From: an uncultured Candidatus Saccharibacteria bacterium
GTDB lineage: Bacteria; Patescibacteriota; Saccharimonadia; Saccharimonadales; Saccharimonadaceae
Direction: 5' to 3'
Assembly (NCBI GenBank): GCA_947166295.1
Contig: CAMVDR010000007.1
Coordinates: 1 to 35,212 of the forward strand
Length of the DNA stretch: 35,212 nucleotides
The position numbers and the translations under genes were made by a program. Positions 1 through 35,212 of the stretch are shown here, piece by piece (position 1 is the stretch's first letter; the number at the start of each line of letters is the position of its first letter). The notes below the pieces were generated by a model. The model had not been told where the DNA came from. It did not search any database and saw nothing but the letters and a program-made list of their open reading frames with translations.

Positions 1-849
1 CATCCAGCCTATCCTCCAGCATTTCGCTACATGCAAGATGTAGACAAATGGAAAAACGAATTAGCTCTGGAAGAAAGCGTACTAGCGGTAGATGTTAGAG
101 ATGGCAAGAAATACTGGGTGACTAAACTTAAGGATGGAAATATCTGGATGACGCAGAATCTAGATTTTGACATCACTACTAATACTACGTTAAACTCCCA
201 AACCACAGATTTGAACGTAGCTTATGATTCTTCTACCGAAAATTACCAAGAATACCAAGATGGATATACCAGTAATAGAAGTATTATTTATTGGAAACCA
301 GCAAATACTGCTACTACGATAGATTTTCAAAATACTGGTCCTATAACCGGCTGGACAAATAATGCCTTTGCACCATATTCTGCCAGCAAGATAGATGATG
401 TAAATACTGGACATACTTCGTTGGGCAATTGGTATAACTGGACCATGGCTATAGCGTCTAACAACTCTTCTAACATAACAAGTGACGAAGAAAAAAATTC
501 TATTTGTCCTAAGGGTTGGAGGTTACCTATGGCCTCGAACAGCGACCAGACTGTTTACGAATTTGGAGATTTGCTATATAAGTACGATATTATTCCGACT
601 AGAACAGCTACCAATTTCGCGAATAATGGTTTTCAAAAAATAAGCTTGCCGCCCTTATGGTTTACCAAATCAGGTTATGTGAGCGGCAGCAGTTTAATGT
701 ATCTAACGGAACAGGGCTATTATTGGGCTTCCACGTCTGATTATCGCAACGCAGCTCACTATCTAGGATATTACAGTGGCGGTATTAGCCTAGCAGGACA
801 AAATAATAATAATGCTTTAGGATTTCAAATTCGTTGCATTGCCCGGTAG
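1..849 (+). CDS. FISUMP-domain surface protein (5'-truncated by window edge)
   Basis: The reading frame is open from base 1 to the TAG at 847-849, so the N-terminus lies outside the window; 282 residues are visible. The first internal ATG (31) is probably not the real start. It matches the Fibrobacter succinogenes major paralogous (FISUMP) domain, a C-type-lectin/FGE-like fold. Visible landmarks are a GKKYWVTKLKDGNIWMTQNL segment near residue 35, ICPKGWRLP in the middle, YYWASTSD near the C-terminus and a terminal GFQIRCIAR. These proteins are usually secreted or surface anchored and occur as paralogue families in Saccharibacteria; their ligand is unknown. The FISUMP match is by recalled motif only. 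The gene is followed within 7 nt by a very long inverted repeat. FISUMP/CLec-fold proteins are one class of diversity-generating retroelement target, but no template repeat or reverse transcriptase is visible here. Confidence 0.8.
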   Translation, partial: HPAYPPAFRYMQDVDKWKNELALEESVLAVDVRDGKKYWVTKLKDGNIWMTQNLDFDITTNTTLNSQTTDLNVAYDSSTENYQEYQDGYTSNRSIIYWKPANTATTIDFQNTGPITGWTNNAFAPYSASKIDDVNTGHTSLGNWYNWTMAIASNNSSNITSDEEKNSICPKGWRLPMASNSDQTVYEFGDLLYKYDIIPTRTATNFANNGFQKISLPPLWFTKSGYVSGSSLMYLTEQGYYWASTSDYRNAAHYLGYYSGGISLAGQNNNNALGFQIRCIAR

Positions 850-855
850 TTTTTT

Positions 856-1034
856 GGCGGGTGGCCGTCACGTATTTTTCTGGTAGTATAAAATTGATTT
901 GGATTTTTAACACGTATATTCCTGACGGTGCCGAGAAAGTTACCCGTAAGGGTAATTTCCCGGACACACAGCGTATGACGTGCTTAAAAATCCAAGTCCC
1001 ACTACCAGAAAAATATGTGCGGGCAGAACCCGCC
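856..1034. repeat. ~179-nt imperfect hairpin (long inverted repeat)
   Basis: The two halves pair almost end to end. Pairings seen are 856-862 with 1028-1034 (7 bp), 869-887 with 1001-1019 (19 bp, one G-U), 899-915 with 978-995 (17 bp, bulged C983), 935-938 with 956-959, and an apical 6-bp stem 940-945/950-955 closed by a GTAA loop (a GNRA-type tetraloop as RNA). The main interruption is an asymmetric internal loop of 11 nt (888-898) against 5 nt (996-1000). There is no T-run after it on either strand, so it is not a normal intrinsic terminator. With the CIRCE region it makes up most of the 370-bp gap 850-1219; 1035-1174 shows nothing I can name. Options are a structured RNA, a MITE-like element, or a DNA cruciform tied to the FISUMP gene. 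Confidence 0.85.
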
Positions 1035-1174
1035 TTATATCGTAGACGCAAGCAAAAGGTTAGTTTTGAGATTATTATACCTTTGCGCGCAGTAAAACCG
1101 CTATTAAAAATTACAGTTTAGAAACTCATTAAGAAAACAAACTCTGAAAGAATTAAATTTGGTTGCAACTACAC

Positions 1175-1212
1175 TTAGCACTCTTGCCTTTTAAGTGCTA
1201 ACGCGCTATAAT
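1175..1212 (+). promoter_or_regulatory. CIRCE operator and overlapping dnaJ promoter
   Basis: TTAGCACTC (1175-1183), a 9-nt spacer and AAGTGCTAA (1193-1201) form a CIRCE element, the HrcA operator. It has one mismatch to the canonical second half (GAGTGCTAA). A -35 TTGCCT (1184-1189), a 17-nt spacer and -10 TATAAT (1207-1212) lie on top of it, so HrcA binding would block RNA polymerase. The start codon at 1220 is 7 nt after the -10 box, which predicts transcription starting at or next to the ATG. Confidence 0.92.
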
Positions 1213-1219
1213 TATTCAT

Positions 1220-2128
1220 ATGGCAAAACGCGATTATTACGAAATTCTTGGCGTCTCTAAAAACGCCTCTGATGACGAAATTAAGAAAGCTTACCGCAAG
1301 CTAGCTATCAAATACCATCCAGATAAAAATCCCGGCGATAAAGAAGCTGAAGCTAAGTTTAAGGAAGTTTCCGAAGCTCACGAAGTATTAAGCGACAAGC
1401 AAAAACGCGCCCGCTACGACCAATTCGGCCACGCTGGTGTAGGTGGCGCATCTGGTAACCCATTTAGTGGCACCGCTGGCAATCCGTTTAGTGGCGGCAA
1501 TTTCAACTTCAACGGCCAATCCTTTAATTTCGACTTTGGCGGTGGCGGTTTTGATGATATCTTAGGCAGCATTTTTGGCTTTGGTGGTAGTGCCCGGCGC
1601 CCTCGCCGCGGTGCAGATTATCAAACTTCCGTCACTATCACCTTTGAAGATGCTATTTTTGGCACCACCAAAACTATTTCACATAATGGCAGTGATATTA
1701 AAGTTAAAATCCCTGCCGGTATAGACGACGGTATGTCTATTCGCCTACGCGGCAAAGGCGGCGAAGCCCCTGAAGGTGGCGAAAAAGGTGATCTATACAT
1801 TCGCGTCCGCGTCAAACCCCACAAGCATCTTACCCGCGAAGGCACTATCATTTTGTCCGAAGAGCATATTAATATGGTAGATGCCGCCCTTGGCACCGAA
1901 ATAGACGTAGAAACCGTAGACGGCAAAATCACCATGAAAGTCCCTGCCGGTACTCAATCTGGTACTCCGTTTAAACTTTCTGGTCATGGTGTGCCTTTCC
2001 GCTCCAACGGTGATCGTGGTCCACACATCGTCACGGTAATCGTAGAGACTCCAAAGAATCTCAGCAAAAAGCAAAAAGAACTCCTAGAAGAATTCCGAGG
2101 CGCCAAAAAACGTGGCTTCTGGGGCTAA
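1220..2128 (+). CDS. dnaJ: DnaJ-family co-chaperone without zinc finger (type II, CbpA-like)
   Basis: Hsp40 co-chaperone that stimulates DnaK ATP hydrolysis and delivers unfolded substrates. The J domain (residues 4-68) contains the HPD motif at 33-35. A Gly/Phe-rich linker with two NPFSG-type units spans about 72-125. Two C-terminal beta-barrel substrate-binding domains follow (about 133-210 and 211-280). The CxxCxGxG zinc-finger repeats of classical DnaJ are absent and the length is 302 residues, so it is a type II/CbpA-like J protein. The start is fixed by the CIRCE/promoter immediately upstream, and the message appears leaderless. It stands alone: no dnaK or grpE is adjacent, and the next gene is convergent. 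Whether this is the only J protein in the genome cannot be seen here. Confidence 0.95.
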
Positions 2129-2169
2129 ATAATACTATTCATAGGTTCACTAGTATTGAGGAACATAAA

Positions 2170-2238
2170 GGCAAAATCTACGATTTTGCCGCCGAAGGGG
2201 CGGAGCTTTTGTACACAATCTTTAGATTACACAAAAGC
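2170..2238. terminator. Hairpins between convergent dnaJ and virB4
   Basis: Two inverted repeats sit in the 150-bp convergent gap. One is a perfect 9-bp stem, GGCAAAATC (2170-2178) with GATTTTGCC (2182-2190); read on the minus strand it is followed by TTTAT, so it may end the virB4 transcript. The second pairs GCTTTTGT (2205-2212) with ACAAAAGC (2231-2238), with further internal pairing. The string GCGGAGCTT also occurs twice (about 2200 and 2237). U-tracts are weak, so the terminator role is inferred. Confidence 0.5.
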
Positions 2239-2278
2239 GGAGCTTCCGAAATACAGTGAATTATGTAATAAAAATAAG

Positions 2279-4105
2279 TTATTGTCCCCGATTAGCATTC
2301 GGGTTAGTAGTAATCAGCCCTTCTTCCGTTTCTGAGGCAATAATTTGAATATGCACGTGATTTTGCCCGGCAAAGAACAACCCTTGTCCTACCGGGAAAT
2401 TAGAAAGCCGACGCCGCTCTTCTTCTGTCAATTTAAACACATCAGATAATACATCTACAGCCGATGCAGATTGCTTCAAGAGTAACTGCATCGAAGAGTT
2501 CGCTACGATCGCTCGGCCCATCTTGGAGCCCATAAAATCTTCCACATCCTGCGTAATCGTCGTGAGGCCCAAGTAATATTTACGTGCCCTCTTCGCGAGC
2601 GAGAACAAGAAGTTCGCCGAATCTTCGTATTTCATTAACTGCCACGCCTCATCCACTATTAGTAGGCGTTTTTTCTGTTGCGCACGTACAATATTCCAAA
2701 TATGCGACAAAACAATATACATTGCCACTGGCCTTAGCTCGTCTTCAAGATCCCGAATATTAAATACCACCATTTGGTTATTAATATCCACATTACTCTG
2801 TTGCGAGAAAATCCCTGCAAAAGTACCCGTGGTGTATTTACGAAGTCTCTGCGCTAGCTGCGGCCCGCTCCCCTCCATATGAAGCAAAGTATCATACAAG
2901 TTCATAATCGTAGGTGGCGTAGATTGATGCGTTAATGGGTCAGAAGTAATCCCTGCCCTAGCATATGTATCAATCAATGCCTGATCTAGATCCGCCTCTT
3001 CATTAGCTGTAAGCGCTGGCACCACCTGCCCGCTAGCGGACATCTGGTTACCACCTAGCATCAGTCTGAATAAGCCGTGTAGCGTCACCAAATTCGCCCT
3101 GAGCGCATCGTTCGCATCTTCTGCATCAATCACTTTTGGTAAATCAAACGGATTAATCCGCACATCCGAGTTCAAAGACAGCCTAATATACGAACCGCCC
3201 ACCGCATCGCATAGCTTTTGATACTCATTTTCTGGGTCGATAATCAAAATTTCGCTCCCCACCATCATTGAACGTAGCGCCTCTAGCTTCACCGTAAATG
3301 ATTTACCAGCACCAGACTTTGCAAACACCACCATATTAGCATTTTCTAGACTAAACCGATCAAAAATCACTAAGCCATTATTATGCATATTGATACCATA
3401 CAAGATCCCCTTATCTTGCGTCAGGTCCGCCGAAGTAAACGGGAAAGACGTGGAAATCGCACCAGTATTCATATTGCGCCGAATCTGCAATTGATCCGTA
3501 CACTGTGGCATAATAGAATTCATCCCTTGCTCTTGTTGCGAATTAGCTACCTTTGAGAAAATCATCTGTTGTCCAAAAATCGTTTCAATCTTCTGTTGCA
3601 CAAATTTCATTTCATCCAAAGAGTCGGCCCATAATGTAATATATAGTCCAAACCGGAAAAACTTTTCCGCCCCCACCTGCAATTGATCACGTAGTTCCTC
3701 TGCATCTGAAATCGCTGCCTCTAGCTCCGGATCACGTACCCGACCTTTCTCGGCATTAATATTCATCGAGGCCTCTAGCTGCGTCACCTTAGTCTTGAGG
3801 TTTTTCATCACTACCGCCGTCTCTACCGGATAAATATACATTGAGACATCTATCACTTCATCAATATTGATAATCGGCGAAATCCACCCCGTATAAAGAG
3901 AGCGCGGATATCCATACACATATAAAGTCCGCCCATATTTATTTCCTAGCCTAAAATAGTCCGAATGTATTTCAATTGCCGAAGGAGAAATCAAATCCCG
4001 TAACGTATTGGTACCCTGCTCAAACGCTTGCTGAATTTGCGCCGCTTCCATCGCCTCATTTTGCGCTGCTATTTCTGCCGCCGTTAGCTTTTTCTTTTTA
4101 GCCAT
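2279..4105 (-). CDS. virB4: VirB4-family T4SS ATPase
   Basis: Cytoplasmic/inner-membrane ATPase that powers substrate transfer or pilus assembly in type IV secretion systems. Walker A is AKSGAGKS at residues 262-269. Walker B is LLIVDEAW at 481-488, followed by a QD-containing sensor-like stretch (about 515-525). The N-terminal 30 residues are Lys/Ala/Gln-rich. At 608 residues it is shorter than classical VirB4 (about 800), and the gene upstream, which overlaps its start by 8 nt, resembles the missing N-terminal TraC/VirB4 region. The two probably work as one unit. It is the last gene of the minus-strand T4SS operon. The ATG is preceded by GAAGGGAG as ribosome binding site. Confidence 0.93.
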   Translation of the reverse strand: MAKKKKLTAAEIAAQNEAMEAAQIQQAFEQGTNTLRDLISPSAIEIHSDYFRLGNKYGRTLYVYGYPRSLYTGWISPIINIDEVIDVSMYIYPVETAVVMKNLKTKVTQLEASMNINAEKGRVRDPELEAAISDAEELRDQLQVGAEKFFRFGLYITLWADSLDEMKFVQQKIETIFGQQMIFSKVANSQQEQGMNSIMPQCTDQLQIRRNMNTGAISTSFPFTSADLTQDKGILYGINMHNNGLVIFDRFSLENANMVVFAKSGAGKSFTVKLEALRSMMVGSEILIIDPENEYQKLCDAVGGSYIRLSLNSDVRINPFDLPKVIDAEDANDALRANLVTLHGLFRLMLGGNQMSASGQVVPALTANEEADLDQALIDTYARAGITSDPLTHQSTPPTIMNLYDTLLHMEGSGPQLAQRLRKYTTGTFAGIFSQQSNVDINNQMVVFNIRDLEDELRPVAMYIVLSHIWNIVRAQQKKRLLIVDEAWQLMKYEDSANFLFSLAKRARKYYLGLTTITQDVEDFMGSKMGRAIVANSSMQLLLKQSASAVDVLSDVFKLTEEERRRLSNFPVGQGLFFAGQNHVHIQIIASETEEGLITTNPNANRGQ

Positions 4106-4985
4106 TATTTTCTCCCTTCCTCACATACATTGTAGCGAGCTTCGAGAAATCCACCAAAGGCTCCCTTACTGCCGTATCCGGATTATTAAAGTTGTAATAA
4201 AGCTCCGCCAGTTCCCGAGTATTTAACCTCACCGAATTAATGCCAATCTGGAACAACCCAGAAATAATCGTGTCTACTCTATTCGTTAATTCAGACAAAG
4301 CCTTGTCATAAGTTGCACGATCTATTCGTGTTACTTCAGGCGCCTTAGATTTAGAAAACGATCTAAAGAAATTTTTGGTCTGTTGCAATGCTTTTTCCGT
4401 ATCCGCTGAAGAATAATATGGAATTACAATGAAAAATGACTTATCCATAATATTCGCCTCTTGCGACAAGATATCTATGAAATTAATATAATCATCCATT
4501 AATACGCCAAGTAACATGTTATCATTATTACGGCGAATTTCAGAAAGTCTCTCAATATACGGACCAATATCTACCCTTTGCGAACGCACCAATATCTGCG
4601 TAGTAAATTTTAGCGAATTCAAGAAATTCTGATAAGAATACTCGATACCTTCTCGTTCTACATCGCTCATCAGGTCAAAGTTAATGGATTTACAAGCTAC
4701 TACCGCCCGGAAAGAGCCATCTTTCATAATCACCACGTTATCACGAAGCTCCGAAATCAAAAGCGTAGACTGCGTAGACGTCGGCGCATCCTTATTTGGT
4801 GAAACCGGCCTCGCTTGGTTCGCCGCCATCGCCGCCGCACCTAAATTCACCGCGCCCGCATTCTGCTGCCCCGGCATCACCATTTGCGGCATTACTTGCC
4901 CTTGTTGCACCGGCTGTCCCATCGGCTGATTTGGCATTATCATCTGCGGCGCATTCTGGTTATTAGTATAATCTTGTGAGTTCAT
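4098..4985 (-). CDS. TraC-N-like protein, probable separate N-terminal module of VirB4
   Basis: 295 residues. The first ~70 are Gln/Met/Pro/Asn-rich and look disordered. From about residue 73 a folded domain runs to the end, with the LISELRDNVVIMKDGSFRAV opening typical of TraC/VirB4 N-terminal domains in CPR genomes. There is no Walker motif, signal peptide or convincing membrane segment. The 3' end overlaps virB4 by 8 nt, so translation is probably coupled. The likely role is to dock the VirB4 motor onto the membrane channel. The match rests on motif memory and on position between prgI and virB4; an independent homologue search would settle it. Confidence 0.72.
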   Translation of the reverse strand: MNSQDYTNNQNAPQMIMPNQPMGQPVQQGQVMPQMVMPGQQNAGAVNLGAAAMAANQARPVSPNKDAPTSTQSTLLISELRDNVVIMKDGSFRAVVACKSINFDLMSDVEREGIEYSYQNFLNSLKFTTQILVRSQRVDIGPYIERLSEIRRNNDNMLLGVLMDDYINFIDILSQEANIMDKSFFIVIPYYSSADTEKALQQTKNFFRSFSKSKAPEVTRIDRATYDKALSELTNRVDTIISGLFQIGINSVRLNTRELAELYYNFNNPDTAVREPLVDFSKLATMYVRKGENNG

Positions 4986-4988
4986 AAT

Positions 4989-5924
4989 TTAGTGTAGCGA
5001 TATAAAAACTTCGCCCTCGTCCTTTCTATTTATACGGTTAGCCTCTTTTGCAATCGTTTCTATGGAAAAAGCATCATTGTTTGCTAATTCAATTATACTA
5101 GGTTTCGGTGGAATTGTGGGCGCTTTTTCAGCCGTTGCCTGATTTACCCTATTAGACTTTTCCACAGGTTTTTCCACAACTGGAGAATTTGGCAAAATCA
5201 CTGTTGGTGAGTTAAAAATCTCTTCTCTAGATACTGGCATATTTTGCATTTGTTGCTGCGGCGAACCCACCGGCACCGTTGGCTTCATCTCCGCAAAACG
5301 TTTTTCTAGCTGAGCATTAGACATTGCAATATTCTCCGTCTCGCTAATTGCCTGTTGCATCTCTCTTACCACCTCAGCATGTCGCTCTGTTTCGTCTTTT
5401 TGTATTACGTTACTCAAATTATTAAAATGATTACCTTCGAACATATCCGCTGTTGCATTAGCCTCAGCAATCAGATCTTCTCGCATCGGGTTACTACCAG
5501 CACCTTTGATTGCATAGCCACCCGTATCAACAATATCCGCCAAAAAAGACAAACGGTGCGTAGCCTCCTCTCCGGTAATGTCTCGCGTACGGCTTTCCTC
5601 TACTTTTTTAGGTGCCGTAATCTGAATAGTAGATTCTCTTTGTCCTGGCATCCAAAGTCTAGTTCGCGGCTTCAAATAATACGACACGATTGCCGCAAGA
5701 TACGTTTCCATCGGTTGATCTTTTTTTAGCGGCAAAGCCAAAGCCACAAAAAGCAGAACCGGCGGCAACGGAATAATTGCAAGTAGTGGGAATAACTGAA
5801 AAAGTCCCACTGCCAGCGCAATCAACCCACCGGCAATCAAAAGATATACAAACTGCCGAAAACTAAACGGGCCTAAGAGTTTATCGTCGGCCTCAACGTC
5901 TTGAGGGACTTTATACTGCGCCAT
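4989..5924 (-). CDS. PrgI-family T4SS membrane protein (VirB3-like)
   Basis: Small inner-membrane component of Gram-positive-type conjugation/T4SS machines, comparable in position to VirB3. Residues 1-20 (MAQYKVPQDVEADDKLLGPF) match the PrgI opening. Two hydrophobic helices follow at about 24-44 and 46-66, then a conserved YLKPRTRLWMPGQ segment. The remaining ~220 residues are hydrophilic and low complexity, so the protein is far longer than the usual ~100-150 residues. The tail contains VEKPVEKS, encoded by a TTTTCCACA-type tandem repeat also found at 16178 and 17519. Three bases separate its stop from the TraC-N-like start. Its own -10 boxes and an upstream terminator suggest it can be transcribed independently of the TrbL-like gene. 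Confidence 0.85.
   Translation of the reverse strand: MAQYKVPQDVEADDKLLGPFSFRQFVYLLIAGGLIALAVGLFQLFPLLAIIPLPPVLLFVALALPLKKDQPMETYLAAIVSYYLKPRTRLWMPGQRESTIQITAPKKVEESRTRDITGEEATHRLSFLADIVDTGGYAIKGAGSNPMREDLIAEANATADMFEGNHFNNLSNVIQKDETERHAEVVREMQQAISETENIAMSNAQLEKRFAEMKPTVPVGSPQQQMQNMPVSREEIFNSPTVILPNSPVVEKPVEKSNRVNQATAEKAPTIPPKPSIIELANNDAFSIETIAKEANRINRKDEGEVFISLH
5158..5178. repeat. Tandem TTTTCCACA motif inside the prgI-like gene
   Basis: TTTTCCACA occurs at 5158-5166 and 5170-5178, a 12-nt period that keeps the frame and encodes Val-Glu-Lys-Pro-Val-Glu-Lys on the minus strand. Each unit fits the bacterial DnaA-box consensus TTWTNCACA. Nearly the same tandem occurs at 16178-16197 and 17519-17552. 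Confidence 0.75.
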
Positions 5925-5926
5925 AT

Positions 5927-5939
5927 ATTATATATTATA
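5927..5939 (-). promoter_or_regulatory. Double TATAAT in front of the prgI-like gene
   Basis: On the minus strand TATAAT occurs at 5934-5939 and again at 5927-5932. They end 9 and 2 nt before the ATG at 5924. The distal box would place the transcript start within about 2 nt of the ATG. No good -35 box is visible, so function is inferred. Confidence 0.55.
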
Positions 5940-5961
5940 ACATAAAACATTGTATAAGCAT

Positions 5962-5993
5962 AAAGAAAACCGCCTATACGCTTACTTAGGCGA
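5962..5993 (-). terminator. Intrinsic terminator after the TrbL-like gene
   Basis: Read on the minus strand, CGCCTA (5992-5987) pairs with TAGGCG (5976-5971) across a 10-nt loop and is followed by GTTTTCTTT. It lies between the TrbL-like stop and the prgI-like start and would attenuate read-through into prgI-virB4. Confidence 0.7.
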
Positions 5994-6012
5994 TTTCCCT
6001 ATAAAACCTACT

Positions 6013-9000
6013 CTAAGCATCCGGATAATTATCTTCGTCTTCTAGTAAATCTCTTAAGAATTTGTATAATTCTATATTGTCCGCATTTGGATCATCTTGG
6101 CTATAATAGTGTTCGTATTTCTTCACGATTAGCGAATCTTCTCCAAACCATTTTCCGAGTTGTTCCTTGGTATCCTCAAAGAAAAGCGCTGGCTCTTCAT
6201 CCATAATCCTGTCTTTCAGATCTCGCATTTTATTTAGGAAATCTTCCCTATCAGACGCATCATACACTCTAGCTGGTCTTGCCTCTTCAGAATCACCTTC
6301 ACCGCGCCCCCCAGCAGCTTTCTTTGCCTTTAGCTGCTCGTCATAAAAATTCATTTCTTTACGTAATGCTTCTTCATCATCCAAGTTTACCCATCTACGC
6401 AACCAGTCTTTGGCGTTAATTGCTGTACCACTCGTCCTCGTTCTATAAATTTGGCGCAATTTACCAGTTTCACCCAAGATCTTCCTCACTTGTCTACCCG
6501 CAAGTTCCATCTTCAACTGTTTCAAATCTTTACTTCTCAACTTCTGAGCTTCTTCCGGTGTCTTATCTGCGTATCTATTTTGTATCTCAGCGCGAGCCAT
6601 CTCATATTTTTGCTTTCTCTCGCTAGAACTTTCGTCCGCCGAACTACCCTCCAGATACGAATTCACCAAATGTTCCATAGTTGCATCACGATAGTCCGTC
6701 CGCATGCCCAAAATTTGCCCAGTAGTCTGATCCTTAAAATAATCATTAGTCTTCTTACGATAGTATTTTTCAACTTCATCCCCATGACTACCAAAACCAT
6801 TACCTTTGTCATCCCACACTGGCACTAAATCATATTCAGGATCACCATTCTCATCCACCACCATCTTACCGTTCTCTTTCTTCTGCTTCAATTCATAACC
6901 CGTCCAAAACTTCACCCCACTATTTATCTGTTCGCTACCAGATAGCCATTTCAAGCTGGCCGACAAAAACGCTGGTTCAAAAGCAGTCTGAATTTCTTCG
7001 CGCTTTCTTAACCACCCGGATACATCCCATTCTTTTTCTGGATGATCTTTATCAAACCCATAAGCCTTCTTCAAGCTATCATCCAAGTTAGACAAGGCAG
7101 TACGTTCAATATTGTCAAGTGAGGTACCCTCCATCAACTGGCGCATACCTTTTTTGGCGTACATACGACCAGTCGGGTTCCCTTCCGTTACCGCCTCGCC
7201 ATCATGATAACCTTTCACATACTCATCATATGTTACACCCATTACTTTACGATCGTTGCTATTATAAGCCCGTGCCGTTTCCAAATTAATATACTTGCCA
7301 AACCGCCTCAAAAATGGGTCGTTATCTTTCACTTCAAACATTAAGAAACTAGCCAAGGACTGTGAAGCATGCGTTCCGAGATTAATCCCACCACCAATAT
7401 TTACATCCAACAAATTATCTAGCTGCGTCTTAAGCAAATCAGTATCGCCACGTTGATTTAGAATCCTAAGCCCAGGCACAATCAAATCTATATTACTCGC
7501 CGCTTCCTTCATCTTCGTTAATTCACCTAGCCTAAACTCTACGTCTTTAGTCGGCGCCGTCAATTCAAAATATTTCTGCATCTTAGATTCCATCAGTTTC
7601 TTCTGCGTATCATATCCCTGAGCCGCCGTTGCCGCCGCATATTGAACGTCACTTACGCTACCTTCCATAATACGGCTTACTGCAGAATAACGCGCTCGCG
7701 CCTCAGCATTAGCTTGCGCATTCGTAAAATGAAACTTATAATTGTCTTTCTTAACTCGTTCGCCAGTAGCCTGATTAATCTCATAACCCTGGATATCATC
7801 CATGTGCGCGTTAATCGCCGCTTCCATCCTTTGGTGGAAGCCAACAGCATTATCATACTCAATTCTTTCACCACGAGCCTGCTCCGCTTTTAATCTATCA
7901 GAAGCGTTCACATTAGCCATATCCAATCTATCCAAACGCGCTCTTCTGCTCGTCCCTTTTTCAGCCATATAGCCAAAACCTTTATTGAAATTGTTCTTAT
8001 CCCTTAGGCTTACCTGTTGATATTCCATAATTTTAGCTTGCCGTGCATATGCCTCTTCACCTTTTCTAGACAAAGGCCCACCATAAATGTCCCCATTCTT
8101 ATAATTCTTTCTAGCCTTGTATGCTAAACCTCTTTCTTTCACTTCCGCAGCCCGCTCATCAGTTTCAGCATCTCGCGCAATTTTCCGGTTAGACACAAAT
8201 TGCATCAACCTCAATGACGGCGTAACCGCTCGCCCCGACGACAAATATTTTTGCTTCGTATTTAATCTATGCGAATCTGCCCACGCCCGGTTTGTAGCCA
8301 AAGGCTTCGCCGCCAATGCGTGCATTTTGGCATTGATTGTCCCCAGAAACGTTCCAGACATTTGCATTAATTTCCAAGAAAAGAAAAGTGGGAAAATTTG
8401 CACTGCAGTACCAAGCAACACTCCAAAACCATCTTTTGCGCTTGCAACAATCGCAAACCCCGCCAAACTGGACGCCCCAAACAGTAATGAAAACATTGGG
8501 TAAAATACCAACATTTTCACTAACAAATTCTTCCATTTCTTAAACCATTGCTCTGTATTGGGCAAAATATACGCCACAATTGCCAATGGCGATATCATAA
8601 TTAGTAATGCAACCACTGCCTGTCGCAAAGCAATAGTAATCAACCCCGTAACTACCGCTACAATCGCGCCCAATAATACCGGTATAAGCATCCAAATCAC
8701 ACCAGTCTCCACGGCTATTGCGCCACCTAGCACCGTCAATGCCGCACCGCCCGCCATAGAAGAATATACCTTCGCATACGTAATTTTTGCCTCAACTGCC
8801 GCATCGCCAGCCACGGGTGCAGCCGCACTACTTGCTATTACTGATTCTTCTACCGAAGTAAATACTCCCCTCAAACCGTTTCCTACTATGTTGGACATAT
8901 CCACAGCTAGCGAACAAATCAAAAAGCTCAAATTTACCAACAGCGCCGTTACTATCAATTTTGGCAGCACTTTTTTAATACCATAATTAGAAATCCCCAC

Positions 9001-9513
9001 ACCGGTAATTTGCGAATAAATCACAACGAGCAAAAATATAACAAATACTATATTTGTCAAACTCAAACAGTATTTCCAAATTTCATAAATTGGCGAGCCG
9101 TCTTCAGTTGATACCGGATCAATCTTCAATATACCCTCTATCTTATCGTACAACCAATCCACCGCTTCAGCAATCTTACCAGTTGTTGGACACACTAACC
9201 AACCAATTTCCCCCAAGCTATCCTTACATGTATCGGCCGTCATGTTATTAAGAGTCGCAAAAGCCCCTTCACCCTCAGTCTTAGCCTCATTTTCTCCATT
9301 CTCCTCACCATTCGCGTCTGCATCCCCATTCGTAGCTTCACCATCGTTATTATTACCCGTATTCGTCTCACTCGTTTCTGGATCTGCATAAGCTATGTCC
9401 GACATTAACACCGTTCCAAACACCCCCACCATCACGCCCATCATAACCAAAAAAACACCAAAAACGGTCTTAAAAACATCTTTTTTTGATCTTTTTTTCG
9501 TTATCATAGACAA
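6013..9513 (-). CDS. TrbL/VirB6-like T4SS membrane channel protein with a giant C-terminal tail
   Basis: Predicted polytopic inner-membrane T4SS channel subunit, 1166 residues. A signal-peptide-like helix (about 12-42) ends at AYA-DP and is followed by an acidic Asn/Glu/Gly-rich stretch (45-83). Two Cys (96, 108) flank a short segment, then hydrophobic helices fill about 150-395. The core contains LRQAVVALLIMISPLAIVAY and the following WFKKWKNLLVKM, a pattern typical of CPR TrbL/VirB6 proteins. Residues ~400-1166 are charged, helical-looking and lack membrane segments; their role is unknown. The start given is TTG (9511-9513), 5 nt after a GGAGG; an ATG two codons later (9507) is possible but spaced 11 nt. 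It heads the minus-strand T4SS operon behind a consensus promoter. Confidence 0.85.
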   Translation of the reverse strand: MSMITKKRSKKDVFKTVFGVFLVMMGVMVGVFGTVLMSDIAYADPETSETNTGNNNDGEATNGDADANGEENGENEAKTEGEGAFATLNNMTADTCKDSLGEIGWLVCPTTGKIAEAVDWLYDKIEGILKIDPVSTEDGSPIYEIWKYCLSLTNIVFVIFLLVVIYSQITGVGISNYGIKKVLPKLIVTALLVNLSFLICSLAVDMSNIVGNGLRGVFTSVEESVIASSAAAPVAGDAAVEAKITYAKVYSSMAGGAALTVLGGAIAVETGVIWMLIPVLLGAIVAVVTGLITIALRQAVVALLIMISPLAIVAYILPNTEQWFKKWKNLLVKMLVFYPMFSLLFGASSLAGFAIVASAKDGFGVLLGTAVQIFPLFFSWKLMQMSGTFLGTINAKMHALAAKPLATNRAWADSHRLNTKQKYLSSGRAVTPSLRLMQFVSNRKIARDAETDERAAEVKERGLAYKARKNYKNGDIYGGPLSRKGEEAYARQAKIMEYQQVSLRDKNNFNKGFGYMAEKGTSRRARLDRLDMANVNASDRLKAEQARGERIEYDNAVGFHQRMEAAINAHMDDIQGYEINQATGERVKKDNYKFHFTNAQANAEARARYSAVSRIMEGSVSDVQYAAATAAQGYDTQKKLMESKMQKYFELTAPTKDVEFRLGELTKMKEAASNIDLIVPGLRILNQRGDTDLLKTQLDNLLDVNIGGGINLGTHASQSLASFLMFEVKDNDPFLRRFGKYINLETARAYNSNDRKVMGVTYDEYVKGYHDGEAVTEGNPTGRMYAKKGMRQLMEGTSLDNIERTALSNLDDSLKKAYGFDKDHPEKEWDVSGWLRKREEIQTAFEPAFLSASLKWLSGSEQINSGVKFWTGYELKQKKENGKMVVDENGDPEYDLVPVWDDKGNGFGSHGDEVEKYYRKKTNDYFKDQTTGQILGMRTDYRDATMEHLVNSYLEGSSADESSSERKQKYEMARAEIQNRYADKTPEEAQKLRSKDLKQLKMELAGRQVRKILGETGKLRQIYRTRTSGTAINAKDWLRRWVNLDDEEALRKEMNFYDEQLKAKKAAGGRGEGDSEEARPARVYDASDREDFLNKMRDLKDRIMDEEPALFFEDTKEQLGKWFGEDSLIVKKYEHYYSQDDPNADNIELYKFLRDLLEDEDNYPDA

Positions 9514-9540
9514 ACCCGCCTCCCTTCAAGGCGTAAACTT

Positions 9541-9569
9541 ATTATAGCACGCATAAGCTTTTTTGTCAA
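9541..9569 (-). promoter_or_regulatory. Perfect consensus sigma70-type promoter for the T4SS operon
   Basis: On the minus strand: TTGACA (9569-9564), exactly 17 nt, TATAAT (9546-9541), with a TGC extension before the -10. This is the best promoter in the window. Transcription would start near 9534, leaving a short leader that contains the GGGAGG ribosome binding site (9524-9519). Confidence 0.92.
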
Positions 9570-9652
9570 TATATATTACAGATATTTCATATACGTGTCA
9601 ATTATATTACATAACTTTTATGCTATTTATATTTGGGCTTTTTCAATTTTTA

Positions 9653-9661
9653 TGGTAATAT
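9653..9661 (+). promoter_or_regulatory. Probable extended -10 promoter of the pilin gene cluster
   Basis: TGGTAATAT (TG at 9653-9654, -10 TAATAT at 9656-9661) lies 21 nt before the ATG at 9683 and diverges from the T4SS operon promoter. No strong -35 is visible. Confidence 0.5.
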
Positions 9662-9682
9662 AAAATCAATTAACTGGATTCA

Positions 9683-10435
9683 TTGATGAAACATTTAACA
9701 AAAAAAATATTGCTACTTTGTGGGATTATTTTAGCCGCTTCTTTCGTTTATAACTTCATGACACCATCTCCAGTATCGGCTGACTGTAGATATTTTCTAG
9801 GCATGACCTCTTGGGACTGCAATATAGTTGAGCAAGTTACTAGCGATGATCAGTTAAAAAACAATATCTGGACCATCGCCGCTAACGTAGCCACTGATAT
9901 TACTGTTATAGCCGCCTACCTCATTATTGGCTATGTCATTTATGGCGGCTATCTCTATACTTTCTCAGGCGGAGACCCAGGCAAAGTTGCTACCGGCAAA
10001 AAAGCCATTGCTCAAGCTTTCATCGGCCTAGCGATTGTCATGTCCGCCAATGTCATACTTAATTCCATTCGCATTGCTTTAGGTGCAAATTTTACAAAAA
10101 ACTGCACAATAGCCGGTGAGTGCTATGGCCTAGATACAGACACGAACGCTGCAGGCACCATGATTCTTGGGACAATAAGGTGGGTAATCGGTATAGCAGG
10201 AGTAGTGTCCGCCATTTTTGTAGTTTACGGCGGAATCTCTTATACAACTTCTACAGGTGATCCGGGTAAACTTAAAAAAGCCAAAGATATGATCACCTAT
10301 GCCCTCATTGGTCTTGCTATTGTTGCACTAGCTGAAATCATCACGGCTTTTGTTTCCAATATAATCCGCGAAGCCAACCAAGTATCTTTAACAACTACCA
10401 CAAAGGAGTATTATGAAAATCAAAAAAATAGCTAA
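9683..10435 (+). CDS. VirB2/TrbC-like pilin with two tandem pilin domains
   Basis: Predicted secreted/membrane pilin subunit. The signal peptide spans about 1-33 with likely cleavage at VSA-DC. Two copies of the same VirB2/TrbC unit follow, at about 62-134 and 158-228. Each has a first helix, then YGG-x-x-YT-x-S-x-GDPGK, a basic loop and a second helix (AFIGLAIV or ALIGLAIV). Two Cys pairs (35/46 and 141/147) precede and separate the domains. Single-domain VirB2 proteins are ~100-140 residues, so 250 residues reflects an internal duplication or fusion. Its last 23 nt overlap the next pilin gene, suggesting coupled translation. An extended -10 box lies upstream. Confidence 0.88.
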   Translation: MMKHLTKKILLLCGIILAASFVYNFMTPSPVSADCRYFLGMTSWDCNIVEQVTSDDQLKNNIWTIAANVATDITVIAAYLIIGYVIYGGYLYTFSGGDPGKVATGKKAIAQAFIGLAIVMSANVILNSIRIALGANFTKNCTIAGECYGLDTDTNAAGTMILGTIRWVIGIAGVVSAIFVVYGGISYTTSTGDPGKLKKAKDMITYALIGLAIVALAEIITAFVSNIIREANQVSLTTTTKEYYENQKNS

Positions 10436-10889
10436 AATCATATTCTTTACAGCAATTGCTGCCATAGGAATCACAACATTGACGCCAACGCATACTTTTG
10501 CCGATGACATCTGCGGCAATAGCAACATTTCACCAGAGATCCAAGCTGCATCTGGCTGTCCTAACACCGGTGCAAAAATCAATGATCTACCTACTGTCAT
10601 TCAAAACATCCTCAATGCCATCATAGCAGTAGCCGGCATAGTCTCAGTCGTCTTCATTATCATTGGCGGTATCCAATACACTACATCTGCCGGAGATCCA
10701 GGAAAAACCAAAAAGGCCAAAGATACCATCCTATATGCCCTAATCGGACTCATCATCTGCGCCTTATCTTTTGCAATCGTCAATTTTACTATCAGCAGAA
10801 TAATATACAATAACAATTCCTCCTCCGAAGATGATCAATCCGCATACGAAGATGCCAGCAGCACCTGGATTTCTAGCAACCACCAATAA
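10413..10889 (+). CDS. VirB2/TrbC-like pilin
   Basis: 158-residue predicted pilin. The signal peptide spans about 1-30, cleavage near TFA-DD. Two Cys lie in the short mature N-terminus (residues ~34 and 49). The pilin unit comprises helix 1 (about 65-85), the loop GGIQYTTSAGDPGKTKKAKD, and helix 2 ending in AIVNFTISRII. A Ser/Asp-rich tail of ~25 residues follows. The start ATG lies inside the previous gene, after AAAGGAGT as ribosome binding site. It is a paralogue of the pilins at 9683, 10953 and 12565. Confidence 0.88.
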   Translation: MKIKKIAKIIFFTAIAAIGITTLTPTHTFADDICGNSNISPEIQAASGCPNTGAKINDLPTVIQNILNAIIAVAGIVSVVFIIIGGIQYTTSAGDPGKTKKAKDTILYALIGLIICALSFAIVNFTISRIIYNNNSSSEDDQSAYEDASSTWISSNHQ

Positions 10890-10897
10890 TCTCCCTA

Positions 10898-10926
10898 TTG
10901 CACTTTTTTTAAAAAAGTTATAAAAT
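10898..10926 (+). promoter_or_regulatory. Promoter of the third pilin gene
   Basis: TTGCAC (10898-10903), 17 nt, TAAAAT (10921-10926), with an AAAGGA ribosome binding site about 8 nt before the ATG at 10953. The third pilin can therefore be expressed separately from the first two. Confidence 0.65.
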
Positions 10927-10952
10927 ACAATCAAGTAATTAAAGGACAAATA

Positions 10953-11255
10953 ATGAAAAATATTCTCACTCAATTCGCTCTAGACACCAAAGTCGATGAG
11001 TTAAAATATGATACAGGCGACACTTTCTCCTCTTCTTTCCAGGGTATCCTAAATGCCGTTATTGGCGTATTGGCGCTTGTAGCTGTAGTAGTTATGATTG
11101 TCGGCGGTGTTAGCTACATGACTTCTTCTGGCGACGCAGGCAAGGTTAAAAAAGCCAAAGATACTATCCTTTATGGCTTAATCGGCCTAGTAGTTTGCGT
11201 ATTAGCATTTGCCATCGTCAACTTCGTTATTAGCCAAATCATTGGTTCAAATTAG
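10953..11255 (+). CDS. VirB2/TrbC-like pilin without signal peptide
   Basis: 100-residue predicted pilin. Unlike its three paralogues it has no N-terminal signal peptide: the first ~30 residues are polar and no Cys pair is present. The pilin unit is intact, with helix 1 (about 33-52), VGGVSYMTSSGDAGKVKKAK, and helix 2 ending in FAIVNFVISQII. The first helix could itself direct membrane insertion. It has its own promoter and ends at a strong terminator. An alternative is that it stays in the membrane as a scaffold rather than being processed into a fibre. Confidence 0.87.
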   Translation: MKNILTQFALDTKVDELKYDTGDTFSSSFQGILNAVIGVLALVAVVVMIVGGVSYMTSSGDAGKVKKAKDTILYGLIGLVVCVLAFAIVNFVISQIIGSN

Positions 11256-11267
11256 TAACAGGTCAAA

Positions 11268-11295
11268 AAAAATACTCCCTTCTGGGAGTATTTTT
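11268..11295 (+). terminator. Intrinsic terminator of the pilin cluster
   Basis: A perfect 12-bp stem, AAAAATACTCCC (11268-11279) with GGGAGTATTTTT (11284-11295), loop TTCT, ending in a T-run. It lies 12 nt after the pilin stop. Confidence 0.92.
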
Positions 11296-11314
11296 GTTAT
11301 TTAAGCCCCCATTT

Positions 11315-11340
11315 AAAAAACACCCCATCGGGTGTTTTTT
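11315..11340. terminator. Bidirectional terminator between pilin and hsp20
   Basis: An 11-bp stem, AAAAAACACCC (11315-11325) with GGGTGTTTTTT (11330-11340), loop CATC. The A/T-flanked stem works on both strands; on the minus strand it ends hsp20 (stop at 11361). Confidence 0.9.
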
Positions 11341-11360
11341 AAGCTTTTAAGTACTGTTAC

Positions 11361-11867
11361 TTATTGGATCGCAATTTTCTTTGGCGCCTCAGTCTTTTCC
11401 TTTTCAAAAGTAATTGTCAATACACCATCTTTAAGCTCTGCTTTTACGCTATTTTCATCTTCGCGTACCTGCACAGGAAGCGCAATTGTTCGCGAAAATT
11501 CGCCCCAATAACATTCTTGAATATGCCATCTAGTAGTCTGTTCATCTTCACCACCAGAAAGTACACCAGAAATCGTCAAAATATTATCGGAAATACTGAC
11601 ATCAAGATCAGATTTCGAAATTCCAGCCGTGCGGGCTTTAACTACTAATTTATCGGCGGTTTCGTAGACATCTACAGCAAGCTGTCCTGGAAAGTCGTCG
11701 GTATTTTCCCACTCATCTTCGACCGGTTCGCTTGGAGCCTGGACCTCTTCTTCCGCTACAACTGTTTCTTCCGTTTCCACCGGAGCAACAAGTTCCTCAT
11801 CCCCGCCCAAGAATGCAGCAGCGAGATCATCTTCCATCAGCAAATCGTCACTGTTTGTACGAGCCAT
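11361..11867 (-). CDS. Hsp20/alpha-crystallin small heat-shock protein
   Basis: ATP-independent holdase chaperone, 168 residues. An acidic Glu/Val/Pro-rich N-terminal arm spans 1-55. The alpha-crystallin domain spans about 62-156, with the signature A-x-L-K-x-GVLTI at 143-152. A C-terminal IAI (IxI-type motif) would anchor oligomers. A GTGGAGG ribosome binding site sits just before the ATG. There is no CIRCE element, so its heat control differs from dnaJ and groES. Its promoter faces comF with overlapping elements. Confidence 0.93.
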   Translation of the reverse strand: MARTNSDDLLMEDDLAAAFLGGDEELVAPVETEETVVAEEEVQAPSEPVEDEWENTDDFPGQLAVDVYETADKLVVKARTAGISKSDLDVSISDNILTISGVLSGGEDEQTTRWHIQECYWGEFSRTIALPVQVREDENSVKAELKDGVLTITFEKEKTEAPKKIAIQ

Positions 11868-11895
11868 ATTTCCTCCACTTATATTGTTATGCTTT

Positions 11896-11924
11896 ATTAT
11901 AGCTTACTTCTATAGTAAAATCAA
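11896..11924 (-). promoter_or_regulatory. hsp20 promoter overlapping the comF promoter region
   Basis: On the minus strand: TTGATT (11924-11919), 17 nt, TATAAT (11901-11896). On the plus strand a comF -10 candidate (TATAGT 11911-11916 or TAAAAT 11916-11921) lies within the same bases, so the two polymerases probably compete. Confidence 0.7.
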
Positions 11925-11931
11925 GAGAAAT

Positions 11932-12591
11932 ATGCCAAATATTGTAAAAAATACAACACTCCCTAGCCTACTAGACATCCTCGCACCTCACTCTTGTAGA
12001 GGTTGTGGCCATATCGGTAGCGTCTTGTGTAACCGTTGTAAAAATAACATCATTTTAGAAAATTCCGACATCAAAATTAAAACTCCCAAATCTTTTCCGC
12101 CAATCTTTGTCGCCGGTCAACGAATTGGTCTTCTAGATAATCTAATTCAAGATTTAAAATATCATTCCATCCGCGCCGTCGCTAAAACTTTAGCAATTCT
12201 TCTCCACCAAACCCTCCCACGCTTTGAGCCATCAACAACAATCGTTCCGCTCCCCACTATTAGCAAACATATTCGTAGCCGCGGCCTAGATCATACCCTA
12301 TTAATCTCCAAACATTTCGCCAAAATACGTCACTTCAAAGTAGAAAAACTCTTAATTCGTAACCAAAACACCGTGCAAGTTGGCACAGACCGCCATACAC
12401 GCATCAAACAAGCAGCCAAAGCCTACTCAATCAATCCCTCCATCAAAGTCAATCCAGATACCACCTATATACTTTTTGATGACGTTTGGACTACCGGCGC
12501 CAGTATGAAAGCTGCCGTCAAAAAACTCCGGCAAGCCGGAGCCAAGAAAATCATAGTAGCAATCCTAGCCGTGAGTGACATCAACCAGTAA
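11932..12591 (+). CDS. comF: ComF-family phosphoribosyltransferase-like protein
   Basis: ComF proteins are needed for DNA uptake after transport in naturally competent bacteria; the biochemical role is unsettled. I place the start at 11932 because the protein then opens MPNIVKN, with a conserved Cys4 zinc-finger (CRGC 22-25, CNRC 33-36) near the N-terminus; a longer frame from 11884 would run across the promoter. The type I PRTase PRPP loop LFDDVWTTGAS spans 181-191. The length (219 residues) is normal for ComF. Its 3' end overlaps the convergent pilin gene by 27 nt. Next to a T4SS and pilin cluster, it supports DNA uptake or exchange, though ComF is common across CPR. Confidence 0.88.
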   Translation: MPNIVKNTTLPSLLDILAPHSCRGCGHIGSVLCNRCKNNIILENSDIKIKTPKSFPPIFVAGQRIGLLDNLIQDLKYHSIRAVAKTLAILLHQTLPRFEPSTTIVPLPTISKHIRSRGLDHTLLISKHFAKIRHFKVEKLLIRNQNTVQVGTDRHTRIKQAAKAYSINPSIKVNPDTTYILFDDVWTTGASMKAAVKKLRQAGAKKIIVAILAVSDINQ

Positions 12592-12984
12592 AGCTGTTTC
12601 CTTTTTATCAGTGGAACTCGGTAAAGCCGAAATCACAAAATTCACAATCGCAAACGCCAAAAATGCTATCACTAAACCAATGATCGCATAGAGCACCGTA
12701 TTTTTGGCATCCGTTACCTTCTTCGCATCGCCCCCTGATGTTACATAGCGAATACCGCCGATAATTAACATAATCACCGCAATAATACCTACAATATAAA
12801 GAATTGTATTTGTCACTTGTTTGAATACGCCATTATCGCCAAACAAATCTCTCGGGCACTCATCACATCGTGCTGCTTCTGCACCCTCTCGCAAAGTTAG
12901 TGCTGATACACTGTTAGAGGCCACAGCTACCACAGCTACCACCATTATCAACATTGGTAATACAATTTTTAAAATCTTTTTCAT
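12565..12984 (-). CDS. VirB2/TrbC-like pilin (fourth pilin gene)
   Basis: 139-residue predicted pilin on the opposite strand from its paralogues. I choose the ATG at 12984 rather than an in-frame ATG at 13002, because the upstream one lies before the -10 box (TATAAT 12996-12991). The signal peptide spans about 1-29 (cleavage near VSA-LT), then comes a CDEC pair (40-43). The pilin unit has helix 1, IGGIRYVTSGGDAKKVTDAK and helix 2 ending in FAIVNFVISAL. A polar tail closes it. The GDPGK box is changed to GDAKK. It overlaps comF by 27 nt at the 3' end. Confidence 0.88.
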   Translation of the reverse strand: MKKILKIVLPMLIMVVAVVAVASNSVSALTLREGAEAARCDECPRDLFGDNGVFKQVTNTILYIVGIIAVIMLIIGGIRYVTSGGDAKKVTDAKNTVLYAIIGLVIAFLAFAIVNFVISALPSSTDKKETALLVDVTHG

Positions 12985-12990
12985 ACTGCA

Positions 12991-13018
12991 ATTATACCAC
13001 ATATTCCAAGATATTCAA
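12991..13018 (-). promoter_or_regulatory. Promoter of the fourth pilin gene (leaderless)
   Basis: On the minus strand: TTGAAT (13018-13013), 16 nt, TATAAT (12996-12991), extended as TGGTATAAT. The ATG at 12984 begins 6 nt after the -10 box, so the message probably starts at the ATG. Confidence 0.75.
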
Positions 13019-13112
13019 TTTTCAAATATCAAAAAACGTTTTGGGTTAATCTCCAAAACATTTTTAAGAACGTCTTCTTTACTAAACTTTCTTCCGAAAA
13101 AGTTCAAGGTAA

Positions 13113-13205
13113 TGGCGGAGGGTGAGGGATTTGAACCCTCGCTCCAGGTTGCCCCAGACTAACTCGTTAGCAATGAGTCCCCTTCGACCACTTGGGTAAC
13201 CCTCC
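13113..13205 (-). tRNA. tRNA-Ser(GCU)
   Basis: The minus-strand transcript folds as a class II tRNA. The 7-bp acceptor stem is GGAGGGT/ACCCTCC, with discriminator G and an encoded CCA (13115-13113). There is a long serine-type variable arm and a TTCAAAT T-loop. The anticodon loop TTGCTAA gives anticodon GCU (serine AGC/AGU codons). The bottom pair of the anticodon stem is an A-C mismatch (31-39). Confidence 0.95.
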
Positions 13206-13258
13206 AGCTCTTTTCATTTTACCACATTTCTCAATTTTTTCCCACATCCATTTTTTTA

Positions 13259-13267
13259 TGTTAAAAT
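13259..13267 (+). promoter_or_regulatory. Extended -10 box before the two-helix membrane protein gene
   Basis: TGTTAAAAT (TG 13259-13260, TAAAAT 13262-13267) ends 9 nt before the ATG at 13277. This again suggests a nearly leaderless transcript. No -35 match was found. Confidence 0.5.
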
Positions 13268-13276
13268 AAAGTTATT

Positions 13277-13744
13277 ATGGCAAAAGCTATTCAAACTGTC
13301 TCTTGGCAAGCAGAAGAATACATAGAACGTGATCGTAATATATGGTGGTATGTAGGCCTTTTCGCCATAGGTATTGGCTTATGTGTACTGTCATTTTTCC
13401 TACGCTGGTGGTCATTCATCGCGTTAATCGTAGTTTGCATAATCGCGATTCTAGTAAGCTCTGCTCGCCCGCCACGTAAAATCAACTATACTTTAGATAA
13501 AGACGGTCTCACCGAAGGCGGTAAGCTCCATAAATATGATGAATTCCGTGCCTTCGGCATCCTCAAAGAGGGTTCGCATTTTTCGGCCGTGTTAATTCCT
13601 AAAAAACGTTTTGCCTTGCAGGTTAAAGTTTATTTCCCTGGCGGCAGCGGTGAAGCCATTGTCGATACACTAGGTGCACGTCTCCCCATGGAAGAAGTAA
13701 AACTTGATTTCCTGGATAAGATCGTCAATTTCTTGCGCATTTAA
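13277..13744 (+). CDS. Uncharacterised membrane protein with two TM helices
   Basis: 155 residues, not assigned to a named family. It opens with a polar, Trp-containing stretch (VSWQAEEYIERDRNIWWY). Two adjacent hydrophobic helices follow at about 24-43 and 46-62, then a cytoplasmic, beta-rich-looking region (about 70-155) with YTLDKDGLT and a conserved-looking FRAFGI segment. The layout resembles small DUF-type membrane proteins of CPR bacteria with a PH-like soluble domain. No signal peptide. It lies between tRNA-Ser and the Pro-rich protein gene, with 48 nt to the latter. Function unknown. Confidence 0.7.
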   Translation: MAKAIQTVSWQAEEYIERDRNIWWYVGLFAIGIGLCVLSFFLRWWSFIALIVVCIIAILVSSARPPRKINYTLDKDGLTEGGKLHKYDEFRAFGILKEGSHFSAVLIPKKRFALQVKVYFPGGSGEAIVDTLGARLPMEEVKLDFLDKIVNFLRI

Positions 13745-13792
13745 TAAATCTATGCTAATATAAACATAAGTTTAATATAAAAAGGTGGGCAA

Positions 13793-14407
13793 ATGGACCA
13801 AAATCAAACCGTAGACAACGATCTACAAAAAGCTATTGACGACATCACTAATACTACTAATACTGACCCTGTTTTTTCCGATCCTGTCGCCGCGCCATCT
13901 TCAGTACCAGAAGGTGACACCGGTGAATTGGGCGAGCCAGTTGGGCCTTTTCCGGAACCAAAAGTAGAAATGGTCGCTCCAGCTCCAGAGCCTATTGCTC
14001 CATTTGAGCCTATCGATATTCCAGAACTAAATGTTCCAGCTCCAGAACCGGCAACTATGCCACCCATGCCACAATCAGCCCCAGAACCGGTCGCCCCAGC
14101 CCCAGTCATCCCAGGGCCAGCCCCGGTCGTTCCAGAACCAGCTCCAGCCCCCGTTCAGACAATGTTCAATTCTTCCAATTTAAACACTCGTCAAGTTAAA
14201 GAAGCCGCCTTGCGCGATTTAATTCCACTATTAGATCGCCTCAATATGACACCTTCACAAAAGTTTAATATCTGTCGCAATATCTTTGAGGATTTACGCG
14301 ATTACACAGTACTAGAGCAAGCCTACCGTGCCGCTACGGAAATCGCTAACGAAACCGAACGCGCCGAAGCCCTCCTCTACTTAGTAGAATCCATTGATAA
14401 AATGTAA
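13793..14407 (+). CDS. Uncharacterised Pro/Ala-rich linker protein with C-terminal helical domain
   Basis: 204 residues, family not recognised. Residues ~20-130 are dominated by Pro, Ala, Glu and Val in PAP/PEP runs and are surely disordered. Residues ~132-204 form a compact helical-looking domain beginning LNTRQVKEAAL and containing LLDRLNMTPSQKF. There is no signal peptide or membrane helix, so it is probably cytoplasmic. The start has a good AGGTGG ribosome binding site 6 nt upstream. A TGCTAATAT box ~35 nt upstream may be its own promoter. It is followed by an intrinsic terminator. Confidence 0.7.
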   Translation: MDQNQTVDNDLQKAIDDITNTTNTDPVFSDPVAAPSSVPEGDTGELGEPVGPFPEPKVEMVAPAPEPIAPFEPIDIPELNVPAPEPATMPPMPQSAPEPVAPAPVIPGPAPVVPEPAPAPVQTMFNSSNLNTRQVKEAALRDLIPLLDRLNMTPSQKFNICRNIFEDLRDYTVLEQAYRAATEIANETERAEALLYLVESIDKM

Positions 14408-14421
14408 ATATTTTGCCTCCG

Positions 14422-14450
14422 CAAAACAATCCCGTTGGGGTTGTTTTGTT
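14422..14450 (+). terminator. Intrinsic terminator of the Pro-rich protein gene
   Basis: CAAAACAATCCC (14422-14433) pairs with GGGGTTGTTTTG (14437-14448), one G-U, loop GTT, followed by TT. It lies 14 nt after the stop. Confidence 0.85.
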
Positions 14451-14457
14451 TTGGCAC

Positions 14458-14543
14458 AAAAATTGAGTTAGAATTTACTTCCAACTCAATTTTTTAGCTA
14501 GCCTCTTTTATTAGGCTTCTCTTCCCCGAATAAAAAGCCTAAT
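14458..14543 (-). terminator. Two hairpins downstream of groEL
   Basis: AAAAATTGAGTT (14458-14469) pairs perfectly with AACTCAATTTTT (14483-14494), a T-rich arm at each end. A second inverted repeat, ATTAGGCTT (14510-14518) with AAGCCTAAT (14535-14543), includes the groEL stop codon in its arm. Either could terminate groESL on the minus strand. Confidence 0.75.
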
Positions 14544-16158
14544 ACCCCACTCCACCCATATCAGGAACAGCTGGCTTCTCCTCTGGAATCTCACATATCA
14601 ATGCACCCATCGTGATTGCAGTTGCCGCTATTGAAGTTGCGTTTTTCACCGCTTCCTTCGTCACCTTCGCAGGATCAATCACGCCAGTCTTCTTAAGGTC
14701 CACCAAACCTTTTTCCGGTGCCATCACATTTATACCGAATCCTACCTTACCAGATTTCTCCACTTCGGCTAGCAGCGCTTGCGCATTAAGCCCAGCATTT
14801 TCCATAATGTGGATAAACGGTGCCCTTAGAGCATTTTTCACAATCTTCGTACCACTATCTTCTTCTTTTAATTTGCCAGCCAAGTTCACTAACGTCACAC
14901 CACCACCAGCCACAATACCTTCAGCTAGCGCCGCCTTAGTAGCCGCTACCGCATCGTCCACCCGGAACTTCTTCTCGTCAATCTCCGTTTCAGTAGCACC
15001 CCCTACCTTAATTACCGCCACTTTACCAGATAATGCTGCCGCACGCTTTTCCAATTCTTCTCTCTCATAATCAGACTTTGCCATCTCAGCCTGCGCATGG
15101 ATCAGTTCAATCCTCGCTGCTACAGCTTTAGTATCACCAGATCCCTTAATGATCGTCGTTTCATCTTTAGTAGCGATTACTTTAGCCGCAGAGCCTAATA
15201 CTTCCAGACCCACCTCTTCTAGCTTCAATCCCTTATCAGCTGAAACTACCGTCGCATCCGTCAAAATCGCAATATCCTCCATAATTTCTTTGCGGCGATC
15301 CCCAAATGACGGAGCTTTTAACACCAATGAATTGAATACGCCTTTAAGTTTATTTAGTACTAATAGCGACAAAGCCTCACCCTCCACTTCTTCAGCAATA
15401 ATCACTAAATCCTTCTTGCCAGTCTGCGCTACTTTTTCCAACATTGGCAAAATATCACTTGCCGCCGAAAGTTTTTTATCAGTGATTAATACCAGTGGCT
15501 TTTCAAAAATCGCCTCTTGTCGGTTTACATCGGTCACAAAGAAAGGTGAAGAATAGCCCTTATCATAAGAAAATCCTTCCACAATTTCTTCTTCCATTTC
15601 CAGACCTTGTCCAGCTTCCACCGTCACTACACCGTCTTTACCAATCTTCGAAATTACTTCAGCAATTAGTTCACCAATTTTCTCATCCCCCGCCGAAATC
15701 GTCGCTACTTCTGCCACTTTTTTATCATCACCCTCAATCTTTTCAGCCATTTTATCAATTTCGGCAATAATTTCAGCGCCAGCTTTCTCAATTCCTCGCC
15801 TGAGCTCCATCGGGTTCACACCAGCCGCGATTAGTTTATTTGCTTCGTTTAAAATATTGTATGTTAGCACCGTCACCGTAGTGGTACCATCACCAGCAAC
15901 TTTGTTTAATTTCTGTGCTGCCGTTTTAATCAATTTTGCACCTACCGCTTCACCTAGAGCCTCGTCCTTATTAGGAAGCTCCACCGCCTCTGCCACCGTT
16001 ACCCCGTCATGCGTAATCACTGGCGCGCCATATTCTTTCTCGATTATCACGTTCTTGCCTTTTGGCCCAAATGTCACTTTTACAGCATCATACAATTGTT
16101 TTGCGCCAGACAACACTTTCTCACGCGCTTCTGCTTCATAATATATTTTCTTTGCCAT
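14539..16158 (-). CDS. groEL: Chaperonin GroEL (60 kDa)
   Basis: ATP-driven folding chamber subunit, 539 residues, full length. It opens MAKKIYYEAEAR and carries the ATP-binding AGDGTTTVTVLTY segment (around 88-100) and the DAVAATKAALAEGIVAGGGV stretch near 400. The usual Gly-Met-rich tail is reduced to a single short MGGVGY end (VPDMGGVGY), so the cavity-tail repeat is nearly missing. AGGAG lies just upstream of the ATG. It is co-transcribed with groES, 48 nt away, and inherits the CIRCE control in front of groES. Confidence 0.97.
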   Translation of the reverse strand: MAKKIYYEAEAREKVLSGAKQLYDAVKVTFGPKGKNVIIEKEYGAPVITHDGVTVAEAVELPNKDEALGEAVGAKLIKTAAQKLNKVAGDGTTTVTVLTYNILNEANKLIAAGVNPMELRRGIEKAGAEIIAEIDKMAEKIEGDDKKVAEVATISAGDEKIGELIAEVISKIGKDGVVTVEAGQGLEMEEEIVEGFSYDKGYSSPFFVTDVNRQEAIFEKPLVLITDKKLSAASDILPMLEKVAQTGKKDLVIIAEEVEGEALSLLVLNKLKGVFNSLVLKAPSFGDRRKEIMEDIAILTDATVVSADKGLKLEEVGLEVLGSAAKVIATKDETTIIKGSGDTKAVAARIELIHAQAEMAKSDYEREELEKRAAALSGKVAVIKVGGATETEIDEKKFRVDDAVAATKAALAEGIVAGGGVTLVNLAGKLKEEDSGTKIVKNALRAPFIHIMENAGLNAQALLAEVEKSGKVGFGINVMAPEKGLVDLKKTGVIDPAKVTKEAVKNATSIAATAITMGALICEIPEEKPAVPDMGGVGY

Positions 16159-16177
16159 ATTTTTCTCCTTCTAAAAG

Positions 16178-16197
16178 TTTTCCACAGGTTTTCCACC
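16178..16197. repeat. Tandem TTTTCCACA motif between groES and groEL
   Basis: TTTTCCACA (16178-16186) and TTTTCCACC (16189-16197) in the intergenic spacer, 11-nt period. Related to the copies at 5158-5178 and 17519-17552, which lie inside genes. The first unit fits TTWTNCACA. Confidence 0.7.
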
Positions 16198-16206
16198 AAA
16201 TTATCC

Positions 16207-16461
16207 CTACAAAGTCGCCAAAACGTCTTCCTCTTTTAGGATAATGTAGTCTACATCGTCAATCTTTATTTCCGTCGTAGAATACTCCTTATAGACAATC
16301 TTGTCGTCTTTTTTTACAGATTTTACTTCTGGTCCCACCGACTCTACCACTGCATAAGCCGGTTTTTCCTTTGCTTCGCCTAATAATATTCCAGATTTTG
16401 TTTTTTCTAATGGCTTTTCCACTTTTGCCACTACTCTGTCTTTCAACGGTTTTAATGCCAT
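16207..16461 (-). CDS. groES: Co-chaperonin GroES (10 kDa)
   Basis: 84-residue heptameric lid of GroEL, slightly short of the usual ~95. It opens with the family motif ALKPLKDRVVAKVEKPLEKT; the mobile loop is KTKSGILLG (about 20-29), and EEDVLATL closes the protein. AAGGAG sits 8 nt before the ATG. Promoter and CIRCE lie just upstream. It is the first gene of the groES-groEL pair. Confidence 0.96.
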   Translation of the reverse strand: MALKPLKDRVVAKVEKPLEKTKSGILLGEAKEKPAYAVVESVGPEVKSVKKDDKIVYKEYSTTEIKIDDVDYIILKEEDVLATL

Positions 16462-16483
16462 ATTTTTCTCCTTTTCTACCCCT

Positions 16484-16525
16484 ATTATAGCACAAAAGTT
16501 AGCACTTACAAGCCCCGAGTGCTAA
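16484..16525 (-). promoter_or_regulatory. CIRCE operator and promoter of groES-groEL
   Basis: On the minus strand, TTAGCACTC - 9 nt - AAGTGCTAA (16525-16499) is the HrcA operator. It has exactly the same deviation from canonical CIRCE as the copy at dnaJ. TTGTAA (16511-16506) and TATAAT (16489-16484), 16 nt apart with a TGC extension, form the promoter; the -35 is inside the operator. The stop codon of the upstream TetR gene (16524-16522) lies within the first CIRCE arm. Confidence 0.93.
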
Positions 16526-17091
16526 TTTATGAGTGGTAATAACCTCAATCTTATCGTTTTAGTTAAATACATTATATTATCAAGTAACTCCATCATCTCA
16601 TCTTCTCTAAAACCTCTTTCGATCCATTCTTCGATCAATCCCACAATTTCACCTATATACACCCTAAATACCCTCTCCAAATTACCATACAATTTATATT
16701 CTTCTTTCAGTTTCGACACCAAAACTCCAACCATTTTCATAATTATCGCCATCCTCTGATTTTCTAGAAAAATTGCAAAAGCTTCTTTATTTTTTAGAAT
16801 AAAAATTAACAATCTATAATAAATTACCCTTATAGATACGTTATTTTTGTTCAACATTTCACACATAAAATTCTCATATTCTATCAGAATATATTCTTCA
16901 TAATCGGTCACGATTCCATATATTGTTTTATGATGACGGTAAAAAGTCGCCTTATCCACATCGGCCTTTCTCGCCAACTCCGTTACACTTAATCTATCCC
17001 GCCCACAATCAAAAAAGACCTTTAATATGGCCTCTTCATTTTTTCGGAAACGAGCATCCTCCAGCTTCTTTTTTGTCAGCCGAGTACTCAT
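16522..17091 (-). CDS. TetR-family transcriptional regulator
   Basis: 189 residues. The N-terminal helix-turn-helix (about 20-62) contains LSVTELARKADVDKATFYRH, typical of TetR DNA-binding domains. The all-helical remainder would bind a ligand or dimerise; no ligand can be inferred. A TATAAT box (17104-17099) sits between the upstream methyltransferase stop codon and this ATG, only 7 nt before it, so the gene is probably transcribed separately and leaderless. The 3' end runs into the groES CIRCE. Its target could be itself or the adjacent methyltransferase, but no operator palindrome was recognised. Confidence 0.85.
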   Translation of the reverse strand: MSTRLTKKKLEDARFRKNEEAILKVFFDCGRDRLSVTELARKADVDKATFYRHHKTIYGIVTDYEEYILIEYENFMCEMLNKNNVSIRVIYYRLLIFILKNKEAFAIFLENQRMAIIMKMVGVLVSKLKEEYKLYGNLERVFRVYIGEIVGLIEEWIERGFREDEMMELLDNIMYLTKTIRLRLLPLIN

Positions 17092-17098
17092 AACTTTT

Positions 17099-17104
17099 AT
17101 TATA
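17099..17104 (-). promoter_or_regulatory. -10 box squeezed between tylF-like stop and tetR start
   Basis: TATAAT on the minus strand directly follows the TAG stop of the methyltransferase (17107-17105) and ends 7 nt before the TetR ATG (17091). Confidence 0.65.
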
Positions 17105-17716
17105 CTACTGACGTATTATTATTAAACTCTCATATTGTTCTGATTTATATTTTTTGTCCCCTAGCCACTCATCTACCGCCTTCATTACCCCCGGCAAGGC
17201 TGGATTATAATAGTCATGCACCAAAATCACTCCACCTTGCATTATTTCACCTTCAATCAATTTTAAAGAATCTTTAATGGATTCGTAAAAATCGCCATCT
17301 AAAAATACAAAAGCAATCTTATCCGGAAGATCCGCTTCACCCAAATCCTTAAACCACGCTTTTTTAATAACTGGTATCGGTAATCCCGCCCGCAAAAATC
17401 TCTCCTTAACCTCCCTTTTCGTCACTAATAGCTCTCCACCTTTAAAATCTTGTCCAAGTGCCGACTCGTCTGCCACACTTTTTTCTGGTAACCCCTCGAA
17501 AGAATCATAAATCCATAACTTTTTCACAGAGTTTTCCACAGGTTTTTCCACAAGTTTAGTATTAAAATCCCGTAGAACTTCTGCCAAAAGCAGTGATGTA
17601 TCACCTTTATAACAACCCAATTCCACAAAGTCCCCCTCTACCGCAAGACATCCCCTAGCGACTTTCAAAATCTCCTCCGTCTCCCTTTCGGAAACTTGAT
17701 CATTTTTCCAAGCCAT
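17105..17716 (-). CDS. TylF/macrocin-O-methyltransferase-like SAM methyltransferase
   Basis: 203 residues, class I SAM-dependent methyltransferase. Motif I is VELGCYKGDTS (31-41); DSFEGLP (71-77), FLDGDFYESI (138-147) and HDYYNPALPGV (167-177) match the TylF/NovP family of metal-dependent sugar O-methyltransferases. In a genome rich in glycosyltransferases the substrate is plausibly a sugar of a surface glycan. Residues 53-66 (TKLVEKPVENSVKK) are a likely insertion encoded by the TTTTCCACA tandem at 17519-17552, placed between two core motifs. A gap of 71 nt separates it from uvrA, and AAGGA before the ATG is the ribosome binding site. Confidence 0.85.
   Translation of the reverse strand: MAWKNDQVSERETEEILKVARGCLAVEGDFVELGCYKGDTSLLLAEVLRDFNTKLVEKPVENSVKKLWIYDSFEGLPEKSVADESALGQDFKGGELLVTKREVKERFLRAGLPIPVIKKAWFKDLGEADLPDKIAFVFLDGDFYESIKDSLKLIEGEIMQGGVILVHDYYNPALPGVMKAVDEWLGDKKYKSEQYESLIIIRQ
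17519..17552. repeat. Triple TTTTCCACA-type repeat inside the tylF-like gene
   Basis: TTTTTCACA (about 17520-17528), TTTTCCACA (17532-17540) and TTTTCCACA (17544-17552) in a 12-nt period that preserves the reading frame. Encodes part of a likely insertion in the methyltransferase. Same motif as at 5158 and 16178. Confidence 0.75.
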
Positions 17717-17787
17717 TACTATTTATCCTTTATTTTACCGCCCATACACAATCATCTTTATTATCTCTCAAACAAATCACACAAAAA

Positions 17788-20712
17788 CTATAACATCTTT
17801 CTTAAATATTCCCCAGTTGGCGTGTTAGCCTTCTTCGCCAAATCCTCCGGAGTGCCCTCTGCACATACCATACCACCCTTTAAGCCGCCTTCTGGTCCCA
17901 TGTCTATCACCCAGTCTGCTGATTTTATCATATGTAAATTATGTTCAATAATCACCATCGAATTACCGCCATCCACCAGCCTATTTAGTATCGCCAATAA
18001 TCTTTTTACGTCATCCGCGTGCAACCCAGTCGTTGGCTCGTCCAAAATATACAAAGTCTTACCCGTAGAACGCCGCGCCAATTCCGTTGCCAGTTTAATC
18101 CTTTGCGCTTCACCACCACTAAATGTCGTCGCCGGCTGCCCTAATCTAATATAGCCCAGCCCTACTTCTTGTATCGTCTTTAATTTCGGTGCAATAGATG
18201 GAATATTTGCAAAAAACTCCACCGCTTCATCAATCGTCATATCTAATACTTGCGAAATATCTTTGCCTTTATATTTAATTTCCAATGCCTCCGCATTATA
18301 CCGTCTACCACGACACTTCGGGCACGTCACATATACATCCGGTAAAAAGTGCATTTCAATTTTGTTTACACCATCACCTTGACAATTCTCACATCGCCCA
18401 CCTTTCACATTAAAGCTAAATCTACCCGCCTTATAGCCTCGCACTTCTGCTTCCGGCTGCGCCGCAAAAAGCTCCCGTATCGCCGTGAACACCCCGGTAT
18501 ATGTAGCCGGATTACTCCTTGGCGTTCGTCCAATCGGGCTTTGATCAATCACAATCACCTTATTGATTTTCTCAATTCCTTCAATCTTTTCGTGTGTACC
18601 ACTTACGGTTTGTGCCCGATGAAGTCTCGCCAAAAGCTCGTTTGCCAAAATGCCATTCACTAATGTAGATTTGCCACTTCCGGACACCCCAGACACTACC
18701 GTCATTACGCCTAGCGGAAAATGTACATCTATATTTTTTAAATTATTCTCACGTGCTCCCACTACCACTAATTCATTTCCTTTTTTGATTTTCCGGCGTT
18801 TTTTAGGCGTATCAATTTTCATTTCACCAGAAAGGTATTTTCCAGTAATTGAATTTGGGTTCTGCATAATCTCTTCCGGCGTCCCCGCCGCTACTAGTAA
18901 ACCACCCTTTGCTCCTGCCCCCGGCCCAATATCCACAATATAATCCGATGCTAACATAGTATCCTCATCATGCTCTACCACTAGCACTGTATTCTTTAAA
19001 TCACGCAAATGTTTCAAAGTTGCAATCAATTTATCATTATCCCGCTGATGTAGTCCAATAGACGGCTCATCCAAAACATACAGCACGCCCTGTAACCCAG
19101 ATCCAATCTGAGTTGCCAATCTAATTCTTTGCGCCTCACCACCAGAAAGAGTATTGGCTGCTCGCCCTAGCTCCAAATATCCCAACCCCACGTCTTGCAT
19201 AAATTTTACTCGCTCACGAATTTCTTTCAAAATCGGCTTCGCAATCAATTCTTCATCTTCACTAAAACCTAAATCTTGATTTAGTACTTCTAACGTTGCA
19301 TCTACATCCAAATTACACATATCCACAATATTAAGATCATGCACCGTTACCGCTAGCACTGCCGGTTTCAATCTCGCCCCATGACAAGTCTGACACTCCC
19401 GCACCCGCATAAAACGTTCAATATCATGTTTCATAAATTCCGAAATTTTCGGGTCATTATATCTTCTTTCCAATGTCGGGATCACACCTTCATAAGTAGT
19501 CTGGTACACGGTCCCTTCTGCAAATCTACCACTACCAGACACTTTCATTTCATATTTTTCGTCCCCCGTACCATACAATATAATATTCTTTATTTCATCA
19601 GATAGCTCACCAATCGGCGTATATACATTAAATCCATGTTTCACACCCACCTGCATCAATCTTTTCAACCACCAAGAATCCTGCCCCACCCGATTAAAAG
19701 GCCTTATCCCACCTTCTGCAATCGTCAAATTATTATTAAACACCAATCCAGGATCTATTTCCATCCTAGATCCCAACCCAGTACAAGTCGGACAAGCCCC
19801 ATCCGGTGCATTAAAACTAAATAACCGTGGCGTAAGTTCCGGAATCAATTCATCTGGATGATCCGGACAAGCATAGCGTTGTGAATAAGTCAGTATTTCT
19901 GTATTTTCAGCCGTAATCTTATTTTCTCCCACCGCAGTCGTCCGATCATTTATCTTCAAAAGTTGGATAATACCCTGCCCCATCTCCAATGCCTGTTCTA
20001 TAGAACTACTAATTCTCGTTTTTAATTCCGGATTTAACACAAATCTATCCACTACTATTTCTATATTATGCCGTTCATTTTTGTTGAGTTCTGGAAATTC
20101 ATCTAGCGCATAAATTATTCCATCCACCCTCACCCGCGAAAACCCTTTTGCCGAATATTGTTCTGAAATATGCAAAAATTCACCTTTTTTCGCACTGACA
20201 ATTGGTGCCAGTAGCATCAATTTAGACCCTAACGGCAATTTCATCACTTCGTTCACGATATCTTCTACCGAACGCCGCGATACCGGCTTATGACAAATCG
20301 GACAATGCGGCACTCCTACCCGCGCAAACAAAAGTCTTAAATAATCATACACCTCAGTTACCGTTGCCACTGTAGAACGCGGATTTCTGGAAGTAGATTT
20401 CTGATCAATCGATATCGCCGGCGAAAGCCCAGTAATGGAATCTACGTCCGGTTTATCCATAATTCCAAGAAACATTCGCGCATATGACGACAGTGATTCC
20501 ACATACCTTCTCTGCCCTTCCGCATAAATCGTATCAAAAGCAAGCGAAGATTTACCAGACCCAGAAAGCCCAGTAATAATTACTAATTTATCTCGCGGAA
20601 TATCCACATCTATATCTTTTAGATTATTTTGTCTCGCTCCACGGATTTTTATTACATTATCGTTTCCAAAAATTTCCCCCTCAATCTTCTGTATTTTTTC
20701 ATCTTCGCTCAT
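17788..20712 (-). CDS. uvrA: UvrA, excinuclease ABC subunit A
   Basis: ATPase that scans for DNA damage and loads UvrB in nucleotide excision repair. 974 residues, full length. Two ABC ATPase halves: Walker A at 48-56 (GLSGSGKSS) and 675-683 (GVSGSGKST), with signature SGGEAQ in both halves (second near 865) and Walker B LYILDEP near 887. The first zinc finger is CxxH...CxxC type (CPDH, then CPTC); the second is CENC/CPKC (774, 777, 797, 800). TATAAT (20744-20739) lies 26 nt upstream and diverges from gtrA. No operon partner uvrB/uvrC is nearby. Confidence 0.97.
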
Positions 20713-20738
20713 CTAAAATCTCTCTTATAAACGCATAT

Positions 20739-20744
20739 ATTATA
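20739..20744 (-). promoter_or_regulatory. -10 box of uvrA
   Basis: TATAAT on the minus strand, 26 nt before the uvrA ATG, in a 75-bp divergent region shared with gtrA. No strong -35 was found. Confidence 0.6.
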
Positions 20745-20772
20745 ACCCAAAACCCAGAAAAAGTCCAGCCTA

Positions 20773-20781
20773 TGGTATAAT
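20773..20781 (+). promoter_or_regulatory. Extended -10 promoter of the gtrA gene (leaderless)
   Basis: TGGTATAAT (20773-20781) ends 6 nt before the ATG at 20788, so the transcript likely begins at the start codon. It heads the plus-strand glycan operon. Confidence 0.75.
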
Positions 20782-20787
20782 CAAGTC

Positions 20788-21306
20788 ATGAGTAACGAGG
20801 AAACTAACGTTAAAGAAAACACAAGCACCAAAGATGTCAAAACTTCCAGACATGCCGCACGCTATCTAATCGTAGGTATCTGTGTTACTATTTTCAATTA
20901 CGTACTTTTTGCAATTTTATCGAACCTCATTATCCAAAATAATGATTTACTCTGGCTTTCTTCCCTAATTGCTACCGTTATTACCACCATTGTGGCCTAT
21001 ATCGCTCATTCGAAAATCACTTGGAAAGAACGCATCGTTACTAAACATTCAATTATGCGTTTTTTTATTTGGAATGCATTACTTGCCATCGTTATCAGTC
21101 CAGCACTTACTCAACTTTTTAGTCTTATCACCCCACTTTACGAATTTGCCTTCAATATCACCTCAACCATTAATCTGCCCTTTACTTATGAATTTGTCCT
21201 TACTACTGGATCATTTGCCCTCACATCTATAGTCATCATGATTCTCAATTTCCTCTTCTATGATAAATTTGTCTTCGGCAAAAAGAAGGCTGCAAATGAA
21301 AACTAA
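20788..21306 (+). CDS. GtrA-family membrane protein
   Basis: 172 residues. A charged cytoplasmic N-terminus (1-25) is followed by four hydrophobic helices, with RYLIVGICVTIFNYVLFAIL at the first, matching the GtrA/DPMS small subunit family. GtrA proteins are thought to help flip or position polyprenyl-phosphate-linked sugars for glycosyltransferases. A gtrB-like enzyme is present in the same locus (25779-26729). It overlaps the next gene by 11 nt (21296-21306), suggesting coupled translation. Confidence 0.88.
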   Translation: MSNEETNVKENTSTKDVKTSRHAARYLIVGICVTIFNYVLFAILSNLIIQNNDLLWLSSLIATVITTIVAYIAHSKITWKERIVTKHSIMRFFIWNALLAIVISPALTQLFSLITPLYEFAFNITSTINLPFTYEFVLTTGSFALTSIVIMILNFLFYDKFVFGKKKAANEN

Positions 21307-22132
21307 TCCCATCGTTTCCGTTATTGTTCCTATTTATAATAACGATAGATATCTTGATAACTGTATCAAATCCATTATTGGCCAAACCTACCAAAACTTA
21401 GAAATCATTTTAATAGACGATGGCTCTACTGACAATTCTGACAAAATCATAAATAATTACGCCAAAAAAGATTCCCGCATCAAAACCATCCATCAAAAAA
21501 ACGCCGGCCAATCCGCCGCACGCAACCGTGGCCTCAAAATTGCTACAGGCGATTACATTAGTTTTGTCGATGGCGACGACAAAATTAAACCAAATTTTAT
21601 CGAAAAACTTCTCCAACCATATCTTGATAACCCCACTGCCACAGCCGTCAGCGTTTGTGGCATCCATTATAAAAGACTCAAACAAAACTCTTCTTCCAAC
21701 GTCTATATTAATCCCATTCGCAAGCGCCGCAAATCTGAATCACAAAAAGCTTATATATTATACCTCTTAGCTATCGATGGCCGCATGTATTCTTCCGTAA
21801 ATAAACTCTACCAAGCCAAAATCGTCAAAAGGTTGACTTTTGACGAAAAACTCAATTTCGCCGAAGACACCAAATTCGTATTAGACTACCTAAACAAAGC
21901 CGTAGGAAAAATTCAGTTTATACTTGACACGCTATATACTTACAACTTCGGCACCGAAACCAGCACTATCAAAACCACCGCCCTTAACTGGCAAAATTGG
22001 CAAACTTCTTACAAAAATCTCAAGCACTGGCTCGGCCCCCACCCATCACTTACAGAAAAATTCTGGCTTCATCTCGTTCATCTACGCTGGCGCATCTCCT
22101 TTGTTCGCTCAGTTCACCGAGCAAAACATTAA
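21296..22132 (+). CDS. Glycosyltransferase family 2
   Basis: 278 residues from the ATG at 21296; the frame extends to 21260, but the start overlapping the gtrA stop gives the usual MKTNPIVSVIVPIYNN opening. The GT-A fold shows DDGSTDNS (41-48), AARNRGL (74-80) and the DGDD metal motif (92-95). It transfers a sugar from a nucleotide donor during surface glycan assembly; donor and acceptor are unknown. No membrane helix. It precedes the ABC exporter pair; its stop is 26 nt from the permease start, with a -10 box between. Confidence 0.9.
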   Translation: MKTNPIVSVIVPIYNNDRYLDNCIKSIIGQTYQNLEIILIDDGSTDNSDKIINNYAKKDSRIKTIHQKNAGQSAARNRGLKIATGDYISFVDGDDKIKPNFIEKLLQPYLDNPTATAVSVCGIHYKRLKQNSSSNVYINPIRKRRKSESQKAYILYLLAIDGRMYSSVNKLYQAKIVKRLTFDEKLNFAEDTKFVLDYLNKAVGKIQFILDTLYTYNFGTETSTIKTTALNWQNWQTSYKNLKHWLGPHPSLTEKFWLHLVHLRWRISFVRSVHRAKH

Positions 22133-22138
22133 AATATA

Positions 22139-22147
22139 TGCTAAAAT
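22139..22147 (+). promoter_or_regulatory. Extended -10 box before the ABC permease gene
   Basis: TGCTAAAAT (22139-22147) ends 10 nt before the ATG at 22158. Likely an internal promoter of the exporter pair. Confidence 0.45.
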
Positions 22148-22157
22148 ATACTTACAT

Positions 22158-22970
22158 ATGGGAATTCCTCGCGTACTAAATCGTAAAAATCGTATTCTTT
22201 TAGCCGAACTTACCAAAACTGATTTTAAGCTTCGCTATCAGGGCTCTGTTCTCGGCTATTTGTGGGCGCTCCTTCGTCCATTACTTATGTTTGCTATACT
22301 CTATATCGTATTCGCCAAACTTCTTAAAATCGGCGGAGATATTCCTCATTACCCAGTCTATCTACTCTGTGGCACCACTATGTGGAGCTTCTTTACCGAA
22401 TGTACATCACAAGGCATCCAAGCCATCGTAAATCGTGGTGACCTTCTTCGTAAAATCAGTTTTCCTAAATACATTGTTGTAGTCTCTGCTACTCTCACAG
22501 CTGTTATCAATATGCTCATTAATCTAGTCGTCATAATCATTTTTGCCCTCATCAACGGTGTTGCGCCCACCTGGAGTTGGCTTCTAATATTCATTCCACT
22601 TATCGGCTTATATCTTCTCTCCCTTGGCATTGCTTTTTTACTTGGTTCTATCAATGTCAAATATCGCGATATTACTTCCATTTGGGATGTTTTAGTCCAG
22701 GCACTCTTTTACGCAATACCAATTATTTACCCAATTTCTATGGTTGCATCCACCAGCGCCACCGCCGCCAAAATTATCCTCTTAGATCCTATTGCGCAAT
22801 GCATTCAAGACATCCGCTACTTCCTCATTACCAATGAGACTATCACCACTTGGAACTATATTAATAATAAATTTCTAGCCGCTATACCAATTCTAATTAC
22901 TCTAGCAATCTTGATTATAGGCGCCATAATATTCAGAAGAAAATCTAAATTCTTCGCGGAGGAAGTCTAA
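22158..22970 (+). CDS. ABC-2 polysaccharide export permease (Wzm/TagG-like)
   Basis: 270 residues from the ATG at 22158. A longer frame begins at 21924, but the first ~78 residues there overlap the preceding gene and lack membrane character. Six hydrophobic helices; the opening DFKLRYQGSVLGYLWALLRP is diagnostic of ABC-2 O-antigen/teichoic-acid exporters. It would export the lipid-linked glycan together with the ATPase whose ATG overlaps its stop codon (TAATG at 22968-22972). Confidence 0.92.
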   Translation: MGIPRVLNRKNRILLAELTKTDFKLRYQGSVLGYLWALLRPLLMFAILYIVFAKLLKIGGDIPHYPVYLLCGTTMWSFFTECTSQGIQAIVNRGDLLRKISFPKYIVVVSATLTAVINMLINLVVIIIFALINGVAPTWSWLLIFIPLIGLYLLSLGIAFLLGSINVKYRDITSIWDVLVQALFYAIPIIYPISMVASTSATAAKIILLDPIAQCIQDIRYFLITNETITTWNYINNKFLAAIPILITLAILIIGAIIFRRKSKFFAEEV

Positions 22971-23749
22971 TGAAACGTCAAATTGGTACACGCACAGAAA
23001 TTTACGACAACAATAGCAATATAGCTATCAGCATCAAGAATCTTCACAAAAGCTTCAAGCTCCCTACCGAGCAAGCTTTCGGCCTCAAACAAGCCATTTT
23101 CAACCGTCTTCGCGGCATTAAAGGCTACACTGAACAAAAAGTTCTTAAAGGTCTAGATTTCGAAATTAAAAAAGGCGAATTCATTGGCATCGTTGGCCGC
23201 AATGGCTCTGGCAAATCTACCCTACTTAAAATTCTAGCTGGCATTTATTATCCGGAAAAAGGCGAAATCACTATTAACGGCAACCTAGTACCGTTCATCG
23301 AACTTGGCGTTGGCTTTAACCCAGAACTCACCGGTCGTGAAAATGTTTACATGAACGGAGCGCTGCTCGGTTTTAGTAATGCCGAAATGGACAAAATGTA
23401 TAACGACATTTGGAAATTCGCCGAACTAGAACAATTCCAAGACCAAAAGCTCAAGAATTATTCTTCCGGCATGCAAGTCCGTCTTGCTTTCTCTATTGCT
23501 ATCCGTGCCAAAGGTGATATCCTATTACTAGATGAAGTCCTCGCCGTCGGCGATGCCGCTTTCCAACAAAAATGCGCCGATTATTTCGAGTCTCTCAAAA
23601 CCAAAAATCAAACAGTCATTCTTGTCACGCATTCCATGGAAAATGTCCGTAAATTCTGCACCCGCGCAATTCTCATAGATAATGGCAAAATCGTTCAAAG
23701 CGGAGACCCACAAAAAATCGCCGACGCCTACACCAAACTCTGGTCGTAA
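22970..23749 (+). CDS. ABC transporter ATPase of polysaccharide export (Wzt/TagH-like)
   Basis: 259 residues. Walker A GRNGSGKST (about 76-84), signature YSSGMQ (about 165), Walker B ILLLDEVLAVGD (about 184-195) and an H-switch (THSME). It matches the O-antigen/teichoic acid exporter ATPase family, but lacks the C-terminal carbohydrate-binding domain of long Wzt proteins, so chain-end recognition must be elsewhere or absent. Its TAA abuts, with no gap, the TAA of the convergent glycosyltransferase (23750). Confidence 0.94.
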   Translation: MKRQIGTRTEIYDNNSNIAISIKNLHKSFKLPTEQAFGLKQAIFNRLRGIKGYTEQKVLKGLDFEIKKGEFIGIVGRNGSGKSTLLKILAGIYYPEKGEITINGNLVPFIELGVGFNPELTGRENVYMNGALLGFSNAEMDKMYNDIWKFAELEQFQDQKLKNYSSGMQVRLAFSIAIRAKGDILLLDEVLAVGDAAFQQKCADYFESLKTKNQTVILVTHSMENVRKFCTRAILIDNGKIVQSGDPQKIADAYTKLWS

Positions 23750-24688
23750 TTATTCGTGAATTATTTTGCGAAAAAGCCAATAAATCCTGCCGCCAAAATT
23801 CGTACTTATCAAATTGTAAAATTTCAGCTTATCCGTTAGATATTTATTATTGGCAAAATTTTTCTTATGTTTCTTTATCCACTCTTTTGCCAAACTACCA
23901 TATTTCGGTTCAATTTTCCCAGCAATCACAAAATCCAACAATGCATATTTGGCCGAAAGCAACGAAACCTCTGCTGCTTGTTTTAAGTCAACATCGTCTT
24001 TAAAATATTCCACGGCTTCTCTTGCCACCATCTCTCGCTCTTTCAACCGCTCCTCAACTTTCGCCGTATTCATTAAACTATTCTTTCTATCTACATAGAC
24101 ATACAGCGATTCCGGTATATACGCTACTCTCTCCGCTTTAAAGAACAATTTATAAGTAGTCCGCGAGTCTTCATGCTTCTCGCCCTTAGGGAAATATATA
24201 CCATTATCTACAAATATTTTTTTCTTGTATAGTTTATTCCATGTCACTATATCTACATTCTCTTGCCCCACCAACAACTTTATCACTGCCTGCTTACCAG
24301 TCATAGTTTCTTCTTTTGGCCTTATTGAATTATATCCGCATGCTACTATATCTGCATTCTTTTCAGACATACGCCTATACATAACGCCAATAAAATCTTC
24401 GCCCACAAAATCATCGCTGTCCACAAACGCAATAATTTCACTCTTCGCCTTCTTTATGCCAAAATTCCTCGCGTCCGAAAGTCCACCATTCTTTTTATGA
24501 AAGACCCTCGCTCTTTTCTCCTTCTGGGCAAATTCATCACAGATTCCACCGGAACCGTCCGTAGACCCATCATCCACTATCACGATGTCCAGATTCTCAT
24601 AATTCTGCCGAACAATTGAATCCAAACATTTCCCTACAAAATCCTCTACATTATAAACTGGCACAATAACAGAAATTAGTGGCTTCAT
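23750..24688 (-). CDS. Glycosyltransferase family 2
   Basis: 312 residues. GT-A motifs: ISVIVPVYN (5-13), DDGSTDGS (39-46), DARNFGI (72-78), and DSDD (90-93) as the metal-binding motif. The C-terminal half is helical, ending in a basic stretch, without clear membrane segments. It overlaps galE's TGA by 4 nt (ATGA), the usual translational coupling, so it is the downstream partner of galE. Its stop is adjacent to the stop of the convergent ABC ATPase. Specificity unknown; a galactosyl- or galactofuranosyltransferase is plausible given galE and glf. Confidence 0.92.
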   Translation of the reverse strand: MKPLISVIVPVYNVEDFVGKCLDSIVRQNYENLDIVIVDDGSTDGSGGICDEFAQKEKRARVFHKKNGGLSDARNFGIKKAKSEIIAFVDSDDFVGEDFIGVMYRRMSEKNADIVACGYNSIRPKEETMTGKQAVIKLLVGQENVDIVTWNKLYKKKIFVDNGIYFPKGEKHEDSRTTYKLFFKAERVAYIPESLYVYVDRKNSLMNTAKVEERLKEREMVAREAVEYFKDDVDLKQAAEVSLLSAKYALLDFVIAGKIEPKYGSLAKEWIKKHKKNFANNKYLTDKLKFYNLISTNFGGRIYWLFRKIIHE

Positions 24689-25692
24689 TTTTTCTCAGCA
24701 AAACACTTTAAGTAATTTATCGTATCGTTCATCGCGTCTTCGATTGTTAGCTCCGTCACCCATTCTAACTCTTCTCTAGCCTTCTTGGGATTCGCAAAGA
24801 TCTTCGCTAAATCCCCTGCCCTTCTGCCCACTACCTTATACGGCAATTTAGTGCCACTGGCTTTTTCAAACGCCGTCACCATCTCTAACACCGAAGTTGC
24901 CTTACCAGTACCTAAATTATATATAGATATTCCTGGTTTCATTTTTTCTATCGCCGCCACATGACCCTTGGCTAAATCCACCACATGAATATAGTCTCTC
25001 ATCCCAGTACCATCTGGAGTGTCATAATCGTTACCATATACAGACAATTCTTTTATCTCGCCTGTAGATACTTTCATAATTATTGGCATTAAATTGTTTG
25101 GAATGTCATTCGGGTCTTCACCAATTAATCCAGACTTATGCGCCCCAACTGGATTAAAATAACGCAAAATCGTTGCCTCAAATTTTTCATCAGCCTCTGC
25201 TACATCTTTCAAAATTTCTTCAATCACATGTTTGGTCTCGCCATACGGATTCGTAATTCCTACCCCAGTCTGCATTTCTTCCGTCAATTCCGCTACGCCT
25301 TGATCACCATACACTGTCGCCGAGGATGAAAAGATAATCCTATCTACTCCATACTTCTTCATACACTTCAATAAGTTAATCGTGCCACCCACATTATTTT
25401 CATAATATTTTAATGGTTTTTCTACTGATTCCCCCACTGCTTTTAACCCCGCAAAATGTATCACCAAATCAAACCCACCATTCCTGAATATCTCGTCCAT
25501 CGCTGGAATATCTAGCAAATCCGCTTTATGAAATACCGGTTTCACACCAGTAATTTTTTCGATATCGTCCAATACTGTAATCTTGCTATTAAACAAATTG
25601 TCCAATATCTCAATATCATAACCACGCTCAATCAATTCTACCGCAGTATGCGAACCAATATATCCAGTTCCTCCAGTTAAAAGTATCTTCAT
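24685..25692 (-). CDS. galE: UDP-glucose 4-epimerase GalE
   Basis: 335 residues, extended SDR family. The NAD-binding motif TGGTGYIGSHT spans 6-16. The catalytic SSSATVYG region (122-129) and YGETK (Y150, K154) supply the Tyr/Lys pair. It interconverts UDP-glucose and UDP-galactose. UDP-Gal would then feed Glf (31727-32896) to make UDP-galactofuranose. A GGAGGAG ribosome binding site precedes the ATG. It ends in TGA overlapping the next ATG, which shows UGA is a stop codon here. Confidence 0.96.
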   Translation of the reverse strand: MKILLTGGTGYIGSHTAVELIERGYDIEILDNLFNSKITVLDDIEKITGVKPVFHKADLLDIPAMDEIFRNGGFDLVIHFAGLKAVGESVEKPLKYYENNVGGTINLLKCMKKYGVDRIIFSSSATVYGDQGVAELTEEMQTGVGITNPYGETKHVIEEILKDVAEADEKFEATILRYFNPVGAHKSGLIGEDPNDIPNNLMPIIMKVSTGEIKELSVYGNDYDTPDGTGMRDYIHVVDLAKGHVAAIEKMKPGISIYNLGTGKATSVLEMVTAFEKASGTKLPYKVVGRRAGDLAKIFANPKKAREELEWVTELTIEDAMNDTINYLKCFAEKK

Positions 25693-25778
25693 TTCTCCTC
25701 CTTCCTTTTATTATTTACCACTTACTCACCTTTTTAAACCAGTTTTATATATTTACCCCATTCATAACTTCAGCTTAA

Positions 25779-26729
25779 CTATCGTCTTCTTACCTCTTCT
25801 ACAAAAAACCTTGGCCTTCTCTTTGTCTCTGAATATATTTTACCGATATATTCTCCTATTAAGCCCAATGAAATCATTTGGATTCCAGCCACCAGCCATA
25901 TTGAGCATACAATGAATGTCCAGCCATCAACAACCCGTCCAACCGCACGGACAACTAGCGCATATATCATTATTATCAGACTTAAAATAAATACTAAAAA
26001 CCCAAAAAACAATACCATTTTTATAGGCCTTACACTAAATGATGTCACTCCATCCCACGCAAAACTCAGCATCTTTTTCAGCGGATATTTCGATTCCCCA
26101 GCTATACGCTTATTTCTTTCATACTCAACCGTACTGGACTTCAAACCAATCAGTGGAACCATGCCTCTTAAGAATAGGTTCACCTCGGGATAGTTACTAA
26201 GCTCGTCCAAAGCCTTTTTAGACATCAATCTACAATCGGCAGCATTATACACCAATTCAACTCCTAGATGGCCCATAATCTTATAAAACATTTGCGCCGT
26301 ATATCTTTTAAATTTAGTATCAGTTTTTCTATCTCCCCTCACGCCATATACAATTTCATTCCCTTTACCATACTCCTTCAAAAAGCCATCAACTACATCA
26401 AGATCGTCCTGTAAATCTGCATCCATGCTAATCGATACATCGCAATAATCTTTAGCATACATCAACCCCGCAAGCAATGCATTCTGATGTCCTACATTAT
26501 GAGCTAGTTTAAGACCAACCACTATGCTGTCTTTATCTACCAACCCAGCAATCATCTTCCAAGTATCATCCTTAGAACCATCATCAACAAACACCACCTT
26601 GCTATTCTTGTCAATCTTCTTACTTTGTATTAATATATCCGCTTTTATTCTCAACGATTCGTATGTCTCTTTTAAACATAGCGATTCGTTATAACAAGGA
26701 AGGACAAAATATACTTTTGGTATTTTCAT
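25779..26729 (-). CDS. GtrB/DPM-like polyprenyl-phosphate glycosyltransferase
   Basis: 316 residues. The GT2 catalytic domain (1-215) has LPCYNES (10-16), VDDGSKDD near 50 and the DADLQDD metal motif near 105. The RIAGESKYPLKKM segment near 210 is typical of the GtrB/ArnC/DPMS family. Two C-terminal membrane helices span about 233-255 and 270-295. It would make polyprenyl-phosphate-sugar, the donor for GT-C enzymes such as those at 26731 and 32893 and the partner of GtrA proteins. It starts 1 base after the DUF6056-like gene's stop region, in the same minus-strand unit. Confidence 0.9.
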   Translation of the reverse strand: MKIPKVYFVLPCYNESLCLKETYESLRIKADILIQSKKIDKNSKVVFVDDGSKDDTWKMIAGLVDKDSIVVGLKLAHNVGHQNALLAGLMYAKDYCDVSISMDADLQDDLDVVDGFLKEYGKGNEIVYGVRGDRKTDTKFKRYTAQMFYKIMGHLGVELVYNAADCRLMSKKALDELSNYPEVNLFLRGMVPLIGLKSSTVEYERNKRIAGESKYPLKKMLSFAWDGVTSFSVRPIKMVLFFGFLVFILSLIIMIYALVVRAVGRVVDGWTFIVCSIWLVAGIQMISLGLIGEYIGKIYSETKRRPRFFVEEVRRR

Positions 26730-26730
26730 A

Positions 26731-28287
26731 TCATTCTCCGCTCAATACATTACCGCAATAATATTTTGAAAACACAATTGAATTCGTTACAGTACAAACC
26801 TGGTTTCCCACCTCTTTGTACCATTCAGTCTGATTTTCATAAGCCAACTTTCCACCAAGCACTGTTAGTTCGCCGTCACTAAGATCATACATCGTTAAAA
26901 AACTTCTATAAAACCATTCCGGAAGAGTAAAGTTATTCGCACTAAAATCAGTCGCATCAGATCCTTCTATCATTACTGGAATATCTGCAACTACCAACTT
27001 ATCTATTTCTCCACTCTTGTATAATGCAATCAATGCATTTCTACGCTCCAACGCCGAAGCACGGGTTACTAAAACCGCAAAATACCCCTTATTGAATTGA
27101 TAAATACCTCTTGCCGACAAAAGCATAAAAATAGCAACCGCTACCACTACCACTCCGCGTAAAATAGCCGAATATTTCCATCCAGACATAAGAGAATCGA
27201 CCCAATCACATAAGAATATAACTAGAGTTATGACCATTATTACAAGACCCATAGATGGAATTCCAAGGACTCGAGCCTCTGCAGACACGGCATGTCCACC
27301 AAAAAAATACACCAACAACGGAAAATAAATAAATGTCAAAAATAACAGCATTTCAAAAATGCCAATTTTCACACAACTAGCACAAGATGTTAATTTTTTT
27401 CCAAAGGCCAAATTACTAGCCAAAATACCAACCGTAATCATTAACGCCCATTTCCACACAGAAACTCCCACAATCATATTAGCAATAGATTTGATTGGCC
27501 TAGCAAATGCAAGCTCTACTAGAGAAACTGTTGCTTTGGCAGCGCCAGCCCTTGTCCATAGACCAGGAGCAAGCGCCATAACCAATCCACCCAGCAAAAG
27601 AACTACGAACATCAGTAAGCATACCCTTCTATATGTTTTATACCTTTTCACGAAAGACGAAATAATTAATGCAATACCAGACCATCCCAAAACAATCAAC
27701 ATAGATGCTTCGCTCACAGTTTGGCCACAAAAAGCCAGAATCATAAAAATCCATACCATTTTTCTCTTTCTGATCTTGCCTCTATTTTTAACTAGCCAAA
27801 CAAACAAAGCCGAATCATAGACCACTACAATCATTCCGAGAAAATGAACAACTGCTGAATCCAGCCAAAGATATATGTCAAACAAGCAAACAGAACAATA
27901 CATAATCGTCGCAGCTACCAAAAAACCAACCAGACACGCCTTAACGAACTTCTCCCTACCAAAATCAGCTAGCTGACTAATCAGCCAAGACCACGCCGCG
28001 CCGAAAGACACCAATAAAGTCATCGATACAACAATCTGCGAACCAACACTACCGAAAAATTTATATGAAATCCCGCTAATAAAAGATTGCGCTAACCTAC
28101 CGCCCCAAGTCATGTATTGTTCAAAAGCATAACCAAAAATTCCCTTACTCCTAATCTCAGTCATAAAATAGTACTCATCAGCAATCGGTCTTGCGAAAAC
28201 CGCCATAACAACTAGCCCAAAGAATAAAATACCCACTATCGCCGCCACAATATACCAAAGAAACCTTGACCGAATTTTCCTCTCCAT
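26731..28287 (-). CDS. DUF6056-like polytopic membrane protein (GT-C-like)
   Basis: 518 residues from ATG 28287. An in-frame ATG at 28317 also exists, but a TATAAT box (28302-28297) lies between the two, so the downstream start is preferred. The N-terminal helix is followed by ADEYYFM and then YMTWGGRLAQ, the diagnostic pattern of DUF6056 proteins, which resemble GT-C polyprenyl-phosphate glycosyltransferases. About ten further hydrophobic helices follow, and a soluble C-terminal domain (about 410-518). It likely glycosylates a surface acceptor using donors from the downstream GtrB-like enzyme, but the reaction is unproven. Confidence 0.78.
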   Translation of the reverse strand: MERKIRSRFLWYIVAAIVGILFFGLVVMAVFARPIADEYYFMTEIRSKGIFGYAFEQYMTWGGRLAQSFISGISYKFFGSVGSQIVVSMTLLVSFGAAWSWLISQLADFGREKFVKACLVGFLVAATIMYCSVCLFDIYLWLDSAVVHFLGMIVVVYDSALFVWLVKNRGKIRKRKMVWIFMILAFCGQTVSEASMLIVLGWSGIALIISSFVKRYKTYRRVCLLMFVVLLLGGLVMALAPGLWTRAGAAKATVSLVELAFARPIKSIANMIVGVSVWKWALMITVGILASNLAFGKKLTSCASCVKIGIFEMLLFLTFIYFPLLVYFFGGHAVSAEARVLGIPSMGLVIMVITLVIFLCDWVDSLMSGWKYSAILRGVVVVAVAIFMLLSARGIYQFNKGYFAVLVTRASALERRNALIALYKSGEIDKLVVADIPVMIEGSDATDFSANNFTLPEWFYRSFLTMYDLSDGELTVLGGKLAYENQTEWYKEVGNQVCTVTNSIVFSKYYCGNVLSGE

Positions 28288-28296
28288 ATAATATAT

Positions 28297-28302
28297 ATTA
28301 TA
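28297..28302 (-). promoter_or_regulatory. -10 box before the DUF6056-like gene
   Basis: TATAAT on the minus strand, 9 nt before the chosen ATG at 28287; it decides the start codon. Confidence 0.55.
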
Positions 28303-28345
28303 CCCCAAAAAAGACAAAACGACAACGACATGTACTAATTACTAA

Positions 28346-29479
28346 TTAAGAATACAAATCAAACATTCGTAGTTTAAAAATTTTATCAAAATCATATTTT
28401 TCTAAATAATCTTCCCTAGCCGCACTAGCCATCCTCAAACTTTTTTTACTGTCTTTCCTCATTACATATAAAGCTTTCGCCAGATCGTCTTTATCCCTAG
28501 CACGACACAATATTCCAGTCTTCCCATCAATAATAATTTCTCCATTCCCATCTACATTGGAAACGACTATCTTTTTTTTCATCATCATTGCCTCGAGCAA
28601 AGCAATCGAAGCGCCCTCGTAATAGCTGGGCAACACAAAAACATCACTCTCTGCCATTGCGCGCAACGGATCATTTGTAAAACCTTTCAAGGCTATCCTC
28701 TTGTCATCACAGGTAATTTTATTCAACCAATCATCTAACGGCCCTTCACCATAAATATCTAATCTACATCGTGGACACTCTCTTTCCACTTTTTTGAATG
28801 CTCCTATTAATTCCCTAATGCCCTTATAATCAATCAATCTTCCAATATAGCAATAAACACCGTATTTACATTTTACTTTTCTGTACTTTTCAAAACTATC
28901 AAAAACGCCATTTGGAATTACCTCAACATTGCTAAATCGTTTATCAGTAACCTTGTCAAAACTTTCTTTTTCACAATTACTAATAAAAATTATTTTGAAA
29001 ATTTTTCTAGCTTCTCCTAAAATAATTTTTCCTATAATATTCTTAAACGGTCTATCCACATTCTGTAAAACCCAAGTCCTAAAGTCAATATGGTCTGTCC
29101 ATAAAACTCTGATACCCATCCTTCTCCCAGCCACGCTTGCCGCAATCCAATCATCCCTAGATTGGATATTTATAACCTTCGGCTTTATCTGTCTAAAAAC
29201 ATTACGATACCAAAAATAAAGCCTCAATTGCCACAAAAAATAAATCGGCAACAATAAATTTCTCCAACCACTATAATTCTGTTGTTTAAGATATGGCCCT
29301 TTTATAACACGAATTCCAGCGTCTTTCGCACTATTAAACAATTTCTTCGAACTACTTATAATTACCGGTTCAAAACCATTTCTTTTTAGTACGTCAGCAA
29401 GTTTAACTTGATAAGTTTCTGCACCACCAAAAGCTTCTGGAGCAACATTTCTAATTAAAATAACATCATTTTTCGCCAT
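28346..29479 (-). CDS. Glycosyltransferase family 4 (GT-B)
   Basis: 377 residues, GT-B fold. The N-terminal Rossmann half contains GGAETYQVKLADVL (about 18-31). The C-terminal half contains GRLIDYKGIRELI (about 220) and the retaining GT4 motif PSYYEGASIALLEAM with the catalytic E-x7-E arrangement. It transfers a sugar from a nucleotide donor with retention; sugar unknown. It overlaps the upstream fusion gene by 14 nt, so it belongs to the same operon. Confidence 0.93.
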   Translation of the reverse strand: MAKNDVILIRNVAPEAFGGAETYQVKLADVLKRNGFEPVIISSSKKLFNSAKDAGIRVIKGPYLKQQNYSGWRNLLLPIYFLWQLRLYFWYRNVFRQIKPKVINIQSRDDWIAASVAGRRMGIRVLWTDHIDFRTWVLQNVDRPFKNIIGKIILGEARKIFKIIFISNCEKESFDKVTDKRFSNVEVIPNGVFDSFEKYRKVKCKYGVYCYIGRLIDYKGIRELIGAFKKVERECPRCRLDIYGEGPLDDWLNKITCDDKRIALKGFTNDPLRAMAESDVFVLPSYYEGASIALLEAMMMKKKIVVSNVDGNGEIIIDGKTGILCRARDKDDLAKALYVMRKDSKKSLRMASAAREDYLEKYDFDKIFKLRMFDLYS

Positions 29480-31634
29480 CTATCATGTCCCTTTTAACAA
29501 CACCAACAAATCTATCCCAAGTGTATTCCCTCGTCAACAAATTCTGAGCATTTTTTGCATACAATTCCAATTTGCTACTATCTTTCATGATACTATTAAT
29601 AATCTTCACATATTCCTCGTATCTAGTATAATCTCTGACAAGATATCCTGTCGTCTCATTACGTACAAACTCACCCACTCCACCATCATCGCTTGCCACA
29701 ATAGGTAAACCAGCTGCTGCCGCTTCGAGCAATACATTTGGCATACCATCACTAAGTGAAGTATATAAAAACAAATCATATTCCCCAATAGGCAATGAAT
29801 CAAAACCATCATAACCACCACAATATCTCACATTTTTCGCGCCAGAAAAGATACTAGAGCCGACATTCTCACCCAACTCTCCATACATATCTATCTGTAC
29901 AGACCCCTCATCCAAATACTTGCCAATCTCAACAACTAATTCTGGTAACTTTAAAGGAACCACTCTGCTCGCCCAAAGAATCTTCATTTTTCCACGTTCA
30001 CAAAGCCCCTTCTTTGGCTTAACTAATTTTAGGCCCCTGACCGGCTGCCTATGTATCTTAAACTTATCTGCAGAAAAACCATTCATCTCAATACTATAAT
30101 CAATCATCGCCTGATTATCGGTAAATACTCTCTTTACTACATCATATATCTCAAATAAACATGGGTTATCATAAGAATATACTGCCTTCATATTACTGCC
30201 AGAAATATATTCCCAAGCAAACAACGAAACGGTCAAATTATAATTATTCTTAACCAAGCCCTTATGTGATCTAACCCAATCGTATGCATACTCAGAGTTA
30301 ATAATATGTAGGTTTTTGCAATTTAACTGGACAATCAGTCTAGTAAATAAATTGTCGGCCTTCTCCGGTGAAAGACCTTCGCTAACTTTACCAAAATCCA
30401 CAAAATCAACATATTCCGGCAAATTTTTCGCCCAGGTATTTTTAGCATTCAATGTAGCAATTACAACAAAATGAGCATTTCGATTATTTTCCTTTATCGC
30501 TTCGATATAGTTAAATAGCACCTTATCCGCACCCCCTCTCACAACCCACGGTACCAAAAAGACATAATCCGGCTCCCCAGTTATTGACTCGGCTATTTTT
30601 AAAAACGCATTCCCTACATCAATTTGCTCTTCTGCATTGTAAAACAAAACGCCATTAACCGCCGCCTTATATGGATATAATTGAGAATCAATCCTGTTCA
30701 TTTTTTTCCATTCTTCAACAACATATTTTGGGATAGTTTTTCTCTTCGCTTGAGGTGATTCATAATTCAATACCTTTATAACAACTTTAGCGACGGGTGT
30801 AATAAAATAATTAATCCTTGGATTGTTTCTTATCTTCTTATACAAACGATACCCCTTACTAATGATAATTTTTTTCCTACTCGTCTGCTTCGCAGGTTTA
30901 ACGATTTTTTTAAAATTCGGAAACGAAAAGATATTCATATATGGAATCGTAACTCTTTCCTCGTTTCCTAAAGATAATCTGGAATTATTTGATCTTCGAT
31001 AAAAAAGGACTGTCTCTTTCGCAATAATATGAGAGATCCCCTTCTCAATAGTCTCAATGTTAAAAACATAATCCTCATGGCCAAAACCGTCCAGCATTTT
31101 GCGATATGGCACTTTCAACATAGTCGATCTTTTTGCAACCAGAACCGAACACCAGCGGTTTTCTCCAATTAGCCCAACCAAGTCTTTATCAGAACCACCA
31201 TAGCTCGTCTGAACAGTCAAAACATTTCTTTGGTCAATACCAAAAGTCAAAATGCTCTCAGGATGAACTACAACCTCTGACTCAGTTTGTTTCAATAATC
31301 TTATTGCTTCAATAAACCAGTTATCAGTTATTAAGTCATCGCCATCGAATACCCCAACATATTCTCCTAACGCATGGCTAATTGCAAAATTCCTCGAAGG
31401 CCCCGTATCACCAAAATTATTCTCAAATATCCTAAAATTCCTTCTATTTTTATACCTTCTAAAGTATCTCTTTGTTTCCAAGTCTCCGTTATCGATATGT
31501 ACAACAAATTCGCACAAAAATCCTTCATCCTCCAACCGCTGTACGGCATCAAAAAGACTGCGCATCGTTTTATGGGCAACTAACCCTTCATTATGAGCCG
31601 TCACAATTACAGACAAATCAATTTTCTTTTTCAT
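29466..31634 (-). CDS. Bifunctional GT2-GT4 glycosyltransferase fusion
   Basis: 722 residues, two catalytic domains. The N-terminal GT2 domain (about 1-240) has LSVIVTAHNEG (7-17), FDGDDLITDNW (metal motif) and an LGEYVGV stretch before it. A linker of ~100 residues with basic Tyr/Lys runs follows. The C-terminal GT4 domain (about 350-715) shows ILWASRVVPLKLPELV and YTSLSDGMPNVLLEAAAAGLP. Two linkages may be made by one polypeptide, as in capsule/teichoic polymerases, but chain polymerisation is not shown. It heads the minus-strand block 31634-28346, with an AGGAG leader and a TGGTATAAT promoter. Confidence 0.9.
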   Translation of the reverse strand: MKKKIDLSVIVTAHNEGLVAHKTMRSLFDAVQRLEDEGFLCEFVVHIDNGDLETKRYFRRYKNRRNFRIFENNFGDTGPSRNFAISHALGEYVGVFDGDDLITDNWFIEAIRLLKQTESEVVVHPESILTFGIDQRNVLTVQTSYGGSDKDLVGLIGENRWCSVLVAKRSTMLKVPYRKMLDGFGHEDYVFNIETIEKGISHIIAKETVLFYRRSNNSRLSLGNEERVTIPYMNIFSFPNFKKIVKPAKQTSRKKIIISKGYRLYKKIRNNPRINYFITPVAKVVIKVLNYESPQAKRKTIPKYVVEEWKKMNRIDSQLYPYKAAVNGVLFYNAEEQIDVGNAFLKIAESITGEPDYVFLVPWVVRGGADKVLFNYIEAIKENNRNAHFVVIATLNAKNTWAKNLPEYVDFVDFGKVSEGLSPEKADNLFTRLIVQLNCKNLHIINSEYAYDWVRSHKGLVKNNYNLTVSLFAWEYISGSNMKAVYSYDNPCLFEIYDVVKRVFTDNQAMIDYSIEMNGFSADKFKIHRQPVRGLKLVKPKKGLCERGKMKILWASRVVPLKLPELVVEIGKYLDEGSVQIDMYGELGENVGSSIFSGAKNVRYCGGYDGFDSLPIGEYDLFLYTSLSDGMPNVLLEAAAAGLPIVASDDGGVGEFVRNETTGYLVRDYTRYEEYVKIINSIMKDSSKLELYAKNAQNLLTREYTWDRFVGVVKRDMIDGEK

Positions 31635-31665
31635 TAATCCTACTCCTACCTCTCCTACTCAATCC

Positions 31666-31674
31666 ATTATACCA
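31666..31674 (-). promoter_or_regulatory. Extended -10 promoter of the GT2-GT4 operon
   Basis: TGGTATAAT on the minus strand (31674-31666), followed by a ~31-nt leader containing AGGAG repeats. It is divergent from glf. No -35 match. Confidence 0.65.
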
Positions 31675-31692
31675 CAGTAAATTAAAACCCAT

Positions 31693-31720
31693 TTTACATT
31701 GAGCAATAATAGATTATAAT
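31693..31720 (+). promoter_or_regulatory. glf promoter (leaderless)
   Basis: TTTACA (31693-31698), 16 nt, TATAAT (31715-31720). The ATG at 31727 comes 6 nt later, so the mRNA should start at the start codon. Confidence 0.75.
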
Positions 31721-31726
31721 AAAATC

Positions 31727-32896
31727 ATGAACCAGTATGACGCAATAATCGTAGGCGCAGGAATATTCGGCCTAACCATAGCTGAAAGATTAGTCAATTG
31801 CCTAAACAAAAAAGTATTACTCATTGAAAAAAGACCCCATATTGGTGGAAATTGTTTTTCAATCATAGATCCTGACACCAAAATAGAATGTCATAAATAC
31901 GGAGCGCATATCTTCCATACATCAAACGAAGAAGTATGGAAATATGTAAATAAATTTTCCGAGTTTACCAACTATCAACACAGAGTATATACAACACACA
32001 AAGGCGAAGTATACCCACTCCCGATAAACCTTGGGACTATCAATCAATTCTTTCATGCATGCTACTCACCAGATGAAGCAAAACGCCTTCTACAAAAACA
32101 AGCCTCTATTATTCAGGCACAACCAAATAATCTAAAGGACAAAGGCATTTCACTCATCGGCCAACCGCTCTTCGAGGCTTTCTTCATGAATTACACTTCC
32201 AAACAATGGCAAACACCGGCAGAACAACTTCCGCCGCAAATTATAACTCGTCTTCCAGTCAGATATAATTACAATAATCGATACTTTTCAGACACGTATG
32301 AGGGACTTCCGATATCCGGATATTATATCTTTTTTCAAAAGATGCTTGATTCATGTAAGAAAAATTTGACTCTGAAACTCAATACGGATTATTTTGCCGA
32401 TGATGAGGCTAAAAAACTTACCAATGAAGGGGTTCTTACAATTTTCACCGGACCCATAGATCAATTCTTTAAATATAAATATGGACACCTCAAATGGAGA
32501 ACTGTAGAATTCAAAAAAGCTGTCATCCAGACAAACGACTTCCAAGGATGCTCCGTCATGAACTATGCCGACCTAAAACAGCCCTACACTAGAATAATTG
32601 AATTTAAACATTTTCATCCAGAAAGAAACAATGACTCATATAATCCAAATAGCAAAAAAACTATAATTTTCAAGGAATTCAGCAAAACATGGCAACCTGG
32701 TGATGAACCATATTACCCGGTGAGGACACAGAAAGATGTCACCACTTACCACAAATACCAAAAAGAATCAGCCAAACACCCAAACATAATCTTCGGTGGA
32801 AGACTCGGCGAATACGCATACTACGATATGGACGCAACCTTTGCAAGAGCATTACAGACTTTCCAAAATACAGTCACTCCCCATTTCAAAAATTAA
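31727..32896 (+). CDS. glf: UDP-galactopyranose mutase
   Basis: Flavoenzyme that converts UDP-galactopyranose to UDP-galactofuranose; 389 residues, normal length. FAD-binding IVGAGIFGLTIAERL spans 8-22; GGNCFS (about 41-46), KYGAHIFHTSN, NYADLKQPYTR and the closing GGRLGEYAYYDMDATFARAL are family signatures. It is the best evidence that the surface glycan of this organism contains galactofuranose. Its TAA overlaps the convergent gene's stop through a shared TTAA (32893-32896). Promoter directly upstream, leaderless. Confidence 0.97.
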   Translation: MNQYDAIIVGAGIFGLTIAERLVNCLNKKVLLIEKRPHIGGNCFSIIDPDTKIECHKYGAHIFHTSNEEVWKYVNKFSEFTNYQHRVYTTHKGEVYPLPINLGTINQFFHACYSPDEAKRLLQKQASIIQAQPNNLKDKGISLIGQPLFEAFFMNYTSKQWQTPAEQLPPQIITRLPVRYNYNNRYFSDTYEGLPISGYYIFFQKMLDSCKKNLTLKLNTDYFADDEAKKLTNEGVLTIFTGPIDQFFKYKYGHLKWRTVEFKKAVIQTNDFQGCSVMNYADLKQPYTRIIEFKHFHPERNNDSYNPNSKKTIIFKEFSKTWQPGDEPYYPVRTQKDVTTYHKYQKESAKHPNIIFGGRLGEYAYYDMDATFARALQTFQNTVTPHFKN

Positions 32897-35094
32897 TTAC
32901 TATGCGCTACATACACCAAAGCGCCAGACTCATCCTCTGCCCAAACCTTATCGTAATCATTCTGCTCTAAAAACTTTGAAACTCGTCCATCATAATAGCC
33001 AGGCTGAATCACAAAAATCTTAGGTTTTTTCTCTAAAACTTCATCGAAAAACTCATCTGCAATCGAAGGATCTATGTCTCCAATTGGATACTGATAAGAA
33101 TACCTCGAAGCCGGCAACCTGTCGCAATGCCTGTAAATATAGTTCCAATTTCCATATACCACAATCCTATCACTTTTGTCTGTAAAGTCATCTACCATTA
33201 TACATATCTCATCAGCAATCTCAACATTCTTTTTTCTACTGCCAATCGATACTGCCACTTTTTCAAACGCCTGAAACCAACCCGTAAAGCATAAGCTAAA
33301 GAACAATAAAATCGCTACTATCCCTAATGCGTTGTTACTTTTTTCTCCCCAAAACTCCTGGAATAAAAACCCAAACGGAACCACAAACATTGGCACCAAG
33401 ATCATTCCATAATGCGAGTAATTCCTACCAGACATACAAACAGTCACAAAAGACAATATAAGACCAACTAGAAAACTCCATGAAAATATTTTGCTATTCC
33501 TGCAAATCACTGCGTAATACAAAGACAAAGCCATGCCAATACATAAAATAATATTCTTTAGAAAGAAGAAAGCACTGGTCACTATTTCATAAATCGCAGC
33601 TCTAGAATATTTTAAGTTAAAAAGTAAATACGCGTCAATAAAACTCTCCATCCCTCCTGCAGCAATCAACCAAATGCAAACAGGAACAATAACTACAAGT
33701 ACTCCCACAATAAAAGAAACAAGACTCTTCCAAAAAACCATGTATCTCTTTTTCATGATTAGATCAACCGCAATTCCAATACATAGTGGAGCCCAAACTG
33801 CTACCATATTAATTCTCAATAAAGCTACGCACGCAAAGCTCAAACCAATAAACACAACCGAAATAACAGACAGTTGATCCTTCCTAAAATACTTAACGAA
33901 ATAATACACCAAAAGAGCGATAGAAGGCAAAGCATACTCCTCCGTCAAATTCCCTAAATCCAACAAATTCAAGCTCACAAAAACAGAGAGGGCCAAAAAC
34001 GTCAAAAATACACAAGGCGCACGTCTTTTTACTAATAATCTGGCAGTTCTATACATAAAAACAACTGCAACAAAAACCGAGAGAAACTCAAAAACTAAAA
34101 TACCACTATCCTTATTTATTAAAACTCCAGCGAAATTAATCAGATACAACAAAGGACCTTTATGGTCAAAAGTATCAAGATACGGAACTTGCCCAACCTT
34201 CATTTGGTCTCCAACCGTTAAAAAAACACTGGAGTCAGTTGCTGTTTGCCCATCAATCCATGGAGATGACGGACTAATAGCAACAGCGACAAAGGACATC
34301 ACAACCAAACATAATATATTAAATACCGTACCACACTTCCTAAGAGCAATCTTTTTAGCCAACTCTGGATTCATCTTTATCATTTCTCTTTTAAATAACC
34401 AAAAATTCTTCAAAGATTCTCTGCCAATCTTAAATATCTTTTTCAAATTAATCGAATTCACGCCAGCCGTCCTCGGCTTAAACGATACTTTTTCAAAAGT
34501 CACATTTTCACCAAATCGAACAAAATAAGCCGTCAATATAATATTTGGCAAATCATAATCTGAGGGTATTTTGTCAATATATTTAGCAAGCATTCTCACA
34601 TTCATCAGCCTAAACGGAGCGTTCGCGTCCGGAACTGTGACGTCAAAGAAAAGACGAAGTAGGGAGCAAACAACTTTCTCAACAAAAGCACGCACCTTCC
34701 CATCGCCACGACTATTCCTAAAACCAAGCACTCCGTCATAATCATTCCGTTTATCCCAAAACGATTCAAACTCACGGTAATTCGTCTGTCCATCAGAATC
34801 GGTCTGAAAAACATAGTCAGCACCATTCTCTATTGCATATCGATAAAGAGCTATTATTTTTGGACCATGATATTGATTCGTATTACTTAATATTTCTAGC
34901 TGTTTATTTTTCGATCTAATTCTCAATAATATTTCATGTGTGTCATCGTTGCTACCACTATCTGCCACGACCAATCTAGATTTCGGGGATTTATTCTTGA
35001 GTACCAACAGCCACTCATTCACAACCGACTCGATATTCATACCCTCATTATATGCCGGCATAACAACATATAAAACATCACTACTCTTACTCAT
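32893..35094 (-). CDS. GT2 plus GT-C (GT39/ArnT-like) fusion glycosyltransferase
   Basis: 733 residues. The N-terminal GT2/DPM-like domain (about 1-240) shows VMPAYNEG (11-18), DSGSNDDT (45-52) and DSDG (99-102). From about 255 on there are ~10 hydrophobic helices with a large extracytoplasmic loop containing TDSSVFL and then DTFDHKGPLLY, matching PMT/ArnT-type GT-C enzymes (D and DHKGP near 320). The C-terminal ~120 residues are soluble. One polypeptide could make a polyprenyl-phosphate sugar and transfer it. A TATGAT box 9 nt upstream suggests a leaderless start. Its stop overlaps that of glf. Confidence 0.85.
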   Translation of the reverse strand: MSKSSDVLYVVMPAYNEGMNIESVVNEWLLVLKNKSPKSRLVVADSGSNDDTHEILLRIRSKNKQLEILSNTNQYHGPKIIALYRYAIENGADYVFQTDSDGQTNYREFESFWDKRNDYDGVLGFRNSRGDGKVRAFVEKVVCSLLRLFFDVTVPDANAPFRLMNVRMLAKYIDKIPSDYDLPNIILTAYFVRFGENVTFEKVSFKPRTAGVNSINLKKIFKIGRESLKNFWLFKREMIKMNPELAKKIALRKCGTVFNILCLVVMSFVAVAISPSSPWIDGQTATDSSVFLTVGDQMKVGQVPYLDTFDHKGPLLYLINFAGVLINKDSGILVFEFLSVFVAVVFMYRTARLLVKRRAPCVFLTFLALSVFVSLNLLDLGNLTEEYALPSIALLVYYFVKYFRKDQLSVISVVFIGLSFACVALLRINMVAVWAPLCIGIAVDLIMKKRYMVFWKSLVSFIVGVLVVIVPVCIWLIAAGGMESFIDAYLLFNLKYSRAAIYEIVTSAFFFLKNIILCIGMALSLYYAVICRNSKIFSWSFLVGLILSFVTVCMSGRNYSHYGMILVPMFVVPFGFLFQEFWGEKSNNALGIVAILLFFSLCFTGWFQAFEKVAVSIGSRKKNVEIADEICIMVDDFTDKSDRIVVYGNWNYIYRHCDRLPASRYSYQYPIGDIDPSIADEFFDEVLEKKPKIFVIQPGYYDGRVSKFLEQNDYDKVWAEDESGALVYVAHSN

Positions 35095-35103
35095 ATACTA
35101 TAT

Positions 35104-35109
35104 ATCATA
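35104..35109 (-). promoter_or_regulatory. Probable -10 box of the GT2/GT-C fusion gene
   Basis: TATGAT on the minus strand, 9 nt before the ATG at 35094. Weak, but fits the spacing seen at other genes of this window. Confidence 0.45.
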
Positions 35110-35124
35110 GCCTAAATAATATTT

Positions 35125-35212
35125 TTATTCAACCCAGGCCGATATACCATCAAACCTTACCATTCCATTCTCATATTCTTGGTATTCCACATCGCCATCA
35201 TTCATGATATCG
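35125..35212 (-). CDS. C-terminal end of an unidentified protein (cut by window edge)
   Basis: A minus-strand frame is open from the right edge to TAA at 35127-35125; 28 residues are visible, including VEYQEYENGMVRFDG and ending ISAWVE. The aromatic/Gly pattern (YQEYENG) resembles repeats of surface or cell-wall-binding proteins such as LGFP-type units, but the piece is too short to assign. It lies 30 bases upstream of the GT2/GT-C fusion gene on the same strand. Confidence 0.5.
   Translation of the reverse strand, partial: DIMNDGDVEYQEYENGMVRFDGISAWVE

Follow-up and report, generated by a model that had tools for sequence, protein, structure and literature searches.

What is the long hairpin that directly follows a surface-protein gene at positions 856–1034 of a Saccharibacteria contig? 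No other inverted repeat in the whole 35-kb window (the complete stretch of DNA analysed, 35,212 nucleotides) is as strong. RNA folding of positions 840–1050 gave −97.4 kcal/mol against a mean of −53.1 (sd 4.2) for dinucleotide shuffles (z −10.5), and none of 200 shuffles matched the native fold energy. The fold is built from a 7-bp base stem (GGCGGGT/ACCCGCC), a middle stem of around 19 bp and a long upper stem. These values bear out the long hairpin of the initial annotation, whose described stems and GUAA loop were all found; its start is indeed the seventh base after the FISUMP stop codon (847–849), and neither end carries the U-run of a terminator, as had been stated. We find that the hairpin belongs to a dispersed family of palindromic elements of one Saccharibacteria genus, named family A here. 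The features of the locus are listed below.

1–849, plus strand: 3′ part of a FISUMP-type surface protein gene (open ORF running off the window start; stop codon at 847–849)
856–858, plus strand: left host flank GGC, inverted-complementary to the right flank GCC
859–1031, plus strand: palindromic element body of 173 nt, from GGGTGGCCG to CAGAACCC, with ends set by near-identical copies at unrelated sites
896–998, plus strand: conserved core, matched by covariance model R1 with 104 bits (E 3.1e-21), the window copy being among the sources of the model
914–927, plus strand: near-invariant left-arm motif GTATATTCCTGACG, from alignments
946–949, plus strand: apical GTAA loop (GUAA in RNA), from the fold
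969–980, plus strand: near-invariant right-arm motif CAGCGTATGACG, from alignments
1032–1034, plus strand: right host flank GCC, inverted-complementary to 856–858
785–1117, minus strand: stop-free frame of 110 codons spanning the whole element, not claimed as a gene
1043–1074, plus strand: lone arm GTAGACGCAAGCAAAAGGTTAGTTTTGAGATTA of another long palindrome family, from comparison with contig C8 of the same genome and with the related genome G080
1220–2128, plus strand: intact dnaJ-like gene downstream (ORF; 93% identical in G080)

The peptide of the minus-strand frame at 785–1117 resembles the insert peptide within host genes (..LRVTFSAPSGIYVLKIQI..; compare locus L076). The window copy, 173 nt long and located between the FISUMP gene and dnaJ, is itself an ordinary intergenic member, and the interest rests with the family. 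It could be regarded as a terminator or an mRNA 3′-end stabiliser of the FISUMP gene, since it starts 7 nt past the stop codon and other FISUMP genes here also precede long palindromes. We consider such a role improbable, however, because the 3′ flank GCCTTATATCG lacks the U-run of an intrinsic terminator and most family copies lie away from gene ends. Most likely, the window copy is a mere passenger behind the FISUMP gene, either neutral or selfish. Elsewhere in the window, a cluster at 2279–11255 resembles a VirB4/type IV secretion region, and several small two-helix membrane proteins are encoded in tandem at 9683–11255.

Family A is dispersed within one genus

Further places with the same sequence were identified by blastn in the genome that holds the window (767 kb in 30 contigs), and six copies were recognised there by the covariance model R1, which has 104 positions and 34 pairs and was derived from 18 copies. 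R1 copies are present in 24 of 60 sampled genomes of the same genus, with none detected in the other 36. Among 380 genomes sampled across the phylum, which were scanned with stricter filters and few candidates scored per genome, three were positive, all of the same genus, and no copies were found outside it. Furthermore, scanning 84,980 species genomes for the exact motif returned 110 loci, and among the matches listed 80 of 80 belong to Candidatus Saccharibacteria MAGs. The listed records come mostly from ruminant gut and in some cases from termite gut, the names of the records being the source for the termite host. The host genomes were assembled from metagenomes, and every named copy comes from MAGs. 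Phage cargo was considered as an origin and rejected, as the IMG/VR viral collection gave zero exact motif matches.

A total of 147 distinct copies were identified in the gathered loci, with a body mostly of 171–180 nt. The copies in trmD (L232) and alaS (L285), two unrelated genes, are 98.3% identical over 174 nt, and this identity breaks off at GGGTGGCCG and GGACCC, which defines the ends of the element. Two nearly identical copies in different genes of one genome were also observed at L196 (94.5% over 183 nt) and again at L191, suggesting recent spread.

Family A resides in frame inside housekeeping genes

Ninety-six of the 147 distinct copies are located in frame inside long host ORFs. This in-frame residence inside essential genes is the key feature of the family and was unforeseen by the initial annotation. 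One minus-strand frame of the element is used by 65 of these 96 copies and one plus-strand frame by 19, with the remaining 12 in other frames. The host genes are mostly housekeeping genes, and those confirmed by NCBIfam comprise dnaX, tsaD, lepA, cysS, der, sbcB, trmD, obgE, tatD, xthA, mnmA, valS, pheT, pcrA, alaS, polA, pyrG, uvrA, recJ, recG, argS, priA and others. Many host genes are hit at the identical place across several species, and two copies are carried by one protein in tsaD (L240 and L100) and mnmA (L287). Many hosts belong to DNA replication and repair (dnaX, polA, recJ, recG, uvrA, sbcB, xthA, pcrA and priA); further hosts are tRNA synthetases and tRNA-modifying enzymes.

As "genic" was the label given to copies in an open frame, their lack of stops is in itself a partly circular argument; what counts is the naming of the genes, the rule on length and the existence of orthologs without insert. 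Among the copies with both ends recognisable, 21 of the 23 genic ones have a body length divisible by 3, compared with 8 of the 29 others (Fisher p 3.8e-6), which argues for translation of the genic copies and against ribosome bypass. From their sequences, the genic copies are predicted to be translated as a loop of roughly 45–60 residues on an otherwise normal enzyme, with insert peptides such as ..TSYTGTPAEPSLR.. and ..YIPDGPDR... The inserts might instead be removed during expression, by ribosome bypass or splicing, so that they would be missing from the finished proteins; yeast mitochondria are known to have such bypassed hairpins (cited in PMC6649704). Yet removal needs neither lengths divisible by 3 nor stop-free frames, and both hold here. 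The mitochondrial "byp" element, a ribosome-skipped insert, likewise does without an open frame or a multiple-of-3 length, in contrast to the 21 of 23 divisible lengths and the open frames of family A. We therefore regard removal as very unlikely and translation of the inserts as the preferred reading.

Inserts in TatD and XthA

The loop between YGIHP and IGEVGLDYH was compared in 29 TatD orthologs and proved cleanly bimodal at one site. Nine orthologs have no insert, with a loop of 31–44 residues and a DNA fold z of −1.8 to +0.4, whereas loops with a palindromic insert span 55–93 residues overall, with z from −2.2 to −10.3. Family A accounts for 3 of the 29 orthologs (loop of 80–82 residues) and other palindromes for 17. 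In XthA, the core matches H. pylori XthA (8igi) with a TM of 0.86, and the alignment with solved ExoIII structures is interrupted at exactly residues ~70–120, a region with an AlphaFold pLDDT of 34–42 and no secondary structure (one model). Selection would remove the insertions that break genes, and the in-frame ones may remain in disordered surface loops.

Pairing is maintained and host flanks are inverted-complementary

The pairing of R1 is highly conserved, with 98.2% of cells forming standard pairs and 17 of 34 pairs showing double changes (0 of 500 shuffles). In some copies, the arms have been rewritten in concert. Differences between genic copies fall on codon positions 1, 2 and 3 at 39, 29 and 32%, respectively; selection on the encoded peptide was rejected for want of a codon-position bias, and the peptide itself thus seems free to change, while the pairing is retained.

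The initial annotation would have taken compensatory changes as support for an RNA, and such changes are present, although at dispersed sites and inside ORFs rather than at a conserved position. A functional structured RNA, either 6S-like or a regulatory mRNA element, would account for the stable long rod with a bubble and for the strong covariation. Against it, the Rfam gathering scan of the window returned tRNA only, with no match to the 6S covariance model; the positions vary, a genome can hold several copies, the 96 copies in coding frames lie in either orientation, and 36 of the 60 genus genomes have none detected. The 6S resemblance is accordingly abandoned, and we consider a structured RNA of any such kind extremely improbable.

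The host bases outside the element ends differ among copies, and the left and right flanks are mutually complementary over 3 to 12 bp. The mean best inverted flank match is 5.50, compared with 2.89 in swapped controls (sd 0.17), and the complementarity fades with distance from the element. In tsaD of genome G078, the inverted flank measures 12 bp and overlaps, on one side, the codons of the conserved LRE: orthologs that lack this insert read LREALPEAYFP, and the inserted gene reads LRER..element..RSRSAHFP. This has the appearance of fold-back copying of one flank into the other. Inverted flanks could also result if the element enters small palindromes that are already there.

These flanks bear directly on the closest of the three guesses in the initial annotation, a mobile MITE-like repeat. 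Its covariance search for copies does recover dispersed copies in the host genome and its relatives, and the element is many-copied and genus-restricted; what it lacks is the direct target-site duplication and the Y1 transposase partner of a classical MITE. A classical MITE is a non-autonomous transposon with terminal inverted repeats that is moved in trans by a transposase and leaves direct target duplications. Family A is short, terminally inverted, multi-copy and dispersed, with near-identical copies at unrelated sites in one genus, as this reading requires. Direct flank repeats are nevertheless at the control level (1.54 vs 1.58), with no direct target-site duplication, and the flanks are inverted instead. 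Moreover, Y1 (RAYT-type) transposases, the one family searched, gave matches in 3 of 60 genus genomes and none in the copy-rich G005, G007, G078 and G080; the genome of the window holds only a 45-position fragment. A classical MITE is thus unlikely, and a RAYT/REP system was rejected because the Y1 transposase is practically absent from the genus.

Family A behaves like the palindromic elements of Rickettsia

By analogy, family A works like an RPE, and homology to RPEs is not claimed. RPE-1 to RPE-8 (RPE-4/6/7) and the Wolbachia WPEs are likewise many dispersed palindromes between and inside ORFs that leave the frame intact (PMC3767692, PMC2229807). RPEs are palindromes of 100–150 bp in ORFs without frame loss, with different groups near one site in some genes (PMC3767692); family A is a repeated palindrome slightly longer than this, is inserted in ORFs without frame loss, and has empty orthologs. 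Both reside in housekeeping genes, with pheT common to both, and RPEs occupy solvent-exposed positions, where members of more than one palindrome group can be found at similar sites in a single gene (PMC3767692, PMC2229807). An RPE-carrying guanylate kinase is translated and active (PMC2229807). Family A differs by its longer body, two main coding frames and different phylum, as well as by copy-specific inverted flanks, a property measured in family A alone. The exact-motif scan, whose 80 listed loci of 110 are all from Candidatus Saccharibacteria, gives no sign of homology to RPEs or of occurrence in Rickettsiales, and family A is therefore not filed as an RPE. Taken jointly, that family A is real, resides in frame and behaves like an RPE is very probable.

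Other known systems share fewer properties. REPs tagged GTAG or CGTC are also short palindromes, some of them intragenic in several bacteria, and the CGTC type has no dedicated transposase (PMC3733652); they are 20–40 bp long with an unpaired tetranucleotide tag, whereas family A is a single rod of ~175 nt with paired ends. Bacterial MITEs (Correia/NEMIS, ERIC and RUP) resemble family A in their 100–200 bp, inverted termini, dispersal and stable transcript fold, and some are fused in frame (PMC2229807). Terminal inverted repeats and dispersed copies are found in family A as well; what sets it apart from MITEs is that no direct target duplication or Y1 partner transposase was found. Nematomorpha mitochondria also carry long inverted repeats inside coding genes, but there the arms encode conserved native protein, with no added insert and no repeated sequence family (PMC6649704).

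Selfish palindromes within protein genes have so far been a curiosity of Rickettsia and Wolbachia, documented mainly in Rickettsia, and the open-access literature gave us no account of coding palindromes in Saccharibacteria or CPR. The same kind of element now appears in an unrelated phylum of reduced-genome episymbionts. Its 96 in-frame insertions, spread over more than 20 named gene families, are enough to test where proteins tolerate insertions, and the numbers also make testable the self-copying of palindromes and inverted flanks as the mark of a transposase-free route. Annotation is affected too, because core proteins of these bacteria carry non-native inserts.

Different palindromes occupy the same sites

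The genome of the window (G000) was compared with its nearest relative, G080 (dnaJ 93% identical). In lepA, family A is present in G000 and a different in-frame palindrome at the same spot in G080. Beside tig, family A is found in G080 and another palindrome in G000; between FISUMP and dnaJ, family A is in G000 and a different palindrome in G080. The apical sequence ATCCGGCGTGAGACG is common to the G000 palindrome near tig and the G080 palindrome upstream of dnaJ; the two genomes thus hold the same pair of families at these two sites, but the other way round. Neither a transposition event nor a base-exact empty site was seen, because at the window locus, in lepA and beside tig the sister genomes carry another palindrome. 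The palindrome family with the lone arm at 1043–1074 is complete by a FISUMP gene on contig C8 and also, in G080, upstream of dnaJ; in the window, its other arm seems to have given way to family A. By an inverted-repeat scan across loci, we also located a second coding family (..SGSRPAGPSPRADGANPRAAALRNPP..) with 19 distinct palindromes, 17 of them in ORFs (mnmA, alaS, dnaX, tatD and others; L201, L203, L220, L231, L286, L305 and other loci).

This sharing of sites, together with the flank complementarity that fades with distance and the concerted arm rewriting in some copies, might suggest that the palindromes are not mobile and that each grows locally by template switching from small inverted repeats, with the similarity between sites being secondary. 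For template switching, both the creation and upkeep of hairpins (PMC8794818, PMC7202029) and changes to coding sequences (PMC8604942) are documented. However, the 147 copies have a common asymmetric sequence with near-invariant motifs, and two are 98.3% identical at unrelated loci, which independent local growth cannot explain; we hold this reading to be quite unlikely. Quasipalindrome template-switch mutation (PMC7202029, PMC8794818) explains the concerted arm changes and the pairing into the flanks, but it is a process rather than an element and leaves the dispersal of family A unexplained.

The scarcity of Y1 transposases, the inverted flanks and the concerted arm changes together fit copying through a hairpin intermediate combined with template switching. 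New copies may arise via a hairpin (single-stranded) intermediate that is processed by general replication enzymes or by enzymes acting in trans, and template switching between the arms during replication would keep the palindrome near perfect and extend its pairing into the host flanks. We infer that this hairpin-templated route of spread is the best fit, and we put it forward tentatively, at somewhat below even chances. A broader proposal, that a whole class of elements is spread and maintained by fold-back synthesis without transposase, making inverted target copies, with several unrelated families of this genus turning over at the same permissive sites of essential genes and adding peptide loops to core enzymes, is conceivable but rather unlikely.

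Several smaller observations were made on palindromes of these genomes. The FISUMP-type family is large, with 48 matches in the genome of the window (contigs C1, C2, C8, C19 and others), and at least four FISUMP genes (in the window and on C8, C1 and C19) are directly followed by long palindromes of different families. CGTC/GTCATTGCGAG-type repeats were rejected as a source, being not enriched in the loci. The RecJ of a termite-gut Saccharibacterium (L195:3–1844) carries, besides family A, an insert CHCEEQSDEAIQ..PRNDAQ from a GTCATTGCGAG-type palindrome. Finally, a short hairpin repeat, AAAAATGGCACCGCAAGGGTGCTATATCC, occurs at L099 (1763–1800) and in about 30 places in G000 and G080.
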